From Natronococcus sp. CG52 (lineage in GTDB: Archaea > Halobacteriota > Halobacteria > Halobacteriales > Natrialbaceae): DNA of 64,000 nt. Position 1 is the first letter of the stretch. Every line of letters starts with the position of its first letter. Of this stretch, positions 1 through 64,000 are shown piece after piece. The stretch is from NCBI RefSeq assembly GCF_023913515.1, contig NZ_CP099391.1, positions 1,922,001-1,986,000 of the forward strand, written 5' to 3'. Both the position numbers and the translations under genes were made by a program. The notes beneath the pieces were generated by a model. That model was not told the DNA's origin and searched no databases. It saw nothing but the letters and a program-made list of their open reading frames with translations.

Positions 1-480
1 CCGGTATCCGTTCTCCGTTCGTTCCGCCAGCCCGGGTAACACCGCCCACTCGAGGAGTCGCTCGATACGTGCTTCTCGACGCTTCTCGAGTCGGCTCGAG
101 CGTTCGTGACGCGCGTTGTGAGAACTCGTCTCCGAGAGATGTGTCACGGTCGCCTTCGTGGTGAGAGGGTCGTCCGCTGCCTCGAGTCGAGCGAGCAACT
201 CGTCGGCGCGGTAAACCCGGTCGCGAAACGCCCGCCGAAGGCTCTCGAGATCGAAATCGCGTCGGATCCGAGCGAAACCCGACGTGCTCACGGTCGCGAG
301 TTCGAGCGCGCGAAGGAAGGTCAGCCACGCGGCAGCCGCGCCACGCGATTCGATCTCGGTTCGATCCACGAGTCGGGCACAGCAGTCGTCCGCGTCCTCC
401 GGATCGCGCGGCACGGCTCGCCGGACGGTCTCGAGGGACTCGAGCGAGTCGGGCGCCGGGGGAACGGGTTTGAACTGCAC
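1..480 (-). CDS. Partial conserved-looking protein downstream of mch (runs off window)
   Basis: An uninterrupted minus-strand frame of 160 codons starts with GTG at 480, two bases after the mch stop codon, and is still open at base 1. The start reads MQFKPVPPAPDSLESLETVR and the rest is rich in Glu, Arg and Leu, with no membrane segment or motif that I recognise. The tight spacing to mch suggests co-transcription. The codon pattern (G/C third positions, many CTC GAG pairs) matches real genes here. The C-terminus is missing, so no function is assigned. Confidence 0.6.
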   Translation of the reverse strand, partial: MQFKPVPPAPDSLESLETVRRAVPRDPEDADDCCARLVDRTEIESRGAAAAWLTFLRALELATVSTSGFARIRRDFDLESLRRAFRDRVYRADELLARLEAADDPLTTKATVTHLSETSSHNARHERSSRLEKRREARIERLLEWAVLPGLAERTENGYR

Positions 481-482
481 GC

Positions 483-1415
483 CTACAGGTCGAACGACTC
501 GGCGAGGAGTTCCTCGTCAGTCTCGCCGTGGACGTACGTCGGTCCGCCGAGCACGTCGACGGTGACCTTCGCCGGGGCGAACAGGTCCGACGGGACTTCC
601 TCGAACTCCCAGTCGAGATCGTCGAAGACGTCGGCGAACGGGCGGCCGTGGTCCTCCGCGGCCGTCGACGGGATCGAGTCGAAGACGTCGGCGTCCTCGC
701 GGACGGTGAGGTGTGCGGTGCCGCCGTAAGCGAGCGCGTCGTTCGTCCGGGCGATCGCGGTCTCCTCGTCGGCCGCGACGGGCGCGACCGGCGCACGACC
801 CGTCGCCGAGACGATGTCGAGCGGCTCGTAGCCGAGTTCCGTGAGTCGGTACGTCGCGAGTTCCGCCGCGCGCGCGGCGGTGGTGATACTCCCGGCGAGA
901 CTCGCGGTCCGGTAGGCGAGCAGGAAGACGCTGCCGGTCTCGACCTCCGCGAGGTCGGCGACCTGTTCGGCCGCCGACTCCGGCGGGAGTTCATCGCTCT
1001 CGACGGCGAGCGCCGTCAGATCGAACGCGTCCGTGTAGCCGACCTGACGGAACTCCTCCTCCTCGGCGACGAGCGCCCGGGCGGGACCGCTGCCGAGCCC
1101 CTCGAAGTCCTCCGTGGTCAGCTCCCAGCCCGCCTTCTGCGAGCACAGCAACGAGAGCGCCGGCTGGTCGGTCGTCAGTTCGATGTGCGGAATCGGCGCA
1201 CCGTCGATCTCTCCCAGTCCTCGGCTCGGCGTCGCCATTCCGGCGGTCTGGATCTCCGTGAGCAGGAGTCCCGCCTCGAATCCGCCGTCGAATTCGACGC
1301 CGAAGTCGAGGACGGTCGCCTCGTTGTCGAGATCGAAGCCGCCGATGTTCAGCTCTTCGGCGTACTCGAGGGCCTCGTCGACCAGCTCGATCGCCATCCG
1401 GTTAAGACTCTCCAT
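483..1415 (-). CDS. mch: Methenyltetrahydromethanopterin cyclohydrolase
   Basis: This 310-residue protein belongs to the Mch family, which interconverts methenyl- and formyl-tetrahydromethanopterin (or a related archaeal pterin) in C1 metabolism. The family pattern is visible in the N-terminal stretch ending GGFEAGLLLTEIQ, followed by GLGEIDG and IPHIELTTDQPALSLLCSQKA. Its length is normal for Mch. The ATG at 1415 lies about 25 bases downstream of a T-rich TTTTACG stretch, consistent with a leaderless message. Haloarchaea are not methanogens, so the enzyme presumably serves C1 carrier interconversion; that role is inferred. Confidence 0.93.
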   Translation of the reverse strand: MESLNRMAIELVDEALEYAEELNIGGFDLDNEATVLDFGVEFDGGFEAGLLLTEIQTAGMATPSRGLGEIDGAPIPHIELTTDQPALSLLCSQKAGWELTTEDFEGLGSGPARALVAEEEEFRQVGYTDAFDLTALAVESDELPPESAAEQVADLAEVETGSVFLLAYRTASLAGSITTAARAAELATYRLTELGYEPLDIVSATGRAPVAPVAADEETAIARTNDALAYGGTAHLTVREDADVFDSIPSTAAEDHGRPFADVFDDLDWEFEEVPSDLFAPAKVTVDVLGGPTYVHGETDEELLAESFDL

Positions 1416-1487
1416 ACCCTCTCTTCCGTGCCGGACGTAAAACAGTTTGTCAGTTCGATTCCGCGGGGCGGGGGCGTTCCAGCGGTC

Positions 1488-1694
1488 TCAGGCGACGACC
1501 TCGTATCCCGCGTTCTCGATCGCGTCGCGAATCGATCCGACGGTGGTCGTCTCGTCGTGCTCGACGCGCACCTCGTCGTTCTCGTGGTTGGCCGTCGCCG
1601 AGGAGACGCCCGAGAGCGCCTCGAGCGTCTCGGTTACGTTCGCCTCACAGCCGTCACAGGACATGCCGGTGACCTCGAGTGTCGTTTGCTCCAT
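1488..1694 (-). CDS. Heavy-metal-associated (HMA) domain protein, CopZ-like
   Basis: The 68-residue protein is a single HMA domain. The metal-binding loop GMSCDGCEANV near residues 10-20 carries the CxxC pair that binds Cu(I) or a similar ion, and the ferredoxin-like fold ends with AIENAGYEVVA. Such proteins are cytosolic copper chaperones that pass metal to P-type ATPases or regulators. No copper ATPase lies next to it in this window, so the partner is unknown. Confidence 0.9.
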   Translation of the reverse strand: MEQTTLEVTGMSCDGCEANVTETLEALSGVSSATANHENDEVRVEHDETTTVGSIRDAIENAGYEVVA

Positions 1695-1789
1695 ACTCGA
1701 GGACGCTCTCTCCAGGGAGTTTTTCCTTCCGCTTCGTCGGCCGTCCGAACGAGTGGTAGTTTGATATGGTTCTCGAACAGGAATTGCGT

Positions 1790-2230
1790 ATGTACACCGT
1801 CCTCGTACCGATCGACGACAGCGACGAACGGGTCAGGAGTCAGATCGAGACGGTTCGCGGCCTGCCGGCAGTACCGGCCGAGATCGCCGTCGACGTACTG
1901 CACGTCCGCGAAGAGCTCGACTTCTCCGCCGAAGACGTCGAGGACGTCTCGATCGGCCAGCTCGAGACGGATCTCGAGGATCTGTCGGAACTGCCGGAGA
2001 CGGCGTCGCTGATCGCGAGCGAACTACGGGAGTCGGGAATCGAGACGGCCGTCCACGCGGCTACGGGCCGACCGCCCGCTGCGATCGTCGACGTCGCCGA
2101 CCGGCTGGACGCCGACCAGCTCGTTCTCGGAGCGCGACGGCAGTCGCCGGTCGGCAAGGTCCTGTTCGGTAGCGTCGCCCAGTCGGTGCTGCTCGACGCC
2201 GATCGGCCGGTGACGATCGTTCCGGCCTGA
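1790..2230 (+). CDS. Universal stress protein (UspA family)
   Basis: The protein of 146 residues is a single Usp domain beginning MYTVLVPIDDSDE. It ends with the nucleotide-binding loop, which reads LGARRQSPVGKVLFGS, and a final strand VTIVPA. The spacing of glycines fits the ATP-binding subgroup. An in-frame ATG at 1766 is rejected as the start because it sits in a TATA-like stretch (TTTGATATG) about 25 bases before 1790, and because Usp proteins normally begin right at the first strand. It stands alone between convergent and divergent neighbours. Confidence 0.9.
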   Translation: MYTVLVPIDDSDERVRSQIETVRGLPAVPAEIAVDVLHVREELDFSAEDVEDVSIGQLETDLEDLSELPETASLIASELRESGIETAVHAATGRPPAAIVDVADRLDADQLVLGARRQSPVGKVLFGSVAQSVLLDADRPVTIVPA

Positions 2231-2253
2231 GCCGGTCCGTACTGGATCGACGG

Positions 2254-2568
2254 CTACCCGCTCCCGCTTCTCGGCGGCCGTCCGAGTTCCTCTTCGACGG
2301 CCTCGACCTTCTCCGACGCGGCCATCTCGCGCGTTCGCTTGTCGTCGATTTTCAGGACGGTGCTCACCCGATCGCCGTCGACGGCGTCGTGAGCGGCCTG
2401 TGCCGCCGCGAACAGTTCGTCGGTGGAGTCGGTCTCGATCACCGTCCCCATCGGATTCGTCTCGTACTCGACGTCGTACTCCTCGAGCGCCTCGACTGCC
2501 TTCGCGACTTCCCCGGCCATGCTCCCCTCGGTCACCGGTGCGACGCTCAGTAGTGCAACGACTGTCAT
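2254..2568 (-). CDS. MTH1187-family thiamine-binding-like protein
   Basis: This 104-residue protein matches the MTH1187/YqgV (DUF77) family: MTVVALLSVAPV at the start, NPMGTVIETDS in the middle and HDAVDGDRVSTVLKIDDKR near the end. Family members are small ferredoxin-like proteins that form oligomers and bind thiamine or related ligands. The ATG at 2568 is chosen over an upstream in-frame start at 2667 because family members begin at the first strand. The physiological ligand here is unknown. Confidence 0.88.
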   Translation of the reverse strand: MTVVALLSVAPVTEGSMAGEVAKAVEALEEYDVEYETNPMGTVIETDSTDELFAAAQAAHDAVDGDRVSTVLKIDDKRTREMAASEKVEAVEEELGRPPRSGSG

Positions 2569-2692
2569 ACTCGGCAGTGACGGGTGCGAAGTTCCTAAAG
2601 CCGTCCCTTGAAAGCGGATCCTCGAGTCCACGTCCCCCGCCGATACGGGGCCCTCAGGGCACAGCACAACCTACCGGCGGATCCGCCACTCG

Positions 2693-3046
2693 TCAGCGGC
2701 CCGGTCTCGGCTGGTGAGTCTTCGCCGGCGGGTAAATGATGATGTCGCCGTTCGCGTAGACGTACACCTCGTGCTCTAGGGCAGTGAACGCGATGTGTCC
2801 GCCCGTTCGTTTGGTGCCGTCCGCCTTGGGTCGGAAGATCCGATCGAGCGCGTCGGGATCGATACTGTCGTAAAGCGAGAACTCTCCCTGGGAGACGTCG
2901 GTCTCCGCGATCGACGCGAGCGCGTGGACGATCGTCGTGGTTAACGTCGCAGTTCCGTCGTCGTCGTAGTGGAAGACGTAGCGGTCGTTAGCCTGGTCGT
3001 ACTGGACCTCGTCCGTCTCGTCGCTGGGTGTGGTTTCAGTTTGCAT
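2693..3046 (-). CDS. HalOD1 output-domain protein
   Basis: The protein of 117 residues has a short acidic N-terminus and then a HalOD1 domain, recognisable from TIVHALASIAETD, LYDSIDPDALDRIFRP and the final strands GHIAFTALEHEVYVYANGDIIIYP. HalOD1 is a haloarchaeal domain usually found on its own or at the end of signalling proteins; its biochemical role is not established. I prefer the ATG at 3046 (MQTETTPSD) to the one 21 bases upstream. Confidence 0.85.
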   Translation of the reverse strand: MQTETTPSDETDEVQYDQANDRYVFHYDDDGTATLTTTIVHALASIAETDVSQGEFSLYDSIDPDALDRIFRPKADGTKRTGGHIAFTALEHEVYVYANGDIIIYPPAKTHQPRPGR

Positions 3047-3229
3047 AGGAAGAACTCGGTCGTTCAACTGTTCACTGTCCGTAATGACTCGGAGTATAAA
3101 AGCCGATCGCAGCCGGTAGCGTTGCCGTGTGCGACTCTCGTCCCTGCCGAAGCGTCCGTCCGTCCGAATCGTCTCTCGAGTTGAACGGCCTCGCTCGAGG
3201 AAGCCACACGATCCGGACGCAGTCGCCGC

Positions 3230-3559
3230 TCAGAACGACTCGCTCGGCCATTCCAGTCGCTCGCCGAGTGCCGGCGGCGTTCGGTCGCTGTACCCCTTTC
3301 GCCCGATCGCCCGTTCGCTGACGGTGTTGAAGATGGCCACTCGAGCCTCCGCGGCCGACTCGAGGTGCTCGTCCGGGAGCAGTTCGAACAGTTCGCGAAG
3401 CGTCTGTTCCCCGTTGGGGAGTTCGAGTACCGCGCTTCCGTACGTCTCGATCAGTTCACCGCTCGTCGTCGGATACTGGTGCTTCTCGAGCTCCTGGGCG
3501 AGCGGACCGAAGTCGATTCCGAGTTCCCGGGTTCGACCGCCGTTGTTTGGTCCGGTCAT
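3230..3559 (-). CDS. DUF5789-type small haloarchaeal protein
   Basis: This 109-residue soluble acidic protein has the layout of the DUF5789/DUF2795-like group: a central YPTTSGELIETYGSAVLELPNGEQTLRELFELLP segment (split here for reading: YPTTSGELIETYG, then LPNGEQTLRELFELL) and AIFNTVSERAIGRKGYSDR near the end. Function is unknown. The assignment rests on remembered family patterns and is not certain. Confidence 0.75.
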   Translation of the reverse strand: MTGPNNGGRTRELGIDFGPLAQELEKHQYPTTSGELIETYGSAVLELPNGEQTLRELFELLPDEHLESAAEARVAIFNTVSERAIGRKGYSDRTPPALGERLEWPSESF

Positions 3560-3755
3560 CGCTCGTAGTCGCGCGACCGAACGGGATAAAGGCCGACCGT
3601 GGTTTCACGGCGAGTTTCCCGTTCGTGGCGCCCTCGGCGTCTTTCTCGAGGACGGTTTCAACGTGGTTACTCGGCTCAGTGTGTGATTAGCACGCGCTTG
3701 CACTCGCGGCGCGCGGGTCGGCCGGCAGTATTTGCCGTAGAACTGTTCGGAGAAG

Positions 3756-3826
3756 TGCGCTGGCTGGGATTTGAACCCAGGTTGTGACCATGGCAAGGTC
3801 ACGTGATACCACTACACTACCAGCGC
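3756..3826 (-). tRNA. tRNA-Gly (GCC), copy 1
   Basis: The minus strand folds as a 71-base cloverleaf. The acceptor stem is GCGCTGG paired with CCAGCGC plus discriminator A, the anticodon loop is TTGCCAT (anticodon GCC) and the T-loop is TTCAAAT. CCA is not encoded. It is identical to the copy at 4136-4206. Confidence 0.97.
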
Positions 3827-3858
3827 CCGATTGCACTCGAACGTATCTCGAGTGAATT

Positions 3859-3866
3859 GATAAGGG
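3859..3866 (-). promoter_or_regulatory. TATA-like box of tRNA-Gly copy 1
   Basis: On the minus strand this reads CCCTTATC and lies about 36 bases before the tRNA 5' end. The equivalent position before copy 2 carries CCTTATAC, and the sequence around both boxes is related, so the promoter was duplicated with the gene. Confidence 0.6.
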
Positions 3867-3920
3867 TTACGAATCGTTCGATTCGGGCCCGGAGGATGAT
3901 CCTTTCTCGAGTTCGCGGGA

Positions 3921-3945
3921 GAAGCGCGCTGACTGGAATTCGAAC
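3921..3945 (-). pseudogene. Decayed 3' fragment of a third tRNA-Gly
   Basis: The stretch matches the first 24-25 bases (plus-strand view) of the tRNA-Gly 3' half with only a few differences, all transitions (C/T or A/G). The anticodon arm and 5' half are missing. It lies between the two intact copies and reads as the stub of an additional copy that decayed. Confidence 0.5.
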
Positions 3946-3972
3946 GATGCAAAGACGATCTCACTCGTGGTT

Positions 3973-3993
3973 CGAGAGAGCTTTGCTCTCTCG
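3973..3993. repeat. Perfect 9-bp stem-loop between the tRNA-Gly genes
   Basis: CGAGAGAGC is followed by three T and then its exact reverse complement. A second small palindrome (TTCGCG, 5-base loop, CGCGAA) lies at 4015-4031. Transcription leaving tRNA-Gly copy 2 on the minus strand would run into both. They may be terminator or processing structures, or simply palindromic debris. Confidence 0.45.
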
Positions 3994-4135
3994 TCATCAA
4001 ACGAAGTCGTCGGGTTCGCGGACCTCGCGAAGTCTGGCGGGGCTATCTCGCTGATCTCTCGGGAGCTTTGCCCAGTCACGAAACGGTTCCGCCGGTTCGA
4101 GCGACTCCGCTCGTCGGAGTTATTCGCCGTAAAAG

Positions 4136-4206
4136 TGCGCTGGCTGGGATTTGAACCCAGGTTGTGACCATGGCAAGGTCACGTGATACCACTACACTAC
4201 CAGCGC
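4136..4206 (-). tRNA. tRNA-Gly (GCC), copy 2
   Basis: Identical in all 71 positions to copy 1, with the same GCC anticodon and no encoded CCA. The upstream regions of the two copies are also related for roughly 60 bases, so the duplicated unit included the promoter. Confidence 0.97.
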
Positions 4207-4448
4207 CCTGTTGCACTTTCACCTATCTCTGGTAACTGTATAAGGATTGCGAATCGACCCGAATGTGTCCCGCGGCGCCGTACCACACGCTAAGCCGTCC
4301 GCAGTGCGTCAACTCAATTCGCATATTCTACGCGCACGCGAGAGCACGAGCACAGAAACACGTTAGTAGTCGTGACACTGTTTCTCGAGGATCGGTATGT
4401 GTCGAATTCACCCCTGTGAGCCGTTCACAGCCGGGATCGAATCCGCTA

Positions 4449-4460
4449 CCCTTTTAAGAC
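4449..4460 (+). promoter_or_regulatory. TATA-like box of the S10/spc operon
   Basis: The run CCCTTTTAAG fits the archaeal BRE/TATA pattern and lies about 60 bases before the first start codon of the operon. This leaves a short leader of about 35-40 bases that contains the hairpin at 4490-4512. Confidence 0.55.
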
Positions 4461-4489
4461 CTTGTCGGCAAAATATCGCTACAGTCTAG

Positions 4490-4512
4490 TGACGCGGCGC
4501 CGAAGCGTCACG
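4490..4512 (+). promoter_or_regulatory. Leader hairpin just before the operon's first start codon
   Basis: GTGACGC and GCGTCAC form a perfect 7-bp stem around a 9-base loop (GGCGCCGAA). The hairpin ends two bases before the ATG at 4515, so folding would occlude the ribosome entry site. A regulatory role is inferred from its position. Confidence 0.45.
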
Positions 4513-4514
4513 GC

Positions 4515-5390
4515 ATGACCGTCAGCGTACTCGTGCCGTCGTCGCTCACCCGAGAAGCCGAGGACAAACGCGAGGCAACTCGCAAACTCGGATACGTCGC
4601 CCGCGCGGCGACGATCTTTCGGGCAGACCGCCTCGTCGTCTTCCCCGATGGGGAAGGCGAACGCGGGCGATTCGACGGCGGGTTCGTAGAAACCGTCTTA
4701 CGGTACGCCGCAACGCCCCCCTACCTCCGCAACGAGGCGTGGGGGATGCGGGACGAACTGGAGTACGCGGGCATCTTGCCGCCGCTCCGCGCCGTGTCAC
4801 AGACCGGCTCCGAATCAGACGGTTCGGGGTCGTCAAGACAAGGAATCGTGACCGAGGTCGGACCTGAAGGGCGCGTCCGGGTCAATTGCGGCTTGCAACA
4901 CCCGATCTCCCTCAACGTACCGTCGCAAATGACGGTCGAGGAGGGGGAGCGCGTGACCGTCAGGATCTCTTCGCGACGACCGGTCCGGGCGAAGCTCGAA
5001 GATGTTGCCCTTCCGGGGCTCTCGATCGAGCGGACGGACCTGCAGGCAGCGCTCGGCCGTGAGGACGCCGGCGTTCGTATCGCAGCCTCCCGATTCGGTG
5101 CAGAACTCACCGTCGGGCGGCTCGAGACGCTGGCCGGACGGCGCGAACGCGACGGGATGACTGTCGCGTTCGGGGCGCCCGAGAGAGGGCTGCCGGACAT
5201 CCTCGGAATGGACGAGGAAACCGTCGACACCCTGTCCCGTTGGGACGGCGACGACGGTGATGGAGTCGAACCCACAGCCGATCCGGGGTTCGACCTCTGG
5301 CTGAATACGGTTCCGGACCAGGGAAGCAAGGTGGTTCGAACGGAAGAGGCTCTGTTCGCCACCCTCGCTCCCCTCTCACTCAGAGAGTGA
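4515..5390 (+). CDS. SPOUT-class putative RNA uridine N3-methyltransferase
   Basis: The protein of 291 residues matches the archaeal SPOUT family related to human SPOUT1/C9orf114. The N-terminus VLVPSSLTREAEDKREATRKL leads into the knot fold; DRLVVFPDG and LRYAATPPYLR follow, then an inserted beta-rich RNA-binding-like segment (residues about 110-165). Near the C-terminus AFGAPERGLPDIL is the glycine-rich SAM-binding loop, followed by WLNTVPDQGSKVVRTEEAL. These enzymes methylate rRNA or tRNA. The gene sits five bases before rpl3, as in other archaea, consistent with a job in ribosome maturation. Confidence 0.85.
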   Translation: MTVSVLVPSSLTREAEDKREATRKLGYVARAATIFRADRLVVFPDGEGERGRFDGGFVETVLRYAATPPYLRNEAWGMRDELEYAGILPPLRAVSQTGSESDGSGSSRQGIVTEVGPEGRVRVNCGLQHPISLNVPSQMTVEEGERVTVRISSRRPVRAKLEDVALPGLSIERTDLQAALGREDAGVRIAASRFGAELTVGRLETLAGRRERDGMTVAFGAPERGLPDILGMDEETVDTLSRWDGDDGDGVEPTADPGFDLWLNTVPDQGSKVVRTEEALFATLAPLSLRE

Positions 5391-5394
5391 TAGA

Positions 5395-6414
5395 ATGCCA
5401 CAACCAAACGCACCACGCAAAGGCTCACTCGGGTTCGGTCCACGACAGCGCGCCTCTTCGGAGGTTCCGCGCTTTAACTCGTGGCCGGACGACGATGGAC
5501 AGCCGACGCTCCAGGGCTTCGCGGGCTACAAGGCCGGCATGACCCACGTCGTTATGGTCGACGACAAAGCGAACTCGCCGACCGAAGGGATGGAAGAGAC
5601 CGTCCCGGTAACGATCGTGGAGACGCCGCCAATGCGCGCGGTCGCTCTGCGTGCGTACGAAGACACGCCGTATGGAAAGAAGCCGATCACCGAGGTCTGG
5701 ACCGACGAGTTCGTTCCCGAACTCGATCGCGTTCTGGACCTGCCCGGTGACGACTACGACACCGACGCGGCTGCGGATGAACTCCGCACCCTCCTCGAGG
5801 AGGGCCGCATCGACGACGTTCGCGTCATCACGCACACGGTTCCCGGATCCGTTCAGTCGGTTCCGAAGAAGAAACCGGACGTGATGGAGACGCGCGTCGG
5901 CGGCGGCTCGATCGAGGACCGCGTCGAGTTCGCGCTCGACCTCATCGCCGAGGGCGGGGAACACGTCATGAACGACACGTTCCGCGCCGGCGAGTACGTC
6001 GACGCGAGCGGCGTCACGAAGGGGAAAGGTACCCAGGGTCCCGTCAAGCGATGGGGCGTCCAGAAGCGCAAGGGCAAGCACGCCCGGCAGGGATGGCGCC
6101 GCCGCATCGGGAACCTCGGTCCCTGGAACCCGTCACGCGTCCGCTCGACGGTCCCCCAGCAGGGGCAGACCGGCTACCACCAGCGGACTGAACTGAACAA
6201 GCGCCTCGTCGATATCGGCGACGGCGCAGACGCGACGGTCGACGGCGGCTTCGTCAACTACGGCGAAGTCGACGGACCGCACGCGTTGATCAAGGGCTCG
6301 CTCCCCGGGCCGAACAAGCGCCTCGTGCGCTTCCGCCCGGCGATCCGACCCGGAGACCAGCCGCGCCTCGATCCCGAGGTCCGGTTCGTCTCCACCGCAT
6401 CCAACCAGGGCTGA
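5395..6414 (+). CDS. rpl3: Large-subunit ribosomal protein uL3
   Basis: This 339-residue protein has the archaeal uL3 length. It starts MPQPNAPRKGSLGFGPRQRA and contains GYKAGMTHVV, VTKGKGTQGPVKRWG and the loop that reaches the peptidyl-transferase centre near GNLGPWNPSRV. It binds 23S rRNA early in assembly. It starts four bases after the SPOUT gene and is followed by uL4 after 6 bases. Confidence 0.97.
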   Translation: MPQPNAPRKGSLGFGPRQRASSEVPRFNSWPDDDGQPTLQGFAGYKAGMTHVVMVDDKANSPTEGMEETVPVTIVETPPMRAVALRAYEDTPYGKKPITEVWTDEFVPELDRVLDLPGDDYDTDAAADELRTLLEEGRIDDVRVITHTVPGSVQSVPKKKPDVMETRVGGGSIEDRVEFALDLIAEGGEHVMNDTFRAGEYVDASGVTKGKGTQGPVKRWGVQKRKGKHARQGWRRRIGNLGPWNPSRVRSTVPQQGQTGYHQRTELNKRLVDIGDGADATVDGGFVNYGEVDGPHALIKGSLPGPNKRLVRFRPAIRPGDQPRLDPEVRFVSTASNQG

Positions 6415-6420
6415 TAGTAT

Positions 6421-7173
6421 ATGGAAGCAACAGTACGCGACCTGAACGGCTCGGACGCGGGATCGGTCGAGCTCCCGGCGGTCTTCGATACCCAGTACCG
6501 CCCGGATCTGATCGCCCGTGCCGTCCGCGTCGCTCAGGCAAACCGAAAACAGGACTACGGCGCCGACGAGTTCGCCGGCAAGCGCACGCCGGCAGAATCG
6601 TTCGGCAGCGGCCGAGGTATGGCCCACGTTCCCCGGCAGAACGGACGCGCTCGCCGCGTTCCCCAGGCCGTCTCGGGACGCAAGGCCCACCCGCCGAAAG
6701 CCGAGAAGGACTGGTCTGAATCGATCAACACGAAAGAAAAGAAACTGGCCGTTCGCAGCGCGATCGCTGCGACGACCGACGCCGAACTCGTCGCCGAGCG
6801 CGGTCACGCGTTCGACGAGGACACCGAAACGCCGGTTGTCGTCTCCGACGAGTTCGAAGACCTCCAGAAGACGAAGGAAGTCGTCTCGTTCCTCGAGGCA
6901 GCGGGCCTCGCGGACGACATCGACCGCGCAGACGAGGGTCGCAGCGTCCGCTCGGGTCGCGGGAAGACCCGTGGACGCAAGTACAAGCAGCCCAAGTCGA
7001 TCCTCTTCGTCACCTCGAGCGAGAACGGCCCGTCCCGTGCGGCCCGAAACCTCGCCGGCGCAGACGTCACGACGGCTGCGGAGGTCAACGCGGAAGAGCT
7101 CGCGCCGGGCGCCCAGCCCGGTCGACTGACGGTCTGGACCGAGAGCGCACTCGAGGAGGTGGCTGACCGATGA
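6421..7173 (+). CDS. rpl4: Large-subunit ribosomal protein uL4
   Basis: The 250-residue protein shows the uL4 (L4e/L1e) pattern: an N-terminal globular part, the long exit-tunnel loop region around GSGRGMAHVPRQNGRARRVPQ (residues about 60-80, broken here as GSGRGMAHVPR and NGRARRVPQ), and KTRGRKYKQPKSILFV. It lines the nascent-peptide tunnel. Its last four bases overlap the start of rpl23 (ATGA), implying translational coupling. Confidence 0.97.
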   Translation: MEATVRDLNGSDAGSVELPAVFDTQYRPDLIARAVRVAQANRKQDYGADEFAGKRTPAESFGSGRGMAHVPRQNGRARRVPQAVSGRKAHPPKAEKDWSESINTKEKKLAVRSAIAATTDAELVAERGHAFDEDTETPVVVSDEFEDLQKTKEVVSFLEAAGLADDIDRADEGRSVRSGRGKTRGRKYKQPKSILFVTSSENGPSRAARNLAGADVTTAAEVNAEELAPGAQPGRLTVWTESALEEVADR

Positions 7174-7424
7174 GTTCGGTCATCGAACACCCACTGGTCA
7201 CGGAGAAGGCGATGAACGACATGGACTTCGAGAACAAGCTCCAGTTCGTCGTCAACCCCGACGCCACCAAACCCGAGATTCGCGACGACGTCGAGTCGAG
7301 CTTCGACGTCTCGGTCACCGACATCAACACCCAGATAACGATGAAGGGCAAAAAGAAAGCGATCGTCAAGCTGTCCGAGGAGAACGACGCCCAGGAAGTC
7401 GCCTCGCGAATCGGGGTGTTCTGA
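7170..7424 (+). CDS. rpl23: Large-subunit ribosomal protein uL23
   Basis: The 84-residue protein has the short archaeal uL23 form: IEHPLVTEKAMNDMD at the start and VTDINTQITMKGKKKAIVKL in the second half. It lies at the tunnel exit and is a docking site for the signal recognition particle. Its start overlaps the rpl4 stop by four bases. Confidence 0.97.
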   Translation: MSSVIEHPLVTEKAMNDMDFENKLQFVVNPDATKPEIRDDVESSFDVSVTDINTQITMKGKKKAIVKLSEENDAQEVASRIGVF

Positions 7425-7426
7425 GA

Positions 7427-8149
7427 ATGGGACGACGCATTCAAGGACAACGGCGCGGTCGCGGGACGTCGACGTTCCGCGCCCCGTCCCATCGCTACAA
7501 GGCGAAGCTTGACCACAAGAAAGAGGAAGACAACGACGTCGTCCGCGGGACGGTCGTCGACATCGAACACGACCCCGCCCGCTCGGCGCCCGTCGCCGCC
7601 ATCGAGTTCGAAGACGGCGACCAGCGACTCGTGCTGGCGCCCGAAGGGATCACGGTCGGCGAAGAGATTCAGGTCGGCGTTTCGGCGGAGATCAAGCCCG
7701 GAAACACGATGCCCCTCGCGGAGATCCCCGAAGGGGTTCCGGTCTGTAACGTCGAAGCCAACCCCGGCGACGGCGGTCGATTCGCCCGAGCCTCGGGTGT
7801 CAACGCGGACCTGATCACCCACGACCGCAACGCCGCGGTCATCCAGCTTCCCAGCGGCGAGGTCAAGCGCCTCGATCCGCAGTGTCGCGCCACCATCGGC
7901 GTCGTCGCCGGTGGCGGTCGCACGGAGAAGCCGATGGTCAAGGCAGGGAACAAGTATCACAAGATGAAGGCACGGGGCACGAAGTGGCCTCGCGTCCGCG
8001 GTGTCGCGATGAACGCCGTCGACCACCCGTTCGGTGGCGGCGGCCGACAGCACCCCGGCAAACCCAAGTCCGTCTCGCGGGACGCCCCGCCGGGACGGAA
8101 AGTTGGTGACATCTCCTCGCGCCGTACCGGCCGAGGTGGAAACAAATGA
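7427..8149 (+). CDS. rpl2: Large-subunit ribosomal protein uL2
   Basis: This 240-residue uL2 protein carries the conserved [15 protein letters not shown] stretch. His200 corresponds to the histidine near the peptidyl-transferase centre in bacterial L2. It binds 23S rRNA and helps subunit association. The stop overlaps the rps19 start by four bases. Confidence 0.97.
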
Positions 8150-8568
8150 GTCAGGAGTACCGAACCGGCCGTGAAGGTGAGTTCACTTACCGCGGCCACA
8201 CGCTCGAGGAGCTGCAGGATCTGGAGCTCGACGAGGTCGCAGAACTGCTGCCCGCTCGCAAGCGGCGAAGTATCAAACGCGGACTCTCCGTCGAGAAGCA
8301 GAAGCTGCTGGAGAAAGCCCGCGAGAAAGGCGAGGAAGAGACCGCTAACGCGCCGATCCGCACGCACCTGCGTGACATGCCGATCGTGCCCGAGTTCGTC
8401 GGTCTGACCTTCGAGGTTTACAACGGTCAGTCCTTCGAGCGCGTTCGCGTCGAACCCGAGATGATCGGACACTATCTCGGCGAGTTCCAGCTGACCCGCA
8501 CGTCCGTCGAACACGGACAGGCCGGGATCGGCGCGACTCGATCCTCGAAGTTCGTCCCACTGAAGTGA
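8146..8568 (+). CDS. rps19: Small-subunit ribosomal protein uS19
   Basis: The 140-residue archaeal-type uS19 contains [31 protein letters not shown] and the C-terminal [29 protein letters not shown] region (positions about 112-140). It sits in the head of the 30S subunit next to uS13. It is coupled to rpl2 by an ATGA overlap. Confidence 0.97.
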
Positions 8569-8575
8569 TCATCGT

Positions 8576-9061
8576 ATGGGAATCAACTACTCAGTCGACG
8601 CGGACCCGGACTCCACCGCGAAAGCGATGCTTCGGGAGCGTCACATGAGCCACAAGCACAGCAAGGAGGTCGCCCGCGAGATCAAGGGTCGAACGGTTGC
8701 GGACGCCCAGGCGTACCTTCAGGACGTAATCGACGAAGAGCAGTCGGTGCCGTTCAAGTCCCACAACACCGGCGCGGGTCACCGCTCGGACGTCGACGGC
8801 TGGGACGCCGGCAAGTACCCCGAGAAGGTCTCGGGCGAATTCCTCGACCTCCTCGAGAACGTCGAGTCGAACGCAGACCACCAGGGTTTTGACGGCGCGA
8901 CGATGGAAATCGTTCACGTCGCGGCTCACAAGGTCGGCGAGTCCGTCGGTCGGAAGCCCCGCGCGATGGGGCGTGCGACCGCCTGGAACACGCCGGAGGT
9001 CGACGTCGAGATCGTCGTCAGCGAGGAGACGGACGAGGACGAGACGGAGGGTGATAACTAA
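8576..9061 (+). CDS. rpl22: Large-subunit ribosomal protein uL22
   Basis: The 161-residue protein shows the uL22 pattern, with AMLRERHMSHKHSKEVAREI at the start and the tunnel beta-hairpin region around SVGRKPRAMGRATAW. It has a short acidic tail, normal in haloarchaea. The stop codon (TAATGG) overlaps the rps3 ATG by one base. Confidence 0.96.
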   Translation: MGINYSVDADPDSTAKAMLRERHMSHKHSKEVAREIKGRTVADAQAYLQDVIDEEQSVPFKSHNTGAGHRSDVDGWDAGKYPEKVSGEFLDLLENVESNADHQGFDGATMEIVHVAAHKVGESVGRKPRAMGRATAWNTPEVDVEIVVSEETDEDETEGDN

Positions 9062-10017
9062 TGGCTGACGAACACCAGTTCATCGAAAACGGCCTGCAGC
9101 GGTCCCAGATCGACGAGTTCTTCGAAGAAGAGCTCGGTCGCGCGGGCTACGGTGGTATGGACGTCGCCAAGACGCCGATGGGAACCCAGATCGTCCTCAA
9201 GGCCGAGAAGCCCGGGATGGTCATCGGCAAAGGTGGCGAGAACATCCGGAAGGTCACGACGGCTCTCGAGGAGAAGTTCAACCTCGAGGATCCACAGATC
9301 GACGTACAGGAGGTCGACGAACCCGACCTCAACGCACGGATCGTCGCCGACCGCCTCGCGAACGCACTCGAGCGCGGTTGGTACTTCCGGAAGGCCGGCC
9401 ACACGACGATCGACCGGATCATGGACTCCGGCGCACTCGGCGCCGAAATCGTCCTCTCCGGGAAGGTCACGGGCGCCCGATCGCGCGTCGAGAAGTTCAA
9501 CCGTGGCTACATCAAGCACAACGGCGAACCCGCCGAAGAGGTCGTCGACCACGGCCAGGGCGTCGCGGTCATGAAGCTCGGCACGATCGGTGTCGACGTC
9601 AAGATCATTCCGCCGGGAGCCGAACTCCCCGACGACTTCCAGATCCACGAAGACATGGATCCCGAAGAGCTCGTCCCCGACGCCGTCGAGGCCAACGAGG
9701 CTGAAGGCGTCGAAGAGCTGCTCGAGGGCGAACCGGAGGAGGCCGAAGCGGCCGACTCCGGCGCCGAGGCCGCGGCCGACGAGGCCGTCGAGCCCGGTGA
9801 GGAGGCCGACCTCGACGAAGACGTCGTCGAGGAGGTCATCGAATCGGAGGTCGACGCCGACGACGAAGACGTCGATATCCCCGACGAGTCGCCGGTCGAA
9901 GAGGACCTCGACGAACTCGAAGAGGACGTCGAGGCCGAGGCCGAAGAGCTCGTCGCCGAGATGGACGACGAGGACGTCGATACGGACGAGGACGAAGACG
10001 AGGGAGGTGACGCCTGA
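9061..10017 (+). CDS. rps3: Small-subunit ribosomal protein uS3 with long acidic tail
   Basis: The 318-residue uS3 has an N-terminal KH domain with the GKGG loop at residues 56-59, then the C-terminal uS3 domain ending near [13 protein letters not shown]. From about residue 200 onward it is an almost pure Asp/Glu/Ala/Val tail of more than 100 residues. Haloarchaeal S3 proteins are often extended in this way. The protein lines the mRNA entry channel. The TGATGG junction couples it to rpl29. Confidence 0.96.
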
Positions 10018-10232
10018 TGGCGATCCTCCACGTCGAAGAAGTCCGCGACATGACGGCCGCCGAACGCGAAGAGGAACTCGAAGAACTCGAGACCGAACTG
10101 CTGAACCAGAAGTCGGTCCTCGCAGCCGGTGGTGCCCCGGAGAACCCGGGCCGCATCGGCGAACTCGGTCGCACCATCGCCCGGATCAAGACGGTCCAGC
10201 GCGAAGAGGGCGACCTCGAAGACGAAGAGTAA
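10017..10232 (+). CDS. rpl29: Large-subunit ribosomal protein uL29
   Basis: The 71-residue protein is the small helical uL29: [20 protein letters not shown] and [20 protein letters not shown]. It lies near the tunnel exit. It starts at the last base of the rps3 stop codon and is followed seven bases later by rnp1. Confidence 0.96.
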
Positions 10233-10239
10233 GACAACA

Positions 10240-10704
10240 ATGGCACTGACACCCGAGACACTGCCGCGACACGAACTCAACGGACTTCCCGTCCGCGTCG
10301 TCGAGAGCGACGACGCCTCGCGGGTCGGCCTCGAGGGCCGCGTCGTCATCGAGACGACCAACACGCTCTCGATAGAAGTTCGAGACGACGGCGAGTCTCG
10401 GGTCGTCATGGTGCCGAAATCGGGCTCGACGTTCGAGTTCGCGATCACAGATGACGCCGCCGACTCCGAAAAGGGGTCGGGGACCGCGTCCAAACTGGCC
10501 GACACTCAACCCGACCCGTCCGATCGATCGGACGAGTCGGACAGAGCTAGCGGCGATGCCGCCAGCTGTCGTGGCGATGGCCCCTCACGGGACCACCGCC
10601 ACGCCGCCGGCGAGGACGTGGCCTACGTTACGGTCGATGGCTCGCGACTGCTCTCACGACCCGCCCGACGCACGGAAACGAATGGTGACTCACCATGGCA
10701 ATAG
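10240..10704 (+). CDS. rnp1: Ribonuclease P protein component 1 (Rpp29/Rnp1)
   Basis: The protein of 154 residues is archaeal Rnp1/Rpp29, which helps the RNase P RNA to mature the 5' ends of tRNAs. The Sm-like core is seen as GLPVRVVESDDASRVGLEGRV, VVIETTNTLSIE and VVMVPKSGSTFEF. The ATG at 10240 is chosen from homology, since an upstream in-frame start would lie inside rpl29. A polar, low-complexity insert at residues about 75-125 separates the core from a C-terminal strand VAYVTVDGSRLLSRPARRTE. It overlaps rps17 by ten bases. Confidence 0.93.
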   Translation: MALTPETLPRHELNGLPVRVVESDDASRVGLEGRVVIETTNTLSIEVRDDGESRVVMVPKSGSTFEFAITDDAADSEKGSGTASKLADTQPDPSDRSDESDRASGDAASCRGDGPSRDHRHAAGEDVAYVTVDGSRLLSRPARRTETNGDSPWQ

Positions 10705-11144
10705 GACTAGACGTTGAAACCCCTCCGGAACCGGAAAACCCGGAGGAATACGACTACGAGAAGTGTCCGTTCTACGGCGAGCTCTCCGTCCGAGGTCAGA
10801 TCCTCGAGGGGACCGTCGTTTCGACGGACATGGACAAGACCGTAGTCGTCGAACGAGAGTACGATGTGGCGGTTCCGAAGTACGACCGCCAGATGAAGCG
10901 TCGCTCGCGCATCCCGGCTCACGTGCCGGGCGTGCTCGAGCCGCTCTCGGTCGGTGACACGGTCAAGATCGCAGAGACCCGACCACTGTCGAAGACCAAA
11001 TCGCACGTGGTTGTCGAAGTAACCGAAGAAGCGACTGCGGAGGACATCGCCGAGCTGACCCGACAGGCCGAGCCTGAGCGGGAGCTGTCGACCGGCGACG
11101 TCACCGAAGGCGCTGAACCCGAAGCAACCGAGGGTGATCAGTGA
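10695..11144 (+). CDS. rps17: Small-subunit ribosomal protein uS17
   Basis: The 149-residue protein has the archaeal uS17 N-terminal extension ([17 protein letters not shown]). The OB-fold core follows with [18 protein letters not shown] and [17 protein letters not shown], and it ends in an acidic tail. It binds 16S rRNA early in assembly. Its stop codon shares a base with the rpl14 ATG. Confidence 0.96.
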
Positions 11145-11542
11145 TGGAGGCGATGAAGGCTGACGTCACGCAGGGCCTCAAGAAGGGCTCGCTCGTCACG
11201 TGTGCCGACAACACCGGCGCGCGCGAGCTGAAGATCATCAGCGTCGCGGGCTACCACGGCACCAAGAACCGCCAGCCGAAGGCGGGACTCGGTGACAAAG
11301 TGACCGTCTCGGTCACGAAGGGTACCCCCGAGATGCGCCGTCAGGTCCTCGAGGCCGTCGTCGTCCGCCAGCGGAAGTCGATCCGCCGACCGGACGGCAC
11401 CCGGCTGAAGTTCGAGGACAACGCGGCGGTCATCATCGACGAGAACGAGGAGCCCCGCGGAACGGAGATCAAGGGGCCGATCGCCCGCGAGGTCGCAGAG
11501 CGCTTCGGAGCAATCGCGTCCACCGCAACGATGATCGTATAG
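11144..11542 (+). CDS. rpl14: Large-subunit ribosomal protein uL14
   Basis: The 132-residue uL14 contains [20 protein letters not shown] and ends with [11 protein letters not shown]. The ATG at 11144 overlaps the rps17 TGA (TGATG), which is the junction type used repeatedly in this operon. A GTG three bases upstream is also possible. The protein contacts the small subunit at the intersubunit bridge. Confidence 0.96.
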
Positions 11543-11545
11543 ACA

Positions 11546-11920
11546 ATGAGCAAGCAACCACACAAACAGCGAATCCAGACGGAGCGTGCGCCGCTGCACA
11601 AGCGACAGAAGCAGCTCCACGCGACGCTCTCCGGGGAACTCCGTGAGGAGTACGACACGCGCCGAACCCGCGTCAACGCGGGTGACACCGTCGAGGTCAT
11701 GCGCGGCGACGCCGCCGGCAGTGAAGGCGAGGTCCTTCGCGCGATCCTCGAGGACGGCACGATCCACGTCGAAGACGTGACGGTCGAGACGGCCGACGGC
11801 GAAGAGGTGCCGCGACCGCTCGACCCGTCGAACGTCCGAATCACGGAGCTCACCCTCGAAGACGAGCGTCGCGAGGCACGCCTCGAAGGCGACGCAGAAG
11901 ACGAAGGTGATAGCGAATGA
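11546..11920 (+). CDS. rpl24: Large-subunit ribosomal protein uL24
   Basis: The 124-residue protein is archaeal uL24, with the N-terminal basic stretch [20 protein letters not shown] and the KOW motif [21 protein letters not shown]. An acidic tail follows. It initiates 50S assembly. Its last four bases overlap the start of rps4e. Confidence 0.96.
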
Positions 11921-12624
11921 CGAAGCACCAGAAACGACTGTCCGTACCGAAGTCCTGGCCGGTCGAACGCAAGACCGAGGTCTTCACGGTCAAAGCCGGT
12001 GCCGGCCCGCACGGAAAGGATGGCGTTCCGCTCGTCGTCCTCCTCCGGGACGTTCTCGGCTACGTGGACTCGAAGAAGGAAGCACGATACGCGCTCTCGC
12101 AGGACTCGATCCTCGTCAACGGGGAACCGATCAACGACGAACAGCGCCCGATCGGCATGTTCGACATCATCGCGTTCCCCGGCCGCGAGGAGTACTACCG
12201 GGTCTTCCCCGACGAAGGCGGTCGGCTCGCGCTGACCGGAATCGACGAGGAGTCCGCCGGAAGCCGCCTCGGCAAGATCGAGGGCAAGCAGCAGGTTCCG
12301 GGTGGCGACACCCAGCTGACGCTGCACGACGGCACGAACGTGCTCGTCGAAGAGAGCGAGTACAGCCCGAACGACTCGATTGTCGTCGACAACGACGACA
12401 AATCGGTCGTCGCGCACTTCCCCTACGAGGAAGGTGCGCTCGTCACTGCCGTCCGTGGCAACCACGGCGGAAAGATCGGCGACCTCACCGAGATCGACGT
12501 GACCCCCGGCAGCGGCTCGAACATCGTCACCGTGGAAACGGAAGACGGCGAGTTCGAGACCGTCGAGGAGTACGTCGTCGTTATCGACGAGAACTTCACG
12601 GGCGACGCAGGTGATGACGAATGA
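11917..12624 (+). CDS. rps4e: Small-subunit ribosomal protein eS4
   Basis: The 235-residue protein is archaeal/eukaryotic eS4: [19 protein letters not shown] at the start, an S4 RNA-binding segment around [18 protein letters not shown], and a C-terminal KOW-type domain ([15 protein letters not shown]). It is the archaeal marker within the spc cluster. It overlaps rpl5 by four bases. Confidence 0.96.
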
Positions 12625-13160
12625 GCGAGGCTGACTCCGGCGAATTCCACGAGATGCGCGAACCCCGCGTCGAGAAAGTCGTCGTCCACATGGGCGTCGG
12701 CCGCGGTGGCCGCGAACTCGGCAAGGCCGAGGACATCATCGAGGAGGTCACGAGCCAGGAAAGCGTCCGTACGCAGGCGAAAAAGACCGAACCCGACTTC
12801 GGTATTCGCCAGGGCGACCCGATCGGTACGAAGGTCACCCTTCGCGACGAGGACGCGTACGACTTCCTCGAGAAGTCCCTGCCGCTCGCTGACCTCGCCG
12901 ACAAGCAGTTCGACAATACGGGTAACTTCAGCTTCGGCGTCGAGGAACACACCGAGTTCCCGAGCCAGGAGTACGACCCGAACGTCGGGATCTACGGAAT
13001 GGACGTCACCGTCAACCTGGTGCGTCCGGGTTACCGGATCGCCAAGCGCGACAAGGCCACCCGTTCGATCCCGTCGAAGCACCGACTCACCCCCGAGGAC
13101 GCCATCGCGTTCCTCGAGGCGAACTTCGACGTGAACGTGGAGGAGTCCGCGGATGAGTGA
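12621..13160 (+). CDS. rpl5: Large-subunit ribosomal protein uL5
   Basis: The 179-residue uL5 starts with [19 protein letters not shown] and includes [20 protein letters not shown] and [18 protein letters not shown]. It binds 5S rRNA in the central protuberance. It overlaps rps14 by eight bases. Confidence 0.96.
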
Positions 13161-13335
13161 AAGCGACGTAGAAAACGAACAGACGGGCGAGCACGCGGCA
13201 AAGCGCACCGGCCAGATCGAGGAGTGCCAGCGCTGTGGCCGCAAACAGGGGCTCGTCGGCAAGTACGACATCAACCTCTGTCGGCAGTGCTTCCGCGAGA
13301 TCGCCCGCGACATGGGATTCAAGAAGTATCGATAA
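13153..13335 (+). CDS. rps14: Small-subunit ribosomal protein uS14 (zinc-binding)
   Basis: The 60-residue uS14 has four cysteines at 25, 28, 43 and 46 in the C-x2-C...C-x2-C zinc-ribbon arrangement and ends [15 protein letters not shown]. It belongs to the head of the 30S subunit. rps8 starts two bases after its stop codon (TAATATG). Confidence 0.96.
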
Positions 13336-13336
13336 T

Positions 13337-13729
13337 ATGACCGGGAACGATCCACTCAGTAACGCGCTCTCCGGACTCGACAACGCCGAGAGCGTCGGAC
13401 ATCTGACCCACGAGGTAACGCCCGCCTCGAACGAGATCGGCAGCGTACTCGAGGTCTTCTACGACCGCGGGTACATCGACGGCTTCGAGTTCGTCGATGA
13501 CGGTAAAGCCGGTCAGTTCGAGATCGAACTGAAAGGAGCGATCAACGAGTGTGGCCCCGTCAAGCCCCGCTACGCCGTCGGTGCCGAGGACTTCGAGAAA
13601 TGGGAGAAGCGATACCTCCCCGCTCGAGACTTCGGCGCGCTCGTCGTCACGACGAGCAGTGGCATCATGAGCCACTACGAGGCACGCGAGCAGGGCATTG
13701 GGGGCCAGGTGATCGCATACGTCTACTAA
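13337..13729 (+). CDS. rps8: Small-subunit ribosomal protein uS8
   Basis: The 130-residue uS8 begins [18 protein letters not shown], chosen by homology over a longer frame that would run back into rps14. It ends with the conserved [21 protein letters not shown] segment (residues about 104-124) that binds helix 21 of 16S rRNA. Confidence 0.96.
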
Positions 13730-13731
13730 TC

Positions 13732-14265
13732 ATGCGAGTCGAACTGGAAATCCCCGAAAACGTATCTGTCGAGGTTGACCATCTCGACGTGACCGTCGAT
13801 GGACCGGAAGGCGCCGTTTCGCGGCGTCTCTGGTACCCCGACGTGACCGTCGAGGTCGAAGACGACCACGTGGTTATCGAAAGCGAGGCCGAGGACGCGA
13901 AGACGAACGCGACCGTCGGCACCTTCGAGAGCCATATCACGAACGCGTTCCACGGCGTGACCGAGGGCTGGGAGTACAAGATGGAAGTCTTCTACTCTCA
14001 CTTCCCGATGCAGGTCCGCGTGGAAGGCGACGACGTCGTCATCGAGAACTTCCTCGGCGAAAAGGCAGCGCGACGTACGACTATCCACGGTGATACCGAA
14101 GTCTCCGTCGACGACGAACGGCTCGTCCTTTCGGGCCCCAACAAGGAAAACGTCGGACAGACGGCGGCCGATATCGAGCAGCTGACGCGTGTCCGCGGCA
14201 AGGACACCCGCGTCTTCCAGGACGGGGTCTACATCACCGAGAAACCCGCCACAGGAGGTGCCTGA
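13732..14265 (+). CDS. rpl6: Large-subunit ribosomal protein uL6
   Basis: The 177-residue uL6 starts MRVELEIPENVSVEVDHLDV, with the two L6 repeats visible around VTVDGPEGAVSRRLWYPDV and GDTEVSVDDERLVLSGPNKE. It lies near the factor-binding site of the 50S subunit. The start at 13732 follows the rps8 stop directly. Confidence 0.96.
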   Translation: MRVELEIPENVSVEVDHLDVTVDGPEGAVSRRLWYPDVTVEVEDDHVVIESEAEDAKTNATVGTFESHITNAFHGVTEGWEYKMEVFYSHFPMQVRVEGDDVVIENFLGEKAARRTTIHGDTEVSVDDERLVLSGPNKENVGQTAADIEQLTRVRGKDTRVFQDGVYITEKPATGGA

Positions 14266-14268
14266 TAG

Positions 14269-14982
14269 ATGGCAGACGACGAACCGCAGGAACTCGAGGA
14301 CATCAGTGGCGTCGGTGCGAGCAAGGCAGATGCACTCCGCGATGCCGGCTTCGAGACGATCGAAGACGTCAAGGAGGCCGATCAGGACGACCTGGCCGAG
14401 GCCGACGGCGTCGGAAACGCGCTCGCCGCTCGTATCAAAGCCGACGTCGGCGATCTCGAGGTCTCCGAAGAGACCGAGGCCGAGATCGAAGACGAAGGCG
14501 CCGAAGAGGAAGCAGAACCGGACGAAGACGTCGAAACCGAACTGCAGCCGCGCGGGTTGACCGAGAAGACGCCCGACCTGAGCGACGAGGAACAGCGCTT
14601 GCTCGACCGGCGCAAACAGGAGGGCAAGCCGCAGTTCAACCGTCAGGACTACCACAAGAAGAAGCGAACGCCCGAATCGTGGCGCCGCCCGCGCGGTCAG
14701 CTGTCGAAGCAGCGCCGCGGCGTCAAGGGCAAGGGCCCGAAGGTTCAGGCAGGCTTCCGAACCCCCGAGGCCGTTCGTGGGAAACACCCCAGCGGCTTCG
14801 AGGAAGTTCGCGTCGAGAACGTCGACGACCTCGAGGGTGTCGATGGCGACCGCGAAGCGGTACGCATCGGCTCCTCGGTCGGCGCGCGCAAGCGCGAACG
14901 AATCGAAGAGGTTGCCGAGGACCGGGGCGTTCGCGTCCTGAACCCGACCTACGAGGAAGTCGAGGTGGAATCCAATGACTGA
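14269..14982 (+). CDS. rpl32e: Large-subunit ribosomal protein eL32 with N-terminal helix-hairpin-helix extension
   Basis: The protein of 237 residues has two parts. Residues about 1-65 form a helix-hairpin-helix-like domain ([20 protein letters not shown] and [12 protein letters not shown]), then an acidic linker. The eL32 core starts near residue 115 ([20 protein letters not shown]). The extension is a known haloarchaeal feature. It overlaps rpl19e by eight bases. Confidence 0.95.
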
Positions 14983-15424
14983 TCTGAGCGCACAGAAGCG
15001 ACTCGCTGCTGACGTCCTCGACGTCGGCAAGAACCGCGTCTGGATCGACCCGGACTCCCAGGGAGAGATCGCGGAAGCGATCACCCGTGACGAGATCCGC
15101 GAACTCGTCGACGACGGCCGTATTCAGGCCAAAGATGCGCGCGGAAACTCCCGCGGCCGTGCCCGTAAGCGCAACGCAAAGCGCGCCTACGGACACCGCA
15201 ACGGCCAGGGCAAACGCAAGGGCAAGAAGGGCGCACGCCAGAACGAGAAAGAACAGTGGCAGAGCAAGATTCGTGCACAGCGACGGAAGCTTCGCGAACT
15301 CCGCGACAAGGGCGAAATCACGCCCACGCAGTACCGGCAGCTCTACAAGAAAGCTGGCGGTGGCGAGTTCCGCAGCGTCCAGTACCTGTTGAACTATATC
15401 GACGAAAACTACGGTGACCAATAA
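14975..15424 (+). CDS. rpl19e: Large-subunit ribosomal protein eL19
   Basis: The 149-residue eL19 contains [20 protein letters not shown], the basic [20 protein letters not shown] segment and a long C-terminal helix. It is found only in archaea and eukaryotes. Its stop shares a base with the rpl18 start (TAATGG). Confidence 0.96.
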
Positions 15425-15972
15425 TGGCGACAGGACCACGATACAAAGTACCGATGCGGCGTCGCCGTGAGGTCCGGACGGACTACCACCAGAGGTTGCG
15501 CCTGCTGAAATCGGGAAAGCCCCGCCTCGTCGCTCGCAAGAGCAACAAGCACACTACGGCGCAGCTGATCTCTCCCGGACCTCAGGGAGACGAGACGCTT
15601 GCAAGCGCACACTCGAGCGATCTCGAGGAGTACGGCTGGGAAGCCCCCACGAGCAACATCGCTGCGGCCTACCTGACCGGCCTGCTGGCCGGCAAACGGG
15701 CGGTCGAGGCCGGACTCGAGGAAGCGGTCCTCGACATCGGTCTCAACACCGCAACGCCCGGGAACAAGGTGTTCGCAGTCCAGGAGGGCGCGATCGACGC
15801 CGGACTCGAGATTCCGCACAACGACAGCGTGTTCGCGGACTGGTCGCGTACGCGCGGCGAACATATCGCCGAGTACGCCGAACAGCTCGACGAGTCGCTG
15901 TACAGCGGTGAGTTCGAGGCAACAGAACTACCAGAACACTTCGACGAGGTACGAGAGGCGATTCTCGAATGA
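15424..15972 (+). CDS. rpl18: Large-subunit ribosomal protein uL18
   Basis: The 182-residue archaeal-type uL18 begins [20 protein letters not shown] and includes [20 protein letters not shown] and [18 protein letters not shown]. It is the main 5S rRNA binder with uL5. Its last four bases overlap rps5. Confidence 0.96.
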
Positions 15973-16619
15973 GTAACTACAACGACCGCGGATGGGAACC
16001 CGTCACCCGTCTCGGCCGGATGGTCCAGGAGGGCGACATCGATACGATGCAGGCCGCCCTCAACTCGGGACTCCCGCTGAAGGAACCCGAGATCGTCGAC
16101 CAGCTCCTCCCCGGACTGGACGACGAAGTGCTGGACATCAACATGGTCCAGCGTATGACTGACTCCGGTCGACGCGTCAAGTTCCGCTGTGTCGTCGCAG
16201 TCGGCGACCGCAACGGCTACGTCGGCTACGCGGAAGGCCGTGACGATCAGGTCGGGTCCGCCATCCAGAAGGCGATCGGTATCGCGAAGCTGAACATCAT
16301 CAAAGTGCCCCGCGGCTCCGGCTCGTGGGAGGACCGTTCGGACCGTCCGCACTCGCTGACCCGACAGACGACCGGCAAAGCCGGCTCCGTCGAGGTCGAA
16401 CTCATCCCGGCTCCCGAAGGGCTCGGGCTGGCAGCGAGTGACACCGTCCACGCCGTCCTCGAACTGGCCGGCATCGAGAACGCCTGGACCAAGAGCCACG
16501 GCAACACTCGAACCACGGTCAACCTCGCGAAGGCGACGTTCAACGCGCTCGAGAACGCATCGCAGTCGCGTCACCCGAGCCGTCGCGGCGGTCGCGACGA
16601 AGCGGAGGTGACTGAGTGA
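15969..16619 (+). CDS. rps5: Small-subunit ribosomal protein uS5
   Basis: The 216-residue uS5 has its double-stranded-RNA-binding-like N-domain in [20 protein letters not shown] and the second domain around [20 protein letters not shown]. It helps decoding fidelity and mRNA unwinding. The TGATG junction couples it to rpl30. Confidence 0.96.
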
Positions 16620-17086
16620 TGAAGGCAGTCGTTCAGGTCCGCGGCGAAGTCAACCGCAACCAGGACATCCAGGACACCCTGGAGATGCTCAACATTCACA
16701 GCGTCAACCACTGTGCGCTCGTCCCCGAAACGGACACGTACGGCGGGATGATCGCCAAGGTCAACGACTACGTCGCGATCGGCGAACCGGACGTCGACGT
16801 CCTCGAGACCGTCCTCGAGAAGCGGGCGGAACCGCTCGAGGGTCGGCAGGCGGACGTCGACGAGGAGTGGCTCGCCGAGAACACCGAGTACGACGACTTC
16901 GGTGCACTGGCCGAGGCGCTGCTCGACGAGGAGACGACGCTCCGCGACGAAGGGCTGTCGCCGACGCTGCGTCTTCACCCACCCCGTGGTGGCCACGAGG
17001 GTATCAAGAAGCCGACCGCGGAGGGCGGCCAACTCGGAAAACATACAACCGAGCAGATTAACGACCTGTTAGAATCGATGCGATAA
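16619..17086 (+). CDS. rpl30: Large-subunit ribosomal protein uL30
   Basis: The protein of 155 residues is the long archaeal uL30 form: [36 protein letters not shown] and the C-terminal extension with LRLHPPRGGHEGIKKP. The ATG overlapping the rps5 TGA is preferred to a GTG three bases upstream. Confidence 0.95.
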   Translation: MKAVVQVRGEVNRNQDIQDTLEMLNIHSVNHCALVPETDTYGGMIAKVNDYVAIGEPDVDVLETVLEKRAEPLEGRQADVDEEWLAENTEYDDFGALAEALLDEETTLRDEGLSPTLRLHPPRGGHEGIKKPTAEGGQLGKHTTEQINDLLESMR

Positions 17087-17088
17087 CA

Positions 17089-17577
17089 ATGACGAGCAAA
17101 AAACGACGCCAGCGCGGATCGCGGACGCACAGTGGCGGCTCCCACAAGAATCGACGGGGAGCGGGTCACCGTGGCGGACGCGGGCGCGCCGGCCGCAGCA
17201 AACACGAGTTCCACAACTACGAACCGAAGGGCAAACACGGCTTCAAGCGACCGCAGGACATCCGCGAGACCGTCGCGGAGATCGACGTTCAGAAGCTCGA
17301 CGAGGACGCGATCCTCTACGTCGCCGACGATCTGGCCGAGGAGACCGACGACGGCTACGCGCTCGACGCGCGCGACATCGTCGAGGACGGCCACGAGGCC
17401 GACGTCGTCAAAGTGCTCGGCTCCGGCCAGGTCCGCAACTCGCTCGAGGTAACGGCGGACGCCTTCTCCGAGGCCGCTCGCGAGAAGATCGAGGCTGCCG
17501 ACGGTGAGGCAGTCGTCTCGGAGCGAGCCCAGGAGGCAGAGGACGAAGCCGACGAACCAGAACAGGACGAGGAGTAA
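17089..17577 (+). CDS. rpl15: Large-subunit ribosomal protein uL15
   Basis: The 162-residue uL15 starts with the glycine/arginine-rich rRNA-threading tail (SKKRRQRGSRTHSGGSHKNR), includes GRAGRSKHEFHNYEPKGKHG, and ends in an acidic tail. It is followed three bases later by secY, the standard archaeal order. Confidence 0.96.
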   Translation: MTSKKRRQRGSRTHSGGSHKNRRGAGHRGGRGRAGRSKHEFHNYEPKGKHGFKRPQDIRETVAEIDVQKLDEDAILYVADDLAEETDDGYALDARDIVEDGHEADVVKVLGSGQVRNSLEVTADAFSEAAREKIEAADGEAVVSERAQEAEDEADEPEQDEE

Positions 17578-17580
17578 CAC

Positions 17581-19044
17581 ATGGGATGGAAGGAAGCCGC
17601 TGAACCGGTCTTAACGCGGATGCCGACAGTACGCCGTCCGGAGGGGCACGTCCCTTTCAAGCGGAAGCTGACGTGGACGGCCGGCATCCTCGTGTTGTAC
17701 TTCTTCCTGACGAACATCGCGCTGCTCGGAATGCAGGCCGAAGGCGCAACGGACCTCTTCGGCGAGTTCCGAGCCGTCCTGGCCGGCGAGTTCGGCTCGC
17801 TGTTACAGGTCGGTATCGGCCCCATCGTCACGGCAAGCATCGTTATGCAGTTACTCGGTGGAGCGAATCTCCTCGGTCTCGATACCGACGATCCGCGGGA
17901 CCAGGTGCTCTACCAGGGACTGCAGAAACTGCTCGTCATCGTGATGACGGCGCTGACCGCGCTCCCGATGGTGTTCGCCGGCGGCTTCCTCCCGGCTCAG
18001 CAGTCGCTGACGCTCGGCGGGTTCACCTTCGACAGCACGCAGGTCCAGATGCTGATGTTCCTCCAGATCTTCGCTGGCGGTATCCTCATCTTGTACATGG
18101 ACGAGGTCGTCAGCAAGTGGGGGGTCGGCAGCGGGATCGGGCTGTTCATCATCGCCGGCGTGAGCCAGCGACTGGTGACCGGGTTAATCCAGCCCACGGA
18201 AGGTGGGTTCTTCTACGACTGGTACCGGATTATCTTCGGTGACGTCGAGATCGGCTCGCTCGTCGCCGGTGACGGGCTAAACACGCTGCTGCTCGGCGAG
18301 GGGCACATCATCGCCCTGTTGACGACGGTCCTGATCTTCGCGATCGTCGTCTACGCCGAGTCCGTGCGCGTCGAGATCCCACTCAGTCACGCCCGGGTCA
18401 AGGGTGCTCGCGGTCGCTTCCCCGTGAAGCTCATCTACGCGAGCGTCCTGCCGATGATCCTCGTTCGGGCGCTCCAGGCGAACGTCCAGTTCATGGGCCA
18501 GATCCTGAACCGAACGTGGGACGGCATGCCCGCCGCACTCGGGCAGTACAACGCTCAGGGAGAACCCGTCAGCGGGTTCTTCTACTACACCGCACCGATC
18601 TACTCACCCGCCGACTGGATGTGGTGGACCGGTGAGGTCGCCCAGGCGACCTGGATGGTGCTGATCCGCATCTCCATCGACCTGACGTTCATGGTCGTCG
18701 GCGGTGCGGTCTTCGCCATCTTCTGGGTCGAAACCACCGACATGGGTCCGGAGGCGACGGCCCAGCAGATCCAGAATTCCGGGATGCAGATCCCCGGCTT
18801 CAGACAGAACGTCGGCGTCATCGAGAAGGTCATGGAGCGGTACATTCCGCAGGTGACCGTCATCGGTGGCGCACTCGTCGGGCTGCTCGCCGTCTGGGCG
18901 AACATGCTCGGCACCATCGGCGCAGTCACCGGAACCGGGCTGCTGCTCGCGGTCTCCATCACGTACAAGCTGTACGAGGAGATCGCCGAGGAGCAGATGA
19001 TGGAGATGCACCCGATGATGCGCCAGATGTTCGGCGACGAATAG
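17581..19044 (+). CDS. secY: Preprotein translocase channel subunit SecY/Sec61 alpha
   Basis: The 487-residue membrane protein is the pore subunit of the Sec translocon. It starts MGWKEAAEPVLTRMPTVRRP and shows about ten hydrophobic segments. The plug and TM2 region (GIGPIVTASIVMQLLGGANL) and the cytoplasmic ribosome-binding loops (YAESVRVEIPLSHARVKGARGRFP region, residues about 257-280) are typical. It closes the ribosomal operon. After the stop there is a T-rich stretch (19051-19070) that may serve as terminator. Confidence 0.97.
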   Translation: MGWKEAAEPVLTRMPTVRRPEGHVPFKRKLTWTAGILVLYFFLTNIALLGMQAEGATDLFGEFRAVLAGEFGSLLQVGIGPIVTASIVMQLLGGANLLGLDTDDPRDQVLYQGLQKLLVIVMTALTALPMVFAGGFLPAQQSLTLGGFTFDSTQVQMLMFLQIFAGGILILYMDEVVSKWGVGSGIGLFIIAGVSQRLVTGLIQPTEGGFFYDWYRIIFGDVEIGSLVAGDGLNTLLLGEGHIIALLTTVLIFAIVVYAESVRVEIPLSHARVKGARGRFPVKLIYASVLPMILVRALQANVQFMGQILNRTWDGMPAALGQYNAQGEPVSGFFYYTAPIYSPADWMWWTGEVAQATWMVLIRISIDLTFMVVGGAVFAIFWVETTDMGPEATAQQIQNSGMQIPGFRQNVGVIEKVMERYIPQVTVIGGALVGLLAVWANMLGTIGAVTGTGLLLAVSITYKLYEEIAEEQMMEMHPMMRQMFGDE

Positions 19045-19762
19045 CGGCACACGCTCCTCTTTCCGTTCTTTCACCGACTCGAGAGAGACATCGCTTCCCT
19101 CTCGAAGGTCGTCCTCGAGTTGGCTCGATCGCTGGCTATCGCTTACTCGTTCCGTCGTCGTCGAACTCTGGATTACGCGGAGCCCAGCCGGCGCGTGAGA
19201 ACGTTCAACAGCACCGGGGACTTTCTCCGGAGAACACGAAGAGGCTCGTTCTTGCCGCTCGAGCGCCGCTGTGGACGCGAGGATCACTCGTTGTCCATAC
19301 TCGACGAACTCGGTGGACCCGGAGCGACGGCTCCACCGGGCGCGTTCTCGAGGGTGGATTGCCCTATCGGCGGTGAGAATCAGTTGTCAACGTCCACAGC
19401 GGGTTCACAGTAGGTGTTCCATCCAACAGTTAGCGTCGATCCGGTCCCGAGTCCAGCGCCGTTTCCGGGTTTCCCTCGCACCTCGCCTCGAGCGAGTACC
19501 GCGGACGACTCGTTCCCGTCGCCGTCGGCATGGAGTTCGTCACGCTGACAGAGACCGATATGCCACGCGCTAACTGAACAGGATCTCTCTCGGCCGAGAG
19601 CAACAGAGGGGAGCCAGCAGCGCCTCGGGAGGCATCGATGATCCACGGACGATCAGTCGACCGGTGAAACGGACCCGTCTACCTGACCGGTCGCCGGGTT
19701 CGTCGAATAGGAGATAGCCGAGAACGGAAGAGATCGGTTCGAGGAGAAAATCCGAGACGCGC
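19045..19762. other. About 720-bp region without a convincing gene
   Basis: I find no intact gene here. On the minus strand, two overlapping frames around 19380-19600 read like a frameshifted scrap of an exported repeat protein (NPETALDSG in one frame, STLTVGWNTYCEPAVDVDN in the other, ending at 19380). This is weak evidence and could be chance. Confidence 0.3.
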
Positions 19763-20029
19763 TTACTGGATGGAGTAGCCCGCCGCGATGGTCAGCAGAA
19801 AGACCATGAACACGGCGACGGCCATCATGTACGAGATGGCGCGCGGCTCTTCGATCAGGTGTTGGTAGAAGCCGGCAATCAGCAGCGACTTGGTGATCGC
19901 GAGTATGATCGTCCCACCCATGGCCATCGTGTAAGTGAACGTCTCGTCGAAGTGGAAGAACACGAACTTCCCGGTTCCCAGCACCAGCAGTACGACGTAA
20001 ATGAGGGTGTACAGTCGAACGTCGGCCAT
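19763..20029 (-). CDS. Cytochrome c oxidase subunit IV-like protein (CoxD)
   Basis: The 88-residue protein has three hydrophobic helices (IYVVLLVLGTGKFVFFHF, MAMGGTIILAITKSLLIAGF and ISYMMAVAVFMVFLLTIAAG), the plan of the prokaryotic oxidase subunit IV family. It stabilises the oxidase complex in the membrane. The ATG at 20029 is supported by a TATA-like GGTATAAGTG on the minus strand centred about 28 bases upstream, so it has its own promoter although coxA-C lies only 575 bases away. Confidence 0.85.
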   Translation of the reverse strand: MADVRLYTLIYVVLLVLGTGKFVFFHFDETFTYTMAMGGTIILAITKSLLIAGFYQHLIEEPRAISYMMAVAVFMVFLLTIAAGYSIQ

Positions 20030-20051
20030 TGGTGAGCAATGTGTGTGTGGA

Positions 20052-20061
20052 GCACTTATAC
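20052..20061 (-). promoter_or_regulatory. TATA-like box of the subunit IV gene
   Basis: The minus strand reads GGTATAAGTG, centred about 28 bases before the ATG at 20029. The spacing fits a leaderless transcript. Confidence 0.6.
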
Positions 20062-20604
20062 CTTCCTCATGCGGTCGACGAGCGCCAGAAACGCAATACG
20101 GTAATCGAGGTTTGGGATCGCGCACGAGCCGTAAACCGTCAGTTGATCGGCGCCGAAGAGACACGTTCGCTCTCACAATCCACAGCTCGTGCTCACCGAC
20201 GGGATCGTCGCGGTGACACGGTCGCCTCGAGGACCAGCGCGCCGACGGCACACAGTTCGACGCGACGCTCCTCTACGATCTGTGCGGCCTCGATCCCTCG
20301 ACGTCCTCGACGGGACTGGCGCAGATCCCGCGTCTGCCATCTGGATTCGTAACGACGGCAGTATCTCACGTGTCGTTCTGCGCGGACAGTCGTGGTTCTA
20401 ACGTGCCGTCGTCCGTGTTCGGTTGTGTGGCTCGAGGTTGACCGGGAGCGTCTCGAGCGGTCCAAAGCCTTGCTCGTCGATCAGCGGGATCCCCGTTCAG
20501 TGAAGCCGGACGATCAATACGGAAACGACGACGAGTGCGAAGCAACCGGCTGGATCGAGTCGAGTCCAAAAGAAACGCGTCGGAAACGGTGTAGCGGCCG
20601 TCCG
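20062..20604. other. Intergenic region between oxidase subunit genes
   Basis: About 540 bases between the fused coxA-C gene and the subunit IV promoter. No frame on either strand looks like a family I know, and codon patterns differ from those of the neighbouring genes. It may hold the coxA-C terminator and decayed sequence. Confidence 0.4.
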
Positions 20605-23082
20605 CTACATCAGGTAGAACAGCGGGAAGAGGATGACCCACACGATGTCGACGAAGTGCCAGTAGAGGCCGAAGAACTCCACCGGCCGGTGGTCCTCGAG
20701 GTAGGCGTCGATCGACCAGACGCGGTAGATCATGAAGATAGCGATCAGCAGCCCGAGGATCACGTGAAGCGCGTGCAGCCCGGTAGTCACGTAGTAGATC
20801 GAGTACTCGATGCTGTACCACCAGTAGTGGTCCTCGGCGAACTTCACGCTGTACTCGAAGGCCTTGACCCCCATGAACGTCAGGCCGAGCAGCAGGGTCG
20901 CGCCGAGCGTCGCGAGCAGCCCTCGCTTGTTCTGGCGTTCGGCCATCACGAGCGCGAGAATGACCGTGAAACTCGAGGTCAGCAGGACGTAGGTGTTGAT
21001 GAGGCCGGCCTCGGTCATGGCGTCGAACTCCCACGCGAACCATCCCATGTGAATGCGCATGAAGATGTACGCCCCGATGGCGGCGCCGAAGACGACGACG
21101 TCCGAGGCGAGGAACACCCAGACGCCAAACTTCGTGTTGCCGACGCCCTCGAACGGCCAGCGCTCGGCGATGGCCATCTCGGGCGCGTCGAACTGTTCGC
21201 GGCCGAAGTTAAACAGCGTGTACGCGAGGATCGCCACGCCGAGCGCGGTTATCACCGGGTAGACGAGACTCGGTTCGGCGGCAGTTCCCGTGAGACTCTC
21301 GGGTGCGACACCGGTTCCTTCGGCGAAGTTGATGACGTACGGCGTCAGCCCCGAGAGACCGAGGAAGAACGTGAACGTGCCAATCCCGATCCCGAGCGGC
21401 CAGATACTGGCGTGATCGGCGTGTTCCTCCGTGTGAGTGGTGGTTTCGGTAGTCGCTTCCCCTCCGTGCGCGACGCCACCGTCGGTTGCGGCCGCCGAGT
21501 CGTCGACGAACTCGAGTTGACCGCTGGCGTAGCTGGGACGACCGTCCCAGTTTTCGAGCGGCGGGGGCGAGGGAATCGCCCACTCCGCCGTGCGCGAGAA
21601 CTCCCACGGATTGTCGGGCGCTCGCGGCCCCGCGACGAGGCTGTGAGCGAACGTCGCGAACATGATCACGAACGAGAAGCCGAGGATGAACGCCCCGACG
21701 GTCGCGACCTGGTGGTAGATCTCCAGTCCCTCGCCGAAGTGGAAGACGCGCCGCGGCGTCTCCCAGGCGAGGAACATCGGGAAGTACAGCAGGTTGAAGC
21801 CGATGAAGTAGACCGCGAAGTTGAGTTTGCCCAGCGTCTCGGAGTACATCTTGCCGGTGATCTTCGGCCACCAGTAGTAGAGACCGGCGATCAGGGCGGT
21901 GACTCCGGAGACCATCACATAGTGGAAGTGGGCGACGACCCAGTAGGTGCCCCGGAACTCGTAGTCGAGCACGACGGCGCCGAGGAACACCCCGGTGATG
22001 CCCCCCAGGATGAACAGCACGAGTGCGCCGAGGCTGAACAGGAACGGCGTCGTGAATCGGACGCGTCCCTTGACCATCGTGTAGATCAGCGAGAAGACCA
22101 TCAGGTCGAACGGTAACGAGATCCCGATGGTCGTCGCCATCATCAGCGTCTTGATCTCGAGGTTGATGGTCGTCAGGAACATGTGGTGCATCCAGACCAA
22201 AAAGGACTGGACGGCCACCAGCACCATCGCGATGATGACCCACTTCCGGCCGACGAGTCGACGCCCCGTAAACGTCTGGAACGTCTCGAACATGATCCCC
22301 AGCGCGGGGAAGAAGACGATGTACACCTCCGGATGGCCGAAGAACCAGAATATGTGTGCCCACAACAGACTCGAGCCCTGCTCCGTCGCGAAGTACTGAG
22401 TCAGGAAGATTCGATCTGCACTCTGTAACAGCAGCGCGGCCAGCAGCGCGGCGAACGCGAACAGCATCATCCAGACCGTCAGCAGCCACGACCAGGTGAA
22501 AAGCGGCATGTTCCACAGGCCGAGCCCCTCCGCTCGCGAACGGTGAATCGTCGTGAGAAAGTTCACCGACCCCAGCGTGATCGAGAACACGAACAGCATC
22601 AGCGCGAGAACCGATGCGTTGCTACCGGTGGTCGCCTCCAGTGCGGGCGTGTACATCGGCACGTTCAGCGGCGCGTACATCGTCCACCCGCCGGCGTAGG
22701 AGCCACCCTGGAAGAACGAAATGGCGAACAGGACGCCCGAGAGCAGGTAGAACCAGTAACTCAGGGCGTTCAGCCGGGGGAACGCGAGGTCCTTCGCCCC
22801 GATCTGGAGGGGGACGAAGTAGTTCGCGAAACCGGCCGCGAACGGCGAGAGGAACCAGAACACCATCAGCAGTCCGTGCGTGGACACCGCCTGGTTGAAC
22901 TGGTTGTTCGTGAGCAGACCGGTGCCGCCGGCCTCCCACAGGTGGGCGCGGAACGCGAGCGCCATGAGACCGCCCAGCACCAGGAAGAACAGCGCAGTCC
23001 CGAGATAGAGGATGCCGACGTCCTTGTGGTTGGTCGTCACCAGCCAGCGTTTGACCGAGCGCATCGGGGGAAGATCACCCAT
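20605..23082 (-). CDS. coxAC: Fused cytochrome c oxidase subunits I and III
   Basis: The 825-residue protein joins the catalytic subunit I (residues about 1-570) to subunit III (about 655-825) through a linker with one extra membrane segment (IWPLGIGIGTFTFFLGLSGL). Key residues are visible: haem ligand His69 in STHG, the cross-linked His250/Tyr254 of HPEVY, the CuB histidines in WMHHMFL, and the two haem-ligand histidines in AHFHYVMVSG. It reduces O2 to water and pumps protons. Its ATG shares a base with the coxB stop. Fused I/III oxidases occur in several haloarchaea and some bacteria. Confidence 0.95.
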   Translation of the reverse strand: MGDLPPMRSVKRWLVTTNHKDVGILYLGTALFFLVLGGLMALAFRAHLWEAGGTGLLTNNQFNQAVSTHGLLMVFWFLSPFAAGFANYFVPLQIGAKDLAFPRLNALSYWFYLLSGVLFAISFFQGGSYAGGWTMYAPLNVPMYTPALEATTGSNASVLALMLFVFSITLGSVNFLTTIHRSRAEGLGLWNMPLFTWSWLLTVWMMLFAFAALLAALLLQSADRIFLTQYFATEQGSSLLWAHIFWFFGHPEVYIVFFPALGIMFETFQTFTGRRLVGRKWVIIAMVLVAVQSFLVWMHHMFLTTINLEIKTLMMATTIGISLPFDLMVFSLIYTMVKGRVRFTTPFLFSLGALVLFILGGITGVFLGAVVLDYEFRGTYWVVAHFHYVMVSGVTALIAGLYYWWPKITGKMYSETLGKLNFAVYFIGFNLLYFPMFLAWETPRRVFHFGEGLEIYHQVATVGAFILGFSFVIMFATFAHSLVAGPRAPDNPWEFSRTAEWAIPSPPPLENWDGRPSYASGQLEFVDDSAAATDGGVAHGGEATTETTTHTEEHADHASIWPLGIGIGTFTFFLGLSGLTPYVINFAEGTGVAPESLTGTAAEPSLVYPVITALGVAILAYTLFNFGREQFDAPEMAIAERWPFEGVGNTKFGVWVFLASDVVVFGAAIGAYIFMRIHMGWFAWEFDAMTEAGLINTYVLLTSSFTVILALVMAERQNKRGLLATLGATLLLGLTFMGVKAFEYSVKFAEDHYWWYSIEYSIYYVTTGLHALHVILGLLIAIFMIYRVWSIDAYLEDHRPVEFFGLYWHFVDIVWVILFPLFYLM

Positions 23083-23921
23083 CAGTCGTCACCTCCGTCT
23101 TCGGTGTCGTTGGCTTCTTCGGTGTCGTTCGTTTCATTCTCGCCGTTTTCGTCGTCACCGTTTTCTTCGTTACCACCGTTTTCGTCGTCCGTTTCATTCC
23201 CGCCGTTTTCGTCACCGTTCTCCTCGTCGGCCTCCTCGTCATCACCGTTCTCCTCATCGTCTGGTGCTTCATCTTCGAGGAACTGTTCGTACTCTTCTTC
23301 ACTCACGACCTCGACGGTACCGGTCATCTGCGTGTGGCCGTCACCGCAGAGTTCGAAGCACTCGATCTCGTGAGTGTCTCCGGCCTCGCCGGTCATGAAC
23401 CACGTTCGGTCGGTCTCACCGGGGATCGCGTCCGCCTTCACGCGTAAGTCCGTTATCCCGAAGTTGTGCCAGACGTCGCCACCCGTCACGTTGATCCACA
23501 CCGCCGTGTCCTCCGGAACGGTCATCGTGTTCGTCGAGGACGCCCCGTTCTCGTACTCGAAGAACCAGGCGAACCCGTCACCCACGACGTCGACCTCGAT
23601 GGAGTCCTCGTCCGGAATCTCGTCGCTGGGGTCCTCGACGTACAGCAGCATTCCGTACGTCCAGATAATGAGCGAGATAACGACGATCGCGCTCAGACCG
23701 AACGATAGGAACAGTTTCTTGCCACCCTCTCCTCCTGTCGGTAACTCCCCGAGTGTAGGCCGCGCCTTGTCCGATGTCTCGTCGCCGCCATCACGATACT
23801 TGTACGCGTTGTACAGCGTATACGCGATTACGACGACACCAACGAGCGTCCCGAGTCCCAGAAAGACCAGGAAGATTTGCTCGAAGATATCGACGCGCGT
23901 TCGAACCTGCATGGGGATCAT
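23082..23921 (-). CDS. coxB: Cytochrome c oxidase subunit II (CuA subunit)
   Basis: The protein of 279 residues has two membrane helices (QIFLVFLGLGTLVGVVVIAY and LFLSFGLSAIVVISLIIWTY) and an extracellular cupredoxin domain. The CuA ligands are in CFELCGDGHTQM (C-x3-C-x3-H-x2-M), with the first His in VWHNFGI. The C-terminus is a tail of about 65 residues made almost only of Asn, Glu, Asp and Gly, with NET and NDT sequons. ATG 23921 is preferred to a GTG at 23945 because a TATA-like box at 23961-23968 would place the transcript start downstream of that GTG. Confidence 0.93.
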   Translation of the reverse strand: MIPMQVRTRVDIFEQIFLVFLGLGTLVGVVVIAYTLYNAYKYRDGGDETSDKARPTLGELPTGGEGGKKLFLSFGLSAIVVISLIIWTYGMLLYVEDPSDEIPDEDSIEVDVVGDGFAWFFEYENGASSTNTMTVPEDTAVWINVTGGDVWHNFGITDLRVKADAIPGETDRTWFMTGEAGDTHEIECFELCGDGHTQMTGTVEVVSEEEYEQFLEDEAPDDEENGDDEEADEENGDENGGNETDDENGGNEENGDDENGENETNDTEEANDTEDGGDD

Positions 23922-23959
23922 AGCTGCGCTGAAGATTGTATTCACCTCGGTTGAAGTCC

Positions 23960-23970
23960 GCTTATATGTC
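23960..23970 (-). promoter_or_regulatory. TATA-like box of the coxB-coxAC operon
   Basis: The minus strand reads ACATATAAGC. With the usual spacing the transcript would start near 23939, giving a leader of about 18 bases before ATG 23921. Confidence 0.55.
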
Positions 23971-24295
23971 GGTCGATGGTTGCCGTGGGCACTTATCTAT
24001 TTGGAAACGCCCCGGATAGATCCGCACAACGACGTGCTGTCGAGCGGGTTTCGCCGCCGTCGGCTGGACTCGAGTACCCACGTCTCGATTCATCATCAGC
24101 CAGTTAGAGCCAGAGACCTTTTTTCTATCGTTCGTGCTGCCGTCGAGTGACCAGCCAGCCAGCCGTTACCGGAAACATTCTCCTCAACGTCGAACCTGTT
24201 CGGGTCGAAAAAGACGGTCCGGTAACCGGTTCAACGAGTTACTCGTCCTTCGGTGATCGGGAGCCGGTCGCGCGCTGACCGTGATGAAGTGGCGG
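23971..24295. other. Intergenic stretch left of the TrkH stub
   Basis: Between the coxB promoter and the TrkH remnant I see no gene. It contains a second TATA-like minus-strand element near 23993 and a short CCAG repeat run near 24150-24165. Confidence 0.35.
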
Positions 24296-24379
24296 TTACG
24301 TGTAGAGTTCGAGTCTCCGGAAGGCTTCGCCCACGAGTACCGCAACCGGGATGATCTCGAGGCGGCCGATCCACACAGG
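24296..24379 (-). pseudogene. C-terminal stub of a TrkH potassium transporter
   Basis: The last 27 codons before a stop read VWIGRLEIIPVAVLV and then FRRLELYT. This closely matches the C-terminal ends of the intact TrkH proteins here (MWIGRLEIIPVLVLLRGAM at 36457 and MWIGRIEIIPVLVLLLPAY at 28049). Upstream in the same frame nothing resembles TrkH, so the rest of the gene has been lost. It lies directly beside the regulator gene at 24570, which carries a TrkA-C domain. Confidence 0.8.
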
Positions 24380-24569
24380 CTGCAGACCACCACTATTGTA
24401 CGCTCTCGCCGCGCGAACCGTCTGCTCGTAGCGTGCGGTCCTGATCTGGCTTTCGTCATCGATCGATTTTCGTCTGCTTATCCGCCCTGAGTTTGGTCGA
24501 GCGAGGAAGTGACCACCGACCGGCGAACAAAAAACAGGATCCTTCACACCCGTAGTCGTACGTACGCGC

Positions 24570-25313
24570 ATGAGTATTCGCCTCGACGACGTGAACAAAC
24601 GCATCATCCACGCGTTAATGGGGGACGCTCGGAATACGTCCGCACCGATGATCGCCGAGGAAGTGGGCGTCTCTCCCGCAACGATTCGAAACCGGATCAA
24701 CCAGCTTGAGGACGCCGGGATCATCAGAGGATATCACGCGAACGTCGATTTCGATTCTGCCGACGACATGCTCACGACCCTGTACGTGGCGACGGCGCCG
24801 GTCGGAGAACGTGCACGACTCGCCCAGCAAGCGCGGACGATTACCGGCGTCGTCAACGTTCGAGAGTTCATGGCAGGAGGGGAAAACCTCCACGTTCTCG
24901 CCGTCGGAGGCGATGTCGAAGGGGTAAACGACGTCGCACGAGAGCTGACGGCGCTCGGTCTCGACATCGACGACGAAAAACTCGTCCGGACCGAGCAGTT
25001 TCAGTCGTACCACCCCTTCGGTCCCGCCGAAACCCGCCAGCAGTTCTCGGATTACATCAGTCTCGCCGGCGGCAACAAGGTCGTTCAACTCACTGTTGAG
25101 GACGACGCACCGATCGCCGACACAACCCTCGAGCGAGCTGGAACCGAGGGGCTGCTCGAGGAAGGATTGCTCGTCGTCTCGATCGAACGGGAGGATTCCG
25201 TACTGACGCCGACGGGCGACAGCGAAATACGAGCTGGTGACCTGCTCACGGTTCTCTCCAGGGATGGAATTACGGATCGCATGCTCGACGCGTTCGAAGC
25301 GAAAGACGACTAG
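24570..25313 (+). CDS. Lrp/AsnC-type regulator fused to a TrkA-C (RCK_C) domain
   Basis: The protein of 247 residues begins with an Lrp-like helix-turn-helix (residues about 5-55, with VNKRIIHALMGDARNTSAPM and VSPATIRNRINQLEDAGIIRGY). A central RAM-like region follows (about 60-140). It ends with an RCK_C domain (about 160-245; KVVQLTVEDDAPIADTTLER and LTPTGDSEIRAGDLLTVLSR). RCK_C domains bind small ligands, including c-di-AMP in several bacterial potassium systems. The fusion plus the potassium-transport neighbourhood suggests a transcription factor that senses potassium-linked signals; this is inference. Confidence 0.88.
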   Translation: MSIRLDDVNKRIIHALMGDARNTSAPMIAEEVGVSPATIRNRINQLEDAGIIRGYHANVDFDSADDMLTTLYVATAPVGERARLAQQARTITGVVNVREFMAGGENLHVLAVGGDVEGVNDVARELTALGLDIDDEKLVRTEQFQSYHPFGPAETRQQFSDYISLAGGNKVVQLTVEDDAPIADTTLERAGTEGLLEEGLLVVSIEREDSVLTPTGDSEIRAGDLLTVLSRDGITDRMLDAFEAKDD

Positions 25314-25457
25314 CGAGTCGATACTGGAACGTCAACACACTTATTCTGGAGGACTGAATCAACACGATGTATATGAACTCTGTTTCGGAATCAAAAACCG
25401 CTTCCAGAAGACCGGTCCGTTCATCCCGGCCCGGCAGCCGACGGGGTGAGACCGGGA

Positions 25458-27740
25458 ATGGCTGATCAGGAACTCGCCCGAGACCTCGGATTCCTCGAGG
25501 CGTACACCCTCGGGCTCGGAACGATGATCGGTGCGGGGATCTTCGTCCTGCCAGGGATCGTCGCCGAGAGCGCCGGTCCCGCGAGCATGATCTCGTTTAT
25601 AATTGGTGGCATCGTCGCCCTGCTCGCGGCCCTCTCGCTTTCGGAGCTGGCAACCGGGATGCCGAAAGCCGGCGGGAGCTACTACTACGTCAATCACGCG
25701 CTCGGGAGCTTCTTTGGAACGATCGTCGGCTGGGGGATGTGGGCCGGATTGATGTTCGCGACCGCGTTCTACATGCTCGGCTTCGGGCAGTATCTGCTCA
25801 ATCAGCCGTCAGACGCCCTCACTGTCATCCTCGCCGGACTGGTGATGGCTTCGCTCCTCGTGGGGATCAACTACCGCGGGGTCAAGGAAACGGGATCGTT
25901 ACAGAACATCATCGTGATCCTACTCGTCGGCCTCATCACCCTCTTTATCGCCGTCGGACTCACGAACATCGACACGAGCCTGCTCGACCCGTTCGTCCGA
26001 GAGGGTGAAGGATGGCCGGTTGTCGCGGCAACGGCGGGGACCGTGTTCGTCACGTTCATCGGCTTCGAAGTGATCGCGACCAGCGCCGAAGAGATCAAAG
26101 ACCCCGGTCGAAACCTCCCGCTCTCGATGATCGCCGCGGTCGTCACGCCGACGATCCTCTACGTTCTCGTGATGCTCGTCAGCACGGGCACGCTTCCGGT
26201 GCCGGAACTGGCCGCATCGGACGTGCCGGTTGCCGACGTCGCCGCCGAAGCGGCCGGGCAGTTCGGAGAGATCGCCATCGGCGAGTACACCCTCGAGCTC
26301 GCCACGATCGGCTCGCTCGTGATGATCACCGGCGCGATTCTGGCGACTATCTCCTCGGCGAACGCGTCGATTCTCTCGGCTGCGCGAGTCAACTTCGCCA
26401 TGGGCCGCGATCAGATCCTTACCAACTGGCTCAACGTGATTCACGATCGGTACCGGACGCCCTATCGAGCGATCCTCGCGACGGGTGCCGTTATCCTCGT
26501 ACTTATCGCCAGTCCGCTACCGATCGATACGCTCGCCGACGTCGCGAGCTTCATGTTCCTTATCACGTACGCGCTCGTTCACGCGGCGGTCATCGTCTTG
26601 CGGCGTGCGGATCCGGACGAGTACGATCCGGATTTCCGGATCCCGTCCGCGTTGTACCCGATCGTTCCGATCCTCGGCTTTCTGACCTGTCTCGGCGTCA
26701 TGGGCCAGATGCAGTGGCAGGTACAGGGGATCGGCCTCCTGATCGTCCTCGTCGGGATCGGCTGGTACGCGTTCTACTCGAAGGAGAAGGCAATTTCGAC
26801 GACGCTTATCGGTGAAGCCGTCGCTCCCACCGGCGAGACGCACGAGGACGAAGACGTCTATCGTGTCGTCGTCCCGGTCTCGAATCCCCAGACGGAACGT
26901 CCGCTGATCAAGTACGCCGCGGCGAGCGCGGCCGCCGAGGAGGAGCGCGCCGAACTCGTCGCCGTCAACGTTATTGAGGTCCCGCCGCAGATGTCTCCCG
27001 CCCAGATCGAGTTCGAAGAGGAGCGCGTCGAGAATCAGCGCGCACTCCTCGAGAACGCCCGCGATATCGCTACGGATCTGGACATCCCGGTCAGAACGCG
27101 CGCAATTGTCGGTCGAAACGCCGGCGACTCGATCCTATCGGTGCTCGAGGAAGAACGCGCAGATCACGTGCTACTGGGCTGGTCCGGGGAACGACGCCGT
27201 CGTGACGTCCTCTTTGGCACGACGATCGATCCGCTGCTCGAGCGGGCGCCGTGCGAGGTGACGCTGGTCAAGGATCCAACCGTCACTCCCGATCGGATCG
27301 TCACGCTCGCCGGCGAAGGTCCACACGCCATTGCGTCAGCGAAACGCGCCGGCGAGATACAACGTACGTTCTCCGGAACGACGCTGACCTTACTGAACGT
27401 CCAGCCTGAACCGGACGATGGTGAGTCCGAAATCGATCCGTCCGCCGTCGGCCACGAAACGATCACGGACGTCGCGACCGGAGCGGGACTCGAGGAGGAC
27501 GAGTACGACCCACGCGTGATCGTCAGCGACGACGTCCGAGAGACGCTCATCGACGCAGTGACGGAGTACGATACGATCTGCATCGGTGCAACGGGCACGA
27601 GTACGGTGGCACAGGCACTTTACGGTTCCATCCCACAGACGATCGTTCAAGAGAGTCGCGGTACAGTCGTGATGGCCCGCGGCGAGAACAGGGCTCCACG
27701 AACGTTCCGACAGGCGCTCGTCCAGCGATTGAGCGGATAG
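25458..27740 (+). CDS. APC-family permease with two C-terminal universal stress domains
   Basis: The protein of 760 residues has an APC/CAT-type membrane part (residues about 1-430, about 12 helices, first motif GLGTMIGAGIFVLPGI). Two Usp domains follow: one from about 440 (YRVVVPVSNPQTERPL to VTLVKD) and one from about 605 to 750 (ICIGATGTSTVAQALYGS). The ATG at 25458 (MADQELARDLGF) is preferred to a GTG four codons upstream. Such fusions are annotated as amino-acid permeases; the Usp part probably binds nucleotide and gates transport. The substrate is not known, and potassium should be considered given its neighbours. Confidence 0.88.
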   Translation: MADQELARDLGFLEAYTLGLGTMIGAGIFVLPGIVAESAGPASMISFIIGGIVALLAALSLSELATGMPKAGGSYYYVNHALGSFFGTIVGWGMWAGLMFATAFYMLGFGQYLLNQPSDALTVILAGLVMASLLVGINYRGVKETGSLQNIIVILLVGLITLFIAVGLTNIDTSLLDPFVREGEGWPVVAATAGTVFVTFIGFEVIATSAEEIKDPGRNLPLSMIAAVVTPTILYVLVMLVSTGTLPVPELAASDVPVADVAAEAAGQFGEIAIGEYTLELATIGSLVMITGAILATISSANASILSAARVNFAMGRDQILTNWLNVIHDRYRTPYRAILATGAVILVLIASPLPIDTLADVASFMFLITYALVHAAVIVLRRADPDEYDPDFRIPSALYPIVPILGFLTCLGVMGQMQWQVQGIGLLIVLVGIGWYAFYSKEKAISTTLIGEAVAPTGETHEDEDVYRVVVPVSNPQTERPLIKYAAASAAAEEERAELVAVNVIEVPPQMSPAQIEFEEERVENQRALLENARDIATDLDIPVRTRAIVGRNAGDSILSVLEEERADHVLLGWSGERRRRDVLFGTTIDPLLERAPCEVTLVKDPTVTPDRIVTLAGEGPHAIASAKRAGEIQRTFSGTTLTLLNVQPEPDDGESEIDPSAVGHETITDVATGAGLEEDEYDPRVIVSDDVRETLIDAVTEYDTICIGATGTSTVAQALYGSIPQTIVQESRGTVVMARGENRAPRTFRQALVQRLSG

Positions 27741-28048
27741 CCGAACTCGCTCCGAAGCGCACGCTTTCGACCAACGGACGGCGAGCGGGAAACACGCGCC
27801 GGCTGCCGATCGTCAGGCTACTTCTGAGGGACAGTCCTCGGGATTTCCCAGTGAGGGGTTCGATCGTCCCCGCCTATCCCCAGCGAAGGACAGGGTCTCT
27901 CACGTCCGTCAGTGAAGTCGGTAGCAACCACTCGCCGGGCGATAGCCTCGCGGTTCGACCGAAGTGAGGTCCACGCGAGGAGTACCGGTCGTCGCGTTCG
28001 AGCGTGGATCGATCGTCCAGAGCGGGGTGTCGACCGAAGAGTCCCGGA
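27741..28048. other. Intergenic region between convergent permease and trkH genes
   Basis: About 308 bases between two convergent genes. I see no gene-like frame and no clear tRNA or repeat. Confidence 0.4.
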
Positions 28049-29566
28049 TCAGGACTTCCAGTACGCTGGCAGCAACAGCACGAGCACGGGGATGATCTCG
28101 ATCCGTCCGATCCACATCATGATCACCATGACCGCACGAGTGGTGACGGGGAACCCGGCGTAGTTGTCCATCGGGCCGGCCATGCCGAACGCGGGGCCGA
28201 TATTGAGGAAGATCGACGCGGCGGCCCCCAGCGCCTCGAACTCGGTGACGCCCGTCCCGGCTCGAGCGGCATCGACGACGATGAGAATCGTCAGGAAAAA
28301 GAAGATGACGATCGCGAGCATCACGTAGGAGAAGATGTCGTTGATCGTCTCCTCGTCGACGACGCCGTCACCCAGCCGGACCGGCTGAACTGCCGTCGGG
28401 TGAATCGACGTGAAGAAGTTGCGGTACAGTCCCTTTAGGATCACGAGCCAGCGGAGCGTCTTGATGGAACAGGTCGTACTGCCGGCCATCCCGCCGAGGA
28501 ACATACACAGAAAGAGAACGTGTTTGGCGCCCGGCGTCCAGAGGTCGAAGTTGGTCGAGGCGTACCCCGTCGTCGTTACCAGCGAGACGACGTTGAAAAA
28601 GCCGTGTCTGATCGTCTCCTCGAGCCCCCTGTTGATCTCGGGATCGAGTCCGATGATGAACGAGACGATCACGCTGAAGAACGCGATGACGCCGAGATAG
28701 AAGCGGAACTCTTCGGATTCGAACGGCCGGCTGAAGTCGCCCTGGGTGATGTAGTACAGCAACACGAAATTAGTCGCTCCGAGGATCATGAAGGGTATGA
28801 CAGCCCACTGAACGATGGGCTCGAACGCGCCGATGCTCTGGGGCTCGGGGGAAAACCCGGCGGTCGAGACGCTCGTGAGCGCGTGGGCGGCGGCGTTGAA
28901 GAGATCCATGTTGGGGGCGAGACCGACGAGGTGAAGCAAGTAGAACGTCGCTGCCGCGAGCAGGGTGAGACCGACGTACAGTCCCCAGATGAGTCGGGCG
29001 GTGCTCTCGATCTGCGGGGTCAGCTTGGTCACGTTCCTGGTCTGCGTTTCTGTCTCCATCAGCTGTGCACCACCGACCATCAGATTCGACAGCAACCCGA
29101 TCGCGACGATCAGGATGCCGAGTCCGCCGAGCCACTGCAGTAGCTGCCGCCAGAGCAGGATCGCTCGTGACTGGTTCTCGAAGTCCCACTCGTTCATCAC
29201 CGTCGCACCCGTCGTCGTGAGTCCGCTCATGCCCTCGAACAGCGCGTTGATGAGGCTGTAAAACGCGGAGCTGGGACCGGCAGCGAGGCCAGCCAGGTAG
29301 AACGGGATCGCACCGATGACGGCGACGCTGAGCCAGGTCAGCGCGACCATCAGGAACCCCTCGCGCTGGCCGAGTTCGCGGTCGTCGCTCAGCAACTCGA
29401 GTGCGCCCCCCAGTACGGCCGTGATGACGACCGCGACGGCGAACGGGATGATAGCGTCGCCGTCGAACACGGCCAGGACGAGCGGGACGGCGAGCGGCAC
29501 CGCGAGCCACTTCAGAACCGTTCCCGTCAGGCTACAGCTCGAGCGCCAGTCGACGCGGATCCTCAT
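28049..29566 (-). CDS. trkH: TrkH-type potassium transporter, paralogue 1
   Basis: The 505-residue membrane protein has the four-fold TrkH/KtrB repeat. The selectivity-filter loops are readable: GLTTTGATVM, SVSTAGFSPEP, VTTTGYASTNF and GGMAGSTTCSIK. The last loop departs from the usual GSTxGGxK (Cys-Ser in place of Gly-Gly). It imports potassium with sodium or protons and needs a TrkA partner. No trkA gene is directly adjacent; the nearest is at 32854. The start resembles paralogue 2 (MRIRVDWR versus MRWRVDWR). Confidence 0.93.
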   Translation of the reverse strand: MRIRVDWRSSCSLTGTVLKWLAVPLAVPLVLAVFDGDAIIPFAVAVVITAVLGGALELLSDDRELGQREGFLMVALTWLSVAVIGAIPFYLAGLAAGPSSAFYSLINALFEGMSGLTTTGATVMNEWDFENQSRAILLWRQLLQWLGGLGILIVAIGLLSNLMVGGAQLMETETQTRNVTKLTPQIESTARLIWGLYVGLTLLAAATFYLLHLVGLAPNMDLFNAAAHALTSVSTAGFSPEPQSIGAFEPIVQWAVIPFMILGATNFVLLYYITQGDFSRPFESEEFRFYLGVIAFFSVIVSFIIGLDPEINRGLEETIRHGFFNVVSLVTTTGYASTNFDLWTPGAKHVLFLCMFLGGMAGSTTCSIKTLRWLVILKGLYRNFFTSIHPTAVQPVRLGDGVVDEETINDIFSYVMLAIVIFFFLTILIVVDAARAGTGVTEFEALGAAASIFLNIGPAFGMAGPMDNYAGFPVTTRAVMVIMMWIGRIEIIPVLVLLLPAYWKS

Positions 29567-29739
29567 CGAGTGCTCCGAGGTGTGCCGTCCGGGAAGATAA
29601 TCGGTTCGGAACTGATCCCGCCGATGCTCGCGACTCTCCGATTCTCGTCACGCGCTGGCGATCCATCGCTCGCCCCGCCCGAGTCGCGTGGCGTTCGCCT
29701 TCGAGCCGACACGGGAAACGCAGCGAACGTCTCAACGGA

Positions 29740-32055
29740 CTACTCGGCGTTCTGTAACCCGATCAGCCGTTCTCGGAGCGACCGGCTGGTCGGTCGTTCC
29801 GCCAGAAGGACGGAACACTCGACGTCGTTAATGACGTCGTAGGCGAGCGAGCCGCGGACGAGCCGCGAGAGGAGACCCCGTTCGGTCGCGCCGATGATGA
29901 CCAGCGAGTGGTCCCGCGCGGCGGTTGCGATCGCGCCCTCGACGTCGCCGGACGTGTCGATCCGGATCGCCGCGTCCTCGAGGCCGTGATCCGCGGCCCA
30001 CTCGGTCAGGAACCTCTCGCCTTCGGCCTCCTCCGTCGGGTCGTCGACCGCGTGCAGGAGCGTGACCTCGGAACCGAGCTGGTCGCGGAGGTACGTGGCG
30101 ATCTCGGCGCTCAGATCGGAGTCGGGACCGCCGGCCGTCGGGACCAGCACGCGATCGGTCTCCAGCCCCCGGTCCTTGAGAACGAGGAAGTCACAGGGGA
30201 GGTCGTGGGTCAGCTCCTCGAGCGGACGCTCCGCGCGGCCGGCGGACCACGGTCTGTCCGCCCCCCAGCCCATGACGACCTTGTCGGCTTCCTCGCGGCG
30301 GGCCACGTCGAACACTTCCTCGAACGAGCGGTGGGAGACGATCGTTCTGACGTCGACGGGGACGTCCATCGTCTCCGTGCTCTCGCGGACGTTTTCCATC
30401 AGCTGCTGGGACTCCTCGTCGATTCGTCGGACGTGTTCCGATCCCTCCGAGAGCGGCGTCTGATCGGGGACTTCGACGATGTGGACGGCCTGAACGCGGC
30501 CGTCGTTGGCCTTCGCGAACACGCTCGCCAGCGAGAGGAGAGTGGATTCGGTCCGGGGGTTCGATACCGGCACCAGTACCGTGTACTCGCTGCCGCCGGA
30601 CGGACGCGCGACCGTCGCCGCCGAAACTGCGGCGTCGGGCATCTCCTCGGACCGCGAGAGGATGTAGTGGCTCAGTACGCCTTCCCGCTCGGTCTCGTGG
30701 CGAGCGTAGACGCCGTACCAGATAATTGCACCCGCGACGAACAGCATGCCCAGCGCGATCTCGATCCGCTCCATGAACCCGATCAACCCGAGCGAGAGGA
30801 CGACCCCGAGCATGGGCGTGATCGGATACAACGGGACGGTGAAGTCGGGGTCGTATTCGGGGACGTCCGCCTCCCGGAAGACGATCAGCGCCGCGTTGAT
30901 CAGCGCGTAGACAACGAGGTGAAGGACGCTAGCTGCCTTTGCCAGTACTTCGATGTCGCCCCCGAGAACGGCGATGAAGACGATGATCATCAGCCCGGTG
31001 ACGGCGATCGACCGGTACGGCGTGGCGAACCGCGGGTGGATCTCGTTCAGCCAGTCGGTGACGATCTTGTCCCGACCCATCGCGAAGTTGATCCGCGCGG
31101 AGGCGAGGATCGACGCGTTGGCGCTCGAGGCGGTCGCCAGAAGTGCCGCGAGCGTGATCGACGTCACACCGATTACGCCGAGGTTCCCCTCGAAGATGAC
31201 GTTCGCGACGTCGGACATGGGCGTGCTCTCGCTGATCGAGTCGTACGGGATGATCCCGACCATCAGGCCGACGAGGATCGAGTAGATGACCATTACGATG
31301 GCGACGCTGCCGATGATGGCTATCGGAAGGTTCCGGCCCGGATTCTTGAGTTCCTCGCCGATGGTCGCGATCTTCGCATATCCCAGGTACGAGACGAACA
31401 CGAGCGCGGCACCGGGGAGGATCGCCCCGGTCCCCTCAGGCGTGAGTCCGTCGGTCGTGACCGTTCCCCAGTCGAACGAGAAGAATCCGACGATGGCGAA
31501 GACCGTAAGAATTCCCAGGAGGATCGTGACGATGACCGTCTGGACGCCGCCGGTCTCTTTCGCACCGATGTAGTTGACGCCGACGAATACGATGCCCGCC
31601 AGCAACGCGCCAATCTGGATATCGGAGAGAATGAACGGGCCGAGAACGATCGTCGGGAGCAGTTCTATCGAGCCGAGCAGCGGGATCGTAACGACGACAC
31701 CGCCGAGTAGCGTCGCGAGGTAGCCGCCGAAGCCGATGCAGTAGAAGGCGCTTGCGAACGCGAGTCCCATCCAGTCCCCCATGCCAGAGATCGAACCGAA
31801 GAGAGGACCGAGTCCCCGATTGATGTAGTAGTACGCGCCACCTGCTTTCGGCATCGCAGTCCCGAGTTCGCTCACCGAGAGCGCGTTGACCATCGCGATA
31901 CTTCCGCCGATGATGAACGACACTACGACTGCGGGCCCCGCTTCGGCCGCGGCGACGCCGGGGAGAACGAAGATCCCGGCGCCGATCATCGTCCCAATCC
32001 CGACTGCGAGCGCCGAAACCAGGCCCAGGTCCTTGGCGAGTTCCTCGTCACTCAT
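29740..32055 (-). CDS. APC-family permease with two C-terminal universal stress domains, paralogue 2
   Basis: The 771-residue protein is a paralogue of the one at 25458. About 12 membrane helices come first (GIGTMIGAGIFVLPGVAAAE), then two Usp domains starting near residues 487 and 640. The second has a full nucleotide-binding pattern (IIGATERGLLSRLVRGS) and the first a modified one. It would transport an amino acid or other cation/solute under nucleotide control. The permease part ends in several charged residues (YARHETEREG) before the Usp part. Confidence 0.88.
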   Translation of the reverse strand: MSDEELAKDLGLVSALAVGIGTMIGAGIFVLPGVAAAEAGPAVVVSFIIGGSIAMVNALSVSELGTAMPKAGGAYYYINRGLGPLFGSISGMGDWMGLAFASAFYCIGFGGYLATLLGGVVVTIPLLGSIELLPTIVLGPFILSDIQIGALLAGIVFVGVNYIGAKETGGVQTVIVTILLGILTVFAIVGFFSFDWGTVTTDGLTPEGTGAILPGAALVFVSYLGYAKIATIGEELKNPGRNLPIAIIGSVAIVMVIYSILVGLMVGIIPYDSISESTPMSDVANVIFEGNLGVIGVTSITLAALLATASSANASILASARINFAMGRDKIVTDWLNEIHPRFATPYRSIAVTGLMIIVFIAVLGGDIEVLAKAASVLHLVVYALINAALIVFREADVPEYDPDFTVPLYPITPMLGVVLSLGLIGFMERIEIALGMLFVAGAIIWYGVYARHETEREGVLSHYILSRSEEMPDAAVSAATVARPSGGSEYTVLVPVSNPRTESTLLSLASVFAKANDGRVQAVHIVEVPDQTPLSEGSEHVRRIDEESQQLMENVRESTETMDVPVDVRTIVSHRSFEEVFDVARREEADKVVMGWGADRPWSAGRAERPLEELTHDLPCDFLVLKDRGLETDRVLVPTAGGPDSDLSAEIATYLRDQLGSEVTLLHAVDDPTEEAEGERFLTEWAADHGLEDAAIRIDTSGDVEGAIATAARDHSLVIIGATERGLLSRLVRGSLAYDVINDVECSVLLAERPTSRSLRERLIGLQNAE

Positions 32056-32342
32056 CCGTCGTCCCTCCCCGGCCGTCGCCGAGTGGCGCGTCTCGCACGG
32101 CGAACCGATGCCCTCGCCGCTCGGTCCACCCGCGCGAAATCGACGTCAATCGCGGTGCGTCTTTGGTCAGAGCGATCGAACCGTCCAGTGTTTTTCCTGC
32201 CCCCAAATCCCTCTTCATCATCCGTCACCAGCGGTATACCAGGAGACGGTTCGAGTCCGGTTCCGTAGAGAAAGTTGCCACTGCGTGAGAAAACCGTCGT
32301 TCATACCCGTGCAAAGAGAGACTCACTCCTTAACTGATTCGA

Positions 32343-32771
32343 TTACTCGTCTCGATGCGGGAGGGACACGACCGGAACAACGGGATCGGTGACGAGTTTC
32401 GACGTCGTATCGCCGGCGAGGAGTTGCACGATCCGGCTGCCGCCGCGTGCGCGGATCGCGACCGCGTCCGCTTTCGCGTCGGTTGCCGCGTCGAACAGCG
32501 CGTCGGCGACGTCCGTCCCGTAGACGGTTCGGGTGTCGACCGAGACCCGATCGCCGAGTTCCGAGTCCACGACCGCGATGAACTCGGCGGCGTCTTCCTG
32601 GCGTTTCCCCAGTGGCGCCTTGTCCATCGCGCCGGCGGCTTTTTCGATCACGTGGACTGCGGTGACCCGCTCTACGTCCTCGAGATACGGCTCGAGTGCG
32701 GCACACGTCGCTCGAGCGTCCTCCTCGGTCGCGACCGGAACGAGGAGGTGGGTGAGTAACGATTTGCTCAT
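32343..32771 (-). CDS. Universal stress protein, degenerate nucleotide loop
   Basis: This 142-residue single Usp domain begins MSKSLLTHLLVPVATEEDAR. Its C-terminal loop reads IRARGGSRIVQLLAGDTTSK, which keeps some glycines but lacks the usual GS/GT pair, so ATP binding may be weak. The ATG at 32771 is preferred to one 24 bases upstream. It lies 82 bases downstream of trkA on the same strand and could be co-transcribed with it. Confidence 0.88.
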   Translation of the reverse strand: MSKSLLTHLLVPVATEEDARATCAALEPYLEDVERVTAVHVIEKAAGAMDKAPLGKRQEDAAEFIAVVDSELGDRVSVDTRTVYGTDVADALFDAATDAKADAVAIRARGGSRIVQLLAGDTTSKLVTDPVVPVVSLPHRDE

Positions 32772-32853
32772 ACCGTACGTTTCTGACCGACGCACTTAAG
32801 ATTCGATACCGGACCGTGGGCCGGCGGGGAGGCTGGACTGCGAAGGAGCGTTC

Positions 32854-34188
32854 TCAGAGAGCGGCCGTGACTTCGTCTAAGAGTTGCGTCTCGGTAAACA
32901 ACACGACGTGATCGCCCGGCTGGATCACGGTTTTTCCGCGCGGGATTACGAGTTCTCCCGCTCGAGAAATCGCTCCGATCACGACGCAATCCGGAAAATC
33001 GTCTATGGCGTCGACGATTTCGCGTCCGGCCAGCGCGCTATCGCGGCTGATTTCGATCTCCAGGACCTCCGCTCGGTCGTGTTCGAGCATTGCGATCTTC
33101 TCCATCTGGTCGGCGCGGGTAAACCGGATGATTTCCTCCGCCGTCTCTTCCCGGGGGCTGATCGCTACGCTGACACCGACGGTTTCGAATAGCTCAGCGT
33201 ATTCGACGGTTTCGATCACCGCGACGGTCCGTTCGACGCCGATTTCGCGGGCCAGCATCGAGACCAGGAGGTTTCGCTCGTCGCTATCGAGTGCCGCGAT
33301 CACCATGTCCGCTTCGTCGACGTGCTCGCGTTGGAGAAAGTCCGTATCGGTAGCGTCACTCTCCCAGACGGACGTGTTCGGGAGGTCTTCGGCGAGTTCA
33401 CGCGCTCGGTCGTGGTCCCGCTCGATCAGGTTCGGGTGGTAGCCGTGCTCTTCGAATACGCGTGCGGTCTGGAATCCAATTTCGCTGCCCCCAATAATGA
33501 CGACGTCGTCGATCTTGTTATTTTCGTGAATTACGATATCGTTCGCAAACTGCTCGACCGAGCTGGAGCTTCCGATGACGACCACGCGGTCGGTTAGTTT
33601 GATAACGGTATCCCCACGCGGGATGATCAGTTCGTCGTCCCGGAAGAGCGCGGCGAACGTCAGTGAGTCGTATCGGTCGGCTTCCTGGACGGTCTGGTTC
33701 GCGACCGGACTCTCCGGACCGATTTCGAACTCAGCCATCCGAACGAGACCGCCAGTGAACGTATTGACGTCGTGGGCGCCGGGGAACCCGGAAATACGGA
33801 AGATCGCCTCCGCCGTCAGGAGGTCCGAACTCACCATGAAATCGACGCCGTAGGCCCCGCTAGATCCTTGCCAGGTCGTGAGGAGCTTCTGCTGTTTGAC
33901 TCGGGCGATAGTGAACACGTCACCGGTGGTCTTCGCGGTTCCACACGTGACGATGTTCGTCTCGTCGATGTCGGTGGACGCGATCAGCAACTCCGCCTTC
34001 TCGATTCCGGCCTCCCGAAGGGAGTCGAGATCGGTGCCGTCACCCTGAATCACCATCGCGTCCAGCGAATAGGTGAGGTCCTCTACAATCTCCTCGTCTT
34101 GCTCGATGACGACCACGTCGTGGGTCTCGACGAGATCCCTGGCGATCGATCGCCCGACCTCGCCCGCTCCGACGATGATTACGCGCAT
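32854..34188 (-). CDS. trkA: TrkA potassium-uptake regulator with two RCK units
   Basis: The 444-residue cytosolic protein has two RCK_N + RCK_C units. The first Rossmann motif is VGAGEVGRSIARDL (residues 5-18) and the second is IIGGSEIGFQTARVFEE near residue 233. The RCK_C parts end with VIKLTDRVVVIGS and TVIQPGDHVVLFTE. It binds NAD(H)/ATP and gates TrkH. The divergent neighbour at 34364 is a TrkH, the natural partner. The region 34189-34363 between them presumably holds both promoters. Confidence 0.95.
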   Translation of the reverse strand: MRVIIVGAGEVGRSIARDLVETHDVVVIEQDEEIVEDLTYSLDAMVIQGDGTDLDSLREAGIEKAELLIASTDIDETNIVTCGTAKTTGDVFTIARVKQQKLLTTWQGSSGAYGVDFMVSSDLLTAEAIFRISGFPGAHDVNTFTGGLVRMAEFEIGPESPVANQTVQEADRYDSLTFAALFRDDELIIPRGDTVIKLTDRVVVIGSSSSVEQFANDIVIHENNKIDDVVIIGGSEIGFQTARVFEEHGYHPNLIERDHDRARELAEDLPNTSVWESDATDTDFLQREHVDEADMVIAALDSDERNLLVSMLAREIGVERTVAVIETVEYAELFETVGVSVAISPREETAEEIIRFTRADQMEKIAMLEHDRAEVLEIEISRDSALAGREIVDAIDDFPDCVVIGAISRAGELVIPRGKTVIQPGDHVVLFTETQLLDEVTAAL

Positions 34189-34363
34189 CCGAATCCCTCT
34201 CGTTCCATTCTGACGAGAGTTGCGGACGAACCGCGAAATGTGTTACGGAGACCTCCGGCACCTCCGTCCAAATCTGGTTTCTTCATCGTTGCATCCTTTT
34301 CGGTGATTTCTTATCAGGTGGCCGTTTGCGCATTTCTATGGACAGTACGTGGTGTCTCGATCC

Positions 34364-35899
34364 ATGAGATGGCGGGTTGACTGGCGGGCAGGTGTCAGCC
34401 TCGTCGGGACCGTCATTAAATATCTCGCCCTGACGATGTTCGTTCCACTAACTGTCGCCGTCATCTACTGGGAAGACGTCTGGGTTTTCGTCGCGTCTAT
34501 CCTGATCGCGGTTGCTATCGGTCTGTCTCTCGAGCGTCTCGACCCGGACCCGGACCTCGGACCGGAGGAGGCGTTGCTCCTGGTTTCGCTGTCGTGGTTC
34601 GCCGCCGCGCTCATCGGGATGATTCCGTTCATGCTCGCCGGGTACGGGACTGGGTCGACGCTTGCACACCCGGTCAATGCCCTCTTCGAGTCGATGAGCG
34701 GCTTTACCACGACCGGGGCGACTGTCATGGGCGAGATCAGTTTCGAGCGCCACTCGCACGCGCTGTTGATGTGGCGCCAGCTCACGCAGTGGCTCGGCGG
34801 GATGGGGATTATTGTCCTGATGATAGCCATCCTTCCCGAACTCGCAGTCAACGGTGCGCAGTTGATGCAGACGGAGGCCCCCGGTCCCGAGCTACAGAAG
34901 CTCACGCCAAAAATCGCGGAAACGGCGCGAGCGCTCTGGCTCGTCTACTTCGGGTTCACGGTGGTGTATATCTGTCTGCTGTACGGCCTTCACCTGGCCG
35001 GGTTTGCGCCGAATATGGACTTCTACAACGCCGTCGCACACGGCTTTACGACCTTACCGACCGGCGGCTTCTCTCCACAGGCCGACAGTATCGCCGCGTT
35101 CTCGGCTGCGGTTCAGTGGGTCGTCATCCCGTTCATGGTGATCGCCGGCGTGAACTTCGCCCTGTTCTGGCACGCGTTCCGGGGCGAGTTCCGCGAACTC
35201 ACCCACGACACGGAGTTCCGGGCCTACACCGGTGCGATAGCGGTTTTGATCGCGATACTGTCGGTGCTGCTGGCCCGTGGCGCAGCGCCCGTCCTCGAGA
35301 TCGGTGGCGCGACCGAGGGGCTGACCGAAAACACGATCCGCCAAGCTGCGTTCCAGATCGGCGCGTTGCTGAATTCGACCGGATACGCGACGAGTGACTT
35401 CGCGCAGTGGAGCACGAACGCACAGATGGTCCTCCTGTTCGCGATGTTTATCGGCGGGTCAGCCGGATCGACCGGTGGCGGAATCAAGGTCATCCGATGG
35501 CTGGTGGTTCTCAAGGCGATTCGACGGGAACTCTTCGTGTCTGCACATCCGGAGGCAGTCCGACCGGTACGTCTCGCTGGCCACGTCATCGACGAGGATG
35601 CCATTCGCGGGATCTTCGCGTTCACCCTCCTCTACCTGCTGCTGTTCGCGGGATCCGCCGTGTTTATCGCCGTCGACTCGGCGCGGATCGGGTACGACTT
35701 GAGCGCGCTCGAGGCGATCAGTGCATCGCTGGCGACCATCGGGAACATCGGACCTGGCTTCGGGTCACTCGGCCCGTTCGGAAGCTATCTCGAGTTCTCC
35801 AATACGTCCAAACTGCTCATGACATTCCTGATGTGGGTTGGCCGGCTCGAGATCGTCCCGGTCCTCGCCCTGTTCATCAGCGGCCTGGACCGGTCCTGA
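34364..35899 (+). CDS. trkH: TrkH-type potassium transporter, paralogue 2
   Basis: The 511-residue protein shows all four TrkH filter loops (GFTTTGATVM, TLPTGGFSPQA, LLNSTGYATSDF and GGSAGSTGGGIK) and the conserved end WVGRLEIVPVLALF. The ATG at 34364 (MRWRVDWRAGVSL) is chosen over a GTG 15 bases upstream because it aligns with paralogue 1. It is divergent from the two-unit TrkA and is likely to form a complex with it. Confidence 0.94.
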   Translation: MRWRVDWRAGVSLVGTVIKYLALTMFVPLTVAVIYWEDVWVFVASILIAVAIGLSLERLDPDPDLGPEEALLLVSLSWFAAALIGMIPFMLAGYGTGSTLAHPVNALFESMSGFTTTGATVMGEISFERHSHALLMWRQLTQWLGGMGIIVLMIAILPELAVNGAQLMQTEAPGPELQKLTPKIAETARALWLVYFGFTVVYICLLYGLHLAGFAPNMDFYNAVAHGFTTLPTGGFSPQADSIAAFSAAVQWVVIPFMVIAGVNFALFWHAFRGEFRELTHDTEFRAYTGAIAVLIAILSVLLARGAAPVLEIGGATEGLTENTIRQAAFQIGALLNSTGYATSDFAQWSTNAQMVLLFAMFIGGSAGSTGGGIKVIRWLVVLKAIRRELFVSAHPEAVRPVRLAGHVIDEDAIRGIFAFTLLYLLLFAGSAVFIAVDSARIGYDLSALEAISASLATIGNIGPGFGSLGPFGSYLEFSNTSKLLMTFLMWVGRLEIVPVLALFISGLDRS

Positions 35900-35982
35900 C
35901 TCGAGGTTCTGTTTCTGGAAACGGTCGTCACCGGCCCGGGTCGCCGGGATGCCGTCCTCTCTGGTTCCGAGAGGTCGAGCGA

Positions 35983-36210
35983 TTACCGCTGGTTTTGTGT
36001 GGCTCGTTCGACGGATTGTTTGAGCGTATTCTGTACTGCCCACGCCGCCCAGAGAAAGACGAGGGCCGTGAATACGACCATCTCGATTCGGACGATCGAG
36101 CCGTGCCAGATGGTGAGAACGATTGCGGCGAGCGTGACTGAGAGTGTGATGACACTGAATATATCGTAGAACGACCGCGGGTTCCGGACACTGGGAAGCC
36201 GTACGCGCAC
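35983..36210 (-). CDS. Small two-helix membrane protein (GTG start)
   Basis: A 75-residue frame from GTG 36210 encodes a basic start (MRVRLPSVRNPRSFYD), two hydrophobic stretches (FSVITLSVTLAAIVLTIW and MVVFTALVFLWAAWAV) and a polar end. The start is supported by a strong TATA-like element (GTTATATATG on the minus strand at 36234-36243) centred about 28 bases upstream. I recognise no family. Its position between two trkH genes hints at an accessory membrane subunit, which is speculation. Confidence 0.55.
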   Translation of the reverse strand: MRVRLPSVRNPRSFYDIFSVITLSVTLAAIVLTIWHGSIVRIEMVVFTALVFLWAAWAVQNTLKQSVERATQNQR

Positions 36211-36233
36211 GTGATACCAGTACGGTTGAAACA

Positions 36234-36243
36234 CATATATAAC
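36234..36243 (-). promoter_or_regulatory. TATA box of the small membrane protein gene
   Basis: GTTATATATG on the minus strand, about 28 bases before GTG 36210, is the spacing expected for a leaderless haloarchaeal transcript. Confidence 0.6.
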
Positions 36244-36456
36244 ACCGGTAGCACCGCACCGGAACGCGTTCCGTCTCTGGTACGGAGCGTACCACAGCAC
36301 GACCCAACAGGGGAAGTTCACGGACGACACGGTAACAGTTGTCGACGTACAATCGAAGACGGGCAAGCAATATCGAAAACCGAGATGCCTTTCTATCACA
36401 CATCGTTCCGAGCCGTTGCAGTCCGCGTCTGATGGTGTCTCGTTATCGTACACCTG

Positions 36457-38004
36457 TCAATCGTACAATCCGGCGCGCACCATGGCCCCGCGAAGGAGAA
36501 CCAGCACGGGAATGATCTCGAGCCGCCCGATCCACATGTTGAGGAGGAACACGACCTTCGCGGCGACAGGCATATCCGGGCCGGTGATCCCGGCGGAGAG
36601 GCCGACCGTGCTCTGTGCGCTCATGACCTCGAAGAGCGCGTACTCGGTCGGAATCTCCGTCGGAAGCGTCGCGAGGAGGACGGTCAGTCCCACCGCGAGG
36701 AAGATCAGCCAGAGGAGCAACACGATCGCCGCCTCCTCGAGTTCTCTGCTCGCCTGATCTTCGTCGAGCGATCGATCCCCGATTCGGAGCCGTCGCACTG
36801 CGGAACTCGGGGTGAACACGCCGGCGATACGCCACCGGGAACCTTTCACGAGCGTGATCGCGCGGATGAGTTTGATTCCACCGACCGTCGACCCGGCGGC
36901 GGCACCGGTGAGCATTCCTGCACAGACGATCAGCGTCGCGTCGGCGGTCCAGACCTGTTCCGTCCCGTTTCCGATCGCCGTCGTGCCGAACCCAGCGTTC
37001 GACGTCCCGGAGACGAACTGGAAGAGTCCGTATCGAAACGCGTCCTCGAAGCTATCGTACGTGCCACGGAGGTAGAGAGTCCCCGTCAGGACGATCGAGC
37101 CGATACTGAACCAGATGAAGACCCACCGGGTCTGAACGTCCGCATAGAGGTTCCTGATCTCGCCTTTGAATAGCAGGTAGTGGACGGGGAAGGCGATGCT
37201 GCCCGCGACCATCACCGGGATGACCGCGTACTCGATGAGCGGACTGCCGTAGTGACCGATCGAGTCGGCGTGAATCGAGAATCCGCCGGTCGAAATACCG
37301 GTCATCGCGTGATTGATTGCCCCCCACAGCGGCATCCCGGCCGCGAGGAACAACCCGATAGCCCCGATCGTGAGGACGAGGTAAATCTTCCAGATTTCGT
37401 GCACTGTCGAGACGATACTGGGATGGATCTTCGTCGATCGGGCCTCGCTCTCGTACAGCGTGAGCGACCCACTCCCCGGTCGTGCGAGGACGGCGACCGT
37501 CAGCACGATGACCCCGACGCCGCCGATCCACTCAGTGAACGACCGCCACCACTGCATCGTTGCGGTGAGTTCCTCTTCCGTGTTCGCCATCGTCAGCCCC
37601 GTCGAGGTGAATCCGCTGAGACTCTCGAAAACGCCGTTCAGCGGATCCTGGAACTCGGCGGTCGTCTCGTTGAGCGGTGGCGTGTTCGCCCACGTCGGGA
37701 ACGGGTCGATAGCGATCGTCCACGCGACGAGAAGCAAGGGGAGCGCGCCGAGGACGCCGACGGCCGCCCACGCGGCCGCTGCGGTAAGCATCCCGTGGAG
37801 TTTGTCCGAGTCCGGCGCGTCGGCGAACCAGCGAGAGAGGCTCCCGCCGACTGCGAGCATCACGAAGCCCGACCCCACGAGCGCCGGGATCGCGTAGTAC
37901 TCACGATGTAGTATCGCCACGGGAATCGAGACGAACGCCATGAGGGAGACGATCTGGACGATCCCTCCGACGTCCCGTCCCACCGTTCGAAACTGGACCC
38001 TCAT
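36457..38004 (-). CDS. trkH: TrkH-type potassium transporter, paralogue 3
   Basis: The 515-residue protein is a divergent TrkH. Its filter loops read GFTSTGLTMA, GISTGGFSIHA, GTSNAGFGTTA and GAAAGSTVGGIK, and it ends MWIGRLEIIPVLVLLRGAM. The first loop replaces the usual TTG by STG and the third by NAG, which may alter ion selectivity. Its start overlaps the stop of the TrkA gene at 38001 by four bases, so the two form a translationally coupled operon. Confidence 0.93.
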   Translation of the reverse strand: MRVQFRTVGRDVGGIVQIVSLMAFVSIPVAILHREYYAIPALVGSGFVMLAVGGSLSRWFADAPDSDKLHGMLTAAAAWAAVGVLGALPLLLVAWTIAIDPFPTWANTPPLNETTAEFQDPLNGVFESLSGFTSTGLTMANTEEELTATMQWWRSFTEWIGGVGVIVLTVAVLARPGSGSLTLYESEARSTKIHPSIVSTVHEIWKIYLVLTIGAIGLFLAAGMPLWGAINHAMTGISTGGFSIHADSIGHYGSPLIEYAVIPVMVAGSIAFPVHYLLFKGEIRNLYADVQTRWVFIWFSIGSIVLTGTLYLRGTYDSFEDAFRYGLFQFVSGTSNAGFGTTAIGNGTEQVWTADATLIVCAGMLTGAAAGSTVGGIKLIRAITLVKGSRWRIAGVFTPSSAVRRLRIGDRSLDEDQASRELEEAAIVLLLWLIFLAVGLTVLLATLPTEIPTEYALFEVMSAQSTVGLSAGITGPDMPVAAKVVFLLNMWIGRLEIIPVLVLLRGAMVRAGLYD

Positions 38005-38672
38005 TCGTGATTCCCGGTAAACGCCATCACGGCATCGTCCAGCGTAGCATCGTCGGTAAACACCGTTACCTGGTCGCCCGCGTGAACCGTCGTCTCTCCT
38101 CTCGGCGCTCGAATCTCCCCGTCGCGCTCGAGTGCGACGACGAGACAGCCGTCTGGAAGCGCTCCCGACTCTTTTGCCGTCGCGAGCAGTTGTCCGTTCA
38201 TCCGCGCGTCCTCGGTGACGGTCAGTTCCACCAGTTCGGTCTGATCGTCGAGATCGATGAAGTCACTGACGTTCGGATACCGGACGGAGTGATAGAGATA
38301 GTCCGCGATCAGTCGCTGCGGATTCTCGATCATGTTGACGCCGATCTTCTCGAAGACGGGGAGGTTTTCGGGCTCGTGGACGACGCTGACCAGGTTCGGG
38401 ACGTCGTGTTCCTGGGCGAGTAACATCACCATGATGTTGACCGCGTCGACGTCAGTGGTCGAAATGACGGCGTCCGCACGGTCGATCTCCGCGTCTCTGA
38501 GCGTCCCGTGGTTCGTCGCGTCGTCGTTGAGGACGAGACAGTCATGCTCCGTCGAGACCTCGTTCGCTCGTTCCTCGTCAGTCTCGATGACGACGACGTC
38601 GTTGCCGCCGTTCACTGCGAGGTCGATCAGATTCGAACCGATGCTTCCCGCGCCGATGATTACGAGGTACAT
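38001..38672 (-). CDS. TrkA-type regulator with one RCK unit (KtrA-like)
   Basis: The 223-residue protein has a single RCK_N (VIIGAGSIGSNLIDLAVNGG at residues 4-23) and RCK_C (VELTVTEDARMNGQLLATAK and ETTVHAGDQVTVFTDD). KtrA-like single units assemble as octameric rings that gate a TrkH/KtrB channel. The partner is the downstream trkH paralogue 3, which overlaps it by four bases. Confidence 0.94.
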   Translation of the reverse strand: MYLVIIGAGSIGSNLIDLAVNGGNDVVVIETDEERANEVSTEHDCLVLNDDATNHGTLRDAEIDRADAVISTTDVDAVNIMVMLLAQEHDVPNLVSVVHEPENLPVFEKIGVNMIENPQRLIADYLYHSVRYPNVSDFIDLDDQTELVELTVTEDARMNGQLLATAKESGALPDGCLVVALERDGEIRAPRGETTVHAGDQVTVFTDDATLDDAVMAFTGNHE

Positions 38673-38897
38673 GTATTAGTTCACCAGTCTACGAATCGCA
38701 TTCGTTACATCGAGAGCGTATCGATGGGCTACTGTTTTCCTAGTAAGCGATTGGATACGTCCGTATAAAAGAGTCGGTTCGGGAAATCGCCCGACTGAGT
38801 CCCGATTCAGCGTCGAATTCCTCTGGCTTGGCGATGCCAGGAACAGTTGTGGAACACACCTATTGGTCCAGTCATCCTCTATGGGAGTAGAAAGACT

Positions 38898-39605
38898 ATG
38901 TCGTCAAACGTACTCGTTCCGATCAGCCTGCCGGATCCGGAATCAGTCCCGGCGTCACTCGTCGAGTTGCTTTCCTCCACGAGCGTCTTCGTCCTCGGGG
39001 TATACGACGTTCCCGACCAGACCGCACTCGAACTGGCTCGCGATACCGACCGGGGAGAAAACGAGAAGCGGATCAACACGGCCGTGGATCAGTTCAGCGA
39101 GGTCGGCGCCGAGGTCACGTCGAAAATCGTCTTCACTCACGATCGCCGTGAGACGATCGATCGTGTGGCCACGGAGGAAGACTGCAACGTCATTCTCGTG
39201 CCGAATCACGCCGGTCGGATGGAGTGGGTTTTGGTCCCCCTTCGCGGTGACGCGAACCTCGAGCGGATCACCGACTTCGTGGACGACTTAACCACCGACG
39301 TGTTGCAGAAGGTGAGTCTGGTCCACGTGGCAGAATCGGAAACGGACCGAGAGGAAGGGAAAGCGCTCATCGAGAACGGGCGCCAGAAACTGGTCGAAGC
39401 GGGAATAGACGATCGGTTGATCGACACCGATCTCGTCGTGTCCGATGACGTGGTCGGAACGGTTACCGAACGAGCAAAGGATTACGATACGATCGTCATG
39501 GGGGGAACCGAACCGTCCCTCCTGGACCGTATCTTCGGTGATATTCCACACCGAATCAGTCAGGAGACCGGGTGTCCCGTCTTCGTCATTCCTCCTGAAA
39601 TGTAG
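38898..39605 (+). CDS. Tandem universal stress protein
   Basis: The protein of 235 residues has two Usp-like halves. The first starts MSSNVLVPISLPDPESVPAS and has lost the glycine loop (VILVPNHAGRMEWVLVP). The second (LQKVSLVHVAESETDREEG to VFVIPPEM) keeps a modified loop, IVMGGTEPSLLDRIFGD. The ATG at 38898 is chosen because upstream residues do not belong to the fold. It is divergent from the trkA-trkH operon. Confidence 0.85.
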   Translation: MSSNVLVPISLPDPESVPASLVELLSSTSVFVLGVYDVPDQTALELARDTDRGENEKRINTAVDQFSEVGAEVTSKIVFTHDRRETIDRVATEEDCNVILVPNHAGRMEWVLVPLRGDANLERITDFVDDLTTDVLQKVSLVHVAESETDREEGKALIENGRQKLVEAGIDDRLIDTDLVVSDDVVGTVTERAKDYDTIVMGGTEPSLLDRIFGDIPHRISQETGCPVFVIPPEM

Positions 39606-39834
39606 ATGGAATCAGCAGTCGAGTTGCGCGCTGTCGCTCGATGCGCCTCAAAACACTACGAGAAACGGTAGAGAGACCGACTGACGTCATCGAATATCCG
39701 ATCAGCATACGCTGATCATCGAGCGAACGTCGGTTTGGCTCATCAGCACGTATGCGTTCTACGATCGGCTCTACTGGAGACGGCCAGTAGAACGCGATCG
39801 GTGTACGAGTCGTGTTAACCGAACGAATACCGCG

Positions 39835-40286
39835 TCAGTGAACGTAGGCGATGAACTGGTTGACCGTTTCGTCACTGCCCGCGACGATGAGCGTATCGTC
39901 TTCCCGAACGGTGAACTCCGGACCCATGTCCGTCGAGAGCTGTTCCCCACGCTCGACCGCAACGACGGTACACCCCGTTCGCGAACGGACGTCGGCCTCG
40001 CCGAGCGTTCGGCCGACGATGGCCGGTGCAGCCGTCCGGACGATTTCGAACTGCGTCTCCGGCGTCAGTACCTCTTCGTCCTCGAGTAACACCGAGGGGA
40101 GCATCCGGCGAAGCCGGCCGTCGTCAGCGACTCGATGACGGTCTGGACCGACTGCACGAGCGTCAGTTGCACCCCCTCGTACGTCGCCATCGCCCACTGG
40201 TAGACGAACGCGTAGACGAGAATGATGCCGAGGACTGCCACGAGCGAGAAAACGACCCGTCGCCACCACGTATTCGTTCGGCACAC
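39835..40286 (-). pseudogene. Internally deleted potassium channel/TrkA protein
   Basis: The 5' part (from GTG 40286) encodes WWRRVVFSLVAVLGIILVYA and a pore helix ending VIESLTTAGFAG, exactly where the K+ filter should begin. The frame then shifts near 40104-40115 and the remainder is the last part of a two-RCK channel protein: LLEDEEVLTPETQFEIVRTA, IVGRTLGEADVRSRTGCTVV and EDDTLIVAGSDET, to a stop at 39835. The filter, second helix and both Rossmann domains are missing, several hundred residues compared with the haloarchaeal family as I know it. The product cannot be a working channel. Confidence 0.8.
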
Positions 40287-40445
40287 GAACGGTGAGGGTA
40301 CGGAAATCGGACGGTCCGTTAGTGACCGCGCTGTCGTCTCGAAACTCGCCCGTGATCCACCGGCTGTCACCGCGACCCCCAGCTTGAATCGACGATCGAA
40401 GCATGCAGATAAAACGACTTTGTCGGACGAGGCCCTACGTCGACC

Positions 40446-40853
40446 ATGGATGTCCTCGTCGCCGTAGACGACTCGGAAGAAGCCCGGCAGGCGCTCGAAC
40501 ACGCGCTCGAGACGTTTCCCGACGCCGCGATACGAGTCGTCACCGTCCTCGAGGTAGAGCTCTCGGATATGCCGGGCAGCTCCGACGCATCGGCGGAAGA
40601 CGCGGCCCGCGAAGACGCCGAGGAAATCCTCTCCGACGCGGTGGCGATCGCCGAGGAGTACGGCCAGACCGTCGAGACGGACGTCGTTACCGGCCACCCT
40701 GCGAAGGCGACGGTCTCGTTCGCCGACGAACGAGACGTCGATCACATCGTCATCGGGAGTCGCGGGAAGGGCGGCGTGAAACGGGTCCTGCTCGGGAGCG
40801 TCGCCGAGACGGTCGTCCGCCGGGCGGACTGTCCCGTGACGGTCGTCCGGTGA
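40446..40853 (+). CDS. Universal stress protein (UspA family)
   Basis: The 135-residue single Usp domain starts MDVLVAVDDSEEARQALEHA and has a complete ATP-binding loop (IVIGSRGKGGVKRVLLGS) and the final strand CPVTVVR. It is divergent from the channel pseudogene and convergent with the FNT gene, four bases apart at the stops. An A-rich TATA-like element (CAGATAAAAC) lies about 35 bases before the ATG. Confidence 0.92.
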   Translation: MDVLVAVDDSEEARQALEHALETFPDAAIRVVTVLEVELSDMPGSSDASAEDAAREDAEEILSDAVAIAEEYGQTVETDVVTGHPAKATVSFADERDVDHIVIGSRGKGGVKRVLLGSVAETVVRRADCPVTVVR

Positions 40854-40857
40854 TTCG

Positions 40858-41943
40858 TCACTCGTTTTCGCTGTAATCGACGGCGTCACTCGTACGATCG
40901 GCCTCGCCTTCCTCCCTGCGCTCGGTCCCGTCCACGGTGTCCGCCTCGAGTCGTGACCCCATTCGCTCCGCAATTCCGAGCTGGTCTTCCGGCAATTCGG
41001 ACTCCTTGCCGGGTCTGGCAGGAACGTAGGCGCGCCCGGCGAGCCCGCCGATAAACCACTCCCGCACCGTCAGCTGTCGTTCGGCTCCGTCCTGGCGAGC
41101 GGCCTCGAGACGGCGTTCGGTCGTCTGGAAGTAGTTGACGACCGTCACGAGCAGGACGCCGCCGATGGTGTTGCCGAGCAGGACCGGCAGGACGAACTGG
41201 CTCATCCCCGCGTAGAGCGCGATTCGTCCGTTGAACACGAGGTACATCACCTCGGTGATGGAGACGACGACGTGGAACAGATCCGCAAACGGGATCATGA
41301 GAAACGCCATGTAGACGAGGAAGAACCGGGTGATAGTGTCGCGGGACGCGAAGTCGAGCCAGACGACGCCGGCGACGATCAGTCCGGCGAACGCGGCCTT
41401 GAAGAACAGGTCCCAGAAGGGCGTCTCCATTCCTTTCATGGCGATCTCGGTGGCCGCGATGGACGCGTCGTGGGAGAAGACGCCGGTGAACGCGAGCACG
41501 AGCGCGCCGAACGTTCCGCCGACGAAGTTTCCGATCAGGACCACCGTCCAGACGCGAAAGAGTGCCGGGAGACTCGCCAGCCGCTCGAGGACGAGCGCGA
41601 CCGGCGGCAGGGTGTTCTCCGTGTAGAGCTGATAGCCGCCCAGGATGATGTAGATGAAGCCGATCGGATAGAGGAACCCGCTCAGAACCGGATCTCCGTC
41701 GTATTTGGCGTACATCGAGGCGTATATCAGGAACGTCAGCGTGATCGCGAATCCGGCGGCGAGAGCACTGAAGAACAGCTCGCGGAGCCCGGTGTCGATC
41801 TCGTCGTCCGCCGCGGCGATAATCCGCTGGAAGACCTCGTTGCTCTCGAAGCGATCCCGGACGACCGCACCGACCGCCGGTGCGCCGTGGCGCGACTGTT
41901 CGACGCTCTTTCGAAGCGAGTCGTCGGGATCGTCTTCGCTCAT
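40858..41943 (-). CDS. Formate/nitrite transporter (FNT) family protein
   Basis: The 361-residue protein has a charged N-terminus (about 65 residues), the six-helix FNT channel (residues about 70-300), and a charged C-terminal tail of about 60 residues. Family-like signatures include LIGNFVGGTFGALVLAFTG and LPVLLGNTIGGVLLVTVVNY. FNT channels pass formate, nitrite, acetate or hydrosulfide. The substrate cannot be told from sequence by eye. ATG 41943 is preferred to a start seven codons upstream. Confidence 0.88.
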   Translation of the reverse strand: MSEDDPDDSLRKSVEQSRHGAPAVGAVVRDRFESNEVFQRIIAAADDEIDTGLRELFFSALAAGFAITLTFLIYASMYAKYDGDPVLSGFLYPIGFIYIILGGYQLYTENTLPPVALVLERLASLPALFRVWTVVLIGNFVGGTFGALVLAFTGVFSHDASIAATEIAMKGMETPFWDLFFKAAFAGLIVAGVVWLDFASRDTITRFFLVYMAFLMIPFADLFHVVVSITEVMYLVFNGRIALYAGMSQFVLPVLLGNTIGGVLLVTVVNYFQTTERRLEAARQDGAERQLTVREWFIGGLAGRAYVPARPGKESELPEDQLGIAERMGSRLEADTVDGTERREEGEADRTSDAVDYSENE

Positions 41944-42181
41944 TATGCCGCCTTCCGGGCTCACCGGTGAAAACGCCTGTCATCTGCGTGTCAGCGGTCT
42001 CCGGAGTCTACACTGGCAGCACGTTCCCGTTCCGGCCAGCTTCGACACTGCTCGAGTCGCCGGATCGGACTCGTAGCCGGCGGATACCGCGGGACCTGCT
42101 TCCTGTGCATCGTCACGATGCGCACAGTGACCGCTCGCCACCGGCGATAGACTCTCTATCCTGGCCATTGTACAGATCAGT

Positions 42182-42469
42182 ATGCCAGAAGAAGTACTCT
42201 TCAAGTTCGAACGCTCGATGGAGCGCGCAGAGATCGCGGACTACCTCCGAACGGTCGCAGATTCGGTCGAGAGCGGCGACGTGACGCTCGACGCCGGCGA
42301 CGAATCCGTCACCATGTCACCGCCGGCGCGTCCGACCTTCGAGATCAAGGCCGAACGGGAAACCTCGAGTTCCGGCGGGCCGGCCGAACTCAGCGTCGAG
42401 TTCGAACTCGAGTGGGACGAGGGCGACGAGGGCGACGAGAGCGGTGACGGCGAACTTCGGATACAGTAG
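42182..42469 (+). CDS. Amphi-Trp domain protein
   Basis: The 95-residue acidic protein is an amphi-Trp domain: EEVLFKFERSMERAEIADYL, then VTLDAGDESVTMSPPARPTF and the amphipathic strand ELSVEFELEWDE. This haloarchaeal and bacterial domain is of unknown function. Its stop abuts the stop of the next, convergent gene. Confidence 0.85.
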   Translation: MPEEVLFKFERSMERAEIADYLRTVADSVESGDVTLDAGDESVTMSPPARPTFEIKAERETSSSGGPAELSVEFELEWDEGDEGDESGDGELRIQ

Positions 42470-42880
42470 CTAGAGATCGACGAGCCAGACCCGGTACTCC
42501 TCGGGGAGGCCGTAGGCGCGTCGGAACACCGCGTCGAGAAACTGCCCGATCCGGTTCGGGTCCGCCTTCGCGCTGATTCGAACGTTGACGCCGTCGGCCT
42601 CCTCGGGCCGATTCAGTTCGTCTATTTTGAACACCGGATACTCCGAGAGCAGTCCCTTGAGTTCCTCGAGTTCCGCATCGGTACAGTCGAGGTTGATCGT
42701 TCCGTCGGCGAACTGGATCCACGGGGTTCCCAGATCGGGATCGGTTCCCTTCGCCTGCGCGAGCGATTCCTCGTCGGCTTCGAACGTCACGAACCCGCTT
42801 CCGCGTTCTCGGTGGGCCTGGATTCCCTCGGCGTACAGCTTTCGCCGGTCCGTCGGATCGACGGCATCGAATCGAGTCAT
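42470..42880 (-). CDS. Conserved-looking haloarchaeal protein of unknown function
   Basis: The 136-residue soluble protein begins MTRFDAVDPTDRRKLYAEGI and ends FRRAYGLPEEYRVWLVDL. The sequence suggests a small alpha/beta fold with ISAKADPNRIGQFLDAVF near the end. I do not recognise the family. It is transcribed divergently from adk; a minus-strand TATA-like CTTAAAG lies about 26 bases before its ATG. Confidence 0.82.
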   Translation of the reverse strand: MTRFDAVDPTDRRKLYAEGIQAHRERGSGFVTFEADEESLAQAKGTDPDLGTPWIQFADGTINLDCTDAELEELKGLLSEYPVFKIDELNRPEEADGVNVRISAKADPNRIGQFLDAVFRRAYGLPEEYRVWLVDL

Positions 42881-42900
42881 ACCCGTAGAGATGTGCCCGA

Positions 42901-42918
42901 TTCTTTAAGCCTTTATGT
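42901..42918. promoter_or_regulatory. Back-to-back leaderless promoters of the 42470 gene and adk
   Basis: The minus strand has CTTAAAG at 42903-42909, about 26 bases before ATG 42880. The plus strand has CTTTATG at 42911-42917, about 26 bases before ATG 42940. The boxes nearly touch, so binding of TBP at one may affect the other. Confidence 0.6.
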
Positions 42919-42939
42919 GGTGCTGGCGAACGGGGAGAT

Positions 42940-43575
42940 ATGGCACAGCCACGAATCCTGATTCTGGGGGCGCCCGGAGCGGGAAAAGGAACCCAGAGCG
43001 CAAAGATCGCGGAGGAGTTCGACGTCGAGCACGTCACGACCGGCGACGCACTTCGTGCGAACAAGGGCATGGACATCTCCGACATGGACACGGAGTACGA
43101 CACGCCACGTGAGTACATGGACCAGGGCGAGCTCGTGCCCGACGAGGTCGTCAACGCCATCGTCGACGAGGCCCTCTCCCAGGCCGACGGCTTCGTCCTC
43201 GACGGCTACCCGCGCAACTTAGAGCAGGCCGAAGAACTCGAGGACATGACCGACCTCGACGTCGTCCTCTACCTCGACGTCGGCGAGGACGAACTCGTCC
43301 ACCGCCTGACCGGCCGTCGGATGGACCCCGAGACGGGCGATATCTACCACATCGAGTACAACCCGCCGGAGGACCCCGAGGTCGAAGAGCGACTCGAGCA
43401 GCGGGACGACGACACCGAGGACACGGTCAAAGAACGGCTGCGCGTCTACCGAGAGAACACCGAGCCGGTGATCGAACATTACGAGGACGAGGGCGTGCTC
43501 GAGCGCGTCGACGGCGCGCAGGCGCCGGACGAGGTCTGGGAGGACGTGAAGGCGACGATAGACCAGTCGGCCTAA
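42940..43575 (+). CDS. adk: Adenylate kinase
   Basis: The 211-residue protein has the P-loop [10 protein letters not shown] (residues 9-18), the AMP-binding region [14 protein letters not shown], the [15 protein letters not shown] motif and a LID with [13 protein letters not shown]. It catalyses ATP + AMP to 2 ADP. In most haloarchaea it lies shortly after secY; here the two are 24 kb apart. It is convergent with the DUF7289 gene, whose stop is 12 bases away. Confidence 0.96.
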
Positions 43576-43587
43576 TTTAATAACGAG

Positions 43588-45123
43588 CTATTTATTCGTC
43601 ACTTTCACGTCGTAGTGGGCCACATTTACATACGTCAATTGTGGTGGAGGTACGTATCCGTCCGGATATGCGGTAAGATTCGCATCTTGAAGGCTATCGT
43701 CGTACTCTATATCTTGGGCATTAGCCTGGAAGTGCACAGAATGGGCAATGATCGATCCGGTAAATTTGGGATTTGAAAGGAGACAAACCTGATGGCCAGA
43801 ACAATGCTTATTATCTATTACTTTGTTTTCTCCCTCAAAGTAGTCTGTTGGTGTAAAAATAGTTCCTACGTAAGTGCCGCCGGTGATTCCAACAGAGGTG
43901 TCTGGCGTGCCAAACAATTGTAACTGCTCGGCCTGGCGTTCGCCGTCTATTTCTTCGGGCTTAACATCTCCACCACTCATCTCAAAATTACCCGTCGTGT
44001 ATATTTTTAGTGAGTTATTTGGGCTATTTTCGTTCTCCCAATCTCTGACAGAGAGACCTTCGTCATTTAGATCGACATCACCGTCGACAAGAATCGTCGC
44101 GTTTCCATCTGAGAGGTTAACGACGAGTTCATCGTTGAGGGATACCTCTCCTGCCAAGTGCGTCCCATTCTCTATTTGCTCACTTCCGTCAATGACCCCC
44201 TGTTCTTCGATGTCATCCCCCTCTTCACCGAACTCATTATTTTCAGCGTCTTCGATCATCTCGTGAATCGTATTATTGAGATCACCGAACGATCCCGGAT
44301 TGAGTTCGATTTCTTCTTCGACGCTATCACTACCACTTCCCTGCTCGCTCCAGCTTTCAGAATAGGTCACTCCCTCTTCGAACGCATCTTCCATCTCGAG
44401 GTGTCCAAGCGTAACGGTCAGAATCGCTGAATCCCCTTCTGCGGGTTCGATGTTCCGGACGACCGCATTACTGGCCTGCTGTTCGAAATACGTCGCCCAT
44501 CCACGCCAGTATTCACTTTTGATTATAAGATCAACGCTCTCGTCTTCGACAACGTTCGTTTCGGCGTACGCTGTTGTCTCATTGTGAGACATGGATATAT
44601 CGCCGGTACCGAGCTGTTCGTCACCAGAAACGGTGATAACAGGGAGCGTCAACGTCTCACTGTGAAAATCATAATAGATCGGAGGGGAGGATACCACGCG
44701 CGTTTCTTCCCCCGTTTCACGGAACACTGCACCTGATTCGTAGGCGATCTTCGTTCCACTATCGCTCTCGTATTCGATCGTTCCGAACGTAAGATTGAGA
44801 TCTTGTTTTAAGCCATCTGATTCAACTCGCATATATCCGGTTTCGTCCCGGGCGATGGCTCCGTCTTCACCGGCATCAAGATTGATCGTGTTCGCAGTAT
44901 CAGAGTTAAACGACGTTTCTGATAGGGACTGGCTCATTTTTACGAACGACAGTTCAACCCGTTCTTCCTCCGTCTGATGCTCGGTCGTGGTCAGGAGGTC
45001 ACCTCCGACCACGAGGATTCCGGCGCTGGCGACGGCGACCATTCCGATCAGTATCACGAACCCGATTAATGCCGCCTGACCGCGCTCCGTCGAAATGGTT
45101 GCTCCGTCGCCAACATCACTCAT
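43588..45123 (-). CDS. DUF7289-type pilin-like surface protein
   Basis: The protein of 511 residues starts with a short charged leader and a single hydrophobic segment (RGQAALIGFVILIGMVAVAS and onward, residues about 14-40) like a type IV pilin or prepilin. A large Asn/Glu/Ser-rich extracellular domain with many Asn-X-Ser/Thr sequons follows (HNETTAY, NNTIHE and NGTHLAG). Near the C-terminus GITGGTYVGTIFTPTDYF and two cysteines (HCSGHQVCLLS) may form a disulfide. The gene is visibly richer in A and T than its neighbours, as expected of horizontal transfer. A TATA-like GTTTTATTATCG lies 27 bases before the ATG. Confidence 0.75.
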   Translation of the reverse strand: MSDVGDGATISTERGQAALIGFVILIGMVAVASAGILVVGGDLLTTTEHQTEEERVELSFVKMSQSLSETSFNSDTANTINLDAGEDGAIARDETGYMRVESDGLKQDLNLTFGTIEYESDSGTKIAYESGAVFRETGEETRVVSSPPIYYDFHSETLTLPVITVSGDEQLGTGDISMSHNETTAYAETNVVEDESVDLIIKSEYWRGWATYFEQQASNAVVRNIEPAEGDSAILTVTLGHLEMEDAFEEGVTYSESWSEQGSGSDSVEEEIELNPGSFGDLNNTIHEMIEDAENNEFGEEGDDIEEQGVIDGSEQIENGTHLAGEVSLNDELVVNLSDGNATILVDGDVDLNDEGLSVRDWENENSPNNSLKIYTTGNFEMSGGDVKPEEIDGERQAEQLQLFGTPDTSVGITGGTYVGTIFTPTDYFEGENKVIDNKHCSGHQVCLLSNPKFTGSIIAHSVHFQANAQDIEYDDSLQDANLTAYPDGYVPPPQLTYVNVAHYDVKVTNK

Positions 45124-45144
45124 ATGTTCCTAGAGGAATGGTGG

Positions 45145-45156
45145 CGATAATAAAAC
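45145..45156 (-). promoter_or_regulatory. TATA-like box of the DUF7289 gene
   Basis: The minus strand reads GTTTTATTATCG, centred about 27 bases before ATG 45123. This supports a leaderless start. Confidence 0.6.
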
Positions 45157-45366
45157 TCTCGGCTGATAGAATCATTCGCCGCCGTTTATTCCACCCGTTC
45201 TCCGGAGGACGGAAAGGAAACTCGAGCAGCGAACGAACGACGGCCGTGAGCGACGCAGAGAGCCCCGAACAGTTCGGTTATCGAATCTTCTCCGCCGCGA
45301 GGGAGCGAAACCCGGCATCCCCGAAGATAAACACTTGTATATCGGACGTACCCTAGCCTTCGTCAG

Positions 45367-46317
45367 ATGACGCGTACAGCCGAGAAGATCAACGCCCTCG
45401 TCCGCGAGGATTCCTCGATGACGGATGCCCTCGAGGCCATCCGCGAGGAGGCCGACAGGAACGGTGGCGAGGTCCAGTGGGGCGATGTCAACGACGACCT
45501 GACCAGCGGGCAGTGGGGTCGACTGATCGAAAAAGGCGTGCTGGTCGACGGCGACCAGGGGTTCGAAATCGCCGACCGCGAGGCCTACGACGAGGCGCTC
45601 GACGGAGACGGTGAGACCGACGGCGTTCCGGACGTCGATATCGACGAAGAGGAGGCGAGCTGGTCGCAGTGGGACAAGATGGCCGGCGCCGGTTCGGTGC
45701 TGTTGATGGTCGGCTACTGGTTTAACTCAGTGCGGGATACGGTCGGGAGTACGATCAACATGGCGCTCGGGCCGCTCGATGCAGCGCTGCCGTTCTACGC
45801 CGTGATCCTCTCCGTCGCGCTGCTGACCGGTCTCTACTCGACGCTCCTGCAAGCGAACCTGATGAACCCCGACCGCATCGGGAAGTACCAGGAGCGGATG
45901 AAGGCGATGCAAGAGAAACAGAAGGACGTCCGCGAGCGCAAAGAAGAGGCCGAAGAGCGCGGCGCGAGCGAGGCCGAGATCGAACGCCTTGAGAACGAGA
46001 TGGAGCGCGCCCGCGAAGAGCAGATGGAGGCCATGGCCGACAACATCGGGATGTTCAAAGAGCAGTTCAGACCGATGGTCTGGATCATGCTGTTTACGAT
46101 CCCGCTGTTCCTTTGGATGTACTGGAAGATCCAGAGCGCGGGCATCGCCGACGCCGAGGCGACGATCATCATGCCGATCGTCGGCGAGACCGGCTGGAAC
46201 GAGGGCCTACTCGGTCCGATGCAGGCATGGATCGTCTGGTACTTCCTGTGCTCGATGGGCTTTACGCAACTGCTTCGCAAGTCCCTGAACATCGACATGA
46301 CGCCGTCGAGCGCCTGA
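45367..46317 (+). CDS. DUF106/EMC3-TMCO1 family membrane protein (Oxa1 superfamily)
   Basis: The 316-residue protein has a soluble N-terminus (about 95 residues). Membrane segments follow near residues 98-118, 137-160, 232-250 and 285-303, with a charged coiled coil at about 178-225 (QEKQKDVRERKEEAEERGAS). The archaeal DUF106 family belongs to the Oxa1/YidC superfamily of membrane-protein insertases, together with EMC3 and TMCO1. Its place near secY, cmk and cbf5 is conserved in archaea. A TATA-like TTGTATATC lies about 28 bases before the ATG. Confidence 0.9.
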   Translation: MTRTAEKINALVREDSSMTDALEAIREEADRNGGEVQWGDVNDDLTSGQWGRLIEKGVLVDGDQGFEIADREAYDEALDGDGETDGVPDVDIDEEEASWSQWDKMAGAGSVLLMVGYWFNSVRDTVGSTINMALGPLDAALPFYAVILSVALLTGLYSTLLQANLMNPDRIGKYQERMKAMQEKQKDVRERKEEAEERGASEAEIERLENEMERAREEQMEAMADNIGMFKEQFRPMVWIMLFTIPLFLWMYWKIQSAGIADAEATIIMPIVGETGWNEGLLGPMQAWIVWYFLCSMGFTQLLRKSLNIDMTPSSA

Positions 46318-46452
46318 ATCCGGCGCCGACCCCTTCTCTGCAGTTACCGCCCTCGTCGCGATCGTCGCGGCGTGGTCCCCCGTCACACGCTCACGGGCGT
46401 GTTTCGTCGGTGGATTCAAAACCCATTTTACCCGTCCCGTCGCAGTTTGGAT

Positions 46453-47031
46453 ATGTTACTCACCGTCTCCGGCCCGCCGGGAAGCGGGAAGAGTACGACT
46501 GCGGAGTTGCTCGCCGACGCATTCGATCTCGACCACGTCAGCGGCGGCGACATCTTCCGTGAGCTAGCCGACGAGCGCGGCTACACCCCTCTCGAGTTCA
46601 ACAAACTCGCGGAGGAGAACGAGTCGATCGACCGCGACCTCGATCGTCGGCTGCGCGAAATCGCCATCGAAGAGGACGACCTCGTGCTCGAGTCGCGCCT
46701 GGCCGGCTGGCTCGCCGGCGATCACGCCGACTTCCGATTCTGGCTCGACGCGCCGGCGGGAGTCCGCGGCTATCGGATCGCCGAACGGGAGGAGAAGGAT
46801 CCCGAACGGGCGACCGAGGAGACGAAGGCGCGCGAGGCGAGCGAGGCCCAGCGGTACCAGGAGTACTACGGGATCGACATCCGGGATCTGACGATCTACG
46901 ATCTCTCCGTGAACACCGCTCGCTGGGAGCCCGACGCCGTCCTCGACATGCTCGTGACCGCCGTCGACGAGTACGAGCCAAACGGTGACGAAGGAAAGGC
47001 GACCGTCACCGGCGTCGACTACGACTTCTAA
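46453..47031 (+). CDS. cmk: Cytidylate kinase, archaeal type
   Basis: The 192-residue protein begins [20 protein letters not shown], with the P-loop at residues 7-15, and continues with [19 protein letters not shown] and [20 protein letters not shown]. It phosphorylates CMP/dCMP. The ATG at 46453 is selected because it starts at the first strand and has a TATA-like CCATTTTACC about 27 bases upstream. Its stop codon shares a base with the cbf5/truB start. Confidence 0.94.
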
Positions 47032-47933
47032 TGGCACTTCGTGGCCCACCCGAGGAGCGATCGCCCGCCGACCTCCTGACCTTCGGCGTCGTCAACCTCG
47101 ACAAACCGCCCGGACCGTCCTCCCACCAGGTGAGCGGCTGGCTCCGGGATACCGTTGCGGACACGCTGGCCGAACGCGACGCGGGGACGATCGACCAGGC
47201 GGCTCACGCCGGCACCCTCGATCCGAAGGTGACCGGCTGCCTCCCGATCATGCTCGGCGACGCGACGCGACTCGCACAGACGTTCCTCGAGGGCGCGAAG
47301 GAGTACGTCGCCGTCCTCGAGTGCCACGGCCCCGTTCCGGCCGACGTCGAGTCGATCGCCGTCGAGTTCGAGGGCCCGATCTATCAGAAGCCGCCGCGAA
47401 AGAGCGCCGTCTCGCGTCGCCTTCGCGTGCGCGAAATTTACGACCTCGAGGTGCTCGAGGCCGACGATCGACAGGCGCTCGTGCGAATTCGGTGTGAGAG
47501 CGGGACCTACGTCCGAAAACTCTGTCACGATCTCGGCCTCGCGCTGGGGACGGGCGGTCATATGGGACACCTCCGGCGGACGGCGACGACGCCGTTCGAC
47601 GACTCGACGCTGCACACCGCCCAGGAGTTCTACGACGCGCTCGCCTTCTGGCTCGAGGACGACGATCCGGAGCCGCTGTTCGAGGTCGTCGAGCCGGCCG
47701 AGCGGATTCTCGAGCACATTCCGAGCGTGATGATCGCCGAGAGCGCGGCCCAGCAGGTCGCGACGGGCGCGCCGGTCTACGCGCCGGGCGTACTCGAGGC
47801 GGACGACGCCGACCGCGGCTCCCTCGTCGCCTGCTATACGCCGAACGGGGCGGCGGTGTGTCTCGGCGAACTGGTCGGCGAGCCGGACGCCGAGAGCGGC
47901 GCCGTCGTCGATCTCGAGCGCGTGTTGGTGTGA
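47031..47933 (+). CDS. cbf5: rRNA pseudouridine synthase Cbf5/TruB
   Basis: The 300-residue protein has the TruB catalytic motif HAGTLDPKVTG with the nucleophile Asp64, followed by KEYVAVLECHG and RIRCESGTYVRKLCHDLGLA. A PUA domain covers residues about 225-300 (VMIAESAAQQVATGAPVYAPG). In archaea Cbf5 is the core of H/ACA ribonucleoproteins and can also act on tRNA U55. It is translationally coupled to cmk (TAATGG). Confidence 0.95.
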   Translation: MALRGPPEERSPADLLTFGVVNLDKPPGPSSHQVSGWLRDTVADTLAERDAGTIDQAAHAGTLDPKVTGCLPIMLGDATRLAQTFLEGAKEYVAVLECHGPVPADVESIAVEFEGPIYQKPPRKSAVSRRLRVREIYDLEVLEADDRQALVRIRCESGTYVRKLCHDLGLALGTGGHMGHLRRTATTPFDDSTLHTAQEFYDALAFWLEDDDPEPLFEVVEPAERILEHIPSVMIAESAAQQVATGAPVYAPGVLEADDADRGSLVACYTPNGAAVCLGELVGEPDAESGAVVDLERVLV

Positions 47934-48002
47934 TACCGGCGACCAACTCACCTCTCACGGGGTTCTCGAATACCGAGGCCGAGAGCAGCGAGGTGCGTCG
48001 AC

Positions 48003-48308
48003 GGGCCGCTCTTTGGTACCGTCCTATACGAGTGGCTCGAGGACGTTCTCTCTTCGGAACAGGGCGGGCTCGCGCCGTATCTCCGGGAAACGCTTCCGGA
48101 AGGGGTGTTGACAACCGACGTCGCCGGCGTGACGTTCCTCGACGTGATCAACGCGGTCGTCGACGGCCGCAGCCAGCTGTACCTCGGAATCGTCTTCGTG
48201 CTGTTCGTGCTGTTCGTCCCGAACGGGCTGCTCGGTTCGATCCGGGACCGTCTCGGCGGCACCGTCGCGAAACGGCTTCCGGCGCATCTGGAGCGGTACC
48301 GTCGCTGA
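48003..48308 (+). pseudogene. C-terminal fragment of a LivM-type branched-chain amino-acid permease
   Basis: One frame reads LFGTVLYEWLEDVLSSEQGG, LAPYLRETLPEGVLTTDVAG and LYLGIVFVLFVLFVPNGLLG, and ends LPAHLERYRR. This is the last helix and tail of LivM-type ABC permeases. The upstream 200 residues are missing; the frame before 48003 is unrelated. No other Liv genes are present. The 67 codons from GTG 48105 could still be translated but would not make a working permease. Confidence 0.75.
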
Positions 48309-48426
48309 CGGCCGCCGTGGTGCGCTCGCGTTCTCTTTTGCGGGGGTATCGTCCCTCGACTCGAGCCGGACTGGATTCGAGTCGTGTCGTTTCTCTCGAG
48401 GTGGCTCGCTGCTTCCAAAACGACAC

Positions 48427-48434
48427 GCTTAAAC
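48427..48434 (+). promoter_or_regulatory. TATA-like box of tRNA-Pro
   Basis: GCTTAAAC lies about 30 bases before the tRNA 5' end, similar in spacing to the tRNA-Gly boxes. Confidence 0.5.
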
Positions 48435-48459
48435 GATAGACGGCCATCGATCTACGTAC

Positions 48460-48530
48460 GGGACCGTGGGGTAGTGGTATCCTCTGCGGATGGGGTCCGT
48501 AGGACCCGAGTTCAATTCTCGGCGGTCCCA
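48460..48530 (+). tRNA. tRNA-Pro (GGG)
   Basis: This is a 71-base cloverleaf with acceptor stem GGGACCG/CGGTCCC plus discriminator A, anticodon loop ATGGGGT (anticodon GGG) and T-loop TTCAATT. CCA is not encoded. Its 3' end is duplicated downstream, as expected if the gene served as an integration target. Confidence 0.95.
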
Positions 48531-48531
48531 T
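48510..48531 (+). repeat. Attachment-like direct repeat, tRNA copy
   Basis: The 22 bases from GTTCAATTC to GGTCCCAT cover the T-loop and 3' end of tRNA-Pro. They recur exactly at 48638-48659. Confidence 0.7.
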
Positions 48532-48575
48532 ATTCCGTCGCGAACAAACTCGTGAGCGACAGCACTCTGGAACGA

Positions 48576-48587
48576 GCCGAGAATTGA
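48576..48587 (-). repeat. Inverted partial copy of the tRNA-Pro 3' repeat
   Basis: GCCGAGAATTGA is the exact reverse complement of the T-loop part of the 22-base repeat and lies between its two direct copies. Confidence 0.5.
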
Positions 48588-48637
48588 GCACGCAAGTCGC
48601 AGCGTCCGAGCGAAGCGAGGACGACCGTCTTGCATCT

Positions 48638-48659
48638 GTTCAATTCTCGGCGGTCCCAT
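48638..48659 (+). repeat. Attachment-like direct repeat, distal copy
   Basis: An exact 22-base copy of the tRNA-Pro 3' end lies 128 bases downstream of the original. It is not a second tRNA: the 5' part and anticodon are absent. It looks like an att site left by an element that integrated at the tRNA. Confidence 0.7.
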
Positions 48660-48715
48660 TTTCACGACGCAACGAACGAGGGAGCGTAGCGACCGTTGTG
48701 ACGCGAGGAGTGGAA

Positions 48716-49249
48716 ATGGGAGCAGGGAGCAGCTTCGCTGCGACCGTGCTGGACGCGCTCGTCGCAAATGTGTTCTCCGGCGGGTCGATCAACACGAAAC
48801 ACTACGCCCCGTCGTTTGCACTGAACCACCGCGGCGAAGACGCTCACGTTCTCGATGCGCTCGATCTGGTCGGCGTCGACTATCGGATCGTCGACGACCG
48901 TCACGAGCGGGCCGATGAAGTCTGGCCGACCGAAGACGGAACTGTTCTCGGGCGGGTATTGGCTGTTCTCGGTGCGCCTGTTGGACAAGAGCGGAACAGC
49001 GTCTGGAACTCCCGGTGTATCTCGACGACGCGCCTACCGACGTTCGGGAAACGTTCGTCGTTTGCTATCTCGAGAACCGAGCGACAGAGCCCCGCGGCGG
49101 TGTCACTACGTTTCGAGAAGAACGCAACGAATCGTATCTGCTCGCATTTGCAAACTGATCGAAGACGTGAGTGACGGACCAGTGCGGGTTTCCGAAAAGA
49201 ACGTATTTTATCGCAGGAAGCGACGCAGAACCTTGGCGTCGTTCGGTGA
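48716..49249 (+). pseudogene. Multiply frameshifted gene of unknown family
   Basis: One protein can be followed through several reading frames. Frame one: ATG 48716, FAATVLDALVANVFSGGSIN, YAPSFALNHRGEDAHVLDAL and GRVLAVLGAPVG to about 48989. Frame two: RLELPVYLDDAPTDVRETFV and REERNESYLLAFA to 49151. Frame three: KLIEDVSDGPVRVSEKNV. Back in frame one: ILSQEATQNLGVVR and a stop at 49247-49249. The frames join smoothly, so a single gene of about 175 codons has taken at least three frameshifts. I do not recognise the family for certain; a LAGLIDADG-like helical protein is one possibility. Confidence 0.65.
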
Positions 49250-49266
49250 ACGGGTAGATTACCCGT

Positions 49267-49527
49267 TCAATCCGATTCGAGGTCGTCGGCATCCAACTCT
49301 CCAACCAAGTACGCCTGACCTCGGCCGGTAATCTCGTAGAGTCCCTCGTCGACGCGATTAACGAGCCCCGCCTCGTGAAGTTTCCCGAGGCGGGTACTCA
49401 GATAGTGGCGCGAGTAGTCCAGGTTGACCGATAGTACTCGAGGCGAGAGAACGAGAGCACTATCCGCGAGAGTCTCGAGGAGACGATCGTCCGCTTGCGT
49501 CATCCACGAGACGCTCGGCCTTCGCAT
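49267..49527 (-). CDS. PhiH1-repressor-like winged-helix regulator
   Basis: The 86-residue protein starts MRRPSVSWMTQADDRLLETL, the typical opening of haloarchaeal proteins related to the PhiH1 phage repressor. It continues with a winged helix (NLDYSRHYLSTRLGKLHEAG and LYEITGRGQAYLVGELD). It would bind DNA, perhaps as the last intact gene of the element that entered at tRNA-Pro. Confidence 0.85.
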   Translation of the reverse strand: MRRPSVSWMTQADDRLLETLADSALVLSPRVLSVNLDYSRHYLSTRLGKLHEAGLVNRVDEGLYEITGRGQAYLVGELDADDLESD

Positions 49528-49863
49528 ACTGGTACGTCATCGGCTGGCATTTTATCAATACTGGTTGGTTCGCTCGACAGCAACAGATGTTGTGCTCTGT
49601 CGTAACGAGCGGTCGGTTGAGTGGGGTGAGCGGAACGGTTCGGTGTCGGTGAACGGAAGCCGGACAGACCCGACGGTCGCCGGTCGGGTTCTCGTCAGAA
49701 ACGCGAACCCGGTATTCGAGGCACCGGCCCGTCTGGTTCCCGTGAGGGAGACGGAACGCGACAGCGAACGATCCCGCTCGAGTAGATCCGTCGACCGGCC
49801 GACCGCCCGCGCCTTCGACGGCGATCAGCGGCTTTATCGGGATTCACTCCCGATCAATCGGCT
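49528..49863. other. Intergenic region after the PhiH1-like regulator
   Basis: About 336 bases. A plus-strand frame runs through it without stop, but it has no start or motif that convinces me. I treat it as decayed DNA plus the promoter of the next gene. Confidence 0.35.
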
Positions 49864-50679
49864 ATGACGGTCGTTCTCGCCGGTGTCGGTGCGGACAGCA
49901 CGAACCTCGGTGCGCTGGGGCCGCTGTACGACGACGGCGGCTTCGAGTACGTGCCGATCCCCGAGAAAACTCGCGAGACGGACGAAACCGAAACGCTCGG
50001 CTCGTGGTCGCTCCGGGGAGACGACGGGGTTGCAGCCGATCTGACGACCCGGATCGAACCCCAGCCGGTCCGCGGCGGACTCGAGGCCGTCTCCGGCGGC
50101 GACCTCGCGTCCTGGCCGTTCCACCGCGATCCGAACTTCGAGGCGCTGACCTACGGCGAGCACCGGACCAGCGGCTACGTCTCGCGGCTGCGCGCCCTCG
50201 AGCCCGGTGACATCGTCGGCTTCTACGCGGGACTGCGGCGTCCGGGCGGTGACCGGGCCCACCGGTACCTGATCGGATACTTCACGGTCGACGACGTCGC
50301 GGTCGTCGCACCCGAGATGCCACTCGAGGAGCGGCGAGCGATCCTCGAGGCACACCCGAACAACGCCCACGCCAAGCGGGCGCGGGACGGCGACCTCTAC
50401 CTCGAGAAGCCGGTCGTCGTCGTCGACGGCCGAGAGCCGGGCGGACTGTTCGATCGAGACCCGATTCGCCTCAGCGACTACTACGTGCGGGACGGAAACG
50501 TCCGGGCGCAGTACTACCTGCGCGAGGAGATCGAGTCCGCGTGGGACGTCCGCGCCGGCGGCGCGAACATGATGTTCAAGCCGGCCTACCGCTGTGGACT
50601 CTCCGGCGAGCGCTTCCGCGAACTGGTCGGAGTCCCCGGCGAGCGAGAGGGCGCGCACGCGGTCGTCGGCGACGGCTGA
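49864..50679 (+). CDS. Nmad3-like nucleotide-modification-associated protein
   Basis: The 271-residue protein starts MTVVLAGVGADSTNLGALGP and FEYVPIPEKTRETDE, the opening I associate with Nmad3 (nucleotide modification associated domain 3). Later come FHRDPNFEALTYGEHRTSGY, LRALEPGDIVGFYAGLRRPG and the C-terminal NMMFKPAYRCGLSGERFREL. Nmad domains were linked by comparative genomics to phage and mobile-element base-modification systems. There is no methyltransferase next to it. The family call is by memory of the pattern. Confidence 0.65.
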   Translation: MTVVLAGVGADSTNLGALGPLYDDGGFEYVPIPEKTRETDETETLGSWSLRGDDGVAADLTTRIEPQPVRGGLEAVSGGDLASWPFHRDPNFEALTYGEHRTSGYVSRLRALEPGDIVGFYAGLRRPGGDRAHRYLIGYFTVDDVAVVAPEMPLEERRAILEAHPNNAHAKRARDGDLYLEKPVVVVDGREPGGLFDRDPIRLSDYYVRDGNVRAQYYLREEIESAWDVRAGGANMMFKPAYRCGLSGERFRELVGVPGEREGAHAVVGDG

Positions 50680-50733
50680 TCGGCCGCTCACCCCTGCGGA
50701 CCGCTCGAGGGGTGGCGAATCGATCGGTTTCAT

Positions 50734-51300
50734 GTGGTGACAGATCGAACGATCCTCGCAGTGACCGACGACACGACCTCGAGACACGACCGCGTTCGCT
50801 CGCACCCGACCCGCGGAGCGCGCAATTCGCTCGCTCACTGGACCCGCGCTCGGCACCCGCTACGGGTCGCGATCAACTACGTGGTCGTCTGGCTCGTCCG
50901 CGTTTCGCCGAGCCTTCGGCTCAAGCGCTGGCTGCTGCGCCGGATCGGCGTCGCGGTCGGCGAGGGTGTCTCCTGGGGGCTCGAGGCGACGCCGGACGTG
51001 TTCTGGCCCGACCTGGTCACCGTCCACGACCACGCGATCGTCGGCTACGACGCGACGATCCTCTGTCACGAGTTTCTGCAGGACGAGTACCGGACCGGGG
51101 AGGTCGTCGTCGGCGAGCGGGCAATGATCGGTGCGGGCGCGATCGTCCTCCCCGGCGTCGAGATCGGGGCGGAAGCGAGCGTCGCGGCTAACTCGCTCGT
51201 GACCCGGGACGTCGAACCCGGTACCACGGTGGCCGGAGTGCCGGCCCGGCCGATGAACGGTGAGGCGCTCGAGGAGGGAGGCTCGAGCGCGGACGGGTAA
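50734..51300 (+). CDS. Hexapeptide-repeat acyltransferase
   Basis: The protein of up to 188 residues ends in a left-handed beta-helix typical of the maltose/galactoside acetyltransferase group: VGEGVSWGLEATPDVFWPDL, then GERAMIGAGAIVLPGVEIGA and VTRDVEPGTTVAGVPARPMN. The N-terminal part has a hydrophobic, basic region (RVAINYVVVWLVRVSP) that may touch the membrane. The start is uncertain: GTG 50734 or GTG 50761. The acyl acceptor is unknown. Confidence 0.8.
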   Translation: MVTDRTILAVTDDTTSRHDRVRSHPTRGARNSLAHWTRARHPLRVAINYVVVWLVRVSPSLRLKRWLLRRIGVAVGEGVSWGLEATPDVFWPDLVTVHDHAIVGYDATILCHEFLQDEYRTGEVVVGERAMIGAGAIVLPGVEIGAEASVAANSLVTRDVEPGTTVAGVPARPMNGEALEEGGSSADG

Positions 51301-51348
51301 CCGTACGACGCGGTAAAACGGAGTGCGGGCGAAACGGCGGAACGGCGA

Positions 51349-52518
51349 CTACAGCGAGGACCAGGACTTACGAGCCCGGTTCCAGGAGGTGATGTCGGCG
51401 ATCCAGCGCGCGGCGATGAGCTTCTTCAGATTCTTCGCGGGTACGCCGCCGAACGTGTCGACGGGAAGCGAGAGTCCGAGCGCCGGCTTGACGCCGTGGG
51501 CGACGGCCTCCTCGCCGACGGAGACGACGGTTCCCTTGTCCTCGAACTCCCAGGTCTTCAGCGGGCGGTTCTCGATGGCGCGGCTGATGTTCTCGCCGGC
51601 GACCTCGGCGGCCTGCCAGGCGGCCTGTGCGGTCGGCGGCGCGGGCTGGTCGCCCTGATCGACGATCGCCGAGTCGCCGATCGCGAACACGTTCTCGGCT
51701 GACGTCTGGAAGTTCGCGCCGGCGTTGACGCGGTTGTGTTCCTTCTCGAGGTCGGCGCTGTCGAGCGCGTCGCGACCCGTGATCCCGCCGGTCCAGACGA
51801 GCACGTCGTGTCCGAGTGGGTCGCCCTCGTCGAAGTGGATGACGTCGTCGTCGGCTTCCGTGATCGGGTCGTCCGTGTGAATCTGGACGCCGGCGTCCTG
51901 GAGCAGGTCGCGAAGCGCCTGCTGGATCTCCGGATCGTTACCGGGGAAGATCTCGTCGAGTGCCTCGACGAGGTGGATCTCGAGGGGTGCACGGTGCTTG
52001 TCGCGGAACTCCGCGATTTCGCCGGCGGTCTGGATGCCGGACAGGCCGGCGCCGCCGATCACGATCTGTGCCGGATCGCCGCGCGTGGCGTCGCGACTCG
52101 CCTGCTTGACCGCCTCGTGAATCTCGACTGCGTCGTCGAGGCTCTTGAGCGTCAGCGAGTGGTCCTCGAGACCGGGAATGCCGTAGTAGGCGGTCTGGCT
52201 GCCGAGTCCGACGAGGACGTAGTCGTAGTCGACGTCGTCCCCGTCGGCGAGTTCGACGACCTGCTCGTCGGTGTCGAGCCCCGTAACCTCGTCCTGAATG
52301 AACTGGGTCGACGGCTCCGCGATATCGTCGACCGGGATCGTGATGTCCGAACGGACGTTCGGGTCGCGGATCACGCGGTGAGACTCGTGGAGAACCAGGT
52401 GATAGTCGACGTCCGCGATCCAGGTTAGCCGCGCGTTACCCTCGAGCTCCGATTGGAGCTTTGTGACCGCACCAGCACCGGCGTATCCGGCACCGAGCAC
52501 GACGACGTTCTCTGCCAT
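51349..52518 (-). CDS. Type II NADH dehydrogenase (NDH-2-like flavoprotein)
   Basis: The 389-residue protein has an FAD-binding motif at the start (VVVLGAGYAGAGAV) and an NAD(P)-binding motif near residue 150 (IVIGGAGLSGIQTAGE). GNDPEIQQALRDLL follows, then the C-terminal FAD contact VFAIGDSAIVDQGDQPAPPT. It would pass electrons from NADH to the quinone/menaquinone pool without proton pumping and so feed the oxidase at 20-24 kb. ATG 52518 is chosen over one three codons upstream. Confidence 0.88.
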   Translation of the reverse strand: MAENVVVLGAGYAGAGAVTKLQSELEGNARLTWIADVDYHLVLHESHRVIRDPNVRSDITIPVDDIAEPSTQFIQDEVTGLDTDEQVVELADGDDVDYDYVLVGLGSQTAYYGIPGLEDHSLTLKSLDDAVEIHEAVKQASRDATRGDPAQIVIGGAGLSGIQTAGEIAEFRDKHRAPLEIHLVEALDEIFPGNDPEIQQALRDLLQDAGVQIHTDDPITEADDDVIHFDEGDPLGHDVLVWTGGITGRDALDSADLEKEHNRVNAGANFQTSAENVFAIGDSAIVDQGDQPAPPTAQAAWQAAEVAGENISRAIENRPLKTWEFEDKGTVVSVGEEAVAHGVKPALGLSLPVDTFGGVPAKNLKKLIAARWIADITSWNRARKSWSSL

Positions 52519-52692
52519 ACCACACACTCTGAAACACTCCGATACAAAGGTGTTGAAACAGGAACCCGCGTGCGTGACGTTACCACGGTCAGAACCGGCT
52601 GCGTTCGCTTGGCGGCGCGTCGCGAGCTATAATAACCACTGAAAGTCGGTGCACGATTGCACGACGGCTGTGCGATCGGTGTGGAAACCGTT

Positions 52693-53625
52693 TCAGTTGG
52701 TACTATCGAGGATGCGCTTTCCGAACGCACTCGCCGTGAGTTCGGCCGCGAGCGTCGCCGTCTCGTTTCGTTCGTCGAGGATCGGATTCACCTCGACGAC
52801 GTCCATCGATCGAAGGACGTCCTCCCGGTCGTGGCGGACCGAAACGGTCTCGAGCGCCGAGTGGGCCTCGCGGTAGGTGACGCCGCCGCGGACGGGCGTG
52901 CCGACGCCGGGTGCGGTCTTCGGGTCGAGCCAGTCGAGGTCGAGACTGACGTGAATGCCGTCGGTTCCGCTCGTCGCGACGTCGAGTGCTTCCTCGACCA
53001 CACTCGTGATCCCGCGCTGGTCGATGTCGGACATCGTGAAGGCCGTCATCTCGCTCTCGCGAACGAACTCGCGCTCGCGCTCGTCGATACTTCGCAGGCC
53101 GACGTAGACGATCGACTCCTCGCGGACGGCCGGCGCGTGCGCCCACTCCATTTCGCCGAACGATCCGCGGCCGAGCGCCGCGGCGAGTGGCATCCCGTGG
53201 ACGTTACCGCTGGGCGAGATCTCGGGCGTGTTGAGGTCCGCGTGCGCGTCGAACCAGATAACGCCCAGTTCTCCCGTCCGGGACGCCCCGCCCATCGAAC
53301 CGATCGCGACCGAGTGATCGCCGCCGAGGACAAGGGGGAACTCGCCGTCGGCGATCGTCTCCGCGACCCGGTCCGACAGGCGCGAACAGACGTCCCCCAC
53401 CTCCCGGAGGAACTTCGCGTTCCCCTCACTGGGCTGTGATGCGTCCGGGTCCCGCTCCTCCGCGCGCGGAATGAGCAGGTCGCCCGAGTCGACCGACTCC
53501 ACGCCCGCACCCTCCAGTTTGTCGGCCAGTCCCGCGTACCTGATCGCTGACGGTCCCATGTCGACGCCACGGCGGTTCGCCCCGTAGTCCATCGGTGCAC
53601 CGATAATCCGGACTGTCTGTCCCAT
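52693..53625 (-). CDS. Arginase (ureohydrolase family)
   Basis: The 310-residue enzyme shows the three binuclear-manganese motifs: GGDHSVAIG, WFDAHADLNTPEISPSGNVHGMP (residues about 124-146, metal ligands in DAHAD) and SLDLDWLDP. The NTPEISPSGNVHGMP segment is typical of true arginases, which turn arginine into ornithine and urea, but agmatinase activity cannot be excluded. It lies divergently from the manganese/iron regulator at 53722. Confidence 0.9.
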   Translation of the reverse strand: MGQTVRIIGAPMDYGANRRGVDMGPSAIRYAGLADKLEGAGVESVDSGDLLIPRAEERDPDASQPSEGNAKFLREVGDVCSRLSDRVAETIADGEFPLVLGGDHSVAIGSMGGASRTGELGVIWFDAHADLNTPEISPSGNVHGMPLAAALGRGSFGEMEWAHAPAVREESIVYVGLRSIDEREREFVRESEMTAFTMSDIDQRGITSVVEEALDVATSGTDGIHVSLDLDWLDPKTAPGVGTPVRGGVTYREAHSALETVSVRHDREDVLRSMDVVEVNPILDERNETATLAAELTASAFGKRILDSTN

Positions 53626-53687
53626 ACGTTACCATCCACGGGAACCGTTTTGGTCGTGCTGATTCGCTCGCGGAATCGACGCCGATA

Positions 53688-53713
53688 GATTTAGGGTTAG
53701 ACGGTTCTAAATC
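53688..53713 (+). promoter_or_regulatory. Palindromic operator-like site before the DtxR-type gene
   Basis: GATTTAG (53688-53694) and CTAAATC (53707-53713) form a perfect 7-base inverted repeat around 12 bases. It overlaps the place where the TATA box should lie (about 30 bases before ATG 53722), so a protein bound here would block transcription. Autoregulation by the metal regulator is inferred. Confidence 0.55.
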
Positions 53714-53721
53714 CGACCGAA

Positions 53722-54402
53722 ATGATGCTGAGCGACGTGATGGAAGACTACCTCAAAGCCATCTATCAGCTCCAGCAGGGCACCGACGACCGGATCAAGA
53801 CCTCAGCGATCGCCGACGAACTGGACGTCACGTCGCCGACGGTCACCAGCATGCTCGAGAAGCTCGAGGATCGCGGGTTCGTCGACCGCAAGAAGTACCG
53901 CGGCGTTACCCTCACCGACGAGGGCGAGACGGTCGCCCTCGAGGTGATCCGCCACCACCGTCTCCTCGAGTCCTACCTGACCGAGCACCTGGACTACGAC
54001 TGGTCCGAGGTACACGAGGAGGCGGACCGCCTCGAGCACCACATCAGCGAGGACTTCGAGGCACGCGTCGCGGCCGCTCTCGGCGAACCGGAGGTCGACC
54101 CCCACGGCTCGCCGATTCCGGGCGCCGACCTCGAGCCACCCCAGCGGCCCGACGGCGAATCCGTCACCGAGTTCAGCGAGGGCGACATCGTCGTCGTCGA
54201 AGAGGTTGCGGATCGCGACCCGGAAATCCTCTCCTACCTCGCCGAACACGGCGTCGAACCCGGTGTCGAGCTCGAGATCGTCGAAGTTGCACCGTTCGGA
54301 ATGGTGACGGCCCGATCGAGTACGGGCGAGGAACCGGTATCGCTCCCGGAAACTGTCGCCCATCACGTCCGAGTCGCGCGTCCGGTCGATATCGAACACT
54401 GA
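53722..54402 (+). CDS. DtxR/MntR-family metal-dependent repressor (SirR-like)
   Basis: The protein of 226 residues has a winged helix (residues about 5-62, LSDVMEDYLKAIYQLQQGTD and VTSPTVTSMLEKLEDRGFVD) and a metal-binding dimerisation domain with HHRLLESYLTEHL and EADRLEHHIS. An SH3-like FeoA domain ends the protein (about 150-226, SEGDIVVVEEVADRDPEILS). It represses metal-uptake genes when Fe(II) or Mn(II) is plentiful. The ZIP transporter 150 bases downstream and its operator are probable targets. Confidence 0.93.
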   Translation: MMLSDVMEDYLKAIYQLQQGTDDRIKTSAIADELDVTSPTVTSMLEKLEDRGFVDRKKYRGVTLTDEGETVALEVIRHHRLLESYLTEHLDYDWSEVHEEADRLEHHISEDFEARVAAALGEPEVDPHGSPIPGADLEPPQRPDGESVTEFSEGDIVVVEEVADRDPEILSYLAEHGVEPGVELEIVEVAPFGMVTARSSTGEEPVSLPETVAHHVRVARPVDIEH

Positions 54403-54483
54403 CTCGAGCGGAATTGTTCCGGCGGCGAGCGGAACTCCGACGAACGATATTAGATTAGTCTTAGTCGAACGGTGTATGAGAAA

Positions 54484-54507
54484 GATATATAATTAGATGC
54501 GTCTAAT
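54484..54507 (+). promoter_or_regulatory. TATA box and overlapping palindrome controlling the ZIP gene
   Basis: The TATA box GATATATAAT at 54484-54493 is followed at once by ATTAGATGCGTCTAAT (54492-54507), an inverted repeat with 6-base arms and a 4-base centre. A second related half-site (ATTAGATTAGTC) lies at about 54449. The arrangement is that of a repressor operator, most likely for the DtxR-type protein encoded just upstream. Confidence 0.65.
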
Positions 54508-54515
54508 GATGGGCA

Positions 54516-54563
54516 ATGAGTCAGCAACGCGAATCGGTCGGGGTGTCACGCGGTGACCGATGA
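54516..54563 (+). CDS. Possible 15-residue leader peptide overlapping the ZIP start
   Basis: ATG 54516 lies about 28 bases after the TATA box, exactly where a leaderless message should begin. It encodes MSQQRESVGVSRGDR and stops at 54561-54563, eleven bases inside the ZIP gene (GTG 54553) in another frame. It could be a true upstream ORF that tunes ZIP translation. Confidence 0.4.
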   Translation: MSQQRESVGVSRGDR

Positions 54564-55482
54564 GTTGCCGATACACGAACAGGTACCCCAGTGGGTTCTC
54601 GCCGTCGCGCCGCTCGGCGTTTTGGCCCTCGTGATCGGACTCCTCGTCATCACCTCTCCGTTCGGCGACATCGACTCGATGGCGGACGCCGGTACCGTCG
54701 ATATCCTCTGGATGCTCACGATCATCGGCTTTCTGGCCGGTGTCGTGCCGGTCGCGATCGGGATGCTCTGGTTCCCGTTTATCCGTGCACTGGATTACCG
54801 GCTCATCCACGCGTTTCTCGCGCTCTCCGCCGGTGTTCTCGTCTTCATCGCCTTCGAAATGACCGGGGAGGTCATCGACTACGGCGGCGAACTCGAGAGT
54901 GCATCGCTCGGAGTGGCCGCTGCAGTCGGGGGGGTTGGCGCCACGTTCGGCATCATGTACCTGCTCAGCAAGTGGCGCCAGCGGACGATGGTGACGGGGG
55001 CCGAAAAGAGCGGCCTTCACGTCGCGTACCTGGTCGCCATCGCTCTCGGCCTTCACAGCATCGGCGAGGGGCTCGCGATCGGGACCGCGTTCGTCCTCGG
55101 TCGGGGCGAACTCGTCATGCTTCTGGTGATCGGGTTCGTCATGCACAATATCATGGAGGGGCCGACCGTCGTCGCGGCGGTCGCTCGAGACAGGACGAGT
55201 CCGCCGCTTCGACACTTCGCGGTCATGGGCCTGCTCGCCGGCGGCCCGGTCATTCTGGGCGGCTGGCTCGGTAGCCTCGCCAGTTCGGCGCTGCTCGCGG
55301 TGGTCTTTTATGCCGTCGCAATCGGAGCGATCTTACAGGTACTGGTCGAACTCGTCGAACTCATCCGATTCGACGCCGAAGCCATCGTCACGCGCCTCAA
55401 CGCGATCACCTTCTTCGTCGGGGTCGTGCTCATGTTCATCCTGGAAGACGTCGTCGTCGAGGGGTGGGTGCTCCCGGGTTGA
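54553..55482 (+). CDS. ZIP-family metal transporter
   Basis: The 309-residue protein has about eight membrane helices. The metal site is readable as LGLHSIGEG near residues 174-182 and VMHNIMEGPT near residues 196-205, the paired HxxxE motifs of TM4 and TM5 in ZIP proteins. It imports Zn, Mn or Fe. The start is GTG 54553 (MTDELPIHEQVPQ). The nearby metal repressor and operator suggest control by Mn/Fe status. Confidence 0.9.
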   Translation: MTDELPIHEQVPQWVLAVAPLGVLALVIGLLVITSPFGDIDSMADAGTVDILWMLTIIGFLAGVVPVAIGMLWFPFIRALDYRLIHAFLALSAGVLVFIAFEMTGEVIDYGGELESASLGVAAAVGGVGATFGIMYLLSKWRQRTMVTGAEKSGLHVAYLVAIALGLHSIGEGLAIGTAFVLGRGELVMLLVIGFVMHNIMEGPTVVAAVARDRTSPPLRHFAVMGLLAGGPVILGGWLGSLASSALLAVVFYAVAIGAILQVLVELVELIRFDAEAIVTRLNAITFFVGVVLMFILEDVVVEGWVLPG

Positions 55483-55588
55483 GCTGGTTTCGGTCACATA
55501 CCAGCTTCGAAGAAAGCGGGAATGGAAACTGATTACCGTGTCGGGCGGCCAAACCCTAATCGAGCGAATGTCCCGGCCTACCCGTCGG

Positions 55589-55597
55589 GTTTAAGGA
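55589..55597 (+). promoter_or_regulatory. TATA-like box of the HTH regulator gene
   Basis: GTTTAAGGA is centred about 27 bases before ATG 55620, the spacing of a leaderless gene. Confidence 0.6.
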
Positions 55598-55619
55598 AAT
55601 CAATTACGAAGAATACAGC

Positions 55620-56150
55620 ATGTCATCAATTGAACTCACCCCCAGTCAGAAGAAGATCCTCCGCGCATTGACGAACCTCCACAAGAAATCGGAGGACGCA
55701 ATCAAGGGGGAAGATATCGCCGAACAGGTAGATCGTAACCCAGGGACCATCCGCAACCAGATGCAGAGTCTCAAAGCGCTCCAACTGGTCGAGGGTGTAC
55801 CCGGACCGAAAGGTGGCTACAAGCCGACCGCCGCCGCCTTCGAGGCCCTCGAGATCCAGCAGATGGACGACCCTGCCTCGGTCCCTATCGAGCACGAGGG
55901 CGAACCCGTCGAGGGCGTCATCGTCGAGGAGATCGACCTCTCGAGCGTCCATCATCCCGAACTCTGCCGCGCCGAGATCCACATGCAGGGAACGGTCGAC
56001 ATTCAGGAGGGTGATTCCGTCACCGTCGGTCCGACGCCGCTCTCGAAACTCGTCATCGAGGGGACCCTCGACGGCAGAGACGACACGAACAACATTCTCA
56101 TTCTTCGGATCGACGACATGGCCGCGCCGGCCGAGGAGCCGAACCACTGA
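55620..56150 (+). CDS. Winged-helix regulator, Rrf2/TrmB-like
   Basis: The protein of 176 residues has an N-terminal HTH (residues about 5-65: LTPSQKKILRALTNLHKKSE, VDRNPGTIRNQMQSLKALQL and GPKGGYKPTAAAFEAL). A beta-rich C-terminal part follows with EIHMQGTVDIQEGDSVTVGP and TPLSKLVIEGTLDGRDD, perhaps ligand-binding. I read it as the haloarchaeal group annotated as Rrf2- or TrmB-like; it lacks the Fe-S cysteine triad of true Rrf2 sensors. It is convergent with gyrA. Confidence 0.8.
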   Translation: MSSIELTPSQKKILRALTNLHKKSEDAIKGEDIAEQVDRNPGTIRNQMQSLKALQLVEGVPGPKGGYKPTAAAFEALEIQQMDDPASVPIEHEGEPVEGVIVEEIDLSSVHHPELCRAEIHMQGTVDIQEGDSVTVGPTPLSKLVIEGTLDGRDDTNNILILRIDDMAAPAEEPNH

Positions 56151-56210
56151 CTGGCGGGCTTCAGCGACCGATTCTCCTCTCGAATCGAGAAATAGACGAC
56201 GAACGCGCGA

Positions 56211-58697
56211 TCAGTTCGATTCGACGGTCTCGTTCTCGTCGGCCACGGAGGCCGCCGGTAGCACGTCGACGCTAGCGACGGCGTCGCCGTCTTCGACGTC
56301 CATCACGATCACGCCCATCGTGTTGCGGCCGACCGACGAAACCTCGTCGGCGCGCGTGCGAACGATCTGCCCGCGTTCGCTCATCAACACGAGATGGTCG
56401 TCCGCGTCGACCGCCTTCACGGCCGTCACGGGGCCGTTTCGACCGTCCGTCTTGATGTCGATCAGTCCCTTTCCGTACCGGGACTGGGTGCGATACTCCG
56501 AGAGCGGCGTTCGCTTGCCGTAGCCGTTCCGGGTGACGGTCAGCAGCGCCTGTTCGTCGCCCTCGTCGGTCGCGACCAGTCCGGCGACCGCGTCGTCGTC
56601 CGAGAGTTTGATCCCGTTGACGCCGCGGGCATTGCGTCCCATGGTGCGAACCTCGGCCTCGTCGAAGCGGATCGTCATCCCGCCCTCGGTCGCGATCACG
56701 AGATCCTGAGAGCCATCGGTTACCTCGACGTCGACGAGTTCGTCGCCCTCCTCTAGGTCGGCGGCGATGATACCCGTCGAGCGGATGTTATCGAAGTCCT
56801 CGCCGGCGGTTCGCTTGACGTAGCCGTTCCGGGTGGCCATCGTCACGCACTCGTCGTCGCCGAACGCGTCGGTGTCGACGATCGCCGTGATATCCTCGCC
56901 GGCCTCGAGATCGAGAATGTTGACTGCGGACTTGCCGCGAGCGGTACGACCCATCTCCGGGATCTCGTAGGTCTTCAGCTGATAGACCTTGCCGTGGTTC
57001 GTAAAGCACAGCAGGTAGTCGTGGGTGTTCGCCCGGAACACGGAGGCGACGCGGTCGCCTTCCTTGACGTCCGCGCCGATGATCCCCTTGCCGCCTCGAC
57101 CCTGGGGGTCGAACCCGTCGATCGGCATCCGCTTGACGTAGTCGTCTTCGGTCATCACGACGACGACCTCCTCCTCCGGGATGAGGTCCTCGTGGGTGAC
57201 CGTCCCCTGGTCCTCGATGATCGAGGTCCGGCGGTCGTCGCCGTACTCGCCTTTGATCTCGCGGAGTTCGTCCTTGATGACCTCCAGCAGTTCCGACTCG
57301 CTCTCTAAGATCTCCGTCAGCCGTTCGATCTCCGCCTGGACCTCCTCGTACTCCTCGTCGATCTCGGCGGCCTCCATCGAGGTGAGGCTCCCGAGTTGCA
57401 TCCGGACGATGTGTTCGGCCTGGTCCTCGGAGAAGCCGAACTCCTCGCGCAATCCGGCTCTGGCGGCCGACCGGTCCTCGCTGTTGCGGATCAGTTCGAC
57501 GACGACCTCGGCGTTCTCGACGGCCTTCAGCCGCCCCTCGAGGATGTGTGCGCGATCCTCGGCCTCGGCGAGGTCGTACTCGCTGCGCCGACGGACGACC
57601 TCGCGTCGGTGGCTGACGTACTCCGACAGAGTCTCCTTGAGCGAGAGCACCCGGGGCTGGTCGTCGACCAGCGCGAGGTTGATGATGCCGAACGTCTTCT
57701 CGAGGTGGCTCTCGAGCAGTTTGTTCTTGACGACCTCGACGTTCGCGCCGCGTTTGAGTTCGATGACGACCCGAACGCCGTTGCGGTCGGACTCGTCGCG
57801 AAGGTCGGTGATTCCCTCGAGTTCGCCCTCGTTGACGTCCTCGGCGATGCGCTCGACGAGGCGGGCCTTGTTCGCCTGGTAGGGGAGTTCGGTGACGACG
57901 ATTCGCTCGCGGCCCGACTTCCACTCCTCGACCTCGAACTCGGCGCGGACGCGGACCCGTCCGCGGCCGGTCTTGTACGCCGAGTAGATGGCGTCGCGAC
58001 CGACGATGTTCGCACCCGTCGGGAAGTCCGGCCCCTTGACGTGGTCCATCAGGTCCTCGACCGTGGCGTCGGGGTTGTCGATCAACTCGATCGTCGCGTC
58101 GATCACCTCGCCTAAGTTGTGCGGCGGGATGTTCGTCGACATCCCGACCGCGATTCCCGAGGAGCCGTTCACGAGGAGATTCGGGAACGCCGCCGGCAGT
58201 ACGTCGGGTTCCTGCAGTCGATCGTCGTAGTTCGCCGAGAAGTCGACGGTATCCTTGTCGATGTCCTCGAGCAGCTCCTCGGAGACGGAGGCCATCCGGG
58301 CCTCCGTATATCGGGGCGCTGCGGCCGGATCGCCGTCCATCGAGCCGAAGTTCCCCTGGCCGTCCACGAGGGGATAGCGCATCGAGAAATCCTGGGCCAT
58401 CCGGACCAGGGTGTCGTAAATCGCGCTGTCGCCGTGGGGGTGGTAGTCACCCATCGTCTCCCCGACGATCGAGGAGGATTTGCGGTGGCTCGAGCCCGAA
58501 CTCACGCCCATCTCGTGCATCGCGTAGAGGATGCGTCGGTGGACGGGTTTCAGGCCGTCCCGGACGTCCGGGAGGGCGCGGCCGGCGATGACGCTCATCG
58601 CGTAGTCGATGTAGCTCTGCTCCATCTCGTCCTCGATCCGGACGGACTCGATCGATGCCGCCTCGATGTCCGTCGGATCGGGTACTTCCGAACTCAT
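56211..58697 (-). CDS. gyrA: DNA gyrase subunit A
   Basis: The 828-residue protein begins [20 protein letters not shown]; a longer frame upstream is rejected because it lacks GyrA similarity. The quinolone-region motif [12 protein letters not shown] (residues 87-98) and the catalytic tyrosine Tyr130 in APRYTEARM are clear. The C-terminal part has the six beta-pinwheel blades (repeats such as [17 protein letters not shown] and NARGVNGI). With GyrB it introduces negative supercoils. It lies 168 bases downstream of gyrB on the same strand. Confidence 0.96.
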
Positions 58698-58743
58698 GTG
58701 TTCACTGTGTTTCGTGGTTGGTTGGCAAGTGTTGCATCCGTGA

Positions 58744-58766
58744 GCGAGTTCGCGACGCGAACTCGC
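58744..58766 (-). repeat. Perfect hairpin in the gyrB-gyrA spacer (1)
   Basis: Two 10-base arms (GCGAGTTCGC and its exact complement) surround a 3-base loop, 47 bases before the gyrA ATG. It would form in the gyrBA transcript. Confidence 0.5.
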
Positions 58767-58816
58767 GAGCGGGCCGACGACCGACCCGAAGGGAGGGATG
58801 AGGCTTTTCATCGACG

Positions 58817-58856
58817 TTTTGCCGAGGGTGCGCCTTGGCGCACCCGCAGAGCAAAA
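58817..58856 (-). repeat. Large hairpin in the gyrB-gyrA spacer (2)
   Basis: A 9-base perfect stem with a 2-base loop (GGGTGCGCC, TT, GGCGCACCC at 58826-58845) is flanked by a further pairing TTTTGC/GCAAAA. It starts 10 bases after the gyrB stop, so it could act as a terminator, pause or RNA-processing site between the two genes. Confidence 0.5.
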
Positions 58857-58865
58857 GGTCGATCG

Positions 58866-60797
58866 TTAGATGTCGATCCACTCTGCCTCGGGTGCGTGGT
58901 CCTTGATGAACTGCTTTCGCGGTTCGACCGCGTCGCCCATCAGCACGGAGAACATCTTGTCCGCCGCGGCCGCGTCCTCGACGGTGATCTGCTTCAAGAT
59001 TCGGTTGTCCGGGTTCATCGTCGTCTCCCAGAGCTGTTCGGGGTTCATCTCGCCGAGTCCCTTGAACCGCTGGACCTGGGTCGGGTTGCCGTCGCACTTC
59101 TCCTCGACGATCCGATCACGCTCCGCGTCGGTCATCGCGTCGTAGGTCTCGCCGCGGTAGCGGATGCGGTACAGCGGGGGCTGGGTCGCGTAGACGTAGC
59201 CGCCCTCGAGCAGCGGCCGCATGTGCCGGTAGAAGAACGTCAGCATGAGGGTCCGGATGTGGGCCCCGTCGACGTCGGCGTCGGTCGCCATGATGATCTT
59301 CTTGTACCGGACGTCGTCGATGTCGAACTCGTCGCCGATCCCCGCGCCGATTCCGGTGATCATGCTCCGGATCTCGTCGTTCTCGAGGATGCGATCGAGT
59401 CGGTGTTTCTCGACGTTCAGGATCTTCCCCTTGATCGGAAGCACCGCCTGGAACTCCGGATTCCGGGCCTGTTTTGCGCTGCCACCCGCGGAGTCACCCT
59501 CCGCGATGAACAGTTCGGCCTCCTCGGGATCTTTCGTCTGGCAGTCCGCGAGTTTGCCCGGCAGCGAGGTGGACTCGAGTGCCGACTTCCGGCGCGTGAG
59601 CTCCTCCGCTTTCTGTGCGGCCTTGCGGGCCTTGGCGGCCTCGACGGCTTTCATTACGATCGCCTGAGCCGTATCCGGCTGTTCCTCGAAGTAGGTGCCG
59701 AGGCGCTCGTGCATCGCGCTCTCGACGATTCCTCGAACTTCGGAGTTGCCGAGTTTGGTCTTCGTCTGGCCCTCGAACTGCGGGTCGGGGTGTTTGACCG
59801 AGATCACCGCGGTGAGCCCCTCGCGGATGTCCTCTCCCTTGAGATTCTCCTCGATGTCGCCGAGCAGGTTGTGCTCGTTGGCGTAGTCGTTGACGACCCG
59901 GGTCAGGGCGGTCTTGAATCCGGTGAGGTGGGTCCCACCCTCGCGCGTATTGATATTGTTTGCGAAGGCGTGGATCGACCCCTGCAGGTCTTCGGTCGCC
60001 TGCATCGCTACCTCGACCTGGATGCTCTGATCCTGGTCTTCGAAGTAGATGACGTCGTCGTGCATCACCGAACGCGTCTCGTTCAAGTACTCGACGAATT
60101 CGCGGATGCCGCCCTCGTACTCGTAGGTCTCCTCGACGTACGTGCCGTCTTCCGTCTCCTGTCGCTCGTCGCGGAGGTTGATACGGACGCCCGAGTTGAG
60201 GAAGGCCAGTTCGCGCAGTCGGTTCGAGAGCGTCGAGAACGAGAAGTCGATGGACTCGAAGATGCCCTCGTCAGGCCAGAACTGGATCTGCGTTCCGGTC
60301 TCTTCGTCCGGCTCCATATCGCGAACCCGCTCCATGTCGCCGACGGGTTCGCCGGCTTCGAACTCGTGGCGGAAGACGCCGCCGTCGCGTTTGACTTCGG
60401 CCTCGAGTCGCTGTGAGAGGGCGTTCACGACGGAGACGCCGACACCGTGGAGTCCACCGGAGACCTGGTAGGACTTGTTGTCGAACTTGCCACCGGCGTG
60501 AAGGACGGTGAGAATCACCTCGAGTGCGGGTCGATCGTACTCGTCGTGCATATCGACGGGGATTCCGCGGCCGTCGTCCGCGACGGTCACCGAACCATCG
60601 GCGTTGATGGCGACGGTGATGTCGTCACAGTGACCGGCGAGGGCCTCGTCGATCGAGTTGTCCACCACTTCGTAGACGAGGTGATGGAGCCCTCGAGTAT
60701 CGGTAGAACCGACATACATCGCTGGGCGTTTTCGGACAGCTTCCAGCCCCTCCAGGACCTGGATCTGTCCGGCGCCGTACTCGCTTTCCTGGGACAT
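58866..60797 (-). CDS. gyrB: DNA gyrase subunit B
   Basis: The 643-residue protein has the GHKL ATPase domain (YEVVDNSIDEALAG and GGLHGVGVSVVNALS) and a transducer domain. The Toprim domain has the acidic motifs AEGDSAGGSAKQARN and DADVDGAHIRTL, and the C-terminal end reads RFKGLGEMNPEQLWETTMNP. It drives supercoiling with GyrA. The ATG at 60797 has a TATA-like box about 36 bases upstream. Confidence 0.96.
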   Translation of the reverse strand: MSQESEYGAGQIQVLEGLEAVRKRPAMYVGSTDTRGLHHLVYEVVDNSIDEALAGHCDDITVAINADGSVTVADDGRGIPVDMHDEYDRPALEVILTVLHAGGKFDNKSYQVSGGLHGVGVSVVNALSQRLEAEVKRDGGVFRHEFEAGEPVGDMERVRDMEPDEETGTQIQFWPDEGIFESIDFSFSTLSNRLRELAFLNSGVRINLRDERQETEDGTYVEETYEYEGGIREFVEYLNETRSVMHDDVIYFEDQDQSIQVEVAMQATEDLQGSIHAFANNINTREGGTHLTGFKTALTRVVNDYANEHNLLGDIEENLKGEDIREGLTAVISVKHPDPQFEGQTKTKLGNSEVRGIVESAMHERLGTYFEEQPDTAQAIVMKAVEAAKARKAAQKAEELTRRKSALESTSLPGKLADCQTKDPEEAELFIAEGDSAGGSAKQARNPEFQAVLPIKGKILNVEKHRLDRILENDEIRSMITGIGAGIGDEFDIDDVRYKKIIMATDADVDGAHIRTLMLTFFYRHMRPLLEGGYVYATQPPLYRIRYRGETYDAMTDAERDRIVEEKCDGNPTQVQRFKGLGEMNPEQLWETTMNPDNRILKQITVEDAAAADKMFSVLMGDAVEPRKQFIKDHAPEAEWIDI

Positions 60798-60827
60798 GAG
60801 AAACCTGCTTTCGGATAGCGCCTGGCT

Positions 60828-60839
60828 ATTTATAAAACT
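60828..60839 (-). promoter_or_regulatory. TATA box of the gyrB-gyrA operon
   Basis: The minus strand reads TTTTATAAATAG about 36 bases before the gyrB ATG, giving a leader of roughly 10 bases. It is followed upstream by an alternating CG-rich run (60841-60860) that could adopt unusual, supercoil-sensitive structure. Confidence 0.6.
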
Positions 60840-61125
60840 TCGCGTACGCGCGCGAGCGCGCCAAAACGCGACCGAACGTATCGGGACTGAGTACGTTCAC
60901 GTCGAATTAACACTCCCTTTCAATATAATTTTCTCGGAAACATACGACATCTCAAGCTCTCCGCTCAAACAGGTCCGCGTCGTTCGTTCTGGTAGATTCG
61001 CTACAGCAATCTACAACAACCGTTCGCCGGTCGATCGTCGCCAATTTCGGACGGCTACGCCGCGTCCGGAAGCGGACTCGAGTCGGACGATCCGGTCTCG
61101 GCACGGTTTCGGAGATTACGCACCC
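60840..61125. other. Divergent promoter region of gyrB and the Nramp-like gene
   Basis: About 290 bases with no gene. It contains the CG-alternating run next to the gyrB TATA box and an AT-rich patch (CAATATAATTTT) near 60921-60932 that may belong to the plus-strand transcript. Confidence 0.45.
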
Positions 61126-62364
61126 ATGGAAGAAACCAGCTCTGTTGCGGACGTTCCGTTTAGTAAAGCGAAGGGAATGGTCCACCAGTACGGACTCGGG
61201 CTCCTGTTTGCAGCGAACATCTTCGGGGCGGGATCCGTATACATTCTGACCGAGGCAGGCGTTGTGTTCGGGTTCGGCCTGCTCTGGGTGTTACCCCTCG
61301 GACTCGGCGTCGGACTCGTCATGCACGAGATGTCCGCTCGACTGGCGGCCAAAGATCTGCCGCTGATGGACTACATCAGAGACGTCATCGGGCCGACGGC
61401 TGCGAAGCCGTTCGCGCTCGGTATCGCGTTCATCATGCAGTTCTGGAGCGTCGCGAACTACGCACTCGCGGGCGCCGCGTTCGTCTACCTCACGCCGCTG
61501 ACGAACCTCTACGTCGGCATTATCCTTTCCGCAGCACTCGGGATCTCGCTCGTCGAACTCCGAGTCTACAGTCGCATCGAAGGCGTCATCGCGGCGCTCG
61601 TGCTCGCGATCTTCGCCTCGTACGTCGTCATCGTCGCGAACCTGGAGCCCTCGCTCGGCGCGGTTGCGACGGGGTTCGTTCCCGGCGTCGTCCGGGAAAT
61701 CGAGTACATGACGATGATCATCGCCCTACTCGGGACGACCGTCTACTATCCCAACTTCTTCATCCAGACGAGCATGAACGGCGAGAAGGACTGGGATCTC
61801 GTCTCCCGATACCGTCGCGATCATACCGTCGGCCTGACCGCGGTAATCGCGCTCAGCGTGGCCGTGATCGTCGCCGCCGCGATGACCGTTCCCGAGGTGG
61901 CGCTCACACTTACGGCGCCGGCCGAGCCGCTTGTCGAACTGATCGGGCCGTGGGTACTCGGCGTCTTCGTCCTCGCGGTGGGTGCAGCCTCGTTCACCAG
62001 CGCAACCGGGACGCTGTTCGCGGCCGGGTTCATGGTTCCGCAAGCCTACGAGATTTCCACGCAGTTCGGTGACCTTCACTTCCGACGAACCGTCCACTTT
62101 CTGATCGGACTGTCCGTCGTCCTCGCGATCCCGATCCTCGCGTTTACCGACTTCACACCGGTCAGACTCGCGCTTCTGATGCCCGCCGTCAACGGCGTCG
62201 TCGGGCTGCCGATCACCGCACTTGCGCTGTACGCGGCAGTCAATCGCTACTTCGAGCCGACCCTCTCGGAACAGGCGCTCTTTCTCACGGCGGTCGTCCT
62301 GATGTTCCTCACGTCGATCGTGACCGGGCAATCGCTCGTACACTCGATCCTCGAGTTGATATAA
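61126..62364 (+). CDS. Nramp-related divalent-cation transporter
   Basis: The 412-residue protein has about 11 membrane helices. The order of conserved blocks is that of Nramp: TM1 region FAANIFGAGSVYILTEAGVV, LPLMDYIRDVIGP, and the TM6 region MIIALLGTTVYYPNFFIQTS followed by MNGEKDWDLVSRYRRDH. It lacks the DPGN motif of TM1 and the metal-binding Met of TM6 (MPH is replaced by YYP), so the substrate may differ from Mn/Fe. ATG 61126 starts just before the first conserved block. Confidence 0.78.
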   Translation: MEETSSVADVPFSKAKGMVHQYGLGLLFAANIFGAGSVYILTEAGVVFGFGLLWVLPLGLGVGLVMHEMSARLAAKDLPLMDYIRDVIGPTAAKPFALGIAFIMQFWSVANYALAGAAFVYLTPLTNLYVGIILSAALGISLVELRVYSRIEGVIAALVLAIFASYVVIVANLEPSLGAVATGFVPGVVREIEYMTMIIALLGTTVYYPNFFIQTSMNGEKDWDLVSRYRRDHTVGLTAVIALSVAVIVAAAMTVPEVALTLTAPAEPLVELIGPWVLGVFVLAVGAASFTSATGTLFAAGFMVPQAYEISTQFGDLHFRRTVHFLIGLSVVLAIPILAFTDFTPVRLALLMPAVNGVVGLPITALALYAAVNRYFEPTLSEQALFLTAVVLMFLTSIVTGQSLVHSILELI

Positions 62365-62479
62365 CCAATGACCGACAGCGGACGACCACGGTCGTGGACG
62401 ACTCGACCGCTCTCGAGCGACAAACAACAGCGTTAGGGGTTCCGAAACGCACATCCGGATCACGCAGGTACCAAATCAG

Positions 62480-63259
62480 ATGCTGAATATCCCCTTCGGG
62501 CCCTCGCTCGCACTGTTACTCGTCTGCATCGCCTTCTTCTCCGGCGTCGGAATCACGACGATCGGACCCGGCGGCATCTTCGTGACGATCGCTCTCTACT
62601 CGCTCACGACGCTGCCCTCGAGTCAGGTCGCCGGAACGGCTCACGCGACGTTCATCGCCACGGGGCTCGTCGGCAGCGTCGCGTACCTCTACTCGGGGGA
62701 GATGCGGACCGGCGAGGGCCGTGCGATCGCGATCGTTCTCAGCCTCTCGAGCATCGCCGGCGCGCTCGCCGGCGCCTACCTGAACACGTACGTCCCGCGT
62801 GCGGTCTTCGGAGCGCTCCTCGGCGGCGTCTCGATGGCCGTCGGCGGGATCATCCTCTACCGGGAGCGACGCGGGTTCACGCCGCTCGCCGATCTCGAGG
62901 CGCTGACGCGATCCGGACAGTTCGCGCTCGCCGGCCTCGGGTTCGTCCTCGGCGTCTGCAGCGGCCTGCTGGGAATCGGCGGCCCCGTTCTCGCGGTCCC
63001 GGCGCTCGTGCTCGTCGGCGTCCCGATGTTGCTCGCCGTCGCGGTCGCCCAGGTACAGTCGATCTTCATCGCGACGTTCGCGACGGCCGGATACGCCCTC
63101 CAGGGAAACGTCCTGCTTCCGGTCGCGATCGTCGTCGGCGCGCCGTTGCTGCTCGGCGTCGTCGCCGGCTGGAAGATCGCACACGTCGTCGATCCCGCGC
63201 GACTGAAGGTCACGCTCGGGGTCGTCCTTCTGGGCGTCGGACCGTACCTCGCGCTGTGA
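62480..63259 (+). CDS. TauE/SafE-family anion exporter
   Basis: The 259-residue protein has about eight hydrophobic helices and the two internal repeats of the TauE/SafE family (GVGITTIGPGGIFVTIALYS and GVCSGLLGIGGPVLAVPALV). Members move sulfite, sulfoacetate or related organosulfur anions across the membrane. The substrate is not clear from context. It starts 115 bases after the Nramp-like gene, on the same strand. Confidence 0.85.
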   Translation: MLNIPFGPSLALLLVCIAFFSGVGITTIGPGGIFVTIALYSLTTLPSSQVAGTAHATFIATGLVGSVAYLYSGEMRTGEGRAIAIVLSLSSIAGALAGAYLNTYVPRAVFGALLGGVSMAVGGIILYRERRGFTPLADLEALTRSGQFALAGLGFVLGVCSGLLGIGGPVLAVPALVLVGVPMLLAVAVAQVQSIFIATFATAGYALQGNVLLPVAIVVGAPLLLGVVAGWKIAHVVDPARLKVTLGVVLLGVGPYLAL

Positions 63260-63350
63260 GTGGGAACGAGTCGGGCGACGATCCCTTCGACTGCCCCGCG
63301 TTGCCGTTCAGGTACCAGACTGAAGGAGGGGTGGACCGTTACGGTCAGTT

Positions 63351-63776
63351 ATGACACGGCGCATCCTCGTCCCGTTCGACGGCTCGGACCCCGCTCGGGA
63401 GGCGCTCGAGTACGCGCTCGAACTGTTTCCCGACGACGAGTTCCTCGCGCTGACCGTCGTCGACACCTCCGCCGCGCCGTTTATCCCGAACACCGCCTCG
63501 CCCGAGACCAACGACGAGTTGCAAGCGATGTTACGGGAGGCCGACGAGGAACTGACCGAAGCGCGGCGGATCGCCGACGACGCCGACGTGGACCTCGAAT
63601 CGCTGACGCGGGTCGGTTCACCCGCCCAAGAGATCGTCGACTGCACCGAGAGCGAGTCGATCGACCACGTCGTCATGGGCAGTCGCGGCCGCTCGGGCGT
63701 CACGCGGATCCTGCTCGGTAGCGTCGCGGAGGTCGTCGTCAGGCACTCGTCGGCGCCCGTGACCGTCGTTCGGTGA
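63351..63776 (+). CDS. Universal stress protein (UspA family)
   Basis: The 141-residue single Usp domain begins MTRRILVPFDGSDPAREALE and has a complete nucleotide-binding loop (VVMGSRGRSGVTRILLGS) and final strand VTVVR. It follows the TauE/SafE gene by about 90 bases and may form a small unit with it. From its stop to base 64000 I see no further gene. Confidence 0.92.
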   Translation: MTRRILVPFDGSDPAREALEYALELFPDDEFLALTVVDTSAAPFIPNTASPETNDELQAMLREADEELTEARRIADDADVDLESLTRVGSPAQEIVDCTESESIDHVVMGSRGRSGVTRILLGSVAEVVVRHSSAPVTVVR

Positions 63777-64000
63777 CGTCGACTCGAGATCCCAGGCTCC
63801 TCGGAGGAACGTCCTCGAGCCGTCGTCCGGAACCGGTGCGCGGAGGCCGACGCTCGAGCGACGGCGACGTACGATCGAACGGGGCAGTGATCGGCCGCTC
63901 CGCCGACCCGCCCGTCGGTCGCCGTCGTTTCACTCGTCGAGAAAGTGGATATTGCCGGCCCAATTCACTTCCACCCGCGTTCCGCTAGTAGGATCCGAAT

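Follow-up and report, generated by a model that had tools for sequence, protein, structure and literature searches.

Haloarchaea offset molar external salt with K+, and the transcriptional control of their K+ uptake genes is, to our knowledge, poorly known. The stretch of Natronococcus sp. CG52 DNA analysed here (64,000 nucleotides, contig NZ_CP099391.1, positions 1,922,001 to 1,986,000 of the forward strand; hereafter, the window) contains a gene for an apparent transcription factor that ends in a domain typical of K+ channel gating subunits. This raises the question of whether the encoded protein switches genes in response to the same ligand that gates the Trk proteins, as had been proposed in a preliminary description of the sequence.

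Domain architecture of the regulator

The gene encodes a protein of 247 amino acids, starting at an ATG codon, in which the following features were identified.

24570..25313 (+): Lrp/AsnC-type regulator with a C-terminal RCK_C (TrkA_C) domain (open reading frame, Pfam, alignment, AF2)
24582..24728 (+): winged helix-turn-helix of the AsnC type, residues 5-53 (Pfam)
24750..24983 (+): divergent RAM-fold domain, residues 61-138 (profile search, AF2, foldseek)
25008..25070 (+): probably flexible linker, residues 147-167, modelled with low confidence (pLDDT below 50 at residues 155-167)
25071..25295 (+): RCK_C (TrkA_C) domain, residues 168-242 (Pfam, foldseek)

Residues 5-53 match the HTH_24 and HTH_AsnC-type families in Pfam (E 1e-9 and 3e-9), with scores of 36.9 bits for PF13404 (cut-off 27) and 38.2 bits for PF13412 (cut-off 21.9), which identifies an N-terminal winged helix of the AsnC type. 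The HTH residues D6, V34, T38, R40, and R42 are invariant among 146 aligned homologues. At the opposite end, residues 171-236 match TrkA_C (PF02080) with 32.2 bits against a gathering cut-off of 27, and the RCK_C domain of a Thermotoga TrkA (3jxo) superposes on this part of the model with an rmsd of 1.2 A over 63 columns (foldseek against PDB). R207 and D224 are invariant, and P214 and G216 nearly invariant, in the same 146 homologues. The open reading frame and the Pfam matches thus confirm that an Lrp-like DNA-binding domain is joined to an RCK_C domain, as originally described, but an intervening domain had been missed.

Although no RAM match was obtained in the Pfam search of the regulator, the AF2 model (mean pLDDT 83.7 and pTM 0.52 for the whole protein) has a beta-alpha-beta-beta-alpha-beta fold at residues 68-138, with pLDDT values mostly above 90, and a compact RCK_C fold at residues 170-242. 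Lrp/AsnC crystal structures match residues 3-141 in a search with a profile of 71 homologues. Foldseek comparison of the model with the PDB retrieved AldR, LrpA, a halophilic Lrp (8q90), and, over the winged helix and RCK_C, BusR. The model, the profile search, and the foldseek matches to Lrp/AsnC proteins agree on the alpha/beta sandwich of the RAM fold found in FFRPs. Because this fold lies between the HTH and RCK_C, the domain order is HTH-RAM-RCK_C. Homologues that carry both terminal domains and match over the full length are spread across the Halobacteriales; the fusion is therefore neither a chance open reading frame nor an assembly artefact.

Distribution of the family

In the Natrialbaceae, 119 of the 121 genomes encode a match at E 1e-20, a count that includes HTH-RAM-only paralogues. 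At E 1e-45, a level reached, among the matches listed, by near-full-length ones only, matches are present in 114 of the 195 genomes of Halobacteriales. Outside this order, one full-length relative (36% identity) was detected among 148 genomes sampled from the phylum. The gene for this relative (L195:7896-8627, genome G303) is transcribed divergently from Usp and APC genes, and its host may be another salt-in halophile. Members of the family are encoded on chromosomes and on plasmids, many of them on the latter. The combination of Lrp and TrkA_C has been described as restricted to haloarchaea in two reports (PMC4236453, PMC8229911), and the distribution found here agrees with this restriction, widened by one lineage.

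Genomic neighbourhood and the upstream deletion

The regulator is the first gene of a K+/solute island that spans about 14 kb. As initially described, it is located between a TrkH stub and an APC-Usp permease, the latter being its probable co-directional target.

24299..24376 (-): TrkH C-terminal stub, 26 codons (81% identity to the TrkH C-terminus of Natronococcus pandeyae)
24377..24499 (no strand): deletion scar, 123 bases (break in blastn colinearity)
25446..27740 (+): APC permease fused to two Usp domains (Pfam AA_permease_2 4.6e-54, Usp 3.5e-27)
28049..29566 (-): TrkH (Pfam TrkH 1.1e-65)
29740..32055 (-): second APC-Usp permease (Pfam)
32343..32795 (-): Usp (Pfam Usp 2e-8)
32854..34188 (-): TrkA with two RCK units (NCBIfam TrkA, 702.7 bits)
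34349..35899 (+): TrkH (TrkH family match G000:C1:1956553-1957878)
36457..38004 (-): TrkH, paralogous to the copy deleted upstream of the regulator (Pfam TrkH 1.7e-72)
38001..38672 (-): short TrkA (TrkA_N and TrkA_C; Pfam), of the class in which RCK_C resembles that of the regulator

The origin of the stub became apparent from comparison with N. pandeyae, which carries a 93% homologue of the regulator. In blastn alignments, the DNA of the window is 88% identical to that of N. pandeyae up to position 24376, which falls within the 3' end of trkH; the similarity resumes at position 24500. Where the window has 123 bases, N. pandeyae carries 2765, encompassing the remainder of trkH together with a short trkA and usp. 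The stub is what is left after a deletion of about 2.6 kb in which usp, trkA, and the greater part of trkH were lost, all of which are intact in N. pandeyae. An unrelated open reading frame or a functional mini-protein was also considered and discarded, given that colinearity with the N. pandeyae DNA extends as far as the stub and is restored 123 bases later. Ancestrally, usp-trkA-trkH was thus divergent from the regulator, which was followed by APC-Usp. A paralogous trkH-trkA pair, retained at 36457-38672, shares 75% DNA identity with the lost segment.

In another genome of the same genus (locus L076, genome G064), the divergent usp-trkA-trkH unit is likewise missing next to a 91% homologue of the regulator. 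The breakpoint there is not the one found in the window, so this unit may have been lost more than once. Positions 39835-40973 (-) contain remnants resembling a K+ channel or transporter and ending in TrkA_C, in the form of two overlapping open reading frames in different frames: 40065-40973 (-), with a membrane-type segment, and 39835-40404 (-), with TrkA_C (PF02080, 50 bits). This arrangement suggests a broken gene that lost its middle part.

Linkage to K+ and solute transporter genes

The 146 full-length members of the family were selected by protein score, blind to their neighbours. Of these, 127 have a gene for TrkH, TrkA, APC, or Usp at a distance of up to 5 kb, the counts being 79 for TrkH or TrkA, 72 for Usp, and 89 for APC, the commonest neighbour class. 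In 79 of the 146, the adjacent upstream gene belongs to one of these classes and is located on the opposite strand. HTH-RAM-only Lrp paralogues served as the control, with gene positions taken from whole-genome searches of 12 genomes. In these genomes, TrkH is encoded within 10 kb of 11 of the 23 Lrp-RCK_C genes compared with none of the 57 control genes (Fisher p 1.3e-7), and TrkH or APC within 5 kb of 16 of 23 compared with 3 of 57 (p 6e-9), p-values that overstate independence because the members are related by descent. The same layout is present in independently annotated records of Natronorubrum daqingense, Haloarcula hispanica, and Natronomonas pharaonis. That the family usually resides beside K+/solute transporter genes argues that the regulator probably controls these adjacent genes.

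The exceptions amount to 19 of the 146 homologues; two of these that were scanned adjoin a Na+/Ca2+ exchanger or a Na+/H+ antiporter gene. A clade of Lrp-RCK_C proteins about 58-64% identical to the product of the window gene is encoded next to type I phosphodiesterase and glycosyltransferase genes, not K+ transporters (19-kb loci L094, L096, L099, L100, L102, and L104, with the regulator at about 9 kb, or about 3.7 kb in L094). The targets of this clade have possibly switched to surface polysaccharide genes.

The regulator could, alternatively, be a passenger in mobile salt-adaptation islands, with global or unrelated targets. The abundance of plasmid-borne members, the visible rearrangement of the island, and the location of some members elsewhere are compatible with such hitch-hiking. 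However, the linkage recurs throughout the tree, on deep branches with differing gene orders, and is missing for the sister Lrp paralogues. Local regulators, moreover, typically have the divergent, head-to-head arrangement. We consider this explanation improbable.

The closest HTH-RAM-only paralogues are also found near APC genes (G060:C1:3444967, G120:C1:105651, and G038:C12:110574), so the association with APC may predate the gain of RCK_C or have outlasted its loss.

The prominence of APC genes brings up another alternative, an amino-acid feast/famine regulator in which RAM would bind an amino acid, the adjacent APC-Usp would be the target, and RCK_C would serve for dimerisation only. The confidently modelled RAM-like fold, the position of APC as the commonest neighbour class, and the proximity of close HTH-RAM-only paralogues to APC genes, seen in a few genomes, all fit this scheme. 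Yet, the RAM domain has diverged beyond recognition by Pfam, and that of Trh2 has been judged probably non-functional (PMC4236453); RCK_C is well conserved, with invariant residues of its own, and is specifically similar to that of the K+-gating subunit (see below); and the linkage to TrkH/TrkA is as marked as that to APC. We therefore consider feast/famine regulation unlikely, and prefer a local regulator of both K+ and solute transport.

Relationships of RCK_C and the predicted ligand

With a profile of the RCK_C domains of the regulators, the median scores are 112 bits for the regulators themselves, 80 for short TrkA (up to 107), and 34 for two-unit TrkA. The median identity of the regulator RCK_C is 40.5% to short TrkA compared with 27.8% to two-unit TrkA; among themselves, the short TrkA domains have a median identity of 43%. 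By these measures, the regulator RCK_C is nearest to that of the short one-unit TrkA from the same islands. Being almost as near to short TrkA as the short TrkAs are to each other, it plausibly shares their ligand.

The RCK_C domain of the regulator might, instead of binding a ligand of its own, dock onto that of TrkA through hetero-dimerisation or ring exchange and sense the abundance or state of TrkA by contact. RCK_C domains do dimerise (PMC8517857), and those of the regulator and short TrkA are sister-like and often encoded side by side. Several homologues, however, have no trkA nearby, and regulator and TrkA RCK_C domains from the same locus are no closer than those from different loci (median identity 39.2 compared with 40.5%), a result that gives no indication of pairwise co-adaptation. 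Docking is accordingly improbable, in our assessment.

Cyclic di-AMP is our favoured, if still tentative, candidate for this ligand, ahead of nucleotides of the NAD(H)/ATP type or ions. The genome contains a gene for a DAC-domain protein; Haloferax volcanii makes c-di-AMP, with effects on osmotic/low-salt behaviour, and the archaeal (Haloferax) targets of this nucleotide were reported as unknown in 2019 (PMC6741144). In a sequence search with RCK_C against solved c-di-AMP-bound RCK_C proteins, the significant matches to RCK_C proteins were of the TrkA type only. BusR was matched in the profile search over the HTH part only, at E 0.72, whereas the fold search matched both ends. In an informal reading, as opposed to a formal alignment, Asn157 and His160, which make the polar contacts of BusR with c-di-AMP, have no evident invariant counterpart in helix 187-192 of the regulator; the hydrophobic character of the BusR pocket could, by a similarly informal comparison, be met in the regulator RCK_C.

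A conserved element upstream of the regulator

Comparison of 20 close relatives identified a conserved element upstream of the start codon.

24523..24546 (+): conserved element, -47 to -24 from the ATG

The element is kept at -46 to -48 in these relatives. Scored across the window, its own copy reaches 34 bits, the next best site 13.6, and the shuffle maximum is 12.8. A shared operator was rejected on these scores because the promoters of the adjacent transporters carry no second copy of the element; thus, it is probably a BRE/TATA-like core promoter giving rise to a leaderless transcript. No operator-like motif common to the regulator and transporter promoters was found within the window. The element is evidence neither for nor against autoregulation.

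Predicted function

Taken together, these observations are best explained by a local, haloarchaeal, Trh2-like regulator of K+/solute transport that senses the predicted signal of the Trk gating ring, a reading to which we assign a probability of roughly 0.6. The original proposal that genes are switched by the same ligand that gates the Trk proteins is partly, and indirectly, supported by the gene linkage and the kinship of RCK_C. The Lrp-type winged helices would bind promoters within the island, namely, that of the regulator itself and that of the co-directional APC-Usp; most relatives would also bind the divergent unit, usp-trkA-trkH or APC-Usp. The RCK_C domain, either acquired from the short TrkA gating subunit or common to both proteins, would bind the cytoplasmic signal that gates the Trk channels, and the ligand would alter the RCK_C dimer and hence DNA binding, by analogy with the effect of c-di-AMP on BusR. 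One signal could then tune the transporters twice, at the protein level through TrkA and at the transcript level through the regulator.

A more specific scenario, which we regard as possible but somewhat doubtful, is that of a widespread archaeal family of transcription factors responsive to c-di-AMP (or another RCK ligand) that evolved independently of BusR, by fusion of a TrkA-type RCK_C to Lrp, and sets the transcription of ligand-gated Trk and APC-Usp transporters. If true, the regulator would be a candidate for the first archaeal transcription factor for c-di-AMP, and a single small-molecule signal would govern the expression of these transporters as well as their gating, a solution that bacteria reached separately with BusR. 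The linkage and the TrkA-like sensor are circumstantial evidence that such proteins serve K+/solute transport and have a sensor in common with short TrkA, and they make the family a concrete, testable candidate for K+, and possibly c-di-AMP, control in archaea.

Comparison with known systems

The closest described counterparts are other haloarchaeal Lrp proteins. Trh2 (VNG1285G) of Halobacterium salinarum NRC-1 was presented in 2014 as an Lrp-type regulator with a C-terminal TrkA_C, for which sensing of K+/NAD+ by the TrkA-C domain was already proposed; its targets do not overlap significantly with those of other Lrp paralogues, it was predicted to act as a conditional activator, and no K+ genes are named among its targets in the accessible text (PMC4236453). 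According to a 2021 survey, Lrps with HTH and TrkA_C occur in five haloarchaeal families, with no function assigned, and include WP_004056739.1 and WP_004058688.1 of Haloferax mediterranei (PMC8229911). The regulator has the same architecture, with an Lrp HTH and TrkA_C in one chain, and a haloarchaeal distribution.

With the HTH-RAM Lrp/AsnC proteins (FFRPs), the regulator shares the fold of both domains, over residues 3-141, but differs in the additional RCK_C, the divergent RAM, and the linkage to TrkH, which is missing in the two-domain paralogues. Short TrkA possesses the nearest relative of its RCK_C, by profile score and identity; however, TrkA contains a Rossmann-type nucleotide-binding RCK_N domain and gates TrkH, whereas the regulator has HTH-RAM in place of RCK_N. 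BusR, a GntR-family protein of Streptococcus and Lactococcus with a winged helix and a C-terminal RCK_C, controls an osmolyte transporter and has been proven to bind c-di-AMP (PMC8517857). It resembles the regulator in these two domains and in the fold match over both ends, but its winged helix is of the GntR type and it has a coiled-coil tetramerisation ruler and no RAM, in contrast to the AsnC-type HTH and the RAM middle domain of the regulator. The resemblance is probably convergent; BusR is a functional parallel and not a member of the family.

Thus, the architecture and the idea of K+/NAD+ sensing were known before. The linkage to trk, APC, and usp genes, measured against a control, and the kinship between the RCK_C of the regulator and that of short TrkA do not appear in the accessible text of PMC4236453 and PMC8229911, and are the new findings of this analysis.
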